Shown: piece by piece, positions 1 through 64,000 of the stretch
Position numbering within the stretch: the stretch's first letter is position 1
How the letters are laid out: every line of letters starts with the position of its first letter
Source of the DNA: Candidatus Heimdallarchaeota archaeon
GTDB taxonomy: Archaea > Asgardarchaeota > Heimdallarchaeia > Hodarchaeales > Hodarchaeaceae
Length of the DNA: 64,000 bases
Direction of reading: 5' to 3'
Assembly: GCA_019057635.1 (NCBI GenBank)
Contig: DXJL01000133.1
Span: 1-64,000 of the forward strand
Position numbers and translations under genes: made by a program
The notes under the pieces: model-generated
What the model was told of the DNA's origin: nothing
The model's input: only the letters and a program-made list of their open reading frames with translations
Database searches by the model: none

Positions 1-792
1 GAAATCGTAAAACTTCGTGAATCAGTTTTTGGTGCACTAGATCAATTACTATTCATTCCTTCCTGGCAAACCATGATCGATTCATCCTTCAATGGCTTCT
101 ATTTGAATCAACCAGTACAAAAGATATTCCAAGATACAGTCATCCTATTACCAGAGCTTGCCATGACTGGATTTGAGGAAACGACAGGGGAACCTTATTT
201 TTTGATCACTGGATTAGGAATGTATTGGGTAAAATTTGAACTAGGGGCTGGTTCAATAGTAACAGACTACAGAGAAATAACTGGAATCGTATTACCCCTT
301 GATATCTACCACCGTGCCCAAGATGAGGCCGAGCAAGTTCTGAAAAGCGAAAATATGCGTATGACTGAGTATATGACATCAATACCCTTCTCCTTAATAC
401 TGGCAAGATCAACCACACAGATGTATCTACGGGGGGTAATTTCTAGGAACATATTTCATCCATACAAAGAAAGTTTTGACCAATTCTTGAAGTTGTGTAA
501 GGATCCTAATAGTTTTAATCCTGACGAAGGTCTCAAAATTCTCTCTGGCGGTCTAACAAGTGATAAATCGTTCTACGGTAACGAAATTCTAACTGAAAAA
601 CCATTAGGGGAATATTCAAGATTAATAGCTGGTATTAAAAATACCCAACCCAAGTTAAATAAAATTTTAGAAAACCTACAACTTGAAACAATGAGTGAGG
701 CATTTTTCAAGAAGCTTGTAAAGATGAAAATCGAATTCAGTGAGATTGGTAGAGACTATCTTATTGATTGGATGCCTGGCTATATCAGCTAA
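1..792 (+). CDS. Hypothetical protein, 5'-truncated by window edge
   Basis: Frame 1 is open from base 1 (EIVKLRESVFGALDQLLFIPSWQTMIDSS...), so the listed ATG at 73 is probably internal. No family recognised. Confidence 0.6.
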   Translation, partial: EIVKLRESVFGALDQLLFIPSWQTMIDSSFNGFYLNQPVQKIFQDTVILLPELAMTGFEETTGEPYFLITGLGMYWVKFELGAGSIVTDYREITGIVLPLDIYHRAQDEAEQVLKSENMRMTEYMTSIPFSLILARSTTQMYLRGVISRNIFHPYKESFDQFLKLCKDPNSFNPDEGLKILSGGLTSDKSFYGNEILTEKPLGEYSRLIAGIKNTQPKLNKILENLQLETMSEAFFKKLVKMKIEFSEIGRDYLIDWMPGYIS

Positions 793-798
793 AGTTTT

Positions 799-1938
799 TC
801 AACCAAAGATCTCTTTTAAAGCATTTTTAATTATCTCAACCTCTGTTTCTGTGACTCCTGGATGAATTGGAACTTCAAAGTGGTTGTCCGATATTCGTTC
901 TGTTATAGGTAGACTAACGGTGCTATAATCGGGGTAATTCACGTACTTATTCCAACGCCATTCTTTTATTCCCTGAAGGTAAGTTGGTTGTTTATGACAT
1001 CCTAGAGAATAAATTCGTCGTGAAGCAATGTTTCTGTTCTTTAACTCCTTAATCACGGTATTAACTGAGTATTTATTCTCATCAACTACGGGTGCACAAA
1101 CATAATGACTATGGGTGTATCCTTTAGGAGTTTTTTGAATATTTACGTGCTCTAGCTCTGATATTGTTTGTCTCAGTGCCTCAGCGTTCCTTTTTCGTTT
1201 TTCTAGCATTGATGGTAATTTTCTTAATTGAATTAATCCAATTGCAGCTAATGGATCTGGAAGACGAAAATTGTAACCAATTCTGTGATGTTCATATCCT
1301 CCACTTGGACCCCTACCATGATTTTTGAGGCTTTTAATACGCGAAGCCAGATCATCATCATCGGTAACAATCATCCCCCCTTCTCCACTAATCATATTTT
1401 TAGTTGCATAAAAGGAGAAACATCCCATATCTCCGAACGTACCTACATGTTGACCATCGATTTTTGCCCCATGAGCTTGACAGGCATCCTCAATAATTAC
1501 CAAGTCATGATCCTCCGCAATGTCCCTAATGATATTCATATCACTGGGTAAACCAAAAATATGTACAGGAAGAATAGCCTTTGTTTGAGGTGTAACTAAT
1601 TTTTTTATACTTTCGGGATCTATGGTATAAGTTTCAGGATCTATTTCTGCAAAGATTGGTATACCCCCTCCAAATGTAATAGAATTAGCAGAGGCAATGA
1701 AAGTAAATGCAGGGGTAATGACTTCAGCTCCCGGTAATATATTTGCTGCTTCCATAGCAAGATGTAATGCTGCGGTCCCATTCACTGCACATATTGCATG
1801 TTTGGCACCTACAAATTCTGCAAATTCTTTTTCTAAAGCTCTTGCATTTTTTCCTTCAACAAATTGGCCGTTTCGAATAGTTGAAGAAACTAAGGATATT
1901 TCCTCTTCCGAAATTTGGGGTTGTGCAATAAATTTCAT
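799..1938 (-). CDS. DegT/DnrJ/EryC1/StrS family PLP-dependent aminotransferase
   Basis: 379 aa; motifs VNGTAALHLA, EDACQAHGA, GCFSFYATKNMISGEGGMIVT (PLP lysine context). Confidence 0.92.
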   Translation of the reverse strand: MKFIAQPQISEEEISLVSSTIRNGQFVEGKNARALEKEFAEFVGAKHAICAVNGTAALHLAMEAANILPGAEVITPAFTFIASANSITFGGGIPIFAEIDPETYTIDPESIKKLVTPQTKAILPVHIFGLPSDMNIIRDIAEDHDLVIIEDACQAHGAKIDGQHVGTFGDMGCFSFYATKNMISGEGGMIVTDDDDLASRIKSLKNHGRGPSGGYEHHRIGYNFRLPDPLAAIGLIQLRKLPSMLEKRKRNAEALRQTISELEHVNIQKTPKGYTHSHYVCAPVVDENKYSVNTVIKELKNRNIASRRIYSLGCHKQPTYLQGIKEWRWNKYVNYPDYSTVSLPITERISDNHFEVPIHPGVTETEVEIIKNALKEIFG

Positions 1939-2140
1939 AAAATCAGATCTCTTATTGAAGTTAGTTATTAAACACTAATGTATAGGAATTAAGGTTACTA
2001 ACAGTGTTTCCGTTAAGATCGTAACCAATTTTGGATTGAAACAAATACTCTTAATTCATTTTTGAACAGAGTTGATATAAATAATTACCAATTGAAATCA
2101 CAAATACTGGAAAAATGAGCACACAAAGCTGGGGTCATGA

Positions 2141-2854
2141 GTGAATGTGAACACAGATGTCGAACAGGTTGTTAAAAGATATCAAAATGTATGTTCACAA
2201 CTTTCTCACCATATCCGAGACGGAAAACGTCCACAGTTTGTACTAGTAACTAAAAACCAGCCTGTAGCTCTAATCTTAAATCTTTTACAACATCTAGAAT
2301 CACCAATCTTTGGAGAAAATCGTGTTTCAGAAGCACTTTCCAAAATTGAAAAATGCGAAGATTCTAATGCGGAATGGCACTATATTGGCCACTTACAACG
2401 AAATAAAGTCAAATCTATACTTGGAAAATTTACTTTAATCCATTCATTGGCTGATATAAAATTAGCAAAAGAGATTGAAAAGAGAGCTGTAACAATTGGT
2501 CAAAATGTGAATTGCTTGATCCAAATAGATATATCTGAGGATGGGACGAAGTTTGGTTTTCCACCAGACCAGAGCTACTTAATAGACTTGATGAATGAAT
2601 TGACTCAGATGTCCTATTTACAAATAAAAGGGTTAATGACGATAGCACCTTTCATCCCCTCAGAAGAGACACGACCATATTTTAGAAAAATGCGGTCGAT
2701 CTTTGATGTATTAGCTGAACAAAGCCCTCACCTGAGAAATATTGAAATGGAAATCTTATCCATGGGGATGAGTAACGATTATATCGTTGCACTCGAGGAG
2801 GGTTCCACAATGATTAGAATTGGTAGTGCAATTTTTGAAGATCAAAGCTCCTGA
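2141..2854 (+). CDS. YggS/PROSC-family PLP-binding protein
   Basis: 237 aa; LVTKNQP, FGENRVSEAL, EWHYIGHLQRNKVKSI, GLMTIAP, LSMGMSNDYIVALEEGSTMIRIGSAIF. GTG start. Confidence 0.93.
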   Translation: MNVNTDVEQVVKRYQNVCSQLSHHIRDGKRPQFVLVTKNQPVALILNLLQHLESPIFGENRVSEALSKIEKCEDSNAEWHYIGHLQRNKVKSILGKFTLIHSLADIKLAKEIEKRAVTIGQNVNCLIQIDISEDGTKFGFPPDQSYLIDLMNELTQMSYLQIKGLMTIAPFIPSEETRPYFRKMRSIFDVLAEQSPHLRNIEMEILSMGMSNDYIVALEEGSTMIRIGSAIFEDQSS

Positions 2855-2862
2855 ATAAATTT

Positions 2863-5800
2863 ATGAAAAGGCAGAACATGAAGTTGATAAATATGACAAC
2901 TCCAGAAGTTAGTTTTACGCTAAGAAAAAGTGAAACAAAAATCTTAAACACATTAATATCCTTTGGTGGTCAAAACAAACATGATCTTATTCTTATTTCT
3001 GATGTACAAGAAGAAAAAGCTGAGCAAGCAATTTCAGAATTGATAAAAAAAGGATTTATTAGGCTGAACGAAGAAACAGGGCGTATTTCCGCTACTTTAC
3101 CCGTTTCTGCATTAACACGAATGTTCACTGAAAATATGGCTCTCATAGAAAGTATGAAAGAGAACTATAAAGAGGAATTTCATAGCTCAAAAAATTCTGT
3201 AGAAGAAACATTAAACAAGTTTCAGGAAACAGTGAATGACGGTTTCAAAGTTCTAAAAACTCAAAATGAAGAATTAGAGGTATCAATAAAAGAGGCCATA
3301 GAAGAAAAAGAAAAACTTAACCACTCGCAGTTAGACGAGATGGTGGATCAAGTAGTTACTTCAATGAATACAAAAATAACTGAAACTCAAAATTCTGTTC
3401 AGACAAGTATCTCAGAAGGGACATCGAAATTAGATAAACACTGGGGTAGAGCCATTGATGAATTTCAAAACTTACCTGACTCTGGGACCCGTTCTCTCAA
3501 AGAATCTATCACTAAATATGAACAAGAGTTAAATGAGATAATAAAATCCTCAGTTGAAAAAATTAATAGTATCCAAACTCAATTTAATGGTCTACTAGGT
3601 ACAATTGAATCTGAATCCGTTACTAGGATACAAGAATTCTACTCGAACACCGATACTGTTGGTAGTGACCTGAAAGTTAATTTAAATACTGGATTACAAG
3701 AATCTCGCAAACACGAAAAAGAATTCATCAAGGAAGTACGTCAACATGTCAGAACCTCACTCGAAAATGATGTACTAAACGCATTGAAGGTAGTAATTTC
3801 AGATTTATCAAAAGAAATTGATAATGATATAAATGAGGCCCTAAAACTTGTTGTTCAGCAAACTGATAAAGCAATCACTGCAAGTTCAGAACAAATGAAA
3901 ACAGAGTTTACTGAATTCACTGAAGATGCAAAAGAATTAATCCAAGAACAAAAAATCTCATTAAATGTCCTTGAAACAGAAATTTCGGAGATTACAGCAG
4001 AGCAGAAGCTAGAATCAGTAAGAGACTTATTTCTAAGCCAATTGCAAGCCGGTCAAACAACAGAACTTAATCAATTGGAAACAAGCTTCCGGCACACTCA
4101 AAAATCAGTAATCGATCTTGTTGAGTCTTTAAGAAATTCTGCAAAAGCTAAATTAGCCCAACAAGGAGTAGAGTTTGAAAAGCTACTCAATAATTTTTCT
4201 GATTTAATTGACCAATCGGTGAGCCGGAAGGAACTGGATATTACTAGATTACAACAACTATCTCAATCTATTGAACAATTATTAAGAAATTTGCTTGTCT
4301 CAATTCCAATGCGGACAGATCAATTTAGAATTTCCTTGAAAGATTCATTAGAAGGCACTAGTAAAAGTTTACAAGAAGAATATACAGAATCTTCGAGTGG
4401 TTCAGTAAGTAAAATTTACGAAAAACTTGCTGATTCTCAACAAAGAATTGAATCTATGACTAATGAAACCCTGGATGAAAGTAAAAATGAAATTGAGAAA
4501 GTGATTGCCTCATCAGATCAATTTGAATCTGGTATATCTGCTCTTCAAGAAGATTATCTGAGTAAAGTTGAAAATCGATTTGATCAGAGAGCTAAAGTGA
4601 TGAATACAGAGTTAAAAGCAATAACTCGCAATTTCCAACAATTACTTGAGGGAATTGAAACAGGAGTCGGAGGCATTCATTCTCGTTTGACTTCAGAAGG
4701 CGTTACAAATATTTCTGCTGTTGAAACCTCTCTTCAGAGCAAACTGACTCAACTTAGGAGTGAAATAACTACCATATTTTCACAGAGTCAATCTGAGGCG
4801 CAAGAATTTGTTAGTTCGTTAAATGAAAATTTACAAACCCATTTAGAACGCACATTAGACGTAATTAAAGAGGGTTTTAGTCAAGTCAAATCTGAATATA
4901 ATTTAGAGCTCTCAAATCAGTTAGAACAGCTTAATAGCAAAAGCAAGGAACAACAAGACACTTTAATTGAAACAATAGAAGCTTTTTCACAGAAAGCATC
5001 CTTTAGTGGTTTTAAATCGAATCTCGAGAAAACGCTTGAAGAAAATCAAAGTACCCTAAATGAATTTATTGCTGAAAATCGAAGCAATTTGGATGAAGTT
5101 ATTTCTTTACAGAAAGTAAATATTACCAAATATCAAGAAAAAGGACCTACGGATATATTAGGGTTTATTAATCAAATTCAATCCAATGCTACCACTCAAA
5201 ACAAGAATATCAAAGACACACTGGAAGACCTACTTTCCTATCACAACAGTTTTTCAGATTCAACGATGTCTGAGGTAACAACATTAATTCGTCAGGTTCA
5301 TGAGAGTGGAGATAAGCTTAAATCAATTCTTAATGAATCTTTACAGACTATGTTAACCAACCTGAATCGTACAAGCGAAAATATTGATTTATATTATTCT
5401 GATACGCTAACGGAACTAGAAAATCAGCTTGGAGTCGCTTCAGGATTTGTTACCTCTGAAATTGACACTTCCTTCCAATCGATCCGTAGTGAAATTGAGT
5501 CATTGAAGGAGGGTATGGAAAATACAGTAGCAAGGCTTAATACAGATCTCAAAGGAATAGTTTCTGATTCAGACCAAGAATTCAAGAGTAATGTTCCTGA
5601 AATCACAAAACAATTTTCTAGCGCTTTTGATACTTTGGTAAAAGAAAAAACATCCTCTAACTTAGAGTTACAAAATACACTCTCTGATAATATGACAAAT
5701 TTTATGACATCTTATAGTTCTCAAGTGTCTGCTATTAGAACAAAGCTACATGATTTATTAGCTCAATTTAACAAAGCTATTGAGTCGAACCTTGAAAATT

Positions 5801-7077
5801 TAGACGTTATTGTCGAAACCAATATAAGTCAAGCTTTGAAAAGATTCGAATCTATATATCATATCGATTCAAGCAAAGAAGATCCATTTGGTTTGCGAGA
5901 TATTCATTCCAAAGTCATAGTGGCAAATAAACGGTTAAAATCCGTTGTCTCTGATTCAATTCGCACTCAGCTTGAAGACTTTGAAAGTAACATACCTGAT
6001 CTACAAACCTCTTTTGACGCTATTCACACTCAATCTGAGGAAGATTTGACAAAATCTATCGAGGAATTATCAGATATAATTTCAAGTTCTCAAATGACTC
6101 TTACTACCGATCTGCATAATTATCTAAATGAGGAAAGAGAGCAATTGGATTTTTCAGAATTGCGTGATAGCCTGAAGGATGTTTTACAAGGTTTTAATGA
6201 AGACTCAACCCAAAATATTGAACAACTCTCTCTTGATTTTACCGACAGTATTCAACGTGCAATTAATGAGGTTAACAAATCACGGGAAGAAATACAATCC
6301 ATTTTAGCTGATTTGACGGAAGTAATGAAGGAGCGAATTATCCAGTCAACTACACAATTAACCTCTTTGAAATCCGAACTGAGTACAGAAGTGGAAGGGA
6401 TGAGTAGTGAATTTTCAAAAAATTTATCTACAGATCTAGAATCGTACAATAATGATATAGAAAAATTTAATTTAGAAAACAAAGGGAATATGGCCAAGTT
6501 TATCCAATCATTGAATAATGAAATTGAAACTTATCTCTCAGAATTTTTAAACAAAACCAATGAGATTCTAAACGGGATAAAAGATTCCCACTCACAGCAA
6601 GCCGATGTTTTAGAAACTTTAGAGACTGAATTATCTGAAAATGAGCCAATTTCATATTTACGGTTGCTAAAATTATCAACAAATCATGCGATCAATGAAT
6701 ACTTTATGAAGCTAATAGAAAAAGCGTCTAAACAAGTTACATTATATATGTCAGACCCTACTATTCTTTCATCAGCTGATCTCAAATCTATTCCCTCAGA
6801 AAAACGAATTTGGATTTTTACAAACTTTAATTTCAGTAAAAAGGGTAAAAAATGGTTTACTGAGATTGGTAAGCAAGTAAATATAAATTTACGTAAATCT
6901 AAAGGTGCTAGTAATATTACTGGGATATTAGCGGTCAAGGATGAAGATCAAGCCGTTGTCTTACCTGATGAAGTTGGTTTTACCACACTTGATGAGAAAT
7001 TTGTGGCTTACTTATTGAACATATTAAATATGTTAAAGGGTTCATCTCTCAGACCAAGAAAAGGATCTGGTCAATAA
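2863..7077 (+). CDS. Giant coiled-coil protein with N-terminal winged HTH and TrmB-like C-terminal domain
   Basis: 1404 aa single ORF. aa ~10-85 wHTH-like (RKSETKILNTLISFGGQNKHDLILISDVQEEKAEQAISELIKKGFIRLNEETGRISATLPVSALTRMF); aa ~90-1290 E/K/Q/S/N-rich heptad-like helix; last ~110 aa alpha/beta (VTLYMSDPTILSSADLKSIPSEKRIWIFTNFNFSKKGKKWFTEI...NINLRKSKGASNITGILAVKDEDQAVVLPDE). Confidence 0.85.
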   Translation: MKRQNMKLINMTTPEVSFTLRKSETKILNTLISFGGQNKHDLILISDVQEEKAEQAISELIKKGFIRLNEETGRISATLPVSALTRMFTENMALIESMKENYKEEFHSSKNSVEETLNKFQETVNDGFKVLKTQNEELEVSIKEAIEEKEKLNHSQLDEMVDQVVTSMNTKITETQNSVQTSISEGTSKLDKHWGRAIDEFQNLPDSGTRSLKESITKYEQELNEIIKSSVEKINSIQTQFNGLLGTIESESVTRIQEFYSNTDTVGSDLKVNLNTGLQESRKHEKEFIKEVRQHVRTSLENDVLNALKVVISDLSKEIDNDINEALKLVVQQTDKAITASSEQMKTEFTEFTEDAKELIQEQKISLNVLETEISEITAEQKLESVRDLFLSQLQAGQTTELNQLETSFRHTQKSVIDLVESLRNSAKAKLAQQGVEFEKLLNNFSDLIDQSVSRKELDITRLQQLSQSIEQLLRNLLVSIPMRTDQFRISLKDSLEGTSKSLQEEYTESSSGSVSKIYEKLADSQQRIESMTNETLDESKNEIEKVIASSDQFESGISALQEDYLSKVENRFDQRAKVMNTELKAITRNFQQLLEGIETGVGGIHSRLTSEGVTNISAVETSLQSKLTQLRSEITTIFSQSQSEAQEFVSSLNENLQTHLERTLDVIKEGFSQVKSEYNLELSNQLEQLNSKSKEQQDTLIETIEAFSQKASFSGFKSNLEKTLEENQSTLNEFIAENRSNLDEVISLQKVNITKYQEKGPTDILGFINQIQSNATTQNKNIKDTLEDLLSYHNSFSDSTMSEVTTLIRQVHESGDKLKSILNESLQTMLTNLNRTSENIDLYYSDTLTELENQLGVASGFVTSEIDTSFQSIRSEIESLKEGMENTVARLNTDLKGIVSDSDQEFKSNVPEITKQFSSAFDTLVKEKTSSNLELQNTLSDNMTNFMTSYSSQVSAIRTKLHDLLAQFNKAIESNLENLDVIVETNISQALKRFESIYHIDSSKEDPFGLRDIHSKVIVANKRLKSVVSDSIRTQLEDFESNIPDLQTSFDAIHTQSEEDLTKSIEELSDIISSSQMTLTTDLHNYLNEEREQLDFSELRDSLKDVLQGFNEDSTQNIEQLSLDFTDSIQRAINEVNKSREEIQSILADLTEVMKERIIQSTTQLTSLKSELSTEVEGMSSEFSKNLSTDLESYNNDIEKFNLENKGNMAKFIQSLNNEIETYLSEFLNKTNEILNGIKDSHSQQADVLETLETELSENEPISYLRLLKLSTNHAINEYFMKLIEKASKQVTLYMSDPTILSSADLKSIPSEKRIWIFTNFNFSKKGKKWFTEIGKQVNINLRKSKGASNITGILAVKDEDQAVVLPDEVGFTTLDEKFVAYLLNILNMLKGSSLRPRKGSGQ

Positions 7078-7092
7078 CAATCTAAATTGAAA

Positions 7093-8913
7093 CTAGATAC
7101 TGATTATCCCAAGCAGCTTTGATTTCTTCAAGGTGTTCAATTTGACTAGGCCTTCAGGATTCAGGCCTTTCGCTTCATAATACGAAGTGACTAGTTCATT
7201 TTGTTTTTTGTAAAATTCACTTTCTCCCTCAAGATATCGAGGAAAGACGTCATTAGAAGGTGATAAACCTGCTCGTGTGTTGAAAAGGCGTTCTAGCAAT
7301 GTAATTCGATTTCCTATCTCCAGAATATTGGTACTAGAACCATTTGAGGAAGTTAAATGGTTAATTAAAGGAGAGACTATTGATTTATTAAACAAAATAC
7401 TTGATAACAGTCTTATTGGCATTGTCTGTAAAATAATTCCTCTCAATCTCGAAGGAAATTTATTTAAAATGGTATTTGACTTCAAGAACATCGGTAGGAA
7501 TCGTGGACACAGAATTAGTGCGTCCAGAACTGCGCTAAGGTTTTCAAACAAAATCTTTAACTTAATTTTTCCTTTTATCGACAGAGGAGAGAGTAAAAAA
7601 GGGTATCCAAGAAATTCTGGATAAACTAAGCTTCCTGTTTTAAAATGAGTAGCTCCATACGGAGCGGAACTAAGATCCATACTCAAAACTGGACAATTAG
7701 GATAGTAAAACATTCCTGTCATCTGTCCCTTAATCATTGGGGAAGGTTCACTTGTCTGTTTGTACAGGTAATTTTCTCCCCGAGCTAGTTTGTCTCCTAA
7801 TTCCCTTTTCTGGATGATGTCGTCGATAAGAGAATAGATTTGGGATTCTCCCCAGTTAAATCCTAGATTTATGTTTAGAAGTTTACGCTTGTCTTCCTGA
7901 ATATGAAATAAGGATGCTAAAGCAGCACCTGTTGATATGGGGTCAAGTCCCTCCTCATCACATTTTACTATAGCTGCCTGAATAGATTCATGGTCTATTA
8001 TTTTAAGATTAGGACCTAATGCTACAAAGTTCTGATAGGAGTTTCTTTCACATTTGACAGAACATTGCCAACAGTCATAAGCTTCACCATATCCATGAAA
8101 AGATGAAACTTGATCTGATTGAAGTGTCAGTTTTCTTGAACAATTTTTTGTTGGAAGACTGTCATATTTAATTATCTGATGAATGGTTGAGTACGTACCT
8201 TGAGTATGTAACAACTGACTCCAGGGATGGTTTAGTAATGTCGATTTAAGTAGGGATAATTCATCCTCAGTGATTTCAGGAAAATTTGAAGGCGCTGGAG
8301 GGTCAGTAAGAACAATCGCCTTTATATTCTTAGATGCAAAAACGCTTCCAAGTCCTCCTCGATGGAAAAAATGCGTCCGATCAACTACAACACCCGAATA
8401 CGTAACTTGATTGATAGCTGCTTTTCCTATAACAGCAATGCATGATTTCTGGCCATATTTTTGCCTTAGTATAGTGTCAGATTTTTCAACACTTTCTAAC
8501 CAAAATTCCGAGGCATTCTCAAAGGTAATATCAGCAAATTCATCGATCACAATATATTGTGGAGATTTCGCTTTACCTTTGATCTGTAAGAAGTCGTACC
8601 CTGTATGCTTGAGATAAGCTCCGAAATGACCTGTACTCGTTGCTGTACATAATGTATTAGTGTGGGGAGATTTAAATGTGGCTATAGCTGTACCAGAAGA
8701 AGGGATTATTGATCCAGTTAAAGCTCCTGTCCCAAAAATTATATTATTATCTGGTCCACGTGGACTTGTGTCAACAGGAATGGATTCATAACCTAAATAT
8801 ACTGCAATTCCTCTACCTCCAAGAAATGCCTCGACCACCCTGGGATCGATAGATTTTTTCGGAATAACTTTATTCTCAGTTAAATCTAGGGATACAAGCG
8901 TTGGAGAATACAT
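7093..8913 (-). CDS. Aldehyde:ferredoxin oxidoreductase family (tungsten enzyme)
   Basis: 606 aa; FLGGRGIAVYLGYE, FGTGALTGSIIPSSGT, YDCWQCSVKCER (CxxCxxxC cluster ligands) and DALILC (fourth ligand motif). Confidence 0.93.
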   Translation of the reverse strand: MYSPTLVSLDLTENKVIPKKSIDPRVVEAFLGGRGIAVYLGYESIPVDTSPRGPDNNIIFGTGALTGSIIPSSGTAIATFKSPHTNTLCTATSTGHFGAYLKHTGYDFLQIKGKAKSPQYIVIDEFADITFENASEFWLESVEKSDTILRQKYGQKSCIAVIGKAAINQVTYSGVVVDRTHFFHRGGLGSVFASKNIKAIVLTDPPAPSNFPEITEDELSLLKSTLLNHPWSQLLHTQGTYSTIHQIIKYDSLPTKNCSRKLTLQSDQVSSFHGYGEAYDCWQCSVKCERNSYQNFVALGPNLKIIDHESIQAAIVKCDEEGLDPISTGAALASLFHIQEDKRKLLNINLGFNWGESQIYSLIDDIIQKRELGDKLARGENYLYKQTSEPSPMIKGQMTGMFYYPNCPVLSMDLSSAPYGATHFKTGSLVYPEFLGYPFLLSPLSIKGKIKLKILFENLSAVLDALILCPRFLPMFLKSNTILNKFPSRLRGIILQTMPIRLLSSILFNKSIVSPLINHLTSSNGSSTNILEIGNRITLLERLFNTRAGLSPSNDVFPRYLEGESEFYKKQNELVTSYYEAKGLNPEGLVKLNTLKKSKLLGIISI

Positions 8914-9161
8914 TTAACTTTGCCAATCTCTCGGAGTTGGTTGAACTATTTGTGGTTTCTGGAAAATGCTGGATAAAAGCTAGTTAGTTTCGAAGGTAGA
9001 GCCTAAATAATGTCGTAAAATGTGGATTTGAAGACATTCAACTGAACTACCCAAACAAAATTGTCTATTGTAATAAAGCAAATATTCAAATTATATTCTC
9101 GAATCAGTTTTCTTTCAGCAAAAAACTACTATTTTCATATTTCCTGAAGGTGACCCTAAGT

Positions 9162-10388
9162 ATGTCCGATGAGCAAACTGATGATCCCTTGATACTCACT
9201 GATATGGCTCCTGATTTTGTTTCAGATTTTATAGGAGCAATTAGTATGGTATTTCTTGTATTAGGTGGATGGTACTTTTTCTTTACTCTAATTTACCCAA
9301 TTCTCGTTATTAACTTCGATTTTTTGGGAATAATTGCCGCAATGATAATAATGATGGTTTTCTTAACCTATAGTTTCGGTAAATTTAGTATTTTTTTGAG
9401 TGTTATAGCCTATCAATCAGCTTCGTGGCGTACAGGCGTTCCTTACATGAATGATAAGACAAAGTGCCCCTTTCTACAAAGAAAATTTCTGAAATTTCAC
9501 TGTATAGCAGAACAGATTGCAGAATTTGATGTTCCAGCCTTTGTGAAGTGCCATAGAGAGACAATGTGGTTAGAATGCTGGCCAGACCGTGTACCATCGA
9601 TAATAGACGTTTTTGATTCGGTTCCGTCTAAACGGCAACAACAGTTAGCCTTCATTCTTGGAGCGATGAAAGAACGTTCTCAGTCTGCGAGCTTTAAAAT
9701 GCATGAAGTATTAACAAATGAAAAATTTGAGATGGATATTCGATTAGCAGCAGGTTATGCCCTTGCTGAGATGAAGGATGAAAGCGCAATTGAACCTGCG
9801 ATTTCTCTTCTTGGCCAAACGGCTGCTCGTCAGGAAACCACAGTTCGTGCAGTAATTGCTCGATTTGGAGAACTTGCTATTCCCTATGTAACCGCTGCTC
9901 TTGAAACCTGTGATGAGGACCTGAAATGTGGTGCTTTAGCAGAAGTTTTGGGTAAAATTGGAGCCCCAAGCGGAATGCCTGTTCTTGATAAAATCTTGAA
10001 TGAACCTTCTTCAGAGGATTATACACGATTACAGACAATATATGCATTGCAGGAAATTGGTACAAAGGAAGCATATGAGAGTTTAATCAGACATCTAGAA
10101 ATTGCACAAGAAGAAGAGAAATTGATTATTAGAGATGTGTGCATGGCTAAAAAATTGGAAACATTCCCCATATTGATTGAATTATTAAATAACGAGGATT
10201 TGTCTGAAAGTTACTTTGCTGAGGTTGGAGATATTTTAGCACAAGTTCAAGCCCCTACTTATGATAAATTTTTCTCAAAATTAGAGGATAAAGAGTTAGT
10301 AAAACGATTAGTTTTGACATTAAAGGACCATACACCAGAGGAAGAGGAATATTTACCATTACATGCAGTCCTTGATACGTATATCTAA
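9162..10388 (+). CDS. Membrane-anchored HEAT-repeat protein
   Basis: Two N-terminal TM segments then PBS-lyase HEAT-like repeats (LAAGYALAEMKDESAIEPAISLLGQ...). Track starts at GTG 9150, but ATG 9162 is preceded by GAAGGTGA at suitable spacing. Confidence 0.8.
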   Translation: MSDEQTDDPLILTDMAPDFVSDFIGAISMVFLVLGGWYFFFTLIYPILVINFDFLGIIAAMIIMMVFLTYSFGKFSIFLSVIAYQSASWRTGVPYMNDKTKCPFLQRKFLKFHCIAEQIAEFDVPAFVKCHRETMWLECWPDRVPSIIDVFDSVPSKRQQQLAFILGAMKERSQSASFKMHEVLTNEKFEMDIRLAAGYALAEMKDESAIEPAISLLGQTAARQETTVRAVIARFGELAIPYVTAALETCDEDLKCGALAEVLGKIGAPSGMPVLDKILNEPSSEDYTRLQTIYALQEIGTKEAYESLIRHLEIAQEEEKLIIRDVCMAKKLETFPILIELLNNEDLSESYFAEVGDILAQVQAPTYDKFFSKLEDKELVKRLVLTLKDHTPEEEEYLPLHAVLDTYI

Positions 10389-10389
10389 T

Positions 10390-10424
10390 AAAAGGGGTTT
10401 ACTCCCTTTTATCAATTTTTTTTT
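10390..10424 (+). terminator. Hairpin plus T-run terminator between convergent genes
   Basis: AAAAGGG-gtttact-CCCTTTT (10390-10410) followed by T9 (10416-10424), directly after the HEAT gene stop. Confidence 0.6.
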
Positions 10425-10605
10425 AAACTGAAACTATCCATCCCTTTTCTTCTAGATTCAGGATGAATTGCTTTAGGAATACTTGGTCTCTATGGGAAAA
10501 ATCGTTAATTCTTTCTACCTTCCGAATATCGATCCATATTTCCACTTTTCGTCCAGGGCGGTGGATTGTACGTAAATTTTTAGGTAATTTTAAATTGCGA
10601 AGCAT
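10423..10605 (-). CDS. Small conserved-looking protein (60 aa), unknown
   Basis: MLRNLKLPKNLRTIHRPGRKVEIWIDIRKVERINDFSHRDQVFLKQFILNLEEKGWIVSV; no overlap with other genes, ordinary composition. Confidence 0.45.
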   Translation of the reverse strand: MLRNLKLPKNLRTIHRPGRKVEIWIDIRKVERINDFSHRDQVFLKQFILNLEEKGWIVSV

Positions 10606-10902
10606 AAGTCTCTCACTTAATAGAATTACACATATTTGAATTTAAACGCTTAAAGGACTGTAAAATCTAAGAATCATCTCGTTATCAATCGCGTGTTTCC
10701 CGAATTGGGGTTAATTTTCTTGAGAATTACTTTTTCATGATATGTGATTAACTTTCTCCAGATCAGGAAAATTAAGTGGGTTTATTTCTGTTAAATTTGA
10801 ATATCGTCGGGTTATCCTTTATTTGACGATATCTTAGTTATTTAATTTTACTCGGAAGTTAAAAACAAATAATTAGTCGAGAAAAGGTTGATTTGACAAA
10901 GT

Positions 10903-11592
10903 ATGGTTATAACAATCATTTTTATTGAATCGGCTCTTGAATTGATTCCCGAATCCCTTAGAAACCATCCAGTAATACGAAAAAATTGGAAAACGACAAC
11001 ACGTAAAAGAAATCGAGGAATTCTTTTAGATACAGCCATTCACGGTTCAATTATGACAAAATTACCTGACAAAGAAAAACGTGGTAGACCAGATATTGTT
11101 TTCTATTCATTATTAAATCTACTCTACTCTCCTCTTGTTGCTAATAATACTCTTAAAATTATTATTCATACTTATACAGAGCACTGTATACACATTCCTT
11201 CTCATTGGAGAATTCCAGTAAACTATAATCGCTTCGTTGGCTTGTTTTCACAGCTATTATATAAAAAGCGTATTCCCGTTGAAGGAGAGCCCATTTTGTC
11301 AGTAATTAGATGTACTCTGGAAAAATTAATCCAAAAATATGATCACAATAAAATATACCTTCTAGAATCCCCTGCTAAGATTTCTGTTTATGTGTCAAGT
11401 TTAAAAAGTCTAGTAGATGAGGATGCTATATTTATAATAGGAGGGTTTCAATCTGGTGAGTCATCACTGTTATTTAAGACAAATATTGTCAGTAATCCAA
11501 ATTTCCAACAAATTTCTCTGTACCAAGAAACCAAACCAGCGTGGACGATATCATCTCGCCTCCTACATATGTTAGAAGATCAATTATTATGA
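10903..11592 (+). CDS. Nep1/Emg1 rRNA pseudouridine N1-methyltransferase (SPOUT)
   Basis: IESALELIPESL...NRGILLDTAIHGSIMTKLPDKEKRGRPDIVFYSLLNLLYSPL...HTYTEHCIHIPSHWRIPVNYNRFVGLFSQLL; classic Nep1 layout. Confidence 0.9.
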   Translation: MVITIIFIESALELIPESLRNHPVIRKNWKTTTRKRNRGILLDTAIHGSIMTKLPDKEKRGRPDIVFYSLLNLLYSPLVANNTLKIIIHTYTEHCIHIPSHWRIPVNYNRFVGLFSQLLYKKRIPVEGEPILSVIRCTLEKLIQKYDHNKIYLLESPAKISVYVSSLKSLVDEDAIFIIGGFQSGESSLLFKTNIVSNPNFQQISLYQETKPAWTISSRLLHMLEDQLL

Positions 11593-11608
11593 TAAGGACG
11601 TTGTTACC

Positions 11609-12154
11609 ATGAAAAACGTAAAAGTTCTAGTGGCTAGTAAGAATCCAGTAAAAATAAAAGCTAGTCTGGATGCTTTTCAACTCTTTTTTAAAGATCCGAT
11701 TGTTGATTCGCAAGAAGTCGTCGTACCAACTGCTAATGCTTCTCAACCTATCGGAGAGGATCAAACACGTGAACATTCGGAATTGAGAGTTATAAAAGCT
11801 CGTGAAAACTATCCAGGATACGATTATTTTGTAGGAATTGAGGGAGGTGTAGTAAAACTAAATTCAGACAGTGCACGCATAATAGTCTATTCATCTATAG
11901 GACATCAGTTAGCTATAGAAACAGTCAGGGGGTGTGGAATCCCTCTACCATTAGAATGGTATACTGTATTGACTACTCATGAATATCACGAACTTGGAGA
12001 TCTTGCAGAACTAAAAAGTGGAGTTCCAGATATTAAAAAGAAACAGGGTGTTGTAGGATTCTTCAGTCAGAACTTTGTTACCCGATATGATATTCTCAAA
12101 CAAAGTGTAATTATGGCTCTTGTTCCATATTTAAATCCAAGTATTTTTCCATAG
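11609..12154 (+). CDS. DUF84/YjjX-family inosine/xanthosine triphosphatase
   Basis: VLVASKNPVKIKASLDAF, PTANASQPIGEDQTREHSELRVIKA, FVGIEGGV. Confidence 0.9.
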   Translation: MKNVKVLVASKNPVKIKASLDAFQLFFKDPIVDSQEVVVPTANASQPIGEDQTREHSELRVIKARENYPGYDYFVGIEGGVVKLNSDSARIIVYSSIGHQLAIETVRGCGIPLPLEWYTVLTTHEYHELGDLAELKSGVPDIKKKQGVVGFFSQNFVTRYDILKQSVIMALVPYLNPSIFP

Positions 12155-12312
12155 AATGAGTGGTACAACGGTGTATAATTGAGATACATTCAATTTGATC
12201 AAAGTCGAAAGTTGAATGAAAACAGTTATGGATATAAGAATGAGATGTTACCGTGTTTAACGGGTCTTCTTAGAACAGATTTATCTTGAAGAAACTCAAG
12301 GGAATATAAGAA

Positions 12313-12840
12313 ATGCGATCTACACACCCTGTAAAAGCACAAACAGTTCTTCCCCAAAAGGTGGAACAAATTAAACACTGGTTAGACCTCCTTAGGATAG
12401 AACATGTTATTTTAAAGGATAATCATGATAATGCCTTTAATATTTTACTTCCCATAAAAAACTGTCCTGATATTCATATTGCCTTAGAGAGTAATTATAC
12501 CCATATATCGTTCTTTTCGAATGGTTTAACTAGTCTTAAAAGAGAGCCCGATCATTCCGTATCATCCTTTTTAAGACGACTACTTCAGATTCAAGGTAAG
12601 TATTTCACTAGTAGAGTGATTACAACCGGACCCAATGAAGATCTCCGAATTTTCTTAGGTTACCGCTTAGATGAAGTAACTATGTACCGTTTCTCGCGAA
12701 AGATCCGTGAAATGATTCATTTTGTTAAAGAAGTGGCCGCTTTGCTTGAAGAATTCAAGATGGATGAATTGTGGCGACAAACTGAACAAGAACCGAAATT
12801 TCCAGCCATTGATATTAGTGAAAGAGTAAGATTTCTCTAA
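12313..12840 (+). CDS. Hypothetical protein
   Basis: 175 aa intact ORF (MRSTHPVKAQTVLPQKVEQIKHWLDLLRIEHVILKDNHDNAFNI...), no confident family. Confidence 0.6.
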   Translation: MRSTHPVKAQTVLPQKVEQIKHWLDLLRIEHVILKDNHDNAFNILLPIKNCPDIHIALESNYTHISFFSNGLTSLKREPDHSVSSFLRRLLQIQGKYFTSRVITTGPNEDLRIFLGYRLDEVTMYRFSRKIREMIHFVKEVAALLEEFKMDELWRQTEQEPKFPAIDISERVRFL

Positions 12841-12846
12841 GTTTTT

Positions 12847-13353
12847 TTAAAATGGGCGTTTCTGCCATGATAAATAGGTTTCAACCCAGCAAATTATCGT
12901 AGCTATTCCCCCAAAAAGAAGTGCGAAAACTTTGCTTGTAGTTAGTGGAAAGCTTATTCCCCGAAAGAAGAGAAGATACCCTGCAAAAAGAATAGAGACA
13001 AAAACAGCATAAAAGAGGAATCGGGGTAGAGTATAGTTTCTTATAAGAATAAATTGGTTTAGTGCTCCAATGTCGACTTTTTTTGCGATTTCAAAGTTTC
13101 CAAATCTATTTTTTCGTATTACTCCCAAAGTTTCAAGTTTTTCTAAATGATAACTCGAAACACTTGGAGAGGACAGCCCTAATCCTCGCTGAATCTCTCG
13201 AACTCCTGCAGCTTCCTTTTTTCTCAGTAAATAAAAATAGACATCAAGCGTTGTACCCTTAATTGCAGTTTCATAATTGACTGACCGATCATTTTGCTTG
13301 CTGACCATCTTTCCTCTCCTATTCAGAATTCTTTTCCCATAAACCTTCAACAT
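12847..13353 (-). CDS. Membrane-anchored winged-helix regulator
   Basis: wHTH (TTLDVYFYLLRKKEAAGVREIQRGLGLSSPSVSSYHLEKLETLGVIRKN) followed by two TM segments. Confidence 0.82.
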   Translation of the reverse strand: MLKVYGKRILNRRGKMVSKQNDRSVNYETAIKGTTLDVYFYLLRKKEAAGVREIQRGLGLSSPSVSSYHLEKLETLGVIRKNRFGNFEIAKKVDIGALNQFILIRNYTLPRFLFYAVFVSILFAGYLLFFRGISFPLTTSKVFALLFGGIATIICWVETYLSWQKRPF

Positions 13354-13481
13354 AGGATCCTCAAAAAAACTTTTTCAAATAACAACCCAATCCCAATTTA
13401 TTCCTGATGGTCAAGAGTTTATTTGTGTGTTTTAATACACCTCCTTTAGACTTAATAAACCCCAGAATATATAAAGAATAA

Positions 13482-13958
13482 GTGGAAATTATGACATTTA
13501 GAATCTCTGAGGATGAAAAAAAGGATAATGACACCTTAGAAAAAATCCTTGCTTCATTAAATACTACAGCTCAAGTGAAACCTGAAATCAAAGATTACCT
13601 GGACACATTATCAAACCGTATAGTTGACTTAACTCGTGATTATTATGCAGCGATTCTATATCTCTTCACATCTCCACTATCATTGCATCAACGGTTGATT
13701 CTTATGCAATTGGTTACACTCTACCCAAAAGGAAGTTCAGGAATAGAATTAGCAAGAAGTTTAGGAATATCAGAGAAAAGTAAATCAATATATAGGGATT
13801 TAAAGTATTTGCGAACTCAACATTTAATTTCCACTGAAGACATTCATCCACGATTAAAATTAGTTTATGCTAATTCTGAAAATCGCTTTATGAATCGACT
13901 AATCGAACTAGTTCAGATACATGGACGTGAATTGAAAAATATTATTCAAGAAACATAA
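13482..13958 (+). CDS. Winged-helix transcriptional regulator
   Basis: HQRLILMQLVTLYPKGSSGIELARSLGISEKSKSIYRDLKYLRTQHLIS; ArsR/MarR-like wHTH. Confidence 0.72.
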   Translation: MEIMTFRISEDEKKDNDTLEKILASLNTTAQVKPEIKDYLDTLSNRIVDLTRDYYAAILYLFTSPLSLHQRLILMQLVTLYPKGSSGIELARSLGISEKSKSIYRDLKYLRTQHLISTEDIHPRLKLVYANSENRFMNRLIELVQIHGRELKNIIQET

Positions 13959-13978
13959 ATTCTCAAAGTGAAACAGCT

Positions 13979-14617
13979 ATGTTACGAGGTCCAATTACTA
14001 CTATACGACTTGTTCAGATATCATATGTCATCTTGGTCTCAGTATGTATTACTGGGTCAATACTCTTCTTGTCAAATAGTATAATGACCCCAACATCAAC
14101 AGATACTGGGCCAGGACCACAATTATTTGAAAATATATCTTTTGACACGGCTGTAGCGCGTATAAGTGATCCTTTGTCGTTTTTCCCTAATATTTTATGG
14201 GCTTTTATTCCATTAACTATAGCTATTTTCATAATAGCCTTCTACCTCCCTACAAGGTCAAGCCTTGGCCTATCTAAATCCCACTTCCAAAAAAAATCAC
14301 AATTAAACCGTTTTAATCTCCCTGTACGAGGATATACAATCAATCTTGACACGGGTTATATTAGAATCACACGAAAGCTATCTTCATTGAGTGGTTTATT
14401 ACTTCGAGAGATGAATTTTACAGTTAATCTTCCGTTGGACTACGCTGATAAGAAACGTATATTTGATTTCCTTGTAGGTGAGAAAGTGAATTATACAAAA
14501 ACACATGTTCTTCTACAAAAAACCGTGAAAATTCGGAATATTCCGCTTCTAATTGTTAGGACGAAGGCAATAATTGCTACTGTTGATACTACAATTGATC
14601 CCCCCTCTCCAAAGTAA
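13979..14617 (+). CDS. Two-TM membrane protein, unknown
   Basis: TM ISYVILVSVCITGSILFLSN and ILWAFIPLTIAIFIIAFYL, then a beta-rich soluble C-terminus. Confidence 0.65.
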   Translation: MLRGPITTIRLVQISYVILVSVCITGSILFLSNSIMTPTSTDTGPGPQLFENISFDTAVARISDPLSFFPNILWAFIPLTIAIFIIAFYLPTRSSLGLSKSHFQKKSQLNRFNLPVRGYTINLDTGYIRITRKLSSLSGLLLREMNFTVNLPLDYADKKRIFDFLVGEKVNYTKTHVLLQKTVKIRNIPLLIVRTKAIIATVDTTIDPPSPK

Positions 14618-14703
14618 GTAATGTTAATAGAATTGGATGGGAAACTTTTAACTCTTCCTGCCAGAGATACTCCATATAGTGTAAAAAGGCAGTAGATGAT
14701 TAA

Positions 14704-15444
14704 TTGACACGACTTGTAGCATATTCAGTGACTTCTGACGGCCATTGGGATCCAGTGGCGTTTTCTCTTAAAGATCTTAAAGCTAAAGAAGTTTTCATCC
14801 TTGTTGATGACGAAAAAAGGAAAATTTGGATCTGGATAGGAAGAGATGCCACAGTTAAAACTCGCTTTATTTCATCCACTGCTGCGACTGAGATTCGTAG
14901 ATTGTATGGCTTTACTTTTCGTGTACAAACGATTGATCAAGACGAAGAATCACGTGAATTTTCAGAATGTATAGAATCGATCCCAAAAAGAGGTCTGGTA
15001 CCAGAATTAGCCGAAGGACAAAAGGAGAAAAAAGCAACTAAAAACACTCGATCCTCTTCCGCCGCAAAAAAAGTTACTCCAAGAACTAAAGCGAGTAAAT
15101 CGACAATAAAAAAAGCCAGTGCCACAAAAACTACACGTAAAACTCCTGTGCGAAAAACTACACCAAGAAAAACAGCGACCAAAACCACACGTAAACCCAC
15201 AAAAGCAAAAACCCAAAAAACTACACCTAAACCTAAATCACGTAGTTCAAAAGAGGTTCTGTCATTAAACAGTTATTTACCACAAGATACAAGCATTATT
15301 ACCACCCCACCTTGTCCTGAATGTGGCGTTGGAAATTTACTGCCTTATTCTGAAAATATTGTCCAGGAAGGAAGAGAAGATTTGATACTACCCTTTGCTA
15401 AGTGGGTTTGTTCAAAATGTGAGTACTCACCTACTCACCAATAA
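14704..15444 (+). CDS. Gelsolin-like domain, K/T/R-rich linker, C-terminal zinc ribbon
   Basis: LKDLKAKEVFILVDDEKRKIWIWIGRDATVKTRFISSTAATEIRRLYGFTFRVQTIDQDEES (gelsolin-type); ~75 aa H1-like basic tract; CPECGVGN...WVCSKCEYSP with two CxxC knuckles. TTG start. Confidence 0.8.
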   Translation: MTRLVAYSVTSDGHWDPVAFSLKDLKAKEVFILVDDEKRKIWIWIGRDATVKTRFISSTAATEIRRLYGFTFRVQTIDQDEESREFSECIESIPKRGLVPELAEGQKEKKATKNTRSSSAAKKVTPRTKASKSTIKKASATKTTRKTPVRKTTPRKTATKTTRKPTKAKTQKTTPKPKSRSSKEVLSLNSYLPQDTSIITTPPCPECGVGNLLPYSENIVQEGREDLILPFAKWVCSKCEYSPTHQ

Positions 15445-15450
15445 ATTTAC

Positions 15451-16125
15451 CTATTCTTTTGACTCTTCGGCTGCTAGAAGATCGTCTAACTGTTTACGTT
15501 TATCCTCAGGCATTTCTTCGCGGATTTTTTGTTGTTGTTCAATAAGGTTTTGCATGAAAAGCGTATAGGTGAACGGGAGGAGTGTTTGAGTTTCTACTCG
15601 GGCCTCAAAATCCTTTCGTGCGTTATCACGATCATGAATGAGTTGCTCTTTTGTCATTGTTCCATTTCCCAATCCAGGAACAGATTTATCCTTAATGTAG
15701 TACTGGGTCCCGTTATATCCAAGTGGAAAAGCAAGACACTCTAAAGGCATAGAGTGATAGATGTTGCAAAGCTTATTTTCTTGGTCAAACAAAGGACAAC
15801 CGCTATTCTCTTTTGCAGCAATGACGATAGATATAACTTCTCGGATTTCTCCCTGGAGTTGAGTTGGGAAAGTCTGCATTTTTAGATGAGGAAAAACTGA
15901 ATTGATAATCCCTGATTGAGTCCAATTCCGAATATCAGTAAAAGACACAGGGATGAATTCTCGTTTTTCACAACATTGGCCACATTTGGTACAATTGAAA
16001 ACGTATTTCTTTTTTGGCGGCTTTTCCTCTGCTTGAGTTGAAGGTTTTTCCTCTTCATCAGCCAGTACTGTTTCTTCCTCTTTCTTTTCGTCCCCCTGAT
16101 CTAAATTTGAATTTTCGTCCGACAT
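15451..16125 (-). CDS. YkgJ-family Cys-cluster (metal-chelating) protein with acidic N-terminus
   Basis: FNCTKCGQCCEKREFIPVSFTDI, GCPLFDQENKLCNIYHSMPLECLAFPLGYN; N-terminal DEEEKPSTQAEEKPPKKK tract. Confidence 0.85.
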   Translation of the reverse strand: MSDENSNLDQGDEKKEEETVLADEEEKPSTQAEEKPPKKKYVFNCTKCGQCCEKREFIPVSFTDIRNWTQSGIINSVFPHLKMQTFPTQLQGEIREVISIVIAAKENSGCPLFDQENKLCNIYHSMPLECLAFPLGYNGTQYYIKDKSVPGLGNGTMTKEQLIHDRDNARKDFEARVETQTLLPFTYTLFMQNLIEQQQKIREEMPEDKRKQLDDLLAAEESKE

Positions 16126-16187
16126 TTACTTGAAACATCTCTCAAACTTGGCTATACTTACAAATTCTTTCATGTGATGATCGATAT

Positions 16188-16973
16188 TTATTTACTTTGT
16201 TTAGCAATCAACGCAGCTGTCGCTCCAGCATTTATTCCATTGTCAATATTAACAACAACTAATCCAGGAGAACAGCTTTGAAGCATTGACATTAATGCAG
16301 CAACTCCTTTTCCGCCATAACCATAACCAGTAGATGCTGGTACTCCAATTACGGGAACCCTCACTAAACCAGATACAATTGATGGAAGAGCGCCTTCCAT
16401 TCCGGCAACTACAATGATAACTCTTACATTTTGCTTTACAAGCTCTTTCAAGGGAGTGAATAACCTATGAACTCCTGAAATTCCAACATCATGAAATGAA
16501 ATGACTTCTACCCCCATTATACGAGCAATAGCCTCCGCTTCTTCTGCAATTGGTATATCTGAAGATCCTGCTGTAAGTATACCTATTCGTTGAAATGGAA
16601 TAGGGGGGGAATAATCTTTCTTCTTGATGGTCACCGTGTAGGGTTCTGAATCTGATGTAACTTTTAAGTTATAAGACGTACCGAATTCCTTTTTTAGAAG
16701 AGATAAGTGTCGTTGTAACACCCGTGAAAGTAAACACACTTGGTGAGATTCCATTAAAGAAGAAACAATTTCAACAACGAGTTTGGGGCTCTTTTTTTCT
16801 GCAAAAATTATTTCTGGTATCCCTCGTCTTATTTGACGACTCGTATCCATCTTTGCCCCCTCTCCAATGAATTCAAGACCGAATAGATTTATAGATGTGA
16901 TAGCTTCCTCAATTTCAATTTTTCCATCTTTTAATTTTTGTAAAATCCCCTCTAAATCATGCATTGGCATCAT
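16188..16973 (-). CDS. larB: Nickel pincer cofactor biosynthesis protein LarB
   Basis: 261 aa; RRGIPEIIFAEKKSP, ILTAGSSDIPIAEEAEAIARIMG, VVAGMEGALPSIVSGLVRVPVIGVPASTGYGYG, NIDNGINAG (PurE-like). Confidence 0.95.
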   Translation of the reverse strand: MMPMHDLEGILQKLKDGKIEIEEAITSINLFGLEFIGEGAKMDTSRQIRRGIPEIIFAEKKSPKLVVEIVSSLMESHQVCLLSRVLQRHLSLLKKEFGTSYNLKVTSDSEPYTVTIKKKDYSPPIPFQRIGILTAGSSDIPIAEEAEAIARIMGVEVISFHDVGISGVHRLFTPLKELVKQNVRVIIVVAGMEGALPSIVSGLVRVPVIGVPASTGYGYGGKGVAALMSMLQSCSPGLVVVNIDNGINAGATAALIAKQSK

Positions 16974-18210
16974 CCTCTCTTTTAATATTAGAATTAATGT
17001 TTTTTCGAGTTTTTCTCAGTGATTGCTTCTTTTTGAGGGCTATTCTTTTTATATCCTCATATTCTACTTTTTCTGTAATCATCTCGTCCCCGATAAAACC
17101 ACGCTTCACTTTTACACTATCATCCCCCTCTCCAATTTTGATTTTTTGCATAGTAGAATTACGTGAAATAATGTGCCTAAAGCTGGATAATACTCGGACT
17201 CCTAATGTTCCTAATTCACGCATAAGCAATAAGGAAACTTCTTGAACTTTCTCGGGTTTAACAATGGCTTGAAGAAGATATCCTGGTCTGTTCTTTTTCA
17301 TCAGTGTATTTATCGCAATAAAATCTAAAACTAAATTTTCACGGAAGAGGATATCAAATAAGTAACCAATGGTTTCTCCATCTACATCGTCAACATTTGT
17401 CTCCAGAATCATAATTTCCTCAGAATGCAAATGATTTTTAGTTATTCCAAGAATGATTTGTAGAAATGACTGTTTGCCTTCTTTTGGAGAATGAGTACCA
17501 AAACTTCTTCCAATCTTCTCCATTTTCATACTCGGTAAATACTGAATTGCGTTTGCTTGTAAAGAGGCTAAAATTGCAGCTCCTGTAGGTGTTAATAGTT
17601 CCTCATTCACAGGTCCCCCTTGAATTTCTAAATTACCCATTTGAATGATTTCTGTTGTAGCAGGTGCCGGAACAGTGACCAAACCATGAGCAATTGTCCG
17701 AGTTCCTCCTCCTACAGCAATAGGTAAAAGGTGAATGTGTAGCTCTTCTTTTCGAATTAACTCCAAGAGATAATAGAATCCCAGAATATCTAGAATAGTG
17801 TCGATGGTTGCTAGTTCATGGAAATGAAAATTTCCGTTATCACTCGTAGCACCATGAATTTTTTTTTCTGCCCCAATTAAATAGTTTAATGCATTATGTG
17901 CTTTCTTTATTGATATCTCCATCTGTAGAAACGAATGACTTAGATTTGTCAAAATATCTACTAACTCGTGAGGTTGAAAGCGTTTCTTTGCGTTTGTGAC
18001 CAGTTGTAGCCCAAAAAATCCTTCAATTTTAACTTTCTTCCAATTTAACAGAAATTGAGGATCATAATCAACTAATTTTGATTGAAATTTGTTACAAAAG
18101 TCATTACGTTGTTCTTCGGAGCATAAATCTAATAACGCAGCGATGAGCATATCTCCTGCCGCGCCTGAAATACTGGAATCAATTATTAGCAATGTCATCG
18201 TCAATTTCAT
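16957..18210 (-). CDS. larC: Nickel pincer cofactor biosynthesis protein LarC
   Basis: 417 aa; IDSSISGAAGDMLIAALLDL, FHFHELATIDTILDILG, VPAPATTEI, ELLTPTGAAIL, LETNVDDVDGE. Overlaps larB by 17 bp; one uninterrupted frame. Confidence 0.95.
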   Translation of the reverse strand: MKLTMTLLIIDSSISGAAGDMLIAALLDLCSEEQRNDFCNKFQSKLVDYDPQFLLNWKKVKIEGFFGLQLVTNAKKRFQPHELVDILTNLSHSFLQMEISIKKAHNALNYLIGAEKKIHGATSDNGNFHFHELATIDTILDILGFYYLLELIRKEELHIHLLPIAVGGGTRTIAHGLVTVPAPATTEIIQMGNLEIQGGPVNEELLTPTGAAILASLQANAIQYLPSMKMEKIGRSFGTHSPKEGKQSFLQIILGITKNHLHSEEIMILETNVDDVDGETIGYLFDILFRENLVLDFIAINTLMKKNRPGYLLQAIVKPEKVQEVSLLLMRELGTLGVRVLSSFRHIISRNSTMQKIKIGEGDDSVKVKRGFIGDEMITEKVEYEDIKRIALKKKQSLRKTRKNINSNIKREDDANA

Positions 18211-18302
18211 AAAAAACTAGAGTGTATTCAAAATTTTTTACTAGAAAAATAATTGAGTTTATCGTTTGGAGGAGAAGAAATTCAGTAAATTTTTAATTTC
18301 TT

Positions 18303-18319
18303 ACTAAAATTATTTTAGT
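18303..18319. promoter_or_regulatory. Perfect 17-bp palindrome ACTAAAAT-T-ATTTTAGT in a divergent intergenic region
   Basis: Two 8-bp arms around a single T, between larC (minus) and the longin-like gene (plus). Confidence 0.35.
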
Positions 18320-18471
18320 GTCCCGATTACCATCATTGATTGTATTGCTTTCATTCCAACGAATGAAGAAAAGACAGAAAAAACTAAGCCATTAAGCTTA
18401 CTTAAATTACGGAAAAAGATAACATTAATTATCCCTCAATTTTTAATTATAATCGAATATAGGTAATTATC

Positions 18472-19206
18472 TTGATAGGCGTTAACATCACAACAAAGAA
18501 TGGACTTTTACTTTTTTCCCATTCATTTATGCCTGGTTTTTCTGATGTTGACGAAGATTTACGGGCGGGTTTAATGAGTGCGGTTCTCAATGCAGTTAAA
18601 GAAACCGATGACGAATCAGGTATAAAGACAATTGATCAAGGAAAATACATTGTTCACATAATAGAGGGAAATTACACGTATGGAATATTTTTCTCTCATG
18701 AGCACGATATAAAGGAAATGAATTTTGCAAATACAACGTTGCGGAATTTTGAAACTACATTTAAGAAGGAATTAGAAGACGAGTTATCCTTTGATAATCA
18801 TCAATTCGTTGATTTCACCGATTTCTTGAAAAGAGAATACAATTCCTTGATCTCAATTGATGTTGTCGGATTAAGCAAGATCATTGATATAATGGACAAC
18901 TCATTTTTTTCTGATTATATCTTGCTAGAAAAACCGAATTTTCATCAGGTTTTCACCACAATCTCACTTCCTGACGTTTATCCTGATGCTAATAGTCTTG
19001 CCCAGATGTGTAAAGTAATCATTGAGTCAAGTATATTGATTGGTCAAGAGATTGAACAACTTCAGTTTTCATTAGGTAGGGAATACATGGTATTCGTCGA
19101 TCGGTTTAGAAAGTATGTAGTTATCATCATTATCATAAAGAAAAATCGAGAAAAAGCACAAAAGGAAATTATCCGCTTAAAAAGTAAAATTGTTAGCTCA
19201 CTCTGA
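18472..19206 (+). CDS. Longin-like N-terminal domain, possibly with a roadblock-like C-terminal domain
   Basis: IGVNITTKNGLLLFSHSFMPGF...GKYIVHIIEGNYTYGIFFSHEHD (longin-like); C-term FHQVFTTISLPDVYPDANSLAQMCKVIIESSILIGQEIEQLQFSLGREYMVFVDRFRKYVVIIIIIKKN. Confidence 0.55.
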   Translation: MIGVNITTKNGLLLFSHSFMPGFSDVDEDLRAGLMSAVLNAVKETDDESGIKTIDQGKYIVHIIEGNYTYGIFFSHEHDIKEMNFANTTLRNFETTFKKELEDELSFDNHQFVDFTDFLKREYNSLISIDVVGLSKIIDIMDNSFFSDYILLEKPNFHQVFTTISLPDVYPDANSLAQMCKVIIESSILIGQEIEQLQFSLGREYMVFVDRFRKYVVIIIIIKKNREKAQKEIIRLKSKIVSSL

Positions 19207-19216
19207 GACAATTAAC

Positions 19217-19903
19217 CTATTTTTGAAATTCTAAATCTTCAATCCAGTTCACATTTTCCCCTCCATTGATCCAATATTTCCAGCGTATATAGATTAGACA
19301 TCCAGTAATTATAATTATAAATACCACAGCAAAAATAGAAATGAAGGGAGCCGTATTATTTGGGTTTATGTCAGCATCAAATGGATAAAGTACCAACGTA
19401 GGTAAATCAAAGGGATTAAGAAAATCAAAAAACCAATCAACTAAAGTAATAACAGCTGCAAGACTAAAGTTCTTTGTATCAACCTTTATGAATAACAAAA
19501 GTAAAAATGCTTCACATAATTCGAATGTATGGGCTGCTAAAGAAACAATATCAAAAAATGTTGGTTGGACAGAGAACACAATAATGTAGCCAAAAAATAC
19601 TCTTATAAGACCTATAAAAGTGATCACATTGAGTACTTGAATATTTTTTTTCAGTCCCAAAGTGACCGTCAAAAAAACACCAAACAATATGGCAAATGTA
19701 TTGGAGTCTGGAATGAAGATCCAGAATATGGGATGGTAATAGGCATACTGCCAATAAAAAAGAATAAGCCCATAGGCTGGTATTATTATGTTGATAGCAA
19801 TCCAGAGAACTAAAAACCACTTTGGGAGATTAAATAACGAATCTCTCACAGATTGGATGTCGATTGATCTCAATTTTTTAATCGAAGTCCAGTCACTTAC
19901 CAT
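19217..19903 (-). CDS. Polytopic membrane protein, unknown
   Basis: About six hydrophobic segments in 228 aa (WFLVLWIAINIIIPAYGLILFYW; FAILFGVFLTVTLGL; ...). Confidence 0.72.
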   Translation of the reverse strand: MVSDWTSIKKLRSIDIQSVRDSLFNLPKWFLVLWIAINIIIPAYGLILFYWQYAYYHPIFWIFIPDSNTFAILFGVFLTVTLGLKKNIQVLNVITFIGLIRVFFGYIIVFSVQPTFFDIVSLAAHTFELCEAFLLLLFIKVDTKNFSLAAVITLVDWFFDFLNPFDLPTLVLYPFDADINPNNTAPFISIFAVVFIIIITGCLIYIRWKYWINGGENVNWIEDLEFQK

Positions 19904-19995
19904 TCAAATCTATCCTTAAGTTATGTTATACTTGTATATAACAGAAATTATGAGTCAACCCTCTCGTTAAAGAGCTTTTTCTAAGGAATAAATCG

Positions 19996-20004
19996 TTAAA
20001 TATA
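19996..20004 (+). promoter_or_regulatory. Candidate archaeal TATA box (TTAAATATA)
   Basis: Centred about 28 nt upstream of the Fpg/Nei ATG at 20028, as expected for a near-leaderless archaeal transcript. Confidence 0.35.
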
Positions 20005-20027
20005 GGCGTTTTATCTTCTTAAAATCA

Positions 20028-20879
20028 ATGCCTGAATTACCAGAACTTGAAGCAATTAGTAAATATTTGACCAAAAAATTATCTGGTGAAATTGTCGCTA
20101 GATTTGATACTTTTTTTCACACTGTTATAAGATTTCCTGACACAAAAACAATTCAAACTTTACTAGTAGGAGCTAGACTTGAGAAAGTAAGCAGAAAAGG
20201 CAAACTAATGGTGTTTCAATTCAGGTCGATTGATACATATCTCCACCTCTGTATTGACCATGGACTCATTGGCCGTTTTGCTTGGGAAAAGGTGAAAGCA
20301 CCTGCTAAAACTGTCTTGAGGCTCAAGTTCCAGTCAGGATCTTCCTTAATATATCATGATAGACGTTTACATGGGGCCATATGGTTGTTTCATGGTACGA
20401 ACAAAGAAAACACCCTCTTTCCATCTAAAGTTAGAAATTACGGGCCTGATATCCTAACTATCTCACTAGATGAATTCAAATCTAGAATTAGGCAATATCG
20501 AGGGGAAATCAAGGGAGTTCTAACCAAACAGGAGTTTGTTACAGGAATAGGAAATGCTTACGCTGATGAAATTTTGTTTAATGCACGAATCCATCCTTTT
20601 ACGAAACGGACAAATCTTAGTTCCAGCGAGATAGAAAGATTGTATAAATCGTGCACTTCAATCTTAGGACATGGAGTATCTGAAATTACTAATTGGTTAT
20701 TCACAACGGATAAAATAGATAATCAGCGATTTTGGAGGAAAGAATTGTTTAGAATTCATCTGAGAGGGGAGCAACCCTGCTATAACTGTGGAAAATCCAT
20801 ATCTTCAATTAAAGCAAATCGACGGATAACGAATTTTTGTCGCACTTGTCAAACATCTCGCAACAAGAATTTTATTTAA
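20028..20879 (+). CDS. Fpg/Nei-family DNA glycosylase
   Basis: MPELPELEAISKYL; GIGNAYADEILFNARIHPF; C-terminal zinc finger CYNCGKSI...FCRTCQ. Confidence 0.95.
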   Translation: MPELPELEAISKYLTKKLSGEIVARFDTFFHTVIRFPDTKTIQTLLVGARLEKVSRKGKLMVFQFRSIDTYLHLCIDHGLIGRFAWEKVKAPAKTVLRLKFQSGSSLIYHDRRLHGAIWLFHGTNKENTLFPSKVRNYGPDILTISLDEFKSRIRQYRGEIKGVLTKQEFVTGIGNAYADEILFNARIHPFTKRTNLSSSEIERLYKSCTSILGHGVSEITNWLFTTDKIDNQRFWRKELFRIHLRGEQPCYNCGKSISSIKANRRITNFCRTCQTSRNKNFI

Positions 20880-20964
20880 TAGGAAGTAATTTTATAGAGT
20901 GCTAAGTAAATTTATTCTTCCTCCCCTATGAAAGGATAGGAAGAATTTATCGAATATTGTCAGG

Positions 20965-22359
20965 ATGAAATTCACGATGCTGGACTTTTTCTTTGAACCA
21001 CGATCTGTTGCCATTCTAGGTGCTTCTTCTGATGAGAAAAAGTACGGTCGTTTGATTTTTAATCATTTTGTGGTTCCTTATTTCAAGAGAGTCTTTCCAA
21101 TCAATCCTCGTGTTTCAGAAATAATGGGTATTAAATGTTACAAAAGTGTATTTGATCTACCAGAAGTTCCTGACCTGGCTGTGGTTGTTTTACCAACTAA
21201 GTTGGCAATTCAAGCCATTGCAGATGCTTCAAAACGAGGAATACCTGCAATCGTATGTATAACAGCAGGATTCTCAGAAGTCGGACGTGATGATCTACAA
21301 GAAGAATTAGTGAAGGCATTAGGCGACTCACGTTTAATTGGGCCGAATTGTCTTGGAATAGTGGATACTCACTCTCAGGTAAATACATTGTTTCCAAATT
21401 TTGAACTTCCTGAAAAAGGAAACGTGTCTTTGATATCACAATCAGGTTCACTTGCTATTGATCTTCTTCTTGCCCTTCAGCAGAATAAAATAGGACTCAA
21501 GCGATTCGTTTCCTACGGAAACGCTGCAGATCTGAACGAGACTGACTTTATTGAATATTTTGGCCAAGACCCAGATACAAAAGTAATAGGAGCATATATA
21601 GAAGGAGTAAAAGCTGGTCGCAAATTCATCAAGGTCTCGAAATCGATAGCTCGTAAAAAACCAATTGTTGTTCTAAAGCTTCCTTCTACAGAGAATGTTT
21701 CAATGGCTGCTAAGGGACATACTGGTGCAGTAGCTAGCACTATGGGAATCTACAAAGAAATATTAAGACAGTCAGGGATCATTCAATGTGATAGTACTTC
21801 TCAATTTATAAATTCCATCAAAGCACTTTACACACAACCACCTGCATTTGGTAATCGTATAGCACTCGTCACAAATACAGGCGGACCCGCTGCAATGGCA
21901 TTATATCGAATGAATCGCTATCAATTAGAATTGGCAGAATTACCTGATACTGTGGTGGACGAGACAGAAGTTGTTATTAGGAAACACGCGGTGCATACGT
22001 CCATCTCAAGAGATAAAAACAATAATCCTCTTGCTTTTATGGACTTAACAGGTTCGGCAACCACTGAAGTAATTACTGAGATATCAAAAATATTCCTAAA
22101 GGAGAAAAATGTGTCAGGAATAATAATTGTCCCTAGAAGTGATGCACCAGTTGTATCCAAGGATGCACCCGCTCGGATAGCGCTACTTAAACAAGAATTT
22201 CCAAAAAAACCTATATTAGTGTATAATCTTCCTGATCCTACAGTGAATGCGGAGTTTGAAGGATATGATATTCCAGTATTCCGTACAGCTGAAGATTCTG
22301 TAGATGGAATGTATGCATTAGTCGAAAGAGGACGTATTTTACAAAAATACCTATATTGA
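20965..22359 (+). CDS. ADP-forming acyl/acetate-CoA ligase, alpha-type subunit
   Basis: FFEPRSVAILGASSDEKKYGRLIFNHF, LIGPNCLGIVDT, NVSLISQSGSLAIDLLL, KGHTGAVAST, ALVTNTGGPAAMA. Confidence 0.92.
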   Translation: MKFTMLDFFFEPRSVAILGASSDEKKYGRLIFNHFVVPYFKRVFPINPRVSEIMGIKCYKSVFDLPEVPDLAVVVLPTKLAIQAIADASKRGIPAIVCITAGFSEVGRDDLQEELVKALGDSRLIGPNCLGIVDTHSQVNTLFPNFELPEKGNVSLISQSGSLAIDLLLALQQNKIGLKRFVSYGNAADLNETDFIEYFGQDPDTKVIGAYIEGVKAGRKFIKVSKSIARKKPIVVLKLPSTENVSMAAKGHTGAVASTMGIYKEILRQSGIIQCDSTSQFINSIKALYTQPPAFGNRIALVTNTGGPAAMALYRMNRYQLELAELPDTVVDETEVVIRKHAVHTSISRDKNNNPLAFMDLTGSATTEVITEISKIFLKEKNVSGIIIVPRSDAPVVSKDAPARIALLKQEFPKKPILVYNLPDPTVNAEFEGYDIPVFRTAEDSVDGMYALVERGRILQKYLY

Positions 22360-22371
22360 GAGGAGTAAAAT

Positions 22372-23424
22372 ATGAGTGAATTTGAACCTTCATCAGAAAA
22401 ACAACAAAAAATTCACGATCGCGTTAGAGCAATCATTCTGCAATCTAGTGACAAAATTACCGCAAATATTAGGGTAGTTACAGGCTTAATTTCTGATACC
22501 CGGCTTAAACAAATTCGCTGCTTTACTGGAGCTGGAGGAAAAACCTATGTTATTGAAGCTGCCTTATCTACCTCACTTGCCGGAGAAATAGATGGGGGTA
22601 TTGTTCTTAAGTTTGCAAATGATCTCGATGCCGAAGTTAGTAATGCAGAACGACTAACTCGACATTTAACTGTTCGCCAACATGACTGGGAAAAGTGGAA
22701 AGAAAATCACGACTTACCATTACGAATTCGTCGGTACCCTGATCATGTCTTCTCTCCTCAAGTGATACAGGTAATTCCAGAAGTAAAAGCATTACTTCTG
22801 GAGTTTCTGAGTGGATTTAATCCCCTTCTTCAACATACCTTAGAACCAAATGATAGATGGGGTTATGCAGGCTATGCCTTAGCTCGATTACACGGTTCAG
22901 AACAACTCCAAACAAGTGTCCAGCTTTATAATCCATTGTTTAAACTGTTGAAACAATATATTGACGAACGATATATTGAGTATTGGATTACTATCTTAGA
23001 ACAATCTAAAGGTGGAGTAGAATTCATCCATGGTGACAGCCACATGAGTAATATTCTTGTTTCTCCTACAAGTATTGCGTGGATAGATTCAATAATGTTA
23101 CCGAAGTTAGATAGAATGGATGATATTGGTTACATACTCAGTCATGTAGTACAAGAAGAAGTAGCAAAGAACATCAGTGTTGGAATTGATATAAAAACGT
23201 TAAGTTCTTCTATTACTCGGTCTTGGGTTCCTTTAATCCTAACTACCTATAAACAGACCTACGATATTTCCCAGCTTTATACTCGGCTACCAATCGATTT
23301 TTTCCTAGGAAGCCATTTAATCATTCGTGCGGGTTTGTGGGAAAAAAATATTGCTGAAATATTGGTAAAATTAGGTCAGCATTTCATTCATGAAATGCCA
23401 GTCTCCAAGCTCCTTGAAGAATAG
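22372..23424 (+). CDS. Aminoglycoside-phosphotransferase/kinase-like protein
   Basis: FIHGDSHMSNILVSPTSIAWIDS (Brenner motif HGDxHxxN), ALLLEFLSGFNP hinge. Confidence 0.72.
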   Translation: MSEFEPSSEKQQKIHDRVRAIILQSSDKITANIRVVTGLISDTRLKQIRCFTGAGGKTYVIEAALSTSLAGEIDGGIVLKFANDLDAEVSNAERLTRHLTVRQHDWEKWKENHDLPLRIRRYPDHVFSPQVIQVIPEVKALLLEFLSGFNPLLQHTLEPNDRWGYAGYALARLHGSEQLQTSVQLYNPLFKLLKQYIDERYIEYWITILEQSKGGVEFIHGDSHMSNILVSPTSIAWIDSIMLPKLDRMDDIGYILSHVVQEEVAKNISVGIDIKTLSSSITRSWVPLILTTYKQTYDISQLYTRLPIDFFLGSHLIIRAGLWEKNIAEILVKLGQHFIHEMPVSKLLEE

Positions 23425-23450
23425 ATGTGGCTTCTTTTTGTATGTTCTGA

Positions 23451-24467
23451 CTAAATATTGAGAATCCCAAGTGCATATGCAGCAGCTTGAGATGCACGAA
23501 GGGGTTCTGATGCCTTATTTCCAATATGGAACATTGGAATCTCTTTTCTCACCTCTAAAGGAAGTCCTTTTTCTTCATTTCCAAAAATAAAGAATAGATT
23601 TCCTAATTCTTCCATGTGAAATTTTACTATTTCGGGTAATTTGGAAATAGGATGTGATCCCCATAGAGAAAATCCGAAAAAGTGTTTTTTCTCATTTTCT
23701 TCTAGGATTTGCGAAAGAGCTGGAACTATTTTATAGGATACTTTTGAGATACCTTTGAAGAAAGTACTTTCCACTTGTTCGACCACTTTCTTAACGATGT
23801 TGTTTTCATCAGTTAACAAGATTTGTGTTTTGAATGTTAAAGCCAAACGGAAAAAATCTGCAATTTCTTGAACTGTATAGGGAGAGTATAGTATCAATGT
23901 AGGTGAAGCAGATTTTCTCTCAATAGGAGAAATTGAGGGAATTTTTTTCCCTAACCGTACTTTTATTGGTAAATTTCCGTTCTTTGTCTGATTCCCCTGC
24001 CTAACTTCTAAATATAAATGAAAATCAGCTTTGGAATTATGTATATAACTTTTCTTCCTTAATCGGTCAATAATGGCTTTCTTATGGAATGGAATGCGTC
24101 CAAACGCCTTATAATTGACATTTACGTTAGTATTTTCAGTATGCTCTGAAAGAAAATTTTCCAAACTTGTTAATAATTGAGATAATGAATTTGTTTCAAA
24201 TTCAAATTGGTTTTGTAAAAAGACAACTAAGTTATTTACTCCTGGATTCTGGAGGATTATATCACGTACATCTGACGAAAAGTCCGTGCTATTTAACATT
24301 TTTATTAACAGACGGTTTCGACTACCCCATGTGTCATTTATTATACTGATTGATTTTGAATATTTACGTAGAGTACCAGTCAAATCCTTTGCAATGGTTT
24401 CTTGTTCTTCATGAGTTACAAATCTAGCGAGCTTTACTAAAAGGAAAATCATCAAGGAATCGTCCAA
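23451..24467 (-). CDS. SPOUT-class RNA methyltransferase, probable THUMP-like N-terminus
   Basis: C-terminus FFIFGNEEKGLPLEVRKEIPMFHIGNKASEPLRASQAAAYALGI is SpoU/TrmH-like; upstream VNVNYKAFGRIPFHKKAIIDRLRKKSYIHNSKADFHLYLEVRQ resembles a THUMP core. Confidence 0.72.
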   Translation of the reverse strand: MDDSLMIFLLVKLARFVTHEEQETIAKDLTGTLRKYSKSISIINDTWGSRNRLLIKMLNSTDFSSDVRDIILQNPGVNNLVVFLQNQFEFETNSLSQLLTSLENFLSEHTENTNVNVNYKAFGRIPFHKKAIIDRLRKKSYIHNSKADFHLYLEVRQGNQTKNGNLPIKVRLGKKIPSISPIERKSASPTLILYSPYTVQEIADFFRLALTFKTQILLTDENNIVKKVVEQVESTFFKGISKVSYKIVPALSQILEENEKKHFFGFSLWGSHPISKLPEIVKFHMEELGNLFFIFGNEEKGLPLEVRKEIPMFHIGNKASEPLRASQAAAYALGILNI

Positions 24468-24576
24468 AATCGTTCAGCATTGATTACAATTACAGAGGAG
24501 AATATATGGAGGTTCAAAATAAATCTTCGTTACCGACCCTCTTCCTCATATTTTAGCACTTCGGAGATAATTTAAC

Positions 24577-25638
24577 ATGAAATTAATTGTTAATGGAGAA
24601 GAAGTTGATTTACCAGCAGTCTGGTGGAATTCCGAGCAAAAAATGGTTCAGCTGATTGACCAAACAAAATTACCTTTTCAGATCGCAATTCATTCCTGTT
24701 CTACTTATCATCACACAGTAAACGCGATAAAATCGATGAAGATTCGTGGGGCCCCTTCAATAGGTGCTACTGCTGCCTATGGATTGGCACAAGCTATAAA
24801 CGAATTTTGGGATGAACCAGAATATTTAACAAAAGTTTCTTCAGCATATGATCAGTTATTATTATCACGACCCACTGCTGTTGATTTGAAAAGAGGCTTA
24901 GATCATGTAAAAAAATCTTGGGCGGTCTCTCCAGACGAAGCTATTGTACAAGCACAAAAGTTTGCACACAATATCTCTATGCAAGGAAAAAAAATAGGGG
25001 AAGTAGGGAAAAGCTTAATCAGAGAAAATATGAACATTCTCACTCATTGTCATACAGGTGCGTTAGCATTAGTCGATCACGGATCCGCTATAGCTCCATT
25101 AATAGCTTCTTGGGAGGATGGTGTACGTTTTCATGTTTATGTTGATGAAACACGGCCCCGGATGCAAGGAAGGCTTACTTCATGGGAATTGACTCAATAT
25201 GGAATCGATCATACTGTTATCTGTGATTCAGCAAGTGGTCATCTTATGTCATCAGGTAAAGTAGATCTGATTATTTTAGGAGCAGATCGGGTAACAAAAA
25301 ATGGTGATATAGCAAATAAAATAGGAACTCACAATCTAGCGGTAATTGCCAATCACTATTCTATTCCATTTTATTCTGCTTTTCCCGATACCACATTTGA
25401 TATTAACACTTTGACAGGCACAGAAATAACGATTGAAGAACGTAATACTCAGGAAATTTACGAGATTCGAGGATTATCTAAAACAACGAGAACACAGATT
25501 TCTGTCTCAGTATATCAGGAGAATACACATTGTTATAATCCTGCTTTTGATGTCACGCCAGCTGAATTATTAAGTGGCTATATCACTCCTCATGGGATAT
25601 TATCAAAGGAAGATCTTGGTCGAGTTTATTCAAACTAG
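24577..25638 (+). CDS. mtnA: S-methyl-5-thioribose-1-phosphate isomerase-like (MtnA/eIF2B-like family)
   Basis: IKSMKIRGAPSIGATAAYGLA, THCHTGALALVDHGSA, DETRPRMQGRLTSWEL, ILGADRVTKNGDIANKIGTHNLAV, NPAFDVTPAELLSGYITPHGI. Confidence 0.92.
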   Translation: MKLIVNGEEVDLPAVWWNSEQKMVQLIDQTKLPFQIAIHSCSTYHHTVNAIKSMKIRGAPSIGATAAYGLAQAINEFWDEPEYLTKVSSAYDQLLLSRPTAVDLKRGLDHVKKSWAVSPDEAIVQAQKFAHNISMQGKKIGEVGKSLIRENMNILTHCHTGALALVDHGSAIAPLIASWEDGVRFHVYVDETRPRMQGRLTSWELTQYGIDHTVICDSASGHLMSSGKVDLIILGADRVTKNGDIANKIGTHNLAVIANHYSIPFYSAFPDTTFDINTLTGTEITIEERNTQEIYEIRGLSKTTRTQISVSVYQENTHCYNPAFDVTPAELLSGYITPHGILSKEDLGRVYSN

Positions 25639-25743
25639 AGGAAATAGGAATAATCTTTATAGAACCTTTTTAAAAGATGAATCATAAATTCAACATAAGT
25701 AGCTCTGAAATCCAGCATAAAACAGCTGTGAGGTAGCATAATT

Positions 25744-26055
25744 ATGAAACAACTCATCAATCAAATTCGATCGACTGTTACTTTCTGTGGTTTTGAACTC
25801 GAAGCTATTACATCACATCAGAAATACATATCAATAGAATTACGCTCAAAGAAGAGATTTCGCAAAAAGAACTACACCCTAGGTGTTAGTAAGACCCTTA
25901 CTGGTCTCTTAGCAGCCGAAAGAGAGCTATCTCGTGATTCAAAAAATCAGATATTACTTTTGGATCCGATTAACAATCTATTGGAACCAACTTTGTCAAA
26001 TAAAATAAAACTATTTCATGATTTTGATCAACTCCAAGTGTTTTTAAACCAATAA
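25744..26055 (+). CDS. Small hypothetical protein
   Basis: 103 aa, in its own intergenic slot, co-directional with neighbours. Confidence 0.55.
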   Translation: MKQLINQIRSTVTFCGFELEAITSHQKYISIELRSKKRFRKKNYTLGVSKTLTGLLAAERELSRDSKNQILLLDPINNLLEPTLSNKIKLFHDFDQLQVFLNQ

Positions 26056-26116
26056 CTCTTGTATTAATTTAGTAAACCAGCTGGTCGAATTATAACGAGA
26101 ATTTGAGAGTTATAAT

Positions 26117-27529
26117 ATGGGCACAATTAGAAATATACTACCAGATGAATTTTCTAATTTTACAATTACAGATAAGAGTTATTCATTGCTGATTAAAGGA
26201 CTACCTGGAACTGGAAAATCAAGTTTGGCACTCGAATTAATAGCTAGATCCCCTAATGCCTTTTTCATAAGTACTCGTATTGACCCAGAAGCGATTATTG
26301 AGGATGCTAGCTGGTTAGATGAAATTGTTCCTGAAAATCGTAAATATCCTTTTTTTATTGATGCTACACGGTCAGGCAAGGTTTCCAAAAATAAATCAAT
26401 TCAGAAAATGAATTTTGAGACGATCCCAGAATTTGTTCAACAGTTTTTTACATTGGGATCTGATCTTCCCCATCGGATTTTTGTTATTGATAGTTGGAAT
26501 GCAGTTATTGGGAATTTATCTGAAACTCAAATACACCATTGGGAGTCAGCAATAGTTCAAAGAGTTCAGGGAAAAAATGACAAAATAATATTCGTTGTAG
26601 AAGGTATTAAAGACTCCGCACTTGATTGGATGGTCGATGGACATGCAATTTTAAGTAAAAGAAGTATTGTTTCTTCTCACGGTATTTCACGACGAATTCG
26701 TGAGTTGTCTTTTCCTAAAATGAGAGGGATTGAGATTTATAACGAAACTTATCTCATGACATTAGCTAAAGGACGAATGAAGACATTTCCACCCTTTAAA
26801 TATCGATTTCCAGCTATTTTATTAAAATCTAGGACAATTCCCGACTCAGATGAACAGCATATCTCGTCTGGATCGGTCGATTTTGACAACCTCCTAGGTG
26901 GCGGATTTCAGAAAGGATCCTATAATTTATTCGAAGTATCAACAATAGTCGGTGATGGATTAGATATTATTCTATTTCCCCTCATTACAAACCATCTGAA
27001 TAATAAGCGAGCGGTAATTAGCATACTGCGTGAGGGAATCACGTTTGATACTAAGAAACCATATTTTGATGTCTTTACAGGAAATAAGAATTGGGTCAAA
27101 CAATCAATGAATTTTGAAAGATTTGTTCCTGGAGAAGATTCTCATAGAATCACTTTACCAGAGACCATCGAAGGATTACTAAATCGGATCGAAAATATCA
27201 AGGACGATTTTCGTAAGGATAACGGACAGACGATACTTATCAATATTGGACTGGATGTTCTTGAAAATATGTACGGAATCCCAGCGTTAAATGAATTTAT
27301 GGCAATTCTCGTTTCCAAAGCAAGGTTAGAGGGTGATGTTGTTGTGGGTTGGTTGAAGGAAAATCAAGAGTATCGTGGTGGAACAACAGCGGCCACTTCG
27401 CAGTGGAAAATTGATTTAATTAATCGTGCATTAGTTTTAGAAGGCATAATTCCTGCAACTGAATATTTTGCAATTGAATCAGTCCTAGTAAAAGGCTATA
27501 TTGATTATTCAATTACTCCTGTGCTTTAA
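26117..27529 (+). CDS. RecA-superfamily ATPase, KaiC/GvpD-like, tandem domains
   Basis: Walker A LIKGLPGTGKSSLALELI; second half begins ISSGSVDFDNLLGGGFQKGSYNLFEV with a degenerate P-loop. Confidence 0.82.
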   Translation: MGTIRNILPDEFSNFTITDKSYSLLIKGLPGTGKSSLALELIARSPNAFFISTRIDPEAIIEDASWLDEIVPENRKYPFFIDATRSGKVSKNKSIQKMNFETIPEFVQQFFTLGSDLPHRIFVIDSWNAVIGNLSETQIHHWESAIVQRVQGKNDKIIFVVEGIKDSALDWMVDGHAILSKRSIVSSHGISRRIRELSFPKMRGIEIYNETYLMTLAKGRMKTFPPFKYRFPAILLKSRTIPDSDEQHISSGSVDFDNLLGGGFQKGSYNLFEVSTIVGDGLDIILFPLITNHLNNKRAVISILREGITFDTKKPYFDVFTGNKNWVKQSMNFERFVPGEDSHRITLPETIEGLLNRIENIKDDFRKDNGQTILINIGLDVLENMYGIPALNEFMAILVSKARLEGDVVVGWLKENQEYRGGTTAATSQWKIDLINRALVLEGIIPATEYFAIESVLVKGYIDYSITPVL

Positions 27530-27554
27530 GAACAAACTATTAATTTAAATTAAG

Positions 27555-29741
27555 GTGAGGAACTTGAACACTCCATCCCCACATATTAAAGAACTATCTG
27601 TAACCCTAAAAGGATGTATTGACTTATCAATCGAAAAAAAAACACAGGAAGCAATTCATGATCTTTCTGTTCATGAGAAATATCAGCTTTACTGGTTAGT
27701 ATCAAAGACAAAATTAGTCGATCATGAGTTATTTGAGGTAGAAAATACCCTTTGGAATTCTATTAAAGGTATTTTTAATGGTGAATATTTACAAACTGAT
27801 CAGTTATTGGACCAACAGGATCATGTATTAACCTTAGTTGAAACTGGGATATTTCTTGACTATTTGGACATTGAAGACTTCAGAAGCGTTGTTAGATTCC
27901 TTTATACTCATAGTCTGGAACCAGAAATTACTATAACGAAGATTAATGGAAAAATAGTTAATTTACTCGCTTTTTTTGCATCCTCTGATGAAAATCCAAT
28001 TGAAAAAACAAATTCCATGATTCGATTCATTGGAATTCCTCCTGCGGGGTTCGATGAACTCAATCAAAAATTGTTAGCTACATTCCCGAAGCAGAAAAAG
28101 GCGCTGGAAGCCATTAATGAACTCCCAATCAGTATATGTCAAAAATATCCCGAGTATATTCCAGAAATAGTCGAAAAGCTAGAATATGATTTAAATATTC
28201 CTATTCTAAAGCAATGGATTGATCACAGCGCTTTAAATAATATAACTAAACAGAAAACAGCTCAGTTCACCAATAAATGGAATCCCCCAGATTATGAATC
28301 CAATGAAGAATTTTTTAAAAATCTATTAGTCCAACGGAAAGAAAATCAGATAGTATCGATACCCCTTAGCCATGAAGCGTTTGTTAAGCCATTTATCAAA
28401 AAACTAAAGGCTAGTACGGTTCGTACCTCAGAATTACCTAGCACGGTTCCCACAGAACTTCTCCCTGGATATCTTGAAAAACTAGCTTATCCCATACTAA
28501 GCAAAGAAAGTATTATGGAGATTTTCTTTTTAGGGGGAGCACAAATTGGAACGATGGGAATTTTAATTTCGACATCTCAGTCAAAAATTTTGATAGATTA
28601 TGGATTATCAGTAGCAAATTATCAAATTCCATTTTGGCATGAAGCTTTACCTAATATTGATGCAATATTCCTAACACATGCACATTTAGATCATTCGGGA
28701 GCTGTTCCTTTCCTGTTTAGTCAAGGTTATCCAGGGTACGTCTTTGGAAGTTCAATGACTAAGCAATTGTCCAGTATTTTGTTATCAGATAGCCAAAAGC
28801 TTATGCAACAGAATTTCTCAAAACCTGTTAATAGTTCTGATTATCGGTTCAAGATTTTATCACAGGAATCTAATGTTTATCAAATGTTAGATCGGTTCAT
28901 TCCAATTAAATCAGGTGAAGAATATCAAATTACACCAGATATTGCGATTAAACCATTTAATGCACATCACATTCAAGGTTCATATTCGTACCAAGTTGAA
29001 AGTGGGAATAAGAAGGTTTTATTTACTGGTGATGTGAATTTTGATCCTTGTGCTTTGTTTCGTGGAAAAATTCCTAAAATACCTCAAGATTCTGATCTTT
29101 CAATTGTTGATAGTACTTATTACGGACAACCTGCGTTTGATCCCAGTGCACGAGATACCATTCTATTTCAAACAATAAGTGAATCAAAGAGAGTAATTAT
29201 TCCTGCTTTTAGCGTAGGAAGAGCTCAAGAAATATTACTGAAACTTGAAAATGAAGGAATTACTAAAAATCATAAAGTCACTTTACTAGGAATGGCTTCA
29301 AAGGTTGCGCGTTTATCTGGTCTCGTTACAAAAGCACATTTCAGCGATCGACTTGTCCAACCCTTCGATAATGAGATAATTATTGCTGGAGGAGGTATGT
29401 TAAATGGTGGTCATGCTCGTAAGCTCGTTGAAGAAACAAAGGCTGATCCTGAAACTTCAATTATTCTCTGTGGTTATCTTGCAAAGAACACCTTAGCATA
29501 TCGCTTACTTCACGGATTAGAGCCAAGTTACAAACAAAAAATAGTTTATACACGATTTAGTGCTCACTCGAGTAGTAATACATTGAAAAAATTTCTTTCT
29601 TCAGTGAAAGGAATGAAAGCCCTTGTTCATCTGGGTGAACTAACAAAAGATCCCTTTACACTTGCCAAGGAGAATAAACGTGAGCAACTTGGGGTGGGAC
29701 CAATGCAAATTCCCCATCTTGGATCAAAAATTATAATTTAA
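27555..29741 (+). CDS. Beta-CASP metallo-beta-lactamase ribonuclease (CPSF-like) with ~300-aa unassigned N-terminal region
   Basis: FLGGAQIGTMGILISTSQSKILIDYG, FLTHAHLDHSGAVPFL, VLFTGDVNF, RVIIPAFSVGRAQEILLKLE, FSAHSSSNTLKKFL. Confidence 0.9.
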   Translation: MRNLNTPSPHIKELSVTLKGCIDLSIEKKTQEAIHDLSVHEKYQLYWLVSKTKLVDHELFEVENTLWNSIKGIFNGEYLQTDQLLDQQDHVLTLVETGIFLDYLDIEDFRSVVRFLYTHSLEPEITITKINGKIVNLLAFFASSDENPIEKTNSMIRFIGIPPAGFDELNQKLLATFPKQKKALEAINELPISICQKYPEYIPEIVEKLEYDLNIPILKQWIDHSALNNITKQKTAQFTNKWNPPDYESNEEFFKNLLVQRKENQIVSIPLSHEAFVKPFIKKLKASTVRTSELPSTVPTELLPGYLEKLAYPILSKESIMEIFFLGGAQIGTMGILISTSQSKILIDYGLSVANYQIPFWHEALPNIDAIFLTHAHLDHSGAVPFLFSQGYPGYVFGSSMTKQLSSILLSDSQKLMQQNFSKPVNSSDYRFKILSQESNVYQMLDRFIPIKSGEEYQITPDIAIKPFNAHHIQGSYSYQVESGNKKVLFTGDVNFDPCALFRGKIPKIPQDSDLSIVDSTYYGQPAFDPSARDTILFQTISESKRVIIPAFSVGRAQEILLKLENEGITKNHKVTLLGMASKVARLSGLVTKAHFSDRLVQPFDNEIIIAGGGMLNGGHARKLVEETKADPETSIILCGYLAKNTLAYRLLHGLEPSYKQKIVYTRFSAHSSSNTLKKFLSSVKGMKALVHLGELTKDPFTLAKENKREQLGVGPMQIPHLGSKIII

Positions 29742-29751
29742 AGATAATTAT

Positions 29752-30576
29752 CTAATATTGATTTGGTTGACGAAGGTCCAATGTTGGGATAAATGACTTA
29801 GCTTCAGAAAGACAGGTCGGATCAAGGGTAGTGAATAATATTTCTTCTTGATCTGAACCTCTTAACAAAGTGTTGCCAAAGGGATCTATTACCATTGAAT
29901 TCCCAAAAAATGAAGCTTCCTCATTTCCCCCGACACGATTGACTCCTGCTACGAAAATTTGATTTTCAATGGCCCTTGCTTTCAGCAATACTCTCCAAAC
30001 ATCATCCCTGGGTCTGGGAAACTCAGCCAAATAAATGAGACAGTCAGCACCTTCTAGTACTAAACGACGGCTAATTTCTGGATAACGAATATCAAAACAA
30101 ATTAGAACGCCAATGTTCATCCCATCGATATTAACAACTGTTTGTGCATTTGAAAGGCCAATCCTTTCACCGCTCATAAAGAAATTAGCCTCCTCCATCG
30201 GCTTCAGAGGAAATAGGTGAACCTTTCTATATTTTTTGAGTAATTTCCCAGAAGAATTAATAATTATAGCACAGTTATAGTAGAAACCTTCAAATTCCTC
30301 AATGATACTTGATATTAAATAAACTGAATGTTTCTCTGCTAATTTTTGAAATATTTGAGTTGATCTTCCTTCAGGGATTATTTCAGCAAGTTGTTTATAA
30401 TTTTTTAAATCAAAACCAGTGGTACAGAGTTCTGGAAGGCAAATGATATGAGAATTATCCCGTGAAACAGAGGTGATACTTTTTGCGATAAGAGAGTCAA
30501 TTTTAGCTAAATTAACATCTTTTTGGCCAATTTTTATATCCATCTGCAATAAAGAAATACTAATTCTCTTTTTCAT
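29752..30576 (-). CDS. Carbon-nitrogen hydrolase (nitrilase/omega-amidase-like)
   Basis: LPELCTTGFD (E), KYRKVHLFP (K), GVLICFDIRYPE (C). Confidence 0.93.
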   Translation of the reverse strand: MKKRISISLLQMDIKIGQKDVNLAKIDSLIAKSITSVSRDNSHIICLPELCTTGFDLKNYKQLAEIIPEGRSTQIFQKLAEKHSVYLISSIIEEFEGFYYNCAIIINSSGKLLKKYRKVHLFPLKPMEEANFFMSGERIGLSNAQTVVNIDGMNIGVLICFDIRYPEISRRLVLEGADCLIYLAEFPRPRDDVWRVLLKARAIENQIFVAGVNRVGGNEEASFFGNSMVIDPFGNTLLRGSDQEEILFTTLDPTCLSEAKSFIPTLDLRQPNQY

Positions 30577-31421
30577 AGAGATACTTCTTCTGAGCTTTGA
30601 TTTGGTTTCTTTTGGTAATTTTCAGCATAATAACGAACTATTAGAAAAATTACAAGTGCACCAATAGACGAAGCACAAATTTCTATTATAACTTGAAGCC
30701 ATGTATCATAGATAAATTCAGCTTGAAAGATGAATAGAAAGAAGTCCCAAAACCCGTGGATGGCGATAGGAAAGATTAAATTATAGCCTGTAATTTTGAA
30801 TGTATAGGAAAACGTTAATCCAATGGCAAAAGCACTAAAAAGGATCGTAACCATATACAATACGCTACCAGTAGTGCCTGCAAGCCAAAAATGCAACAAT
30901 CCGAATAAAAATGCCGATATCAAGGCTGAATTCTGAAAAGAGTATCGTGTTTCCAAAATCCTCTGTAAATATCCTCGAAAGAGTAATTCTTCACCGACTC
31001 CGATAGCAAAAATAGTCACTAATAGTGTTAGAAGTATCCCGAGTAGATCAAGAAGCTCATTCAAATTAATAATTCCAAAAACAAGTTCAAGCATGACAGT
31101 AGGTACTAATCCTGCAAGAGCAATGGGAATACTTAGAAGGATCCATTCATTCCCCCTAGATTTGTCCCATTGAAAACCAGTGCTTGTCATTTTAAGTCGA
31201 TCCATTTTTAGAAAAACATACACAAGCCCGACGCCAACGATCCCATTCATAGCTCGTTGAATATTCAATGTTAAAGTAAGGGGATAGTTCTCTCCATTAT
31301 TAAAGACCGTAGTCACTAAGGGGAGCACGAAGCTTTGAAAACTGAATACTAAAATGACAGTAATTGTAAAGAAAAGAATGACACGAAGCCATAGGTCAGA
31401 AATCGAGTATTTCTTCATCAT
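30573..31421 (-). CDS. CPBP-family intramembrane protease
   Basis: GVGEELLFRGYLQRILE (EExxxR), LFGLLHFW, multiple TMs; overlaps the nitrilase start by 4 bp. Confidence 0.9.
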   Translation of the reverse strand: MMKKYSISDLWLRVILFFTITVILVFSFQSFVLPLVTTVFNNGENYPLTLTLNIQRAMNGIVGVGLVYVFLKMDRLKMTSTGFQWDKSRGNEWILLSIPIALAGLVPTVMLELVFGIINLNELLDLLGILLTLLVTIFAIGVGEELLFRGYLQRILETRYSFQNSALISAFLFGLLHFWLAGTTGSVLYMVTILFSAFAIGLTFSYTFKITGYNLIFPIAIHGFWDFFLFIFQAEFIYDTWLQVIIEICASSIGALVIFLIVRYYAENYQKKPNQSSEEVSL

Positions 31422-31537
31422 TGATACCTCTGAACGACAAAAATATTTCTCGTTGTCTTCTATATGGGGTATAATGAGTTATATTTTAAAGAGCTTGGGA
31501 ATTAATAATTGATAGTGAACAATAGTAGTGGATAATT

Positions 31538-33100
31538 GTGGTCGCCCCTTTTATTGGTTTTGCAGGATTAACGGTTGCAGCGTTAATTAAAGCGGTTGTA
31601 GCAGAGTATACAGCTAATATTTCTCGCAAAAAAATAGCTCAGTCGTATTTGGTGGAGAGAGTAGATTCAAAATTAGAAACAAAGTTTGGAAAAGACTTTT
31701 TGAAAAATAAATTGACTCCTGATAGAATTAAAAATGTACGTGAGGTAATTCATGAAGAATTAGGTGCATACTCTTCACATCGTGACCTTGATCAGCTTAT
31801 TACTAATTCTCTTTCACAATTAACAAACGAGCATCAACAAATATTAGATAAACTTGAACGCGTTGAATCTTTGCTTGAAAAAATATCCATTCCTTTATCT
31901 TACAGCATTGCGAAAGAAACAAATGAAGAAGTTCCTCAAGAATTGTTACAAGGATTACTAGAAGGAAGTATGCAAGGAAAACAGCAATCAGAGAAAGTAC
32001 TTAATGAATTGGTTAAGGAATTTAGAGTTCCCGAAGAGACACTCTCCTACATTAGCAATTACTCGTTTGTGAAACAAATTACTTCTGAGGGAGAGAAAGA
32101 GATGAAACGAATTGTAGAGAAGTTTTCGACCTCTCCACAAGAAATAAACAATCTTAGTACATTGATGGATATTTCTTCTTTAATTATTGGCCCGAAAGAA
32201 CATCTGAATGATGTTGTGTCTGAATTCGTTTTTAGATTAATTGAACAGGGCCTAGATACATCATTAGTCGAAGATTCCATTGTTGGATTTACATTTCTAA
32301 TACATCGTCTTGGAAAACTCGAACATCTCACTGAGAGTGATCGTTTACTATTGTCTTCTTTTTTGAAAAAGCGATTAACAGATATCGACAATCCTACTCG
32401 AATCCTAGAATCTTATTTCTTGTTAACCGAATTGGGGTATTCACCTGAAATTGAGCCTCAATTTGTACTCGAAATAATGGATAGGCATTATAAACAAGGA
32501 CTAAGCTCAACACGTGAGATGTCAAATCAATTGAAGCTCAGTGGTAGATTAGCACGCTTTTTAAGACGCTTGGGAACCAAGACATACAAACCTCAGGCTT
32601 CCATGCGTACATTACGGTTATTAATCAAAAGATTGGATAAAAGGAAATTTGTACGTAATACTCAGCTACTAACTTACCAATTAGAACGTCTTATTACTGA
32701 AATAAATTTGTTAGTTGCATATTTCGAGAAGAAAGATCCAGTTGAAGAGGACTTGAATGAACTCGTAGAAATCCTACAACTTCTTTTAGAAATATTGAAT
32801 CGTCCAAATATTCTGAATCTTGATTTGAAAACCAAAAAACAGATCGTTGAATGTATGGATTCAGCTTACTACTTGTATGATCTGTTAGCTGTTCGTAATT
32901 CATGGAATTTACTGAAGAATTATCAATTAGATATTAAATCTTTATATACTCCCACTTTAGGAAGTTATAAAAGAATATCAGCAAACCAAGTCGCTCTCAC
33001 GAATTCTCTAGCAAATTATTCCAAACGAAGATTGGAATTAACTGAACGAGAGTTACCGAGTCCTCCAACTAAACGACAGAAGAAGAAAATACCTGAATAG
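31538..33100 (+). CDS. Hypothetical alpha-helical protein with N-terminal hydrophobic segment
   Basis: 520 aa intact ORF, helical/coiled regions, basic C-terminus PPTKRQKKKIPE. GTG start. Confidence 0.65.
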   Translation: MVAPFIGFAGLTVAALIKAVVAEYTANISRKKIAQSYLVERVDSKLETKFGKDFLKNKLTPDRIKNVREVIHEELGAYSSHRDLDQLITNSLSQLTNEHQQILDKLERVESLLEKISIPLSYSIAKETNEEVPQELLQGLLEGSMQGKQQSEKVLNELVKEFRVPEETLSYISNYSFVKQITSEGEKEMKRIVEKFSTSPQEINNLSTLMDISSLIIGPKEHLNDVVSEFVFRLIEQGLDTSLVEDSIVGFTFLIHRLGKLEHLTESDRLLLSSFLKKRLTDIDNPTRILESYFLLTELGYSPEIEPQFVLEIMDRHYKQGLSSTREMSNQLKLSGRLARFLRRLGTKTYKPQASMRTLRLLIKRLDKRKFVRNTQLLTYQLERLITEINLLVAYFEKKDPVEEDLNELVEILQLLLEILNRPNILNLDLKTKKQIVECMDSAYYLYDLLAVRNSWNLLKNYQLDIKSLYTPTLGSYKRISANQVALTNSLANYSKRRLELTERELPSPPTKRQKKKIPE

Positions 33101-33331
33101 TTTGAAAAATTGGTGTGAATTGCTCCTTACAACACAGATAGAATACGAAATTACCAAAGTTTATAAAAAATTAATAGACAATGGTTTAAATCGAAAAGAA
33201 AATAAAACATATATTAGCCAGTTCAATTAGAAATAAAATCGTAAATAACACATGAACTTACCCAGATATCCTGTTGAATAGTAGAAATGCCCTTGATAAA
33301 GGTAAGAGTTAATTAGGCAAGTGATTTCCCA

Positions 33332-34354
33332 ATGTTATTTGAAGGCGTGCTTTTGTCCGTCATGGCTGATACAGGTCCAGTCACAGAGATAAATCTCTCG
33401 AAATTGGACGATACCAGCTCAATGAAACTTAGCATCAGTCTTATGACAGCACTTGGTTTGGGGGAAAGTCAAGATCAGCTAAATCAGTTGCATGGCCCTT
33501 TTCCTGTTCCCAGTCGGAAGGAGCTAGCAATTGCCTATCCTTTTACAGTACAATCTTCAAATTCCACGGATCCAAGAATACAGGAATACGGTCGCTATTG
33601 CACCTTATTTTTACTTTTTCTTCTTGATACAAAAAGCAGGGTGCTAGCGAATTATAATCTAATTGAAAGAATTCTGATTCGAGATATAACCGCTATTAGC
33701 TCCCAGGAAAATTTAACCCTAGATTTAATCAAAACAGTTTACAAAAACATAGAGAGTGCTATATCCTCCGCTGAGGGAAAAAGTACTCCCGCAGCCATTA
33801 AACAATCAACAACAGATTTAGAACGCATTCAAATTGATCATGAGCGTCATCAAATACTTTCAAGTATTATTCGAGACGTGACACAGATCCAAGCTTCATT
33901 AACAGCATTACTGGATGAGTCTATGGTATTTACGGATACTCCTATCTTGGAAGGCGCGTTTTACATGCGACCAACCGTCAAACCAGAGGATTTTGTTAAA
34001 ATTCTTCCTCAAATTTCTCGTTACGAAAAAATTCTAGCCCGTTTAGATGGGGAAGACAAAGAGATCGTGAAGGAAATAGTCGAAGTATCAGTTCTTGTAC
34101 GAATCGGAAATTTATTCTATTGGAAAGCAATTAAATCTCAACAAGCTCTGGAGTACGAAAAAGCAGTTGAATTTTATGTACGAGCCAACCAATTGAAGGA
34201 TGACTCAGTGTTGTATCTAACTATCGGTTCGATATATCGCAAATTAGGCAGAGATCAAGAAGCAAAGAACTGGGTTGAAGGTGGTTTTTCACGGATGAGG
34301 GAACGAAAAGAATCTATTCGAATTTCACGAAATATGCTCTTTGGCGATATTTAG
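33332..34354 (+). CDS. Longin/roadblock-like N-terminal domain with C-terminal TPR
   Basis: MLFEGVLLSVMADTGPVTEINLSKL...LAIAYPFTVQSSNSTDPRIQEYGRYCTLFLLFL then TPR-like AVEFYVRANQLKDDSVLYLTIGSIYRKLGRDQEAKNWVEGG. Confidence 0.6.
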   Translation: MLFEGVLLSVMADTGPVTEINLSKLDDTSSMKLSISLMTALGLGESQDQLNQLHGPFPVPSRKELAIAYPFTVQSSNSTDPRIQEYGRYCTLFLLFLLDTKSRVLANYNLIERILIRDITAISSQENLTLDLIKTVYKNIESAISSAEGKSTPAAIKQSTTDLERIQIDHERHQILSSIIRDVTQIQASLTALLDESMVFTDTPILEGAFYMRPTVKPEDFVKILPQISRYEKILARLDGEDKEIVKEIVEVSVLVRIGNLFYWKAIKSQQALEYEKAVEFYVRANQLKDDSVLYLTIGSIYRKLGRDQEAKNWVEGGFSRMRERKESIRISRNMLFGDI

Positions 34355-34365
34355 AAAAAGAAGAT

Positions 34366-34385
34366 TTCGTCCTATGGTGGACGAA
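34366..34385. terminator. 7-bp stem hairpin between convergent genes
   Basis: TTCGTCC-tatggt-GGACGAA in the 46-nt gap between convergent stop codons. Confidence 0.35.
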
Positions 34386-34400
34386 TTCTCAATGACGTTT

Positions 34401-35651
34401 TTAACCTGACGGCCGATTTCGAACCTGTTTCTTTTCAGAAGCTTCTGAAGACTTCCCTTCTTTAGGAAAACCTAATTCTTTTGCGACTTCAAGAAACGGG
34501 ATAACCATCTGTGCAATAGATTTATATGCATCTTGTCCTTCCCCAAGTAAGATCATTTTGTCTACAGCAATATTCTTGAAAATTTCGGGAAGCATTTCAA
34601 TGGCTTTCATTTGAATATACTTATCATCTGCTTGGCTTAATGCTTTTGCCTGTTCTAAGATACCTTGGGCATAAGCGATCTGTTTTTGACTAATTTTAGC
34701 AGCTTCACCTTCTGCTTCAGCTAATAGTTGATCTTTATGAGCTAAAGCCTGTTGACGTATTCGTTCGACTTCAACTCCTACTTCCTGAGTAATTTTCAAA
34801 TATTTTTCTGCTTCTGATTGGATCTGTTTCTGTTTACGCTCAGTTTCAGCTGCAATAACCGCTCTTTGTTGTTCCAGCTGTTCAATTTGTATCTCGCGTT
34901 CTTTGGCTTTTGTTTCGATAGTGAGCTTTACCGCCTGATCTTGTTCACCAGTGCGTTGCTGAACCGTTAAATTTCTCAGTCGAACACTCTCCTCCATTTC
35001 TGCTTGTCTTAACTGCGCTACTTGAGCTTCCTCTATCTTTTTTACCGCCTCAAGGTTATCTTTCAATTGTTGATCTAATACTTCAACATCTCGAATTTCT
35101 ACTGATTCAACTGTTATTCCCCAATCACCTGCGAGATGATGTAATTCACTTGTAACATTCTTGATGATCTCTGCACGATTACGGATAATTTGTTCAATCT
35201 TCATATTTGCACAAGTTGTACGTATGATGGCTTCGGTTGCATTCTTAATTGCTTTCTCCACATAATCTGATCGTGCAGGATTCCAACTCACTTTGGAATA
35301 AGATACTTCAGGATTAGTAACACGCCAATAAACGAACGCGGTTAATGCGACATCTTGATATTCGTAACTAACTACTTTTTCTCTTGCTTCTAGCAAAGTT
35401 TGTTGGACTGTGGTGGGAATAATAATTACTTCATCAAATACTGGCCATAAGACAACCGTTCCACCTGTACCCGCCCTCTTAATCTTTCCACGACGAAAAT
35501 GAATTACATATTCATTCGTTTTATATTTACGATAGCGAGATACGAAAAATATTATAAATAAGAAGAAGATTACAAACGCTAAGACAATTACCAACCAGAG
35601 ATTGTCTATTAATGCGTTTCCTGTAGTCTGTAATAAAAATAAGTTTACCAT
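34401..35651 (-). CDS. SPFH/flotillin-like membrane protein
   Basis: N-terminal TM; GTGGTVVLWPVFDEVIIIPTTVQQTLLEAREKVVSYEYQDVALTAFVYWRV; Glu/Ala/Gln-rich coiled coil (EGEAAKISQKQIAYAQGILEQAKALSQADD). Confidence 0.9.
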   Translation of the reverse strand: MVNLFLLQTTGNALIDNLWLVIVLAFVIFFLFIIFFVSRYRKYKTNEYVIHFRRGKIKRAGTGGTVVLWPVFDEVIIIPTTVQQTLLEAREKVVSYEYQDVALTAFVYWRVTNPEVSYSKVSWNPARSDYVEKAIKNATEAIIRTTCANMKIEQIIRNRAEIIKNVTSELHHLAGDWGITVESVEIRDVEVLDQQLKDNLEAVKKIEEAQVAQLRQAEMEESVRLRNLTVQQRTGEQDQAVKLTIETKAKEREIQIEQLEQQRAVIAAETERKQKQIQSEAEKYLKITQEVGVEVERIRQQALAHKDQLLAEAEGEAAKISQKQIAYAQGILEQAKALSQADDKYIQMKAIEMLPEIFKNIAVDKMILLGEGQDAYKSIAQMVIPFLEVAKELGFPKEGKSSEASEKKQVRNRPSG

Positions 35652-35686
35652 TTTGTTCTTTCACCCAATTTCAAATTTGTTTTGTA

Positions 35687-36448
35687 CTATTCCCAAGTAA
35701 TCGATCCCTCGGGAGTATCTTTTTTTGTTTTTTCCGTTGAAGGCCATTCATCTATTAGTAGTGAATTTTTTTCCACTTTCACGACGTAAGCAATCATACC
35801 TCTAGCAATAGCTCCTGATTCTGTTTTTGCTGACATTTTAACAGGTCCATGAATCGAACTAGTATGGATAAGTACCAATCCACCTTCAGTATCAACAGTT
35901 GTTAGAGTTTTTACTTCATCGTCAACTTTCATTGTTTGCAAAGGTGTTTCATAAATTTCTGAGACTGCAATTCTAGTCCATACCTTGGAAATGAAGTAAG
36001 TTGTCCCAATAGGAACCAGAAATAACACAGCTAATAGAACAATTATGTTAATAGTGTTATCGATCATAATAACCCCTGTCCCTCCGAAGGAAATCATAAA
36101 AGTTCCTAATAAGAGCATTAAAGGGGCAGGAGTATCGGCATCAAAGCCATGATCATGTAAATCTAAGTTCTTATCCATGCCTATATGAATATCCTTATCT
36201 ATGCCAACTGTCAGATCCGAATCTATATCTACATCAACGTCAAGATCAACACCCCCGAGATCATGGTCTATTCCTACACTATGGTCGAAATCATGGTCAA
36301 TATCATGATCTAAATCAGTATCATGATCAAATAGTTGACTTCCTTGTAGAATCAATGTTAAAAAGAAGATCAATAGTCCTGAAATTAAACTTCCGAAGCA
36401 GATTTGCTTTAAAATGAGGAGAAGTAAGGGGACATCAAATTCAGTCAA
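35687..36448 (-). CDS. NfeD/YqiJ-like OB-fold membrane protein with Asp/His-rich repeat insertion
   Basis: TM1, DHDTDLDHDIDHDFDH... tract, TM2/3 (LMLLLGTFMISFGGTGVIMI, INIIVLLAVLFLVPIGTTYF), C-terminal OB-like GGLVLIHTSSIHGPVKMSAKTESGAIARGMIAYVVKVEKNSLLID. Confidence 0.75.
   Translation of the reverse strand: MTEFDVPLLLLILKQICFGSLISGLLIFFLTLILQGSQLFDHDTDLDHDIDHDFDHSVGIDHDLGGVDLDVDVDIDSDLTVGIDKDIHIGMDKNLDLHDHGFDADTPAPLMLLLGTFMISFGGTGVIMIDNTINIIVLLAVLFLVPIGTTYFISKVWTRIAVSEIYETPLQTMKVDDEVKTLTTVDTEGGLVLIHTSSIHGPVKMSAKTESGAIARGMIAYVVKVEKNSLLIDEWPSTEKTKKDTPEGSITWE
36134..36328 (-). repeat. Asp/His-rich protein repeat tract
   Basis: aa 41-105 of the NfeD-like protein: 23 Asp and 8 His in 65 residues. 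Confidence 0.8.
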
Positions 36449-36701
36449 GATACTCGAGTACCTCAGATTTAACCTGCCTTTTATATTTTTAGTACTCGGA
36501 ACAACAGATGAAATAAACCAAAGATTTCATCTCAGTGTTTTTAAAGGTTAGTAGAAACATAATAATTACTTCACTGTACTGGTGAGTATGGCTAAAAGCG
36601 AAACATTCCTATGGTAAAAAAGGGGTTTAATAAGTTAATACTGTCAAGAAGTCCTTTCAGTTCCCCATTCCTTGCTTCTATACAGTGATTAAGTGATTAG
36701 T

Positions 36702-38402
36702 ATGTTTAACCGTATTCTTATCGCGAATCGTGGAGAGATCGCGAGTCGGATAATAGCATGTGCACAAGAGATGGGGATTGAAACAGTTGCAATTTATTCT
36801 GAAGTAGATGAAGAATCTGTTCATGTTCATGCCGCTGATTATTCGTATCCATTAGGGAATCCTGTTCCAGCTGAAAGTTACTTAAATATGGATAAAATTA
36901 TTGAAATTGCATTAGAAAGCAAATCAGAAGCTATTCATCCAGGATATGGCTTTTTATCCGAAAATGCGGTATTTGCTCGACGGGTGCAAGAAGCAGGATT
37001 AATTTGGATTGGTCCTAGCCCCAAGGCAATTCATGCAGTGGGAGATAAGATACAAGCTAAAAAAAGTATGAAAGCAGTAGATATTCCTGTTATTCCTGGC
37101 TATCATGGTGGATCGACGAATAAGAAATTTTTGAAACAAAAAGCGAGAGAAATTGGGTATCCTGTACTTATTAAGGCGACAGCTGGTGGAGGAGGTCGTG
37201 GGATGCGGATTGTAAACTCTGAACATGAATTTGCGGCTGCGTATGAAAGTGCTCGTCGTGAAGCTAAAAATGCTTTTGGAAATGGTGATGTTTTTCTTGA
37301 AAAATACTTCACACATATTCGACACATTGAATTTCAAATTCTTGCGGATCATTTTGGTAATATCGTACATTTAAACGAAAGAGAATGTTCTATCCAACGT
37401 CGCCATCAGAAAATTATAGAAGAAACTCCTTCTACAGCTTTAGATGAGAATTTAAGAAAAAAAATGGGAGATGTCGCTATTACTGCAGCCAGCGCCGTTA
37501 ATTATACAAATGCAGGATCGGTGGAGTTTGTTCTAGACGAAAAAGATAACTCATTCTATTTTTTAGAAATTAATGCACGGCTGCAGGTAGAACATGCGAT
37601 TACAGAAGCGGTTACAGGAATCGACCTAGTACGATGGCAACTGAAAATAGCGGCTGGACAAGAATTGCAGTTAAAACAAGAAGAAATTGTTAGTCGGGGC
37701 CACTCATTTGAATTCAGAATTTATGCTGAAAATCCAGAAAAACAATTTCTCCCATCTTCTGGCAAGATAAGGACAGTTCAAGTACCTGTGGGTGTTAATA
37801 TTAGGAATGATTTAGGGATCTCTACAACTGGTGGAGAAATATCCACGTTTTATGACCCCATGATAGCTAAGCTAATAGTACACGCTGAAACCCGAGAAGA
37901 TGCGATTCAAAAGATGACCTGGGCCTTGAGAAACTATGCCGCTTTGGGAATCCCTACAAATATCACGTTTCTACGAGAGGTCTTGACTCATCCTGATTTC
38001 CTCTCTGGTAATACTCATACAGATTTTGTAACCGAACACTATCACAAATGGAAAAATGGTAAAAAAGAAACTCCATTTCAAGTGTTATTGGCTGCTGCTC
38101 TCTTCGAAGTAATGGAACCGTTTATGGGTAGTAATAATAATGGTGAAACGCTTTCCATATTGAATGGAATTGATCCCCATTCACCTTGGCAGAAGATCGG
38201 AACTTGGGGACGTGAAAGTCTTGATGTCCTCTCTGACCGTGTTTCAGGTACTTTAGAAAAAGGAAAAGCTGCTATTAAGAAGATCATCCCAGTAAAAAGT
38301 GGTGATATAAAATCTTCTTTTATCCAGGATGTAGATCCTCATTCCCCATGGAAAAAAATAGGTGCATGGGAACATAATAAGAAGAGCAGTCGTAAATTTT
38401 AA
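36702..38402 (+). CDS. Acyl-CoA carboxylase biotin-carboxylase subunit (methylcrotonyl-CoA carboxylase alpha-like)
   Basis: MFNRILIANRGEIASRIIACAQEMGIETVAIYSEVD, KATAGGGGRGMRIV, RECSIQRRHQKIIEETPS, FLEINARLQVEHAITE. ATG 36702 fits the family start better than GTG 36693. Confidence 0.95.
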   Translation: MFNRILIANRGEIASRIIACAQEMGIETVAIYSEVDEESVHVHAADYSYPLGNPVPAESYLNMDKIIEIALESKSEAIHPGYGFLSENAVFARRVQEAGLIWIGPSPKAIHAVGDKIQAKKSMKAVDIPVIPGYHGGSTNKKFLKQKAREIGYPVLIKATAGGGGRGMRIVNSEHEFAAAYESARREAKNAFGNGDVFLEKYFTHIRHIEFQILADHFGNIVHLNERECSIQRRHQKIIEETPSTALDENLRKKMGDVAITAASAVNYTNAGSVEFVLDEKDNSFYFLEINARLQVEHAITEAVTGIDLVRWQLKIAAGQELQLKQEEIVSRGHSFEFRIYAENPEKQFLPSSGKIRTVQVPVGVNIRNDLGISTTGGEISTFYDPMIAKLIVHAETREDAIQKMTWALRNYAALGIPTNITFLREVLTHPDFLSGNTHTDFVTEHYHKWKNGKKETPFQVLLAAALFEVMEPFMGSNNNGETLSILNGIDPHSPWQKIGTWGRESLDVLSDRVSGTLEKGKAAIKKIIPVKSGDIKSSFIQDVDPHSPWKKIGAWEHNKKSSRKF

Positions 38403-38421
38403 TCCAGACCAGTGACTCCTC

Positions 38422-38955
38422 ATGAGTGAAGTTTTCAATTTTGATGATGGAAATCAACGATTTGAAGTCCGGCTTCGTCGTGACGAAAATGATGGATATT
38501 ATGTGGTCATCAAAGATCATGAGGATAATGAGAAAGAAATAACTGTAACAGCAAAAGTTCTTGGTACAGGTCAATTTCAATTTACTCTTGAAAATATCAT
38601 CTATAAGTGCTCAGTTGCAAAGGATGGAGATTTGAGATTTATACATCTTGATGGAGCAGATTATGAAATTCGTCGTGTAGATGAACTCGAGGAGGAAGAT
38701 TTTGAAGAAACTGTGGATGAGGGTAGCTTGTCTAGTCCGATGCCTGGACGAATAGTCAAACTATTAGTAAAAGTTGGGGATGTAGTTAAGAAAAGTGAAG
38801 ATTTACTGGTAGTGGAGGCAATGAAGATGGAAAATAAGCTAATTTCTCCATTCGAGGGAACTGTAACCGAAATTTTCTACTCAGAGGGGGATCAGATTGA
38901 AGCAAACGTTCCTTTAATGGAGATTCAACAATCTAAAACATCTGAAGAGAGCTGA
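38422..38955 (+). CDS. Biotin carboxyl carrier protein with BT-like barrel
   Basis: Biotinylation motif VVEAMKMENKLISPFEGTV; SSPMPGRIVKLLVKVGDVVKKSEDLL. Confidence 0.93.
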   Translation: MSEVFNFDDGNQRFEVRLRRDENDGYYVVIKDHEDNEKEITVTAKVLGTGQFQFTLENIIYKCSVAKDGDLRFIHLDGADYEIRRVDELEEEDFEETVDEGSLSSPMPGRIVKLLVKVGDVVKKSEDLLVVEAMKMENKLISPFEGTVTEIFYSEGDQIEANVPLMEIQQSKTSEES

Positions 38956-39065
38956 ATACTTTCAAAGGATATTACTGGAGTAAGTACTTTCGTCCAAGAA
39001 ATTCTTTAAGTAAATAGTATAGAACATTTATCCTCCCTAGAGATGTTTCTTTCGAGGTTAAAGTA

Positions 39066-40670
39066 ATGGCTATAATTAAATCTAAAGTAGATGTGAAATC
39101 GTCGGATTTTCAAGAAAATTATAATCATTTTCAGAAGATTCTTGAAAATCATCAAGAGATTCTTGAATCAGTAAGATCAGGTAACCCCAAAGCAATGGAA
39201 AAGCATCTTGGAAGAGGGAAAATTCCTGCACGTCAACGTATAAAACTAATCCTTGATCCTGATACACCATTTATGGAATTGAGTTCATTAGCTGCTTACA
39301 ACTTATATGATAATGCTGCCCCGTATGCAGGAATTGTAACTGGTATTGGTTTAGTGGCAGGGAGAGAAATTATGTTTATTGCTAATGATGCGACCATCAA
39401 AGGGGGCACCTATTTTCCAATGACTGTGAAGAAACATCTACGTGCCCAAGAAATTGCAGAACAAAACAATCTTCCGTGTGTGTATTTAGTTGATTCTGGT
39501 GGGGCATTTCTACCTCTTCAAGCTGAAGTATTCCCCGATAAAGAACACTTTGGAAGAATATTTTATAACCAAGCCCAGATGTCATCAAAAGCTATACCAC
39601 AAATAAGTGTGGTCATGGGATCGTGTACAGCTGGGGGAGCATATGTTCCCGCAATGTCAGATGAAACAGTTATTGTGAAAGGAACAGGTACTATCTTTCT
39701 AGGTGGACCTCCACTTGTCAAAGCAGCTACAGGCGAAGAAGTTTCTGCTGAAGATTTAGGTGGAGCTGATGTCCATTGTCGTACCTCCGGGGTTGCTGAT
39801 CATTATGCAACTAATGATGAACATGCATTACGGGTAACACGTAATATCATTGAACATCTCAATTTACCTCCGAAAACAACTCTTGATTTTAAAGCACCAG
39901 AACCTCCATTATACGAAATAGACGAAATTTATGGTATTCTACCCAAAGATGTCCGACAAGCTTACGATGTTCATGAGATCATTGCTCGATTAGTCGATGG
40001 ATCCCGCTTTCACGAATTTAAAGCATTATATGGATCCACCCTTATTTGTGGATTTGCTCGTATAATGGGATACCCAGTTGGGATACTAGCAAATAATGGT
40101 GTGTTATTCTCAGAAAGTGCATTGAAGGGTACTCATTTCATTAATTTATGTACGCATCGGAAATTACCTTTGATCTTCTTACAAAACATTACTGGATTTA
40201 TAGTTGGGAGTGAAGCAGAATCTGGAGGAATTGCGAAAGACGGCGCTAAGCTTGTTATGGCGGTAAGTAATGCTCAAGTACCAAAATTTACGATCATAAT
40301 TGGTGGATCCTACGGTGCGGGAAATTATGGTATGGCGGGTAGGGCATATTCACCACGATTTTTATTCATGTGGCCAAACGCTAGGATCTCTGTCATGGGA
40401 GGAGAACAGGCAGCTAATGTATTAGCTACCGTCAAAGAAACCCAATTTGCTGCGCAGGGAAAAACTTTGTCTCCTGAACAACGGGAGGAAATTATGAAAC
40501 CCATTCTTGCTAAGTACAATAAGGAATCAAGTGCTTACTATAGTACAGGTCGTTTATGGGATGATGGTATTATCGACCCCGCAGACACCCGCATCATACT
40601 GGCATTATGTATATCGGCTTCTTTGAATGCAGATATTCCTGATACGAAATATGGTGTCTTCCGTATGTAG
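39066..40670 (+). CDS. mccB: Acyl-CoA carboxylase carboxyltransferase subunit, methylcrotonyl-CoA carboxylase beta type
   Basis: 534 aa; [144 protein letters not shown]. Confidence 0.93.
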
Positions 40671-40693
40671 TTAGAGGATTGGAAGGAATTCTA

Positions 40694-41506
40694 ATGACAC
40701 AATATGAAACCATTACTTCAGAAGAGTTAGATCATGTCTGTATCATTACACTGAATCGTGCAAAAGTTCATAATGCATTCAATCCTCAAATGATCTCCGA
40801 ACTTACCTCTGAATTCGCTAAACAAAATAATAACTCTACTATAAGGGCTATAATTCTAACTGGAGCTGGAAAATCCTTTTCTGCTGGCGCTGACCTAGTT
40901 TATATGGAGGCTAGCAAGGATTTCACATTGGAAGAAAATCAACAAGATGCAGTAAAGCTAGAGAAACTCTTTCACACAATTTACCAATCTTCCAAGCCTG
41001 TTGTTGGTAGAATTAATGGTGCGGCCTTTGGTGGAGGTGTTGGACTCGTAGCACTCTGTGATATAGCCATTGCGATAGAACGGGCAGTCTTTGCGTTTTC
41101 CGAAGTAAATCTAGGCATAATGCCTGCTGTGATTAGTCCGTATGTAATACCTAAAATTGGGTATTCAAATGCTACAAGATATTTCTTAACTGGTGAGCGT
41201 ATGGATGCATTAACTGCCATGAGGATTGGACTGATACATGAGGTTGCAATGGATCAGAATGAGTTGAATCAGAAAGTTATAGCCATTATTAGTCATCTTC
41301 TCACTAGTGGGCCATTAGCTATGTCTCAAATAAAGGAAATTCTTGATAAAAATAAAACAGAAAGTTTTGAAAGTGTTAGACCTTATTTAATAGAGAAAAT
41401 TGCTCAAATAAGGACCTCACCTGAAGGAAAAGAAGGTTTAAAGGCATTTTTGGAAAAACGAACCCCTAAATGGAAAAAAGATGAATGGGAAGGACTGGAA
41501 ACTTAA
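40694..41506 (+). CDS. Enoyl-CoA hydratase/isomerase family (candidate methylglutaconyl-CoA hydratase)
   Basis: LTGAGKSFSAGADLVYMEA, GRINGAAFGGGVGLVALCDIAIA. ATG 40694 preceded by GGAAGG is a better start than TTG 40679. Confidence 0.9.
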   Translation: MTQYETITSEELDHVCIITLNRAKVHNAFNPQMISELTSEFAKQNNNSTIRAIILTGAGKSFSAGADLVYMEASKDFTLEENQQDAVKLEKLFHTIYQSSKPVVGRINGAAFGGGVGLVALCDIAIAIERAVFAFSEVNLGIMPAVISPYVIPKIGYSNATRYFLTGERMDALTAMRIGLIHEVAMDQNELNQKVIAIISHLLTSGPLAMSQIKEILDKNKTESFESVRPYLIEKIAQIRTSPEGKEGLKAFLEKRTPKWKKDEWEGLET

Positions 41507-42368
41507 AAATCTCGTAGAACTAAATTCGTTGGTAGTAAAAGTGGTCGATAAGCTCGATTACGATCTAATAAAGCCCAAAAAGGCCTCTCTTCCACATTTA
41601 GTGTTTATACATGGTGCTGGTGGTGATAAAAGCCAGTGGGATTCACAAATTGATTTTTTATCAGGAAAGGGATATGGAGTTCTCACGATAAGTTTACCAA
41701 ATCATGGAAAAAGCATATCAGAACCTAATGTTTCTCTTACTCAAGATTCTGATGGTAGGAAATCGCTAATTAATGACTATACAAATGATATTGTTGGATT
41801 GATATCATTCTTAGAGTTACAAAATTACAGTCTTGTAGGACACTCAATGGGAGGAGCCATTGTCTTAAACTTCGTCCTCCTAGCTGATAGAGGCGTAGTC
41901 AATGATTCTCAACCTTTACCTAGAACAATATTTCTTATTGGTACTGGAGCTAAATTGAATGTTGCACCAGTTTTTTTCGATTTACTTAAGGGTGATTTCA
42001 ATGAGGCCCTAAAATTGATGAATAAATTTAGCTACGGATCAAAGGCAGATCGATCTATAAAGCTCAAAAATCAGAATATACTCACAAATAATGGTGTTAA
42101 CGTATTATATGATGATCTTGAGGCTTGTCGACATTTTGATGTGAGAGAGGATCTAAAGTATATTAAAATTCCAACAGTCATTATTTGCGGTGACCAAGAT
42201 CAAATGACTCCCCCCAAATTCTCACAATATCTCAATGAAAATATCTCTAAGTCTCAGCTTTTCCTCATACCCGATACAGGGCATTTTGTTTTTCAAGAGT
42301 CACCAACTCAAGTAAATAAAATTATTCACAACACAATTATTTCTGGAATGGATAATTATGACGGATGA
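41481..42368 (+). CDS. Alpha/beta hydrolase
   Basis: LVFIHGAGGDKSQWDSQI, LVGHSMGGAIVLNF, PTVIICGDQDQMTPP, IPDTGHFVFQE. Confidence 0.93.
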   Translation: MNGKDWKLKNLVELNSLVVKVVDKLDYDLIKPKKASLPHLVFIHGAGGDKSQWDSQIDFLSGKGYGVLTISLPNHGKSISEPNVSLTQDSDGRKSLINDYTNDIVGLISFLELQNYSLVGHSMGGAIVLNFVLLADRGVVNDSQPLPRTIFLIGTGAKLNVAPVFFDLLKGDFNEALKLMNKFSYGSKADRSIKLKNQNILTNNGVNVLYDDLEACRHFDVREDLKYIKIPTVIICGDQDQMTPPKFSQYLNENISKSQLFLIPDTGHFVFQESPTQVNKIIHNTIISGMDNYDG

Positions 42369-43254
42369 AACATTATTTCAGAAACTTGGATTTTCCCCTG
42401 AAGATAAAGTAGTAATTTTTCATATTGATGATGTGGGTTTTTCACATGCAGCGAATGTAGCGGCTTTTGAGTGCTTAGATTTTGGAATTGCTTCTTGCGG
42501 GTCAGTTATTGTTCCAGCACCTTGGTTTCTAGAGGTTGCAGCAATTGCAAAAACAAACCCTCAGTATGACATTGGTGTTCATTTAACCTTAACCTCTGAA
42601 TACTCCACATATAGGTGGCGGGCATTAAGTAGTGTAGAAACCAAAACTGGATTATTAGCAGAGGATAGATGTCTTTGGAAAACTGCAGAAGAAGCAATAT
42701 CAAATGTTACAGCCGAAGCAGCAGAAATTGAGATGCGTACACAAATAGATTATGCACTACAATCTGGGATAGATGTGACGCATATAGATACTCACATGGG
42801 AACAGTCATGGATCCTAAGTTCATACAATCCTATCTAACTCTTTCGGATGAATATAAAATTCCTGCTTTTCTCCCAAAACTTTCAAAGGAAGAATTATTC
42901 TTGATGGGATTAGGGGAATATGTAGATATCTATCAAGATTTATTGGAATCACTCGAATCAAATGGGTTCCCATTAGTAGATCATATGATAATAGAGACTG
43001 GAGGAGTTTACCCAAACAAAAGCCAATACTATCACGAGCTCCTAAAAGAATTACAACCTGGATTAACACATTTACTCTTCCATCCAGCAAAAATGAGTCA
43101 TGAATTAAAATCAATAGCTCCTGATTCTGCAGAATGGCGTAATCAAGATTACGAAGCCTTTACGGATGTTTATCTTCGCGATCGTGTCAAAGAGCTTGAT
43201 ATAACAGTTATTGGCTATCGTGAAATTCGAGATATAATACGAAAACAAAAATAG
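42358..43254 (+). CDS. ChbG/YdjC-family carbohydrate deacetylase-like protein
   Basis: VIFHIDDVGFSHAANVAAFECLDFGIASCGSVIVPAPWF, DIGVHLTLTSEY, VTHIDTHMGTV. Confidence 0.9.
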   Translation: MTDETLFQKLGFSPEDKVVIFHIDDVGFSHAANVAAFECLDFGIASCGSVIVPAPWFLEVAAIAKTNPQYDIGVHLTLTSEYSTYRWRALSSVETKTGLLAEDRCLWKTAEEAISNVTAEAAEIEMRTQIDYALQSGIDVTHIDTHMGTVMDPKFIQSYLTLSDEYKIPAFLPKLSKEELFLMGLGEYVDIYQDLLESLESNGFPLVDHMIIETGGVYPNKSQYYHELLKELQPGLTHLLFHPAKMSHELKSIAPDSAEWRNQDYEAFTDVYLRDRVKELDITVIGYREIRDIIRKQK

Positions 43255-43278
43255 CTTAGGTTTAATAGGGCGGATTTC

Positions 43279-44577
43279 ATGCCTAAAACTAAGGTATTGT
43301 CAATGTTTAGTGTTTTAGAAATTCGTTTTGTCGATATTCATGGTAAACTTAAAGCAATGAATGTCCCTGTCAACATTCATGACCTTCAAACGGCTCAATC
43401 AGATCCAATTTTCACCGAAGGAGCGAACGTAGATGGTAGTTCCATTGCTGGATTTACTCCTCTTGAAAATTCTGACCTACATTTAATACCAGAGGCAGAT
43501 AGTATAATTGAGCTTTCTTATACAGAAGAACCAAAAATTGCAGTTATGTGTGAGGTTCGTCAGCATAATGAAATTTTTGTGGGAGATACTCGTTCACGTC
43601 TAAAGGCCGTTATTGATGAAAAATTAACCTCTCGGGGATGGAAGCTAAAAGTTGGCCCAGAACCTGAATTTTTTCTATTAAAAGATAACAAACCAGTCGA
43701 CACTGGAAAATATGCAGACATTTTTCCTAATGCCATCGCAGAGGGGGTCATTAAACGTTTTCCCTCTCATTTAGAAAAAGCTGGAATCACCTGTAAAGTG
43801 CATCATCATGAGGTAGGTTCAGGACAATATGAGATTGAGATAAAACATTCCGAGGCATTATTTACAGCAGATTCGATTGTCACCTACAAGGCTATCGTGA
43901 GAGCCTTGGCAGCAAAAATAGGTTATTCTGCTACTTTTATGCCTAAACCATTTGGAGACGCAAATGGGAACGGTATGCATTTCCATCTCTCACTCTGGGA
44001 AGGTGAGGACAATCTATTTGCGACAGAAAAACCAAGTGAAATATCAATTGTTGGACAACAATTTATGGCTGGAATACTTGATCATGCGGAAGCTTTAACT
44101 GTAATAGTAGCACCCACAGTGAATTCGTTCAAACGGCTGGTCCCTGGGTTTGAAGCACCAGTTTATATTGCATGGGCACCCTTAAATAGATCGGCATTAT
44201 GTCGTGTCCCAATGTTCCAAGATCCACATACTGCTCGGTTTGAATATCGTTGTCCCGATCCAAGTTCCAATCCTTATTTAGCATTAACAGCTGTGATTGC
44301 CGCGGGTGTAGATGGTATTGATCGTAAGCTAGAACTTCCTCCTCTCGTCAAATCAAACATCTTTAAACTGACCTCTGAAGAGCGAGATGAGTTAGGAATA
44401 AAAAATCTTCCAGGAAATCTCTTCCAAGCCCTCACCTGTCTGAAGAATGATCGTATTATTCAAGAAGCTCTGGGAACACATATTTTCAATCATTTCCTCA
44501 AGATTAAGAAAAAGGAATGGCTACAATATTCAACACAAGTTACCGATTGGGATTGGAAGGAATATATTGACGTTTAA
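43279..44577 (+). CDS. Glutamine synthetase family protein
   Basis: IRFVDIHGKLKAMNVPV, VDGSSIAGFTPLENSDLHLIPE, GPEPEFFL, EVGSGQYEIEIKH, FMPKPFGDANGNGMHFHLSLW, RSALCRVP, FEYRCPDPSSNPYLA. Confidence 0.92.
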   Translation: MPKTKVLSMFSVLEIRFVDIHGKLKAMNVPVNIHDLQTAQSDPIFTEGANVDGSSIAGFTPLENSDLHLIPEADSIIELSYTEEPKIAVMCEVRQHNEIFVGDTRSRLKAVIDEKLTSRGWKLKVGPEPEFFLLKDNKPVDTGKYADIFPNAIAEGVIKRFPSHLEKAGITCKVHHHEVGSGQYEIEIKHSEALFTADSIVTYKAIVRALAAKIGYSATFMPKPFGDANGNGMHFHLSLWEGEDNLFATEKPSEISIVGQQFMAGILDHAEALTVIVAPTVNSFKRLVPGFEAPVYIAWAPLNRSALCRVPMFQDPHTARFEYRCPDPSSNPYLALTAVIAAGVDGIDRKLELPPLVKSNIFKLTSEERDELGIKNLPGNLFQALTCLKNDRIIQEALGTHIFNHFLKIKKKEWLQYSTQVTDWDWKEYIDV

Positions 44578-44586
44578 AAAATAGTA

Positions 44587-45426
44587 GTGAGTATATTGAA
44601 ATTTCGAGTAGCATTAGCCCAGACTCATTCACATCAAGCAGATCCCACATCCAATTTACAGATCATTTCTGAAATTTGTGAAAAGATAGATTTTGACGAA
44701 GAGATACCTACTATTGTAGTTTTTCCTGAATTATCAGTAACAGGCTATTTGATGCATGATGATGTATATCAACTGGCAGAACCAATTCCGTCTGGGCCGT
44801 TTAGTCAGGAATTAGCTCGTATATCACAAAAAAATAGTTGTTATTTAATTGCAGGTATGCCAGAGTCCTCTATCCCGGGATTATTATACAACACTGCAGT
44901 AATGTTTGGTCCAGAGGGTTTTATTGGAAAAAGTCGCAAAATATTTCTACCTAATCATTCTGTCTTTAACGAAAGACGATATTTCAGAAGTTCTCCGACA
45001 ATAAACGTAATGGACACTCCGATGGGAAAGATCGGAATGCAAATTTGTTATGATATCTTTAGTCCAGAAATTACACGTGCTCATGCTCTCTTGGGAGCGC
45101 ACACGAGCATTTGTATCTCTGCATCTCCAGGTGTACGAAGACAATATTTTGAAACATTTATCCCTGCAAGAGCAATGGAGAATACTATTAATTTTGTTTA
45201 TGTAAACCAATCTGGAATTCAAGACGATTTGATATTCTGGGGAGGATCAGAGGTTCGTTCCGCTACAGGAAAACAAATCGCAAAACTTGAATATAATAAG
45301 CCTGATTTTGAGGTTTGTACACTATCAACAGATAGCTCACAGAGTGCCAAAAATTTTGTACCTACCTTGAAGGATTTACCCTCTTGGATATTTAAAACGA
45401 TAGAAGAGAGTTACTATGACATCTAA
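44587..45426 (+). CDS. Stand-alone glutaminase subunit of glutamine-dependent NAD+ synthetase (nitrilase fold)
   Basis: E/K/C triad VFPELSVTGY, SRKIFLPNHSVFNERRYF, MQICYDIFSPE; KxxLPNxxVFxExRYF is characteristic of the NadE glutaminase domain. Confidence 0.85.
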   Translation: MSILKFRVALAQTHSHQADPTSNLQIISEICEKIDFDEEIPTIVVFPELSVTGYLMHDDVYQLAEPIPSGPFSQELARISQKNSCYLIAGMPESSIPGLLYNTAVMFGPEGFIGKSRKIFLPNHSVFNERRYFRSSPTINVMDTPMGKIGMQICYDIFSPEITRAHALLGAHTSICISASPGVRRQYFETFIPARAMENTINFVYVNQSGIQDDLIFWGGSEVRSATGKQIAKLEYNKPDFEVCTLSTDSSQSAKNFVPTLKDLPSWIFKTIEESYYDI

Positions 45427-46273
45427 AACAAGAATTCGCAGTATACCCTCTCTTGATGTTACTGTGACTAGCAAGCTTATTCAAGATTTCATAAAGATAC
45501 GAGTGACTGAAGCTGGAGCAGAAGGAGTGGTAATTGGATTAAGTGGAGGAATAGATTCGGCAGTAGTTGTTACTCTTGCTGCTAAGATCTTAGGGTCAAA
45601 AAATGTCATTCCAATCTTTCTACAGAATATTAATTCTTCTGAAGCTGATATTACAGATATTAAAGCCCTGTGTAAAAAACTAAAGCTTGACCTAATCCAA
45701 TATAACATTCAAGGAGTTATCGACCAATTTGCAGAAAGCATTAGCGAAACAGAAGATTCTTCAGAATTAGCATGGATGAATATTAAGCCTAGGCTTTTAC
45801 AAACATACCTTTATTTTCATGCTAATAAGAATAATTATTTAGTCTGTGGAGCTGGTAATAAAAGCGAGATAATGATTGGATATTTTACTAAGTATGGTGA
45901 TGGTGGCGTTGATATCCTCCCCATTGGAGATGTTTACAAAACTCATGTTTATCAACTTGCAGAGTATCTAAAACTACCTAAATCAATTCTAAAAAAGGCC
46001 CCGAGTGCAGGATTAACTAAAGGGCAAACAGATGAAGCTGAAATCGGTATGAGCTATACAGAACTTGATTCAGTCTTATATGGCCTAGAAATATTTCAAA
46101 CTGATGAACAAATTACCGAACTTACCCAGATTCCACCTTCAACGATTAAAAAAGTCAGATCTATGATTTATAAAAGTGAACATAAACGACGAGGCCCCAT
46201 TTTATTCAAATTGGGGGTAAGAACGCCCAGTATGGATTGGCGTATACCTTTAATAAAACCCAAACATATCTGA
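45416..46273 (+). CDS. nadE: NAD+ synthase
   Basis: VVIGLSGGIDSAVVVTLA, GAGNKSEIMIGYFTKYGDGGVDILPIGDVYKTHV, KKAPSAGLTKGQTDEAEIGMSYTELD; overlaps the glutaminase gene by 11 bp. Confidence 0.95.
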   Translation: MTSKTRIRSIPSLDVTVTSKLIQDFIKIRVTEAGAEGVVIGLSGGIDSAVVVTLAAKILGSKNVIPIFLQNINSSEADITDIKALCKKLKLDLIQYNIQGVIDQFAESISETEDSSELAWMNIKPRLLQTYLYFHANKNNYLVCGAGNKSEIMIGYFTKYGDGGVDILPIGDVYKTHVYQLAEYLKLPKSILKKAPSAGLTKGQTDEAEIGMSYTELDSVLYGLEIFQTDEQITELTQIPPSTIKKVRSMIYKSEHKRRGPILFKLGVRTPSMDWRIPLIKPKHI

Positions 46274-46310
46274 ATTACTTAAGAACAATTGTCCACTACT
46301 AGGTGCAAAT

Positions 46311-47072
46311 ATGTGTCGTCTTCTTGGGATTTATGGCTCAGTAAATCCTTGGCAGAAAATTCTGAGTGATTTTCAAGAATTATCAGAGAAGGGAAAAATC
46401 CCAAGTATTCCGAATGTGCTACCAGGCCACAAGGATGGATGGGGAATGGCCTGTTCTAAACACGATGACTCAGGAATGGTTTTAGTAGGTAAATATCTCG
46501 GTTCTGCACGAGAAGCTCCAGAGTATAAAGAAAAGGTTCAATCTTTTCAAAGTCAACCACATACCTTTCTGTGCCATTTAAGGAAAGCAAGCCCGAGCAT
46601 TCCGATTTCTTTACCAAATAGTCATCCTTTTCTTTTTGCAGGCTGGGCATTTGTCCATAATGGCACAGTTTACAAGGCAGAAAAATTGGAAAAAGCCTCT
46701 ATATTCCAAATGACATCTGATAATTCCGATTCAGAGTTTTTATTCCATTATTTACTGACACATATATTGAAAGAAGAAAGTATAGAACATAGAATAGAGA
46801 GATTGATTGAGAGTCTCTTGAAATTTGATTTAAAATTCTCATCACTCAACTCTATGTTAAGTAATGGATCAGAAATGTTTGTTATTCGCTATGCTGCTGA
46901 ACACCATGATTATTTCACACTGTTTTATAATGAAACTGGTTCAGGGGTAATTGTTAGTTCTGAACCAATAGGTGTGCAAGAAGCTCGAGAAGAAAGCTGG
47001 ACTGAGATGCCAAACCGAAGCGTTTTATCTATCTTCAGTGATCCCCCTAAAGTAAAATTGACCAAATTCTAA
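46311..47072 (+). CDS. Class II glutamine amidotransferase (YafJ-like)
   Basis: MCRLLGIYGS (Cys2), GHKDGWGMAC, FLCHLRKASP, NSHPFLFAGWAFVHNGTV. Confidence 0.93.
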   Translation: MCRLLGIYGSVNPWQKILSDFQELSEKGKIPSIPNVLPGHKDGWGMACSKHDDSGMVLVGKYLGSAREAPEYKEKVQSFQSQPHTFLCHLRKASPSIPISLPNSHPFLFAGWAFVHNGTVYKAEKLEKASIFQMTSDNSDSEFLFHYLLTHILKEESIEHRIERLIESLLKFDLKFSSLNSMLSNGSEMFVIRYAAEHHDYFTLFYNETGSGVIVSSEPIGVQEAREESWTEMPNRSVLSIFSDPPKVKLTKF

Positions 47073-47078
47073 ATTATA

Positions 47079-48854
47079 TCATGGTTCAATCTTTGCTCGA
47101 ATTCTCATTAAGCCTGTACCAATATTCTTCTGTTTTTGAATGGTAAATGTACCAATTTCTTTGGTGTTTTTTACATGAGGACCTGTGCAAATCTCTTTGG
47201 AAAAATTTCCAACTGAATATACAGAAACTTTGGTTTGGTATTTATCCTCAAAGAATCCTAGTGCCCCACTTGCCTTTGCTTCTTTAGGGGTAAGGATTTC
47301 GCTTGTAACTGCTAGTCCCTCTTTGATCTTTTTGTTCACAAGTTGTTCTACTTTCTCGATTTCTGATGGTGAAAGTTTTTCAGAATGAGTGAAATCGAAT
47401 CTTGTTCTTTCTGGGGTAATGTTACTACCTTTTTGTTCAACATGATTCCCTAACACATCTCTTAATGCTTGTTGCAACAGATGAGTTGCTGTATGCAGTC
47501 GAGTTGTTTTTTCTGTATGATCAGAAAGGCCACTTTTGAAGGTCCCTGATGTTGCTTTCCGTGATAGATCTTTATGATGGGCAAATTCTTCTTGAAATGC
47601 TTGTGTGTCAATTGTAATATTCTTTTCTTTAGCGATTTCCAACGTCATTTCTAGTGGGAAACCGAAAGATGTGAATAGAAGAAATGCATCTTGACCTGTT
47701 AATGTCCCTGTTTCATCTAATATTTTACCCAAACGTTTAAGTCCACGTTTTAATGTGGTAGAAAACTTATTTTCTTCTTGGGTTAAATTATTCATAATAA
47801 AATTCTTATTTCTTTCTAGTTCGAGATAGATATCTGAATATAAACTCATGACAATTTCTGCCAGTGTAGGGAGAAAGCGTTGTTTAATATTCAACAGATT
47901 CCCTTGACGAATAATCCCTCGAATAAACCTTCGAAGGACGTAACCCTGCCCTAAATTCGAGGGGGAGACATTTTTGTCATCTCCTAATATAAAGGTAGCA
48001 GATCTTATGTGATCTGCAATAATGTTGATTGATTTACGTTGTTCTTCAGTAGGTTCAGTCATAATTTTTGCAAATCGTTTTATACGATCATTAATGGGTT
48101 GAATTGTATCTATTTCATGAATAGTTGTTGCACCATTAAGTACAGCAATTGTACGTTCAATACCCATTCCTGTATCTACATTATGTTGAGCTAATTTTCC
48201 AAACGAACCATCTGCTAACTTATTATAGCTCATAAAAACATCATTCCAGATTTCAAAGTATTTTCCACAATGACAGCCAGGACGACATGTCTTTGAGCAG
48301 GGGTTTTTTCCCGTATCGAAAAACATCTCCGTGTCAGGACCACAAGGTCCTGTAGAACCCGCTGGACCCCACCAGTTATCCTCACGAGGGAGAAAATAGA
48401 TTCGATCATCGGGAATACCCATTTTACGCCATATTGCGGCGGATTCCTCATCTCTCGGTGCATCTTTATCCCCCTCGAACACTGTAACTGATAATCGATC
48501 AGGATCTATACCTAACCAATCAGGTGAAGTTAAGAATTCCCAACTCATTGAAATGGCTTCTTCTTTGAAATAATCACCTAATGACCAATTTCCTAACATT
48601 TCAAAGAATGTAAGATGCGTAGGATCACCTACTTCATCAATATCTCGAGTACGGATACATTTCTGGCTATTAGTAATGCGTTTACCTGAAGGATGAGGTT
48701 CTCCAGTAAAATAAACCTGTAATGGATGCATCCCTGCGGTTGTAAAAAGGACAGTTGGATCATTTTCTGGAAAAATAGATGCTGAAGGAATTATTACATG
48801 ATTTCTTTCCTTGAAAAATTGTAAATACTTTTCCCTTAAGGTTTTCGAATCCAT
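47079..48854 (-). CDS. alaS: Alanyl-tRNA synthetase, short form lacking C-Ala domain
   Basis: 591 aa; FTTAGMHPLQVYFTGEPHPSGKRITNSQKCIRTRDIDEVGDPTHLTFFEMLGNWSLGDYFKEEAI, GPCGPDTEMFFD; editing motifs HTATHLL and CTGPHVKNT; ends right after the SAD domain. Confidence 0.95.
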   Translation of the reverse strand: MDSKTLREKYLQFFKERNHVIIPSASIFPENDPTVLFTTAGMHPLQVYFTGEPHPSGKRITNSQKCIRTRDIDEVGDPTHLTFFEMLGNWSLGDYFKEEAISMSWEFLTSPDWLGIDPDRLSVTVFEGDKDAPRDEESAAIWRKMGIPDDRIYFLPREDNWWGPAGSTGPCGPDTEMFFDTGKNPCSKTCRPGCHCGKYFEIWNDVFMSYNKLADGSFGKLAQHNVDTGMGIERTIAVLNGATTIHEIDTIQPINDRIKRFAKIMTEPTEEQRKSINIIADHIRSATFILGDDKNVSPSNLGQGYVLRRFIRGIIRQGNLLNIKQRFLPTLAEIVMSLYSDIYLELERNKNFIMNNLTQEENKFSTTLKRGLKRLGKILDETGTLTGQDAFLLFTSFGFPLEMTLEIAKEKNITIDTQAFQEEFAHHKDLSRKATSGTFKSGLSDHTEKTTRLHTATHLLQQALRDVLGNHVEQKGSNITPERTRFDFTHSEKLSPSEIEKVEQLVNKKIKEGLAVTSEILTPKEAKASGALGFFEDKYQTKVSVYSVGNFSKEICTGPHVKNTKEIGTFTIQKQKNIGTGLMRIRAKIEP

Positions 48855-48884
48855 TGCTAGTCTACTCTTTGATCGTATATTTAA

Positions 48885-51800
48885 TTATGATTCAATGTTG
48901 ACAGAGACGTTTCTTGTTTTCCCTTGAGGATCTTGGATCGACCATTCTTTTTTAAATCCCTTTTTGACAGCTGAGAAATCCAAATTGGTTGCTAAGACTT
49001 CTTCTTGTATTAAAGAAGAGTATTCGTTAACAATTTTCTTTGTAGTTGCATCTAATTTAGTGAGATGCACTGATATGTTTGCATCATACACTAACTCTAA
49101 ATCTTTACGCATAGATTGTATCCGACGGATCAGATCTCGAACGAACCCCTCGTGGATTAGGTCTTCAGTTTGGGATAGGTTGAGAAAAAGATCTCCTTCT
49201 TTGAAGCTAGCTCCACCGAATCCTTCTTTCTCTGTGATTCTGACTTCAAGATCCTCTTTACTTATAGTGACTTCTTCTCCATCTATAGTAACTTGATACT
49301 CACCTTTTTTACTTAAGATCTGGGCGATTTCTTTTGCTATTGAACCTTTTTGGGCTTTCATCCATGTAGCAACATCATTTGCATTTTTCTTGAATTTTGG
49401 TCCAAGCTGTTTGAAATTTGGTGCAAATTCAATGTCCTGGAATTCCAAGGGATCATCAGAAAATTCTAATGATTTTACATTAAGCTCCTGCATAACTAAG
49501 TCTTTACATGAAGTAATCGCCTTCTTTCCAGTCTCGCTACTAACCACTATTACCTCTTGAAGAGGCCAACGTGCTTTTAGATCTTTTTTTGCTCTGATAG
49601 ATCTTCCGTTAGTGATGACTTCACGTGATATTGCTACACTTTCTTCGATCTTTGTTTTTATTTTCTTTGGATCTGAAACGGGATAGCTCTCTAAATGAAC
49701 ACTGTCTAAGCCCTTTCCCTGGCTTCGCACTAAAATCCTATACATCTCTTCAGAAAGGAATGGTATGAGAGGGGCTAAAACTTTGGATAAGGACTCCAAT
49801 ATTTCATACAGTGTTGAATATGCTGATTTTTTTGATATAGTTAACGTTTTCTCCCAAAATCGACGTCGTGACTGACGTATCCAGAGATTCGATAAGTCAC
49901 TCGTTAAGAACGCCTTCAATGCTTTTGTTGCTTGGTGGATTGATAAATCATCAAATGCTGTATGAACCTCATTTAGCGTATTATGATATCTCGACAAGAT
50001 CCAGCGATCTAATAGTGGTCTCTTCGAATATACAACCTTGTATTTCTTAATGTTGGGAGAATATTCATCAAGATTTGCATAAGTGATGAAAAATGATAGT
50101 ACATTCCACAAGGGGAGAATAAATTCCTTTATCTCATCCTCTAGTAAACCAAAACCAAATCGTACATCATTCCAAGTTGGTCCGCTAAAGTAGAGCCATC
50201 GGACTGGATCTGCTCCATACTTTTCGAATGCTTCCTCAGAATAAATAGCACTCCCTCTTGACTTGGACATCTTTTTTCCTTCTGCGGTAAGCACATGTCC
50301 CATTGTCAGACATGATTTATAGACTAACTGATCAAAAACTACAGTCGAAATTGCTAGAAGGGAGTAAAACCATCCACGTGTTTGATCAATAGCCTCGGTT
50401 ATAAAATCTATAGGAAAGTGCTTGTCAAACTCGTCTTTATTTTCAAAGGGATAATGCCATTGGGCAAAGAATGCTGATCCTGAATCATACCAAGCATCGA
50501 TTACATACGGTTCACGTATGGCTTTGGTCTGACACGTGGGACAGTGAACTTCGATATTGTCAACATCAGGTTTATGAAGTGAAAAGCCCTTTGGTAAACC
50601 CCCCTTTGTTAGCTGGTTTAATTCCTCTCTATTTCCAACTATGAATTCATGCCCTTTTTCACATGTCCATATTGGTAATGGTGTGCCCCAATATCGAGAG
50701 CGAGAGAGAGACCAATCCTTTAGTTCATCAAGAAAGTTTCCAAATCGGCCATCTTTCAAGTGTTTTGGAACCCAACGAATTTGTTGGTTCAATTCTCGTA
50801 TTCGCTCACGTACTTGGCTCATACCAATAAACCAAGATTCCATAGCATAATAGAGTAGGGGTGAATCACATCTCCAGCAAAATGGATAAGTGTGAGTAAT
50901 CGTTTCTACTCTCAGAAGTTTATTTTCTGTTTTCAATTGTTCCATGATATGCGGATCTGCAGTTTTAACATGCATTCCTCCAAAATCTGGCATATCGTCG
51001 AAAAAATTTCCATTTTCTAAAACAGGATTAAACATGTCTACTCCAATTTCTTGACAGAGATCGTAATCCTCAATACCAAATGCAGGAGCACAGTGAACTA
51101 TCCCAGTACCATCCTCCATAGAGACAAAATCTGCAGCTACTACAAAATGAGCTTTACCTGTTTTATTTTCTGCAGTGTAGGAAAAGAGAGCTTCATATTC
51201 CATACCAAGAAGATCTTGACCAACATATTCTTTGATGACAGTCTTTTCTGTTGAAAAGATTCGTGGGAGTAGATCCTTTGCAAATATTAGACTTTCTCCT
51301 TCATGTTCTACCTCGATATAGGACTCTTTCTCGTTAACAGCAAGAACAAGATTAGACAGAAGGGTCCACGGAGTGGTTGTCCATGCTAGGAAATGTCGTT
51401 TAGGATTTCCTTTGACTTGAAATTTGATGTATATACTGGGATCTGTTGTCTCTGCGTATCCTTGAGCAACTTCGTGAGATGATATCGAAGTTCCGCAACG
51501 GGTACAATATGGTACTACTTTATGACCTTTAAACAGGAGTTTCTTGTTATATATCTGCTGTAGTGACCACCAAACGGATTCAATGTAGTCTTCAGACATA
51601 GTAACATATGATCGTGGTAAATCTAGGTGAAATCCTATCCTTTTAGACATGGTTTCCCATTCATTTACATAACGCATCACAGAAATTGGACATTTTTTAA
51701 TGAAACGATCAACCCCATACGCTTCAATATCTTCTTTGTTCTTCAGTCCAAGATCCTTTTCTACTTCAATTTCCACTGGCAATCCATGGCAATCCCATCC

Positions 51801-52100
51801 ACCAATCCGTGGCGTGACATAATGGCCTGTCATTGTTTTGTAGCGGAGTATTACATCTTTTATTGCGCGTGTTAATGCATGACCAATATGTGGATGACCA
51901 TTTGCTGTTGGAGGGCCTTCAAGAAAAATGAAAAGAGGATTATCACTTGACTCCTCTTGTACTCGTTTTTCTAGGTTTATTTGCTTCCAGTACTCCAACA
52001 CATCATTTTCACGAGTTGGAAGATCAGGTTTAGCTGGTAATGTCGGAAATTTCACCTTTATAACCTTTGTTTGTTCTATTGGGGTTGAAATATTGTACAA
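48885..52100 (-). CDS. ileS: Isoleucyl-tRNA synthetase
   Basis: 1071 aa; HIGHALTRAIKDVILRYKTMTGHYVTPRIGGWDCHGLPVEIEVEKDLG (HIGH), KKMSKSRGSAI (KMSKS). Start uncertain (TTG 52100 or in-frame GTG a few codons later). Confidence 0.95.
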   Translation of the reverse strand: MYNISTPIEQTKVIKVKFPTLPAKPDLPTRENDVLEYWKQINLEKRVQEESSDNPLFIFLEGPPTANGHPHIGHALTRAIKDVILRYKTMTGHYVTPRIGGWDCHGLPVEIEVEKDLGLKNKEDIEAYGVDRFIKKCPISVMRYVNEWETMSKRIGFHLDLPRSYVTMSEDYIESVWWSLQQIYNKKLLFKGHKVVPYCTRCGTSISSHEVAQGYAETTDPSIYIKFQVKGNPKRHFLAWTTTPWTLLSNLVLAVNEKESYIEVEHEGESLIFAKDLLPRIFSTEKTVIKEYVGQDLLGMEYEALFSYTAENKTGKAHFVVAADFVSMEDGTGIVHCAPAFGIEDYDLCQEIGVDMFNPVLENGNFFDDMPDFGGMHVKTADPHIMEQLKTENKLLRVETITHTYPFCWRCDSPLLYYAMESWFIGMSQVRERIRELNQQIRWVPKHLKDGRFGNFLDELKDWSLSRSRYWGTPLPIWTCEKGHEFIVGNREELNQLTKGGLPKGFSLHKPDVDNIEVHCPTCQTKAIREPYVIDAWYDSGSAFFAQWHYPFENKDEFDKHFPIDFITEAIDQTRGWFYSLLAISTVVFDQLVYKSCLTMGHVLTAEGKKMSKSRGSAIYSEEAFEKYGADPVRWLYFSGPTWNDVRFGFGLLEDEIKEFILPLWNVLSFFITYANLDEYSPNIKKYKVVYSKRPLLDRWILSRYHNTLNEVHTAFDDLSIHQATKALKAFLTSDLSNLWIRQSRRRFWEKTLTISKKSAYSTLYEILESLSKVLAPLIPFLSEEMYRILVRSQGKGLDSVHLESYPVSDPKKIKTKIEESVAISREVITNGRSIRAKKDLKARWPLQEVIVVSSETGKKAITSCKDLVMQELNVKSLEFSDDPLEFQDIEFAPNFKQLGPKFKKNANDVATWMKAQKGSIAKEIAQILSKKGEYQVTIDGEEVTISKEDLEVRITEKEGFGGASFKEGDLFLNLSQTEDLIHEGFVRDLIRRIQSMRKDLELVYDANISVHLTKLDATTKKIVNEYSSLIQEEVLATNLDFSAVKKGFKKEWSIQDPQGKTRNVSVNIES

Positions 52101-52465
52101 TCGCCAAAAAAAATAATGAGTAAAAAACTTTTATCGCCAGTTTTCCAAAAAAAAGATTTATCTGTTTCTCTCCCACTAATGGTAATAATGGTTTAACATT
52201 CAATCCAATTACATTGAATAGATTTAGGTTAAAATGAAAATCTCCCCTTTTTCATCCTCCAGCTATTCTATAGAGAAACCGAATCCGCTGGTTCTTTGGG
52301 TGAGAGATGGTTCAGATTATTACACTGTTCGAAGAAATAACAGGTCCCAAGGATTCAATTGCTAAAAAACTTTGACTTTAAGTCTTGCCATCCCAGAACT
52401 TGTTTGAAATCAAGTTGGATCATATTACTAATGGTATATTGCTTTTCTTGTTTTCCTGGGGAAGT

Positions 52466-53308
52466 TCATAATCCCCTACTTCCGTCAGGTGATAAAGGAT
52501 TGTCAGAAATAAAGGATGAGAAGTTATCCATTCGTTGAATTTTGATTATTCCTGTGCTGTATGCAAAGGTCACATTACGTTGGCCAGATTCATCAATTTC
52601 ATATCTAAAGGAATTTTCATTTCCAATCAAAAAGGATAATACATATCTACCATATGTTTTTGGTAGATAACTTTCAGGAAACGCTTTTTTCAACAATATT
52701 AAGAAGGAATCAAAATTCTTTTCAAAACAAGCCAGGATTAATAATCCTGAGGTCTGTAGCTCTTCAGATGTGATTTTTTCAAAATAATTACGTCCTTCTT
52801 GAGGATTAAGTAAATCGAGATAAAGTTCACCAAGAAGATAGTTTCTACTATTAGAATCATCTTCGTACAGATTATCGTCAATTATATGATCAATATCTAT
52901 CTGAGGATCTGAATCAAGAGTAAAACTAAAACAGTTATTTCGCATATTCTGAGTAAGTCTCTCAACTCTCGTGTTTTTCTTTAACTCAGAAGATTTTTCC
53001 TTGGAAAGTTGTTTGAATAGGATTCGAGCTAGTTCTATGAATTCTTTTTCTTCTAAAGCTTTCGGAGCTATTTTCTCTCTTGTTGTTAAATCATAAATCT
53101 TCTTACGATCTTTCTTTTCCACTTCAAAGAGGTCTGCCTCTGTCGATGAAGTTTTTGCAATCAAAAAGGAAGAAATTCGGTTTATTTGCGCAAAATATTG
53201 CAATACTGATATTTTTTCAGCTTTAAATAATGTACTCTGCTTTTGAAACCAAGATATCCATTTTTCAAGTTCAGCGTCATTCTCTGAGGAGAAAGATCTA
53301 TTTGACAC
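52466..53308 (-). CDS. Hypothetical protein
   Basis: 280 aa intact ORF, no family recognised. Confidence 0.6.
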   Translation of the reverse strand: MSNRSFSSENDAELEKWISWFQKQSTLFKAEKISVLQYFAQINRISSFLIAKTSSTEADLFEVEKKDRKKIYDLTTREKIAPKALEEKEFIELARILFKQLSKEKSSELKKNTRVERLTQNMRNNCFSFTLDSDPQIDIDHIIDDNLYEDDSNSRNYLLGELYLDLLNPQEGRNYFEKITSEELQTSGLLILACFEKNFDSFLILLKKAFPESYLPKTYGRYVLSFLIGNENSFRYEIDESGQRNVTFAYSTGIIKIQRMDNFSSFISDNPLSPDGSRGL

Positions 53309-53491
53309 TAATTTTCAACGAGATTTGTCGCTTTATCTAAAGAGTCCCTTTCTTTCACGATTTTCATATGAACCATACTGATCTGTAATTAGTTCGTAGC
53401 ATTAAAGATATCTTGTTGCTCTAATTGTGAGAATGTTTCGTTTTTATTAATTTCTTTCATGATTGAAATTTTAAAACTTAAGAGATGAAGA

Positions 53492-53986
53492 TTGGAGAAA
53501 AAGAGAATACAAAGCCTTTTCAACCTCGAGGACGATTTGTGTAATAATAAATCCCTTTCACCATCTCATATCCTTACAAATCCAGTCGAGTTGTTATTAG
53601 TGTCGGAATCTGCTCAAAAAACTATTGATGTCGTAGCAAATGTCTTCAAAAGCGAATATGCAGAGATACCATTATGTATATCTGTAGTTCAAGCTTCTGA
53701 AGGATTTGAACTTTATTCCACGAAAACCTGTGATCCTTCTGAAATGGAAGCAATAACAGTATTAGGGTTAATAGCATTTGAAGAGTTAAAAACTTCTATC
53801 ACGTCCAGAACAAATGAAAAAATCAACATATTAATTTTTAGAACAGCAGAGCGCGAATGCTATGTTGCCCCAGTTTCAGATGATATTTTTTTAGTGGCTG
53901 CCGCCGCTCCAGGAACAGTAGGAAATGTAATGCCTTTACTAGACGGTTTAAGTGCCCAAGTGCAATATGAATTATCAAAATTATAA
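53492..53986 (+). CDS. Roadblock/LC7-like protein (tentative)
   Basis: C-terminal AFEELKTSITSRTNEKINILIFRTAERECYVAPVSDDIFLVAAAAPGTVGNVMPLLDGLSAQVQYEL matches the roadblock strand/helix pattern. TTG start. Confidence 0.55.
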   Translation: MEKKRIQSLFNLEDDLCNNKSLSPSHILTNPVELLLVSESAQKTIDVVANVFKSEYAEIPLCISVVQASEGFELYSTKTCDPSEMEAITVLGLIAFEELKTSITSRTNEKINILIFRTAERECYVAPVSDDIFLVAAAAPGTVGNVMPLLDGLSAQVQYELSKL

Positions 53987-53992
53987 ATAAAA

Positions 53993-54826
53993 GTGATTCC
54001 AATGAACTACAAACGTCTTCAATCTGTAGCAGAAGAAGCTGCGAAAATGGCTGGATCTTTTCTTCGATTAATGTCTTTTAAAGATCTCCAAATGTTTAGG
54101 AAGGGTGTAGGAGATGTTACTACGAATTTCGATCTTGAGAGTGAACGTCTTATTAAAAATCATATTTTGATGCATTTTCCAGATCATACGTTACAGGCAG
54201 AAGAATCTGCCTCCGATGAACAATTACCATCAGATACAGTAACTTGGTTTATCGATCCTTTAGATGGAACAAAAGCTTTTCTGAGGGGAAATTTGGCATT
54301 TGTTTGTATGTCAATTGCTGCTTGGGATGAGACTGGATTATTAGCAGGAGTTGTTTACAATCCATTTACTGATATGTTATATTCGACCGCAAAAGAAAAC
54401 TCAGTATTTCTAAATGGATCTATCCTCCCACCTCCAAGAGTACATCATCTATCAGAGGCCCGCATACTTGTTGATTTTTCAAATCGAATTTCTGATGATA
54501 TAAAAAGACAGTTAGCTCTGGCAGATTTAGATGGAATTATTGGACGATCATACCGATTAGGTGGGGGTATCTCTCAACATTTAATGTTAATTGCTCAAGG
54601 TACTCTTCATGGTGGTATATTTTGGGGAGTAGGAAGAAAAGGGAAATTTTGGGATATTGCTGCAGCAACATTAATACTTGAACAATTAGGAATCAAAATA
54701 ACAACACTTGAGGGAAAATCCATCCATCCAACAGATACGATTTTTGATCAGCTTGTTATCGCTACTCCTGTTCTGCACAAAGAATTGCTCGAATGGGCTG
54801 ATAATTTAAAAGCTAAATATCTTTAG
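53993..54826 (+). CDS. Inositol monophosphatase-family phosphatase
   Basis: DVTTNFDLESERLIKNHI, AEES, TWFIDPLDGTKAFLRG, GGGISQHLMLIAQG, WDIAAATLILEQLG. Confidence 0.92.
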   Translation: MIPMNYKRLQSVAEEAAKMAGSFLRLMSFKDLQMFRKGVGDVTTNFDLESERLIKNHILMHFPDHTLQAEESASDEQLPSDTVTWFIDPLDGTKAFLRGNLAFVCMSIAAWDETGLLAGVVYNPFTDMLYSTAKENSVFLNGSILPPPRVHHLSEARILVDFSNRISDDIKRQLALADLDGIIGRSYRLGGGISQHLMLIAQGTLHGGIFWGVGRKGKFWDIAAATLILEQLGIKITTLEGKSIHPTDTIFDQLVIATPVLHKELLEWADNLKAKYL

Positions 54827-54830
54827 CAAG

Positions 54831-55586
54831 TTAGTCATCCGGATCGTCAAGAAATTCAGGTCGAAGTTTTAGTCTTTGAACAGGTCGCCCTTCTTCCGTG
54901 TAACCAATTGCACTGAATTTATTAGATTGTATGAAATACTCATACAGAGTTTGTTGGAGCTTTCGGCCAAGAACAAAGCGATCTCCTAACTCAAAAAAAT
55001 CTAATTGTAATGAGGCTGCAGAGTCTTTAAATGCTTTAAAAATCCATTTACGTAAATGTTTTTCAAGTTCAGACTTTTTAGCAAGGCGAGAATGTATTTC
55101 TTGTGCATGAAGTAATTCAACGCTCTGAGTACTAGCTGGCTTTGCTTCATTAATATAATTAAGCAATTTTCCTTTAATTTCTTCAGGGGAATTATCACTG
55201 GTATAATTAGTTTTTATTCTCCCTTTGCTCCTTTTTTCTTCCTCGAATAAGAACAATATTAGTTCATCTACAACAACTTTCGCATCAGTAAAAGCATTCA
55301 AATTGATTTCTAATAAGAAATTGGCGTTGGTTACACGCCAATGCTTGATCTTTCTACCCGCTTCATTTTGTTCCATTTTATATCCTGCTAATCCTAATTC
55401 CTGTAATTTTTCCAAATGATGAAGGATGGTAGGAATCTTTTTCCCCAATTTATCTGCTAATTGGGATGCAGTAAGTCCTTTAGGAGAAGAAGTATTCATA
55501 AACAGAAGCATTCCTAGTCGAGTAGGATCAGCTAGGGCTTTAATAATCGGTATAACTTCTCCAGGGTTTGTAAAAGTAGGATCCAA
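54831..55586 (-). CDS. ArsR-like winged-helix regulator
   Basis: KALADPTRLGMLLFMNTSSPKGLTASQLADKLGKKIPTILHHLEKLQELGLAGYKME. Confidence 0.88.
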   Translation of the reverse strand: MDPTFTNPGEVIPIIKALADPTRLGMLLFMNTSSPKGLTASQLADKLGKKIPTILHHLEKLQELGLAGYKMEQNEAGRKIKHWRVTNANFLLEINLNAFTDAKVVVDELILFLFEEEKRSKGRIKTNYTSDNSPEEIKGKLLNYINEAKPASTQSVELLHAQEIHSRLAKKSELEKHLRKWIFKAFKDSAASLQLDFFELGDRFVLGRKLQQTLYEYFIQSNKFSAIGYTEEGRPVQRLKLRPEFLDDPDD

Positions 55587-55703
55587 AAAGATCTGCTCCT
55601 AACATACTATTCCTTTAACCTCTTAAAAACTGACATCTAATGGCACAAACTAACTCATAAGACGGTTTTTTTTTCCCCGAACGCAACAAAATAGTTAGTT
55701 TGT

Positions 55704-56021
55704 TCATAATGAATCCGATTGCATATCAGGAAAGGGCGGAGGAGACCAATTTTTCATTATAATTACTCCTAAAAGTAAAATAAATCCACCAGCTACTAGG
55801 AGCAAACCGACAAAAAAGCCATCAAAATAAATTAATTGGTTAGTTCGAGTTGTGTCAATAATCACTCCAGTAATGCTGAATAATCCAAGTGTAATTGTCA
55901 ACAAACTTCCAAAAATCATAATCCAACAGATGTATGAATTTAAAATCGTGCTCGGGGTAGAAAGATTCATTTTTTCTTGGGATGAAGAATCATCAGAGCT
56001 ACTCATCAATACACTTTCCAC
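55704..56021 (-). CDS. Small two-TM membrane protein
   Basis: IMIFGSLLTITLGLFSITGVII and GFFVGLLLVAGGFILLLGVIIM. Confidence 0.6.
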   Translation of the reverse strand: MESVLMSSSDDSSSQEKMNLSTPSTILNSYICWIMIFGSLLTITLGLFSITGVIIDTTRTNQLIYFDGFFVGLLLVAGGFILLLGVIIMKNWSPPPFPDMQSDSL

Positions 56022-56370
56022 TTATGATTATATTTTTATAATATTAAATCTTTTCTTTAACATTATTAGGGAGTAGCAATATTCTAATCTTTGATTGGCA
56101 GGAGAAAAACACTTACTTAATCAAAAATGAAAATAATGCCTTAGTTAAATTTTACTCTCAAATATAGCAAGAAGTAACCTTGAAATTCCAGTTAATGAGA
56201 GGATGAAGAATTTATTTCATTTATTAGTTGAAAAACTTTGAACTAAGGATCTCTAACAGGACCTATCTTAATTATTTAAGCTCCAAATCGTTTTCAGAGA
56301 CTTAAGGAAGACAAGTGTAATATGCTCATAATATCCCTTCTTTAGAATTACTGAAGATGTCGAAGTATTT

Positions 56371-56631
56371 ATGCAACAGATTACTCAACCAATCTCAGAT
56401 GTAAGGGTCCATGATTATCGTGTACGAAATTATACACATGAAGCGATCGATAAAGGCGAATTATCTTGTTTAGTGCAATTTATAGCATCATTAGATGTAT
56501 GTAAAGTTTGTGTTAGAGAGATTCCCAAGATTCAGTCATCTTTTGGATCAGAGTTAGATTTTTCCATTGATTTCGACGCAAAAACTTTAGATATACGGTA
56601 CGGCCGAAGATCTCCCGTCTCTGTCTGGTAG
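56371..56631 (+). CDS. Small hypothetical protein (86 aa)
   Basis: Isolated ORF MQQITQPISDVRVHDYRVRNYTHEAIDKGELSCLVQFIASLDVCKVCVREIP... Confidence 0.5.
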   Translation: MQQITQPISDVRVHDYRVRNYTHEAIDKGELSCLVQFIASLDVCKVCVREIPKIQSSFGSELDFSIDFDAKTLDIRYGRRSPVSVW

Positions 56632-56748
56632 TAGCTAATCGTAAATTCTTCTCCTTAACTTAGAGCCCTTTTAAGCATCAGAAATGCTTAAAAATTCCGA
56701 ATCGAAAGAAGTACTTTTTTGAAGGATTAGTTTAAAAAATCAATACTG

Positions 56749-57471
56749 ATGTATCAAGCTGAAATGCCTCGTGAAAAAATCGCTAGAAATATTGGTAAAG
56801 ATTTCCACAAACATACAGAAGAAGAAAAACAAAATTTAACCCAATTAAGAAAAATATCGGTGTATTATCTCAATTTACTTAAAGAAAATGGCGTAAAGGC
56901 GTTTATTCACGGATCAGTTGCGCGTGGAGATGTTAGTCAATCTTCAGACATTGATATTCACATCCCCTACATTATCCCCTCATTTCGGTTGGATTTGGTT
57001 AATGAATTTATCAATACTGAACGTCGCGTTATCATGGGAACACCAAACTCAACCATCAAAGGCTTATTCAAGATTGACCAAAAAATTTCATTAACTTTTC
57101 CTTTAACACCTCCAACCGAGCGTGAAATAGATTTTTATCGTTTTTCTGGATTATTGTATCTGGAGGAGTTATTGGAGAAGGCTGGATCACCGGGGGTCAC
57201 AAAACGATTACTATTTATTGAGCCAACAAACACAGGATACTGGTATTCGTCACTTTTAAGTCATAAAAAGACGGCAATGAAAAGTTTAAATGTTTCTCAG
57301 AGAATAATTGATGAACGAATTCGTGTATTAACACGTCGGGACAAAATAGGGAGAACAGGGTTACTTCTCGATTACTCGCTCTCCCCGAATACTAATTTTG
57401 AACAAGCCCTTCATCATTTAAGCTCTCAAAATCCTATTGTACGCAATCAGATAAGTAGATCTAATAAATAA
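56749..57471 (+). CDS. Predicted nucleotidyltransferase (MNT/pol-beta-like)
   Basis: FIHGSVARGDVSQSSDIDIHI (GSxxRGDxxxxSDxD). Confidence 0.88.
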   Translation: MYQAEMPREKIARNIGKDFHKHTEEEKQNLTQLRKISVYYLNLLKENGVKAFIHGSVARGDVSQSSDIDIHIPYIIPSFRLDLVNEFINTERRVIMGTPNSTIKGLFKIDQKISLTFPLTPPTEREIDFYRFSGLLYLEELLEKAGSPGVTKRLLFIEPTNTGYWYSSLLSHKKTAMKSLNVSQRIIDERIRVLTRRDKIGRTGLLLDYSLSPNTNFEQALHHLSSQNPIVRNQISRSNK

Positions 57472-57540
57472 ATCAAATTTCACATTTGAATAGATGTTTA
57501 TCATTATTTTACACTGAATAAAATTTATCCCTTTGAGAAA

Positions 57541-58383
57541 ATGCTTTCCGATCAATCTGTTGACCGACGTTGGCTTGTTCGCAATTTTAATGAGAAGAAG
57601 GTACTTTTAGTAGCTGATTTACATCTTGGTTTCGATGTTGAATGGTTTGGTAGAGGTCTATGGACATCAAAACCAAGCTGGTCACTTGAAATTATTAAAA
57701 ATCTTCGAGACGATATTCTGAAGATTCACCCCTCTCATTTGGTAGTCTGTGGAGACTTAGAACATCATTTTAGACTTAAAAAAAAGAAAGAAATGGAAGA
57801 TTCACACATAATTCTCCCAGAAGAAGTAAGTGAAACTATCATTACTTCATTTAGAAATGAAATTCTTAGGATACCAAACTTGGAAGTAATACTAGTTCAG
57901 GGTGAAAATGATGTGTCATTTTATCAGGAACTGGAAGACTCCTGCCAAATATTACCTTCTGAAGGGAAATCACTATTTGATAACCAACTGGGCATTTTTC
58001 ATGGCCAAATTCCCCCCTTCAAGAAAATCGTCTTCACGTCAGAAATAATTCTCGGCCATCTCCATCCTGAAATCGTTTTGAAAGATGATTTACAAATTCG
58101 CCACAAATTTCCAGTATATGTTAAATTACAAGTACCAAGGGAAGATTTATTTCTATTATTTCAATTTCCTTTCGAATTAGAGGAAATAGGAATGGTCGAT
58201 ATGGCTCCTATTACAATTCTTCCTGCTTATAATCACTTCTTATCTGGATATGTAATGAATATAGTCGGTGGAGGAAGAAAACGACATAAATCTTATCCAA
58301 TCCTTCGACCATTACTCCACCATCCAAATGCACAAGTTCAAATGACTGATGGTATTGATTTAGGACTATTGGCAGATATCTAG
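57541..58383 (+). CDS. Calcineurin-like metallophosphoesterase (Lhr-associated/PdeM-like)
   Basis: VLLVADLHLGFDVEWFGRG, HLVVCGDLEHHF, LVQGENDV, GIFHGQIPP, IILGHLHPEI. Confidence 0.9.
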   Translation: MLSDQSVDRRWLVRNFNEKKVLLVADLHLGFDVEWFGRGLWTSKPSWSLEIIKNLRDDILKIHPSHLVVCGDLEHHFRLKKKKEMEDSHIILPEEVSETIITSFRNEILRIPNLEVILVQGENDVSFYQELEDSCQILPSEGKSLFDNQLGIFHGQIPPFKKIVFTSEIILGHLHPEIVLKDDLQIRHKFPVYVKLQVPREDLFLLFQFPFELEEIGMVDMAPITILPAYNHFLSGYVMNIVGGGRKRHKSYPILRPLLHHPNAQVQMTDGIDLGLLADI

Positions 58384-58396
58384 TACAACCAATTGC

Positions 58397-61216
58397 TTAA
58401 GCCCAATATTCACGAGTTCGGGCGAAATTGGCCTCATGATGGTAAATTGAAGTCAAGAGATCTTCAGTTGTTTTATGGGGTTCCCGTAATATGCGGATAG
58501 CAATTGTAGGGCCTATACCCCGTCCAGCAAGGACAAAAGCTGCCTTTTTTCCAAATGAGAGAACAATATCTGCAGATTTTTTTGCGGTCTTTAGCACTTT
58601 TTTCTCATCTTGCGTAAGCTTAATTGTTTTATTTGTCGATCTTTTTAACAAGGCTTTAATGCCAGTTTTGTGTTGATGCACTACTGCAATATAACGCGAG
58701 TGACAAAGAGGACATTGAATATCTTCAAGGCTTTCAATTCGTTGTAGTTTTTCATACTTACATGTTAAACGCATACAAACTAATCGAACCCATGTGTTTC
58801 GGATTCTTTTCTCAATCTTTTCGAGAATGATAGAAGAGGGTTTTAACTTCAGTACATTGGAGGAAATTGGTTCAGTAGCCGCTAGAGAGAGGGGGGAGTC
58901 AAAGGAAGATACGGGTACTTCTTCAATCGTGAGTTTTTTTTTCTGAATCCTCTCTAAAAATTGAATAACAAGATCTTGATTCATATTTTCGCTAAGAATT
59001 TCATTAACTGCTTCCTGTCCTACGATAGTTTCTTTATATCGTGATACAATGAAACGGGTCATCATGATTGAATTTTCAGCAGATTCTGAAAGAACTCCGA
59101 AACGTTTCGCAACTTGTCTAAGACGCCACGCAAATAAATCTGTACCTTTAATTCGATGTTCTAAAAGAGGTTGTACGTGTTCAGGCTCTAAGGTTTCAAA
59201 TATATTCTTAAGACTTATAGGACGGCCAAGTGATAAGAAGATACTGTAAGGGTCTGTACGATATTGTATTGAATGTCCTTGACGAGCTCCAATGACTGCC
59301 GATAGAAGTAACCCAAGGGTTTCGTTTCCTCTAGACCCTAAAAAACTATGGATAACGATTTGCCTCCCAGTTGTTTCAATTAACAATTTCCCTTTTTTTG
59401 GAATAAGATCTCTTTCTTGTTGATTCCGCAGAAAAGATTTTAATTCATTTTGAATTTCTTTGGTGGTTGTCTGTAAATTTGAATCATCTTCAAACAAATC
59501 CATAACCGTTGAAGATACAAGTTGTGATACAGGAATGAGTTCTCCTTCCCATGTAGGAATAGTTGCCTCAGTTATCCCTCTTACTTGACGAACTTCAACT
59601 TTTTCATCTTTAATGGCTAAGAGCTCCCAAGGTGTTCCATTTAAGATGAAAATTGCTCCTTTATCTCCACGTGTAACAATAAATCCTTCATCTAAATGCC
59701 CAACGCGGGCTTGAGAACCAACATCAATTACACTATACGATCGTTTAGTTGGGATACTGCTTAAATTCGAGTAGTAGAATTTATAGGCCTTTCTCTTAAT
59801 TCTGATAGTAATTTTTTCTGTATCTGGATCTTTGTTTATAGAAAAAAAGTAATTTTCATTGCCAAATTTCAGGAGGGGTACTAAATCTTTTGGAGTGAAA
59901 TGTTGATAAGGTGAGGCTCCTGAGATTATCTTGTGAATGGTTTTAACCGATGTTTCTCCAAAGTCGAGAAGAATACCTATAATGCTCTGAAATAAGATGT
60001 CATAAGCATATGTATGAATCCTAGTTGGTTCCACTCTTCCTTCTAGAACCCTATTATTTATCAAAAATGCCTCTAAGAGCTCTCGGGGAGTTTCTGTTAT
60101 GATTATACCTTTACTCTCCTTATCTAGACCGTGTCCGGCTCGTCCCACTCGTTGAATCAAAGTTTCGATTCGTCTGGGGCTCATATATTGGATGACCAAA
60201 CTGATTGATCCAATGTCTATTCCCAGTTCTAATGACGAAGTGGCAATAATCAAATCTAGAGAACCTTCGCGAACATCTTTTTCTGCACGTAAGCGACTCT
60301 GGGTAGATAAGCTGGAATGATGAACTTCGAATGATACCTGGTTTTCAGTCGGAGTGAATTCATTGTACATCTTGAAACGATAACCAAGAATTTCAGCCTG
60401 TTGGCGAGTATTGGTGAATAATAGAACTGTTCCGTCCTCCTGTTCAATAATTTCTAATAGGCGTTGAAATCGGGATGCGGCGTCTTCCGTAGTGTGGATG
60501 GCTGTAGGCAGATCCTTGTAATTTGCAGATAATTTGGTTGGATAATCAAGTTGTAAATTTAATTCCTTAAGACGAGGGATTTTCACAATACGCGCATTTT
60601 CATTCTTTGGAGAAAGAAAATTTAGGACTTCAGAAGGAGAACCTACAGTTGCTGATAATCCGATACGCTGAATTGGGCCCTTAACTCGATGGGATAATCG
60701 CTCCAAAGCTAATGAAAGTTGGATCCCTCTCTTAGATTCAACAAGCTCATGTATTTCATCTATTATTACCGTTTGTACATTTGTTAAATGAACACGACCG
60801 AAAATTTTTGCCGGGAGAAGGGCTTGAAGTAATTCAGGGGTTGTAATTAATATTTGAGGTGGATTCTTAGTCTGCTTTTGTCTTTCATATGGAGTTGTAT
60901 CCCCATGTCTTACAGCAATCGTGATACCGAGTTTAGAAGCTAATTGAGGAAGAACTCGTCTAAAAATATCTCGATTTAGAGACTTTAAAGGGGTAACTAC
61001 CAACACTCTTATGGGCGTAGGATCAGTATGAGTGAGCATCTGGTGTAAACATGCAATAATTGTTCCAAAAGTCTTACCTGAACCAGTGGAAGCCACAACC
61101 AGTACATCTTTATTTGAAATTATAGCCTTAAGATATTCAAGTTGACCAGGAGTTGGAGTTATCTCTAAATCTCGTAAAATGGCCTGAATTCTTTTATCTA
61201 GAAATTCAAATGACAT
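58397..61216 (-). CDS. Lhr-type superfamily 2 helicase with C-terminal Zn-ribbon/HhH
   Basis: VVASTGSGKTFGTIIA, TPLKSLNRDIFRR, DEIHELVESKRGIQLSLALERL, SATVGSPSEV, TSSLELGIDIGSI, QRVGRAGH; C-terminal CxxxxxC...CPLC and HhH-like GRGIGPTIAIRIL. Confidence 0.93.
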   Translation of the reverse strand: MSFEFLDKRIQAILRDLEITPTPGQLEYLKAIISNKDVLVVASTGSGKTFGTIIACLHQMLTHTDPTPIRVLVVTPLKSLNRDIFRRVLPQLASKLGITIAVRHGDTTPYERQKQTKNPPQILITTPELLQALLPAKIFGRVHLTNVQTVIIDEIHELVESKRGIQLSLALERLSHRVKGPIQRIGLSATVGSPSEVLNFLSPKNENARIVKIPRLKELNLQLDYPTKLSANYKDLPTAIHTTEDAASRFQRLLEIIEQEDGTVLLFTNTRQQAEILGYRFKMYNEFTPTENQVSFEVHHSSLSTQSRLRAEKDVREGSLDLIIATSSLELGIDIGSISLVIQYMSPRRIETLIQRVGRAGHGLDKESKGIIITETPRELLEAFLINNRVLEGRVEPTRIHTYAYDILFQSIIGILLDFGETSVKTIHKIISGASPYQHFTPKDLVPLLKFGNENYFFSINKDPDTEKITIRIKRKAYKFYYSNLSSIPTKRSYSVIDVGSQARVGHLDEGFIVTRGDKGAIFILNGTPWELLAIKDEKVEVRQVRGITEATIPTWEGELIPVSQLVSSTVMDLFEDDSNLQTTTKEIQNELKSFLRNQQERDLIPKKGKLLIETTGRQIVIHSFLGSRGNETLGLLLSAVIGARQGHSIQYRTDPYSIFLSLGRPISLKNIFETLEPEHVQPLLEHRIKGTDLFAWRLRQVAKRFGVLSESAENSIMMTRFIVSRYKETIVGQEAVNEILSENMNQDLVIQFLERIQKKKLTIEEVPVSSFDSPLSLAATEPISSNVLKLKPSSIILEKIEKRIRNTWVRLVCMRLTCKYEKLQRIESLEDIQCPLCHSRYIAVVHQHKTGIKALLKRSTNKTIKLTQDEKKVLKTAKKSADIVLSFGKKAAFVLAGRGIGPTIAIRILREPHKTTEDLLTSIYHHEANFARTREYWA

Positions 61217-61566
61217 TGAGATATATTCTCCTTACATACTAGAACTTACTGTTTTTTAACGACAGATGGGTCATTTATCTCTAAGAATGAAGAGGATGAT
61301 ACGGGGTTTTCAATCGTTTCTTTACGGGTAATTTACTAGAAACAAATCTATACAAATTAAAAATAAAAATATTGAATTTTCGATTACTTAGGATCAAATT
61401 AACCATAAATTAATAACATTAAATATTTCAATTTTCTCTGAGAATTATGAGTTCTTGAATAGGTTATATTAGCATTTTTTTAGGAAAAGAACAATCTTCA
61501 AGCAATAACTCATGAAATTGACAAGTTAAACAATCTCAATTTAAGATTATTATTGGTGATTTATTT

Positions 61567-62493
61567 TTGGAAAATCTAGATATTAGTGATCAAGTTAGTA
61601 ATATTGTCGAAAAAATTAAAAATTTCATTGAAACTTCAAAAGAGGAGCGTGGAGTAAGCGGTGTCGTAATATTATTCTCAGGATTCATTGATTCGACAAT
61701 TATTGCTAAACTCGCAATGGACACACTTGGAAAGGAAAAAGTTAGACTTTTCAATAGATCTGAAAGTAAATTCGATAAACACACTGAAATGTTCAAGAAT
61801 TCTATTGATTATCTAGGAATTTCTGAGTCTCAAATTGTTCATTGTGATATCGCTCCTATTGTAAAGCAGTTTAATTCTGATGAACTAATTCCAGGACGAT
61901 CTCGAGAGGTTCCTTTGCTCTATCAACCTTTAAGCTATTCTTTACTTAAATCAACATTGATCAGAGAAATTGAAGGTAATACATATGGTATGGTCGGAAA
62001 AGCAGAATCAGAACGTGAGCGATTACTCCATAAGATCATTGCACATAATAAACTACGTTCTCGAATTCAAATGGCGGTAGCTTATCTAACTGCAGAAACA
62101 GAAAACGCGTTTCTTCTAGGAACGATCAATAAAACTGAATTATTGACTGGTCTCTTTACAAAATGGGGACATGGACACTGTGCTGATATCATGCCTCTTG
62201 GTAATCTGTACCGCACCCAAATATTACATCTTGCAGACTATTTAGATATCCCCACCGATATAGCAAATAAGGCGAAAGCTGACTTGTTACCTGGTATAAA
62301 AAATAAATATCAATATTTTTTCGAGCTTACCGCATTAGATGTTGATAGGATTCTAGTTCGATTGGAACATGGAATTTCAACAGAGGAGACGAGCAAACAA
62401 ACCGACATTGATCTCGATTTGATAGAAAAAGTTAATCATTACTTCGCTTCTTCAGTATATACACGTAGTGCTCCTCTTATCCCTAAAATTTAG
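61567..62493 (+). CDS. NadE-like paralogue with degenerate PP-loop
   Basis: LLGTINKTELLTGLFTKWGHGHCADIMPLGNLYRTQILHLADYL matches NadE, but SGGIDSA is SGFIDST and PSAGLTKGQTDEAEIG is replaced by KADLLPGIKNKYQYF. Confidence 0.85.
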   Translation: MENLDISDQVSNIVEKIKNFIETSKEERGVSGVVILFSGFIDSTIIAKLAMDTLGKEKVRLFNRSESKFDKHTEMFKNSIDYLGISESQIVHCDIAPIVKQFNSDELIPGRSREVPLLYQPLSYSLLKSTLIREIEGNTYGMVGKAESERERLLHKIIAHNKLRSRIQMAVAYLTAETENAFLLGTINKTELLTGLFTKWGHGHCADIMPLGNLYRTQILHLADYLDIPTDIANKAKADLLPGIKNKYQYFFELTALDVDRILVRLEHGISTEETSKQTDIDLDLIEKVNHYFASSVYTRSAPLIPKI

Positions 62494-62521
62494 GTAAATT
62501 CTTTTATTCAGTATTTGAAGA

Positions 62522-63941
62522 TTAAATTACCTTAAGAACGAATCCAAGGAACGTAAGGTACAGTCCACTAAATAATAAAAGAAGAAGGGATATCGGAACT
62601 AATTTCTTCATGAAATAAATGAAGTTAAGAGGACGTCCTTCCTTACTGAGAATTGATATGGCTAAAATTGACGCTGCGCTCCCGAATGGAGTCAATCCTC
62701 CACCAAATGCTCCTCCAAAAAGCAGCATAAACCAAAAATAATGTGGATTGGATCCAGTTGCCGGAAAACTTTCAACAATTGGAATTAATCCAGCTGTAAC
62801 AGGGATATTGTCAAGAATACCACTAACAAATGAGGATATCACGAGAATCAATCCCCAGCTATTATAATGTCTCCTCCACTGATAGCTGTTAATGAGTGAG
62901 CAATATCATCTAAAATTCCAGTCGCCTCCAGTGTCCCAACTAAGATAAATAATCCTGCAAAAAAGAGCAATGTATCCCAGTTCAATTCGCGTAAAAGGCG
63001 ATGTTCATCACTTTGCGTTAATACAATAGCTAGAATACCTCCTATAATGGCAACCACTCCAATTGGGATACCAAATACAGAATCAGCAAGAATAAACCCG
63101 ATAATTGTCAAAATCAATGATAATGCTGCCAAGTAAAATTTTTATATGTTCTCAACTACTCCCCATTCATCCAAGGACAAAATCATTTGGGTATCGAGAC
63201 TATCTTGGGAGCTTCTCCCTAATGGAATATTTTCTGGGGGGAATACTCTTTTAAGATATAAAATTGTCAGGGGAATGCTGATCACAAGGAAAGGGACAGA
63301 AACGATTAAAAATTCAACAAATTCAATACCACCCCGAGATCCAACTAATATTGAAGGAAGTGAACTAATTAACGTTGCCATACTAGCAAGACTTGTCGCT
63401 AGCACAGCTCCTAAGAGGAATGGAGTTGGATCGTAATCCAAACCATTAGAAACTGTAAGAATCATTGAACTTATTAAAATCATTGCTGTTACATTAGCAA
63501 GAACGGTGGAAAGAGCGAAAGTAAGAAGAGATGTCATGATGAAGAGAGGAAATACACGCCCCTTAGAAATCTTTAACATACGGATAATTAACCAGTCGAA
63601 TAAGCCTGTTTCTGAAGTAGCTTCTACCAGAACTGACATTCCGAATACTACAGCAAGGACTTCCCATTCCATATAACCATGGAAGGGATCACCAGATGGC
63701 AGAACTACCAAAGACCATTTAAAAGTCTCAAATAATATGGAAGCTAGCAACAAAGAAATTCCGCAGGAAACAAATATAGTAGTAATTTGCCTTTCATGAT
63801 ATAAAGCAACTAGTAAAAAAGTCCCAACGAATATTACTCCAAATAAGAGAATATTCGCAATACGAGGTGAATAGATGGATATCTGTTGGAAGATTAAAAA
63901 GACACAAGTAATATTATTATTCCTATGGCAATTTCAGACAT
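62522..63941 (-). pseudogene. ArsB/NhaD/SLC13-type permease, disrupted
   Basis: Consecutive minus-strand ORFs (63142-63753, 62848-63132, 62522-62851) plus an upstream N-terminus (MSEIAIGIIILLVSF, ATG at 63941) form one permease; broken by an in-frame TAA (63142-63144) and frameshifts at homopolymers 63896-63900 and 62853-62856. Confidence 0.8.
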
Positions 63942-64000
63942 CCGAGAAGCTCTTATTTTAGTAAGATTAAACCATTTTGCATAAAATGACTGAAAAGACA

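Follow-up and report, generated by a model that had tools for sequence, protein, structure and literature searches.

TrmBL2 of the Thermococcales (PDB 5bpd, 5bqt, and 5box) is described as an abundant chromatin protein consisting of an ewHTH, a dimerisation helix, and a C-terminal domain that lacks the sugar-binding subdomain (PMC4877046). It is about 264 aa long with one short helix and coats DNA as tetrameric filaments. The 1404-aa protein described here is encoded in a 64,000-nucleotide stretch of Asgard DNA (the window), and TrmBL2 is the closest PDB sequence match of its head (E 8.2e-9); the recognition helix differs from that of TrmBL2, and the Asgard family to which the protein belongs has 400–1850 residues of hendecad coil instead of the single short helix. 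TrmB of Pyrococcus (PDB 3qph and 2f5t) shares the head homology, and the C-terminal domain of the Asgard family is related to the first half of the Regulator_TrmB model (PF11495); compared with Pyrococcus TrmB, the family lacks the sugar-binding half and its coil is enormously longer.

A second point of comparison is SMC/condensin, which shares a very long coil of conserved length; a paralogue of about 800 aa is genomically linked to SMC–ScpB. The Asgard rod has hendecad periodicity (3.67), whereas SMC is a heptad coil (3.50), and the 1404-aa protein contains no ABC ATPase or hinge domain detectable by Pfam scan and no match to ATPase families in Pfam and NCBIfam. Long runs of 11-residue repeats, reportedly typical of the hendecad coiled-coil families surveyed in J Struct Biol in 2023, are shared between those families and this one.

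The 1404-aa gene, its orthologues, and its neighbourhood

The host genome is a 3.19-Mb Asgard MAG of Hodarchaeales type. The locus and the parts of the encoded protein are laid out as follows (window coordinates).

799–1938, minus strand: DegT/DnrJ-type aminotransferase, conserved divergent neighbour
2141–2854, plus strand: YggS-family PLP protein, directly upstream (TIGR00044, 153.8 bits; adjacent in 13 of the 13 loci compared, including the window)
2863–7077, plus strand: coding sequence of the long-rod TrmB-like protein (1404 aa, single open frame; true start possibly 2893, aa 11)
2914–3132, plus strand: N-terminal TrmB/TrmBL2-type winged helix (aa 18–90, from profile matches)
3133–6642, plus strand: hendecad coiled-coil rod (aa 91–1260; as a single unbroken helix, at 0.15 nm per residue, it would span about 175 nm)
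6646–7053, plus strand: C-terminal domain, from a pan-Asgard domain family with homology to the first half of Regulator_TrmB (aa 1262–1397, from profiles)
7093–8913, minus strand: AFOR-family oxidoreductase, conserved convergent neighbour

As an earlier note on this DNA had reported, the protein is read from one uninterrupted frame of 1404 codons that begins 8 bp after the end of yggS at 2854. In two orthologues the first residue corresponds to aa 11, which suggests 2893 as a possible true start. All 12 genomes of the genus, its own included, contain a match to the protein, which is full length in ten of them; the copy in G004 ends at a contig edge, and the apparent truncation in G005 comes from a stretch of N in the sequence rather than a genuine short copy. 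The full-length orthologues within the genus are nearly gapless at 41–96% identity, and the whole-CDS dN/dS is 0.11–0.16. Since full-length orthologues occur in independent assemblies, the 1404-aa ORF is no assembly chimera. Beyond the genus, one partial copy (58% identity) is present on a 3.4-kb contig of a genome from another family (G025). Two weak matches were placed outside the family by eye: one, a small GTPase, carries a short coil (L020), and in the other (L019) the head is not recognisable.

Wherever contigs reach far enough, all members of the genus share the gene order DegT–yggS–coil–AFOR; the AFOR gene was not found behind the run of N in G005. The immediate neighbours of the 1404-aa gene (YggS, DegT, and AFOR) are metabolic, not chromosomal.

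Head, rod, and tail of the protein

The winged helix claimed for the N-terminus is supported by homology. A head profile that includes the orthologues matches TrmBL2 at E 8.2e-9 and TrmB at 6.7e-5 in the PDB, and a family-wide head profile matches the same two proteins at 5.5e-15 and 7.5e-14. Against the Pfam TrmB model (PF01978; cut-off 25.6 bits) the whole 1404-aa protein scores 18.2 bits and aa 1–150 score 21.2 bits; four relatives lie above the cut-off (30.2, 29.9, 38.6, and 27.1 bits), and the model is matched by all 39 family N-termini searched at E ≤ 0.1.

The further claim, that this is a DNA-binding end, finds no support. The head is neutral to acidic in the 1404-aa group (net charge −1 to −6 in 10 orthologues, including the window), and the "PG..RY" wing present in many relatives is lost in this group. 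At the recognition helix, the three canonical TrmBs of the host genome read GRIY, GRIY, and GRVY, a GR[IV]Y signature that acts as a DNA contact; it is absent from the three coil proteins of the same genome. The related pattern [RK][IVT]Y[DNSE] occurs at the recognition helix in none of 43 family members, a count that leaves out six Lokiarchaeia-type sequences and fragments without an N-terminus, and five matches to the pattern lie elsewhere in the N-terminus. Winged-helix domains can also bind protein, as in the ESCRT-II subunit SNF8, which the family-wide head profile matches at 4.9e-5. The head keeps the winged-helix fold, and its ligand may have changed.

Where about 1200 aa of coiled coil had been proposed there is indeed a long coiled-coil rod, of about 1170 residues, but with a hendecad periodicity that the earlier note had missed. 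The rod is rich in S/E/L/T/N/I, contains 0.6% Pro, and is strongly acidic (net charge −68 to −89). Its hydrophobic periodicity is 3.667, with a power of 1.98 against 0.21 ± 0.04 in shuffled sequences; treated in the same way, the SMC of the host genome has its peak at 3.50, which identifies the rod as a hendecad (11/3) coil and rules out a heptad one. The hydrophobic stripe is narrow: 3 of the 11 positions are 0.62–0.72 LIVMF, the next are 0.28–0.30, and the remainder are ≤ 0.30, where the phase fit by itself raises a shuffled sequence to 0.47 at most. Helix, rather than disorder, is predicted for the middle of the protein, at low confidence: the AlphaFold (AF2) model of aa 1–600 is a near-unbroken helix from aa 81 (pLDDT 46).

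Over about 1160 central positions, full-length orthologues differ by no more than three deleted and three inserted residues. In comparison with G001, dN/dS is 0.14 for the rod, 0.28 for the winged helix, and 0.26 for the C-terminal domain; the corresponding values against G011 are 0.10, 0.22, and 0.14. The rod lies below both ends in each comparison and is therefore the most constrained part of the protein. Two database matches confined to the coil were rejected, one to ZorA (NCBIfam NF033914; 21.3 bits against 190 required) and one to the NCBIfam sll1863 model, far below its cut-off.

For the C-terminus, homology to the TrmB effector domain claimed there is found through relatives: direct searches, including PF11495, gave no Pfam or PDB match for the 1404-aa protein's own C-terminal domain, whereas Regulator_TrmB (PF11495) is matched by 8 of 34 members of the tail family at E ≤ 0.1. 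Two of the family proteins exceed the curated cut-off (L088, 25.3 bits; L094, 23.8 bits), over profile positions 3–122 of 233. A profile built from the side of the 1404-aa protein (A1) contains neither of these two sequences and yet reached L088 at 3.7e-7, so the link between tail and Regulator_TrmB is not circular. Positions 3–122 would leave out the sugar-binding subdomain, which is also missing from TrmBL2 as described (PMC4877046).

The tail looks alpha/beta by predicted secondary structure alone, and in the 1404-aa group it is basic (net charge +5 to +10). AlphaFold performed poorly on both ends of the protein (pLDDT 51 for the C-terminal model and 46 for the N-terminal one), so the fold given for the C-terminal domain is provisional. 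VIA-align was uninformative, the scores for the TrmB chains 3qph (Z 3.0) and 2f5t (Z 3.1) being tied with those of unrelated chains.

A pan-Asgard family

Homologues in other Asgard genomes show the architecture to be pan-Asgard and not specific to the 1404-aa gene, which the earlier note had missed. At E ≤ 0.01, profile A1 detects the C-terminal domain in 146 of the 227 Asgard genomes searched, and at E ≤ 0.001 a wider profile made from 34 members (A5) detects it in 220 of them, making the family nearly universal in Asgards; outside the Asgards there are weak C-domain profile matches in 17 of 165 genomes. Among the 43 ORFs taken to be complete, lengths range from 642 to 2084 aa. Every one of 40 separately fetched members (606–1913 aa), which partly overlap the earlier family set, has its periodicity peak at 3.63–3.70. 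Together with the head and tail homology, these relatives bear out the suggestion of a TrmB plan with a greatly lengthened coil in an Asgard host.

The family plan is very simple, with a regulator-type head, a giant hendecad rod, and a regulator-type tail in proteins of up to about 2080 aa, and it illustrates how a short transcription factor can turn into a rod of 0.1–0.25 micrometre by lengthening of its dimerisation helix. Four Lokiarchaeia-type ORFs (L076, L080, L098, and L099) have the C-terminal domain with an extra N-terminal domain and a different layout. The family is not recognisably described in the open literature on TrmB-type, coiled-coil, and Asgard proteins that was searched (including PMC11459464, PMC9426492, and PMC11894787).

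Besides the 1404-aa protein, the host genome encodes two shorter family members, one of about 800 aa and one of about 766 aa. In a C-domain tree (141 columns, deep branching order unsure; the six Lokiarchaeia-type sequences retained), the 1404-aa group stands alone on a long branch (2.19), and the ~800-aa group is not its sister; those shorter proteins cluster with counterparts from the class's other families.

Chromosomal neighbours of relatives and candidate roles

The ~800-aa paralogue has two ScpB genes on one side and, on the other, a 286-aa gene and SMC, on the opposite strand (Pfam scores in the host genome: ScpB, 62.0 and 67.4 bits; SMC, 154.6 bits). Position and sequence suggest a kleisin identity for the 286-aa gene; a Pfam scan gave it no support. 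The order ScpB–ScpB–coil–kleisin-like–SMC is found in 7 of 7 genomes fetched (G000, G001, G002, G006, G007, G009, and G010), the Pfam check of the ScpB and SMC genes covering one of them, G000. In 40 other coil neighbourhoods, the SMC, kleisin-like, and ScpB profiles built from these genomes detected nothing; the SMC link is thus seen within one genus only, and it may be a single inherited arrangement.

Relatives elsewhere have other neighbours that act on DNA or its replication. In G080 the order is Cdc6/Orc1–f2–coil, all on one strand, f2 being a cysteine-rich protein with no Pfam match; in other families, DNA ligase flanks the members L089, L090, and L101, and a Dna2-like helicase flanks L065, L068, and L030. 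Small-GTPase genes are also found near some members.

We favour, at a probability of roughly 0.45, the reading that this is a TrmB/TrmBL2-derived pan-Asgard family of oligomeric rods or tethers, most likely engaged in chromosome organisation or replication, with DNA binding putative. The SMC, ScpB, Cdc6, ligase, and Dna2-like neighbours make chromosome organisation the likeliest setting for the family. With oligomeric state and orientation assumed from TrmB relatives, the hendecad rod would be oligomeric, probably parallel dimeric, and would form a rigid spacer holding a partner engaged by the head some 0.1–0.2 micrometre from a partner held by the C-terminal domain; family rods would in this way act as tethers. 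Next to SMC, the ~800-aa Hodarchaeales paralogue would play a chromosomal role; the 1404-aa copy would be a longer, diverged specialist whose heads may have changed binding partner. For the 1404-aa copy we infer a chromosomal role by paralogy, its own neighbours giving no support; the chromosome-organising function that the earlier note had suggested is thus backed indirectly, through the paralogue inside the SMC/ScpB cluster, and not by the metabolic setting of the gene itself.

If chromosomal, the family would provide a concrete structural component of the Asgard nucleoid. A more ambitious version, in which near-universal Asgard chromosome-tethering rods, built from TrmBL2-derived heads and hendecad stalks that can reach about 250 nm, work together with condensin and replication factors, is in our judgement doubtful. 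If true, it would give archaeal chromosome organisation a scaffold element that is without description in the literature searched, and it would possibly bear on the evolution of long-range chromosome architecture before eukaryotes, Asgard archaea being the closest known relatives of complex cells.

It is possible, if rather unlikely, that the protein is a golgin- or linker-like scaffold in the cytoplasm or on the membrane side, with protein-binding modules at its ends and a rod that serves as a spacer with no chromosome role. The neutral to acidic winged helix, its missing canonical recognition signature, the protein-binding capacity of winged helices such as SNF8, the small-GTPase genes close to some members, and the neighbours of the 1404-aa copy, which are unrelated to DNA, all fit such a scaffold; the presence of the ~800-aa paralogue inside the SMC cluster in all seven genomes fetched, and of Cdc6, DNA ligase, and Dna2-like genes beside other members, argues against it.

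We consider it improbable that the protein is an ordinary TrmB-type transcription regulator in which a long lever joins a sensor to a DNA-binding head. Head and tail are both of TrmB type, but the sugar-binding half of PF11495 is missing (above-cut-off matches stop near position 122 of 233), the recognition signature is absent, and a regulator has no need for a rod that exceeds 1000 residues and is more constrained than either end.

It is highly improbable that the protein is amphipathic and lipid-binding in the manner of an apolipoprotein: the 1404-aa protein just reaches the cut-off of the apolipoprotein A1/A4/E model (PF01442, 90.1 bits against 90) and shares its 11-residue periodicity, but the hydrophobic face takes in 3 of 11 positions rather than forming a wide lipid-binding surface, the rod is strongly acidic, the relatives scanned score 22–67 bits, below the cut-off, and rod length is conserved nearly without gaps. 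To database models the family looks in part, mistakenly, like apolipoprotein.

Outside G080, Cdc6 also occurs near the coil loci L162, L166, and L182, as raw occurrences. The f2 protein is present in 155 of 227 Asgard genomes, and its gene immediately precedes the coil gene in G058, G074, G078, G081, G082, G080, and G173.

Layouts within the coil family

The protein of 1404 aa carries its basic end in the tail and not in the head; among aligned full-length orthologues of its group, a basic motif in the C domain is strongly conserved.

Window 6832-6855 (aa 1324-1331): C-domain motif F[ST]KKGKKW.

Coil-family parts are arranged in another layout in four proteins (L098, L099, L080, and L076; presumably of Lokiarchaeia type), with an additional N-terminal domain ahead of the winged helix and an internal TrmB-type C domain followed by a C-terminal extension.

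The partial coil gene of genome G025 has 58% identity, and its host genome belongs to another family; either the contig was mis-binned or the gene was transferred.

L015 (G025:C56, 3432 bp): yggS and partial coil gene.

SMC, f2, and Cdc6/Orc1 neighbors

The paralogue of about 800 aa lies between scpB-scpB on one side and a kleisin-like gene and SMC on the other, an order identical in all seven genomes fetched.

L139:5755-14942 (G000:C133, about 110754-119941): SMC cluster with the paralogue, opposite in strand to the flanking genes.

The f2 gene (155 of 227 Asgard genomes) encodes a cysteine-rich protein of about 290 aa with no Pfam match; in several deep lineages the coil gene is immediately downstream, and the f2 product is probably a functional partner of the coil protein. 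One run including f2, in genome G080, is possibly near a replication origin.

L072:1623-2495, L073:6013-6870, L077:4417-5322, L085:2030-2911, L086:1228-2139, L150:7350-8297, L151:8183-9034: f2.
L151:4408-10468 (G080): Cdc6/Orc1, f2, and coil genes in that order, all on one strand.

A UFL1-like neighbor

In three genomes, a gene product matching the Pfam models UFL1 (E3 UFM1 ligase), DDRGK, and PCI looks membrane-anchored; the divergent coil genes encode 1907-2084 aa.

L070:1080-2243, L071:9497-10669, L075:7738-8892: UFL1/DDRGK/PCI-matching gene, divergent from the coil gene.

Follow-up and report, generated by a model that had tools for sequence, protein, structure and literature searches.

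A three-part gelsolin-domain protein with a basic linker and a putative zinc ribbon in a genus of Heimdallarchaeia

The gene at positions 14704 to 15444 (forward strand) of the window analysed here, a stretch of 64,000 nucleotides from a Candidatus Heimdallarchaeota genome, encodes a protein of 246 amino acids in which a single N-terminal gelsolin domain is followed by a basic, disordered linker and a C-terminal zinc ribbon. This three-part protein is a lineage-specific variant of the known Asgard gelsolin family. The TTG codon at 14704 is the first possible start, because a TAA stop codon lies immediately 5' of it, and this start is conserved in all five close sequences that were compared. 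The closest named relative, from Candidatus Heimdallarchaeota B3_Heim, is 92% identical. The full architecture was seen in 10 of the 12 genomes of this Hodarchaeales-type genus; the count stops short of 12 because, in the other two (G005 and G009), the ribbon is present but the sequence before it is masked with N. When the 216 other genomes of the phylum were searched with the ribbon profile, the three-part architecture was absent from the loci read, and a literature search on archaeal gelsolin and zinc ribbon, with those words, found no paper. In well-separated pairs, dN/dS indicates purifying selection on all three regions, with lower values for the gelsolin domain (0.05–0.15) and the ribbon (0.10–0.20) than for the linker (0.13–0.44); the closest pair, G000–G001, is uninformative because its sequences are too alike. 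Linker and ribbon, the loss of which from orthologues the first-pass annotation had named as grounds for giving up its reading, are both kept.

The same annotation had recognized a gelsolin-type domain at the N-terminus and had proposed profile search and structure prediction as checks, and both bear it out. PF00626 is recovered just above its cut-off of 21 bits in the query (21.5 bits) and more clearly in the 92%-identical orthologue (28.3 bits). A profile built from ten orthologues retrieved villin (2e-9) and the Heim 2DGel (1e-8) from the PDB, with villin, Heim, Thor and Loki gelsolins spanning 2e-9 to 3e-7. In the AlphaFold model, which was built on four sequences, the gelsolin domain (amino acids 1–100, positions 14704 to 15003, forward strand) shows strands and helices from residue 4 to residue 91 with pLDDT values of about 70–80, disorder is predicted for the linker, and the values in the ribbon are 37–75. 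Foldseek matched the model to gelsolins with a probability of 1.00, the best fold match being the thorarchaeal ProGel (7c2f) with a TM score of 0.87 by ProGel length. Sec23 was also among the matches, so that the gelsolin fold alone is no proof of actin binding. Both PF00626 and the model find one gelsolin domain only, and the protein is thus no two-domain gelsolin (2DGel).

The alignment of gelsolin domains was particularly informative at residues 29, 53 and 65, which we take to be the type II and type I calcium-ligand sites by the established numbering of gelsolin domain 1. It contained 23 rows of 2DGel domains and 68 single-domain rows, of which 57 came from other proteins and 11 were target rows representing 10 distinct sequences (G008 was entered twice). 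Residue 53 is Glu in all 23 2DGel rows, Thr or Ser in every target and Glu in none of the 68 single-domain rows. Residue 65 is Asp in 23 of 23 2DGel domains and Arg in all targets, in 46 of 47 longer and in 6 of 8 short single-domain forms, and at residue 29 Asp occupies all 19 2DGel rows that have a letter there, with Glu, Ser, Gln, Val or Ala in the targets. The query itself has E29, T53 and R65 where 2DGels have D, E and D, and its gelsolin domain, as far as alignment can tell, is without the usual calcium-binding residues. Conservation of these ligand residues in each of the two domains has been reported for the Thor, Heim and Loki 2DGels (PMC9433394).

A tree calculated from 91 domain rows leads to the same grouping. 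The split between 2DGels and single-domain sequences received support of 97/100, and the targets form one clade (99/92) that lies inside the single-domain sequences, together with other Asgard single-domain gelsolins; the tree rests on 97 columns, many of its inner forks are poorly supported, and it covers neither ProGel nor the named 1DGelX sequences. Judged by sequence, the gelsolin part is a member of a single-domain family that occurs across Asgard archaea and stands apart from the calcium-controlled 2DGels. The target profile matched 204 of 226 genomes at E ≤ 1e-8, some of which may be matches to 2DGel domains. Single-domain gelsolins of about 290–340 amino acids with conserved C-terminal parts occur throughout the phylum (e.g., L142 to L160, and L039 and L040 in the genome under study); a Pfam scan of L039 and L040 left these conserved parts unrecognized. 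None of the longer forms that were read carries a ribbon of the target type, and other C-terminal parts stand in its place. A gelsolin-like N-terminal domain was also found on large P-loop ATPase-like proteins encoded at L016:1483-3585 (G013) and L052:722-3070 (G012), in two genomes of the same taxonomic order; the ATPase_2 match in L052 is below its cut-off.

Gelsolin-like proteins elsewhere control actin. The explanation that we prefer, tentatively and at somewhat less than an even chance, is that the protein is a gelsolin adaptor which acts independently of calcium, is tethered electrostatically and docks through its ribbon. The gelsolin domain would contact actin free of calcium control, the arm would use its positive charge to hold the protein to a polyanion, in the simplest case F-actin or the anionic membrane, and the ribbon might dock a specific protein partner, a guess made by elimination. 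Overall, the protein would then serve actin as an adaptor or a targeting factor that needs no calcium, and not as a severing protein switched by calcium. The genome encodes one strong actin (PF00022, 443 bits) and a separate 2DGel of 411 amino acids. Alternatively, the gelsolin fold could serve as a protein–protein module unrelated to actin, as in Sec23/Sec24, with arm and ribbon at the service of another complex. The family lacks the calcium ligands, including those of the type I site that joins gelsolin and actin in 2DGels, and the fusion of the same domain to ATPase-like proteins (L016 and L052) suggests that some members have a role unrelated to actin. However, the nearest solved fold relative, ProGel, was crystallized with actin and is likewise devoid of two acidic helix positions, and the strong actin gene in the same genome also speaks for an actin partner; we regard a function outside the actin system as unlikely, yet worth keeping in sight.

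The linker (amino acids 101–200, positions 15004 to 15303, forward strand) carries a net charge of +24, and K, T, R, S, P and A account for 78% of its residues. The first-pass annotation had described an H1-like tract of about 75 amino acids made of these residues. The basic stretch is real: the best 75-residue stretch of the protein has a net charge of +28, and the next best among the open frames of at least 100 codons in the window reaches +16 and runs antisense to another gene. The disordered linker as a whole is, however, nearer to 100 residues. In the closest five species the likeness to histone H1 tails is strong, with net charges of +22 to +25, 74–80% K/T/R/S/P/A and two to four S/T-P-K/R motifs. 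Linker charge declines to +12 to +17 in G003, G004 and G006 and is lowest in G007 (+4) and G008 (+7), so that an H1-like tail is kept in the closest five species only and not across the orthologues. Taken per residue, the charge is positive in all ten orthologues (+0.07 to +0.25). Among the longer single-domain proteins, 46 linkers with roughly drawn boundaries have a median of -0.01 and lie between -0.11 and +0.11. We conclude that positive charge characterizes the family, and H1-like composition one branch of it.

These data bear on two further explanations. The arm could be a mere spacer, a low-complexity linker that became basic by drift and binds nothing. In line with this, the linkers of distant orthologues are 10–34% identical to that of the query, linker length ranges from 53 to 102 amino acids, and dN/dS is highest in this region; the ten orthologues moreover share ancestry and are not ten independent observations of positive charge. 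On the other hand, that charge is positive in ten of ten cases, while related linkers centre on zero and those of Loki 2DGels are acidic, and we consider a spacer without binding function rather improbable. The second explanation is that of a bridge between actin and nucleic acid or nucleoprotein, with an H1-like arm that binds DNA or RNA and a gelsolin domain that provides the link to actin. Composition, charge and S/T-P-K/R motifs in the closest five species, all of them as in H1 tails, are consistent with such a bridge, but the arms of G007 and G008 have lost the H1-like composition, and the ribbon is near-neutral and without a match to a nucleic-acid-binding family above the cut-off in the query. 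An action on nucleic acid, as originally proposed, is possible; what argues for it is charge, in a composition confined to the closest five species. No result gives nucleic acid an advantage over membrane or F-actin as the binding target, and a dedicated bridge to nucleic acid appears distinctly doubtful to us. A broader wording, in which the adaptor bridges actin to a polyanionic structure, be it nucleoid or membrane, via the basic arm and the ribbon docks a specific partner, would likewise have little probability. We know of no other organism in which a gelsolin fold is used in this manner.

The docking role assigned to the ribbon in the preferred adaptor reading concerns the strictest part of the protein outside the gelsolin domain. 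The ribbon (amino acids 201–246, positions 15304 to 15441, forward strand) follows the pattern CPxCxxGxLLPYS...LPFAKWxCSxCxYSP. The two CxxC pairs that had been noted at the outset stand firm, as C204, C207, C236 and C239 are present in every one of the 11 orthologous ribbons, and the full alignment shows no variation at these cysteines or at G210, L212, P214, S216, W234 and P243. From its cysteines, the ribbon putatively binds zinc. The ribbon profile matched 12 of 12 genomes of the genus, once each at E ≤ 0.01; in the 216 other genomes of the phylum it gave weak matches only, and there was no gelsolin domain at the loci read. Ribbon charge is near-neutral (-3 to +4). No Pfam family scored above its cut-off with the query ribbon, and Pfam and PDB comparisons of the ribbon returned generic cysteine-knuckle matches only. 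DUF3716 (cut-off 22 bits) was reached in two orthologous ribbons (24.9 and 22.7 bits), and we read this, too, as a generic cysteine-knuckle match.

Immediately upstream lie two genes of the same orientation. One (13979..14617, forward strand) encodes a membrane protein with a pair of long hydrophobic helices and a small alpha/beta portion, which has no Pfam match, keeps its synteny in the genus and yields a model of low confidence (pLDDT 56). The other (13482..13958, forward strand) encodes 158 amino acids with a weak, sub-threshold helix-turn-helix match and is strongly conserved among the genomes of the genus. Since synteny in the genus extends over the whole region, gene order singles out no partner; we considered reading a function from the neighbours and rejected it for this reason. 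Elsewhere in the window, the open reading frame at 2863-7077 (forward strand) encodes 1404 amino acids, with an N-terminal part that looks helix-turn-helix-like by eye followed by long helical repeats; its Pfam Apolipoprotein match (90.1 bits at a cut-off of 90) is probably a generic helical one. An alanyl-tRNA synthetase-like protein of 591 amino acids (47079-48854, reverse strand) contains the tRNA-synt_2c and SAD domains and nothing further, and two NAD-synthetase-like reading frames, judged by eye from their translations, are located at 45416-46273 and 61567-62493 (forward strand).

Heimdallarchaeia, with Hodarchaeales among them, are positioned as the closest relatives of eukaryotes (PMC10307638). 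The general picture is that a widespread Asgard class of single-gelsolin proteins exists besides the calcium-controlled 2DGels, that the members read are without the calcium-ligand residues, and that Asgard lineages attach differing C-terminal modules to the single domain. This raises the question whether calcium control is restricted to the 2DGel branch. The three-part protein would itself matter if its arm or its ribbon revealed what actin is tethered to.

How does the protein compare with known systems? The Thorarchaeal ProGel (7c2f) resembles it in having a single gelsolin domain and, by profile alignment, in missing two acidic helix positions, but differs in that it has neither linker nor ribbon and carries Ser at position 65 where the target has Arg. 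The Heim2DGel of LC_3 (7whf) likewise has a gelsolin fold to which a charged tail (pI 9.4) is attached; unlike the target, it has two domains, is calcium-bound, has a tail predicted to be helical, and no ribbon has been described for it. 1DGelX is a named class of Asgard gelsolin-like proteins (PMC9433394); the name suggests one gelsolin domain with an extra part, and by name the target would fit this heading. The closest precedents are Loki2DGel and MKD1-2DGel, which like the target are Asgard gelsolins that continue into a long linker and end in a (CxxC)2 zinc domain. In Loki2DGel, an acidic linker joins two gelsolin domains to a zinc domain that could not be found consistently beyond Loki (PMC9433394), and calcium sites are occupied in the structure of the protein (PDB 7whg). 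The claim that the target differs from simple one- or two-gelsolin-domain proteins is true of the protein itself, but Loki2DGel and MKD1-2DGel already join gelsolin, linker and zinc domain, and the plan itself is therefore not new to Asgard archaea. Linkers of 18 Loki2DGel relatives with an intact zinc end are acidic (net charge -5 to -19), in contrast to the basic linker of the target, and the Loki zinc signature GRRKCPEC...ILDYPRxYGKKYxCGxCGxxWREK differs from the target ribbon. In hhalign, target ribbon and Loki zinc domain matched with 69% probability, compared with 91–95% for the target ribbon and three other Asgard ribbons from the ribbon search; the Loki domain is thus no closer than these, and we did not adopt a common origin of the two. 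What sets the target apart from Loki2DGel is the combination of one gelsolin domain, the lack of calcium ligands and a linker that is basic instead of acidic.
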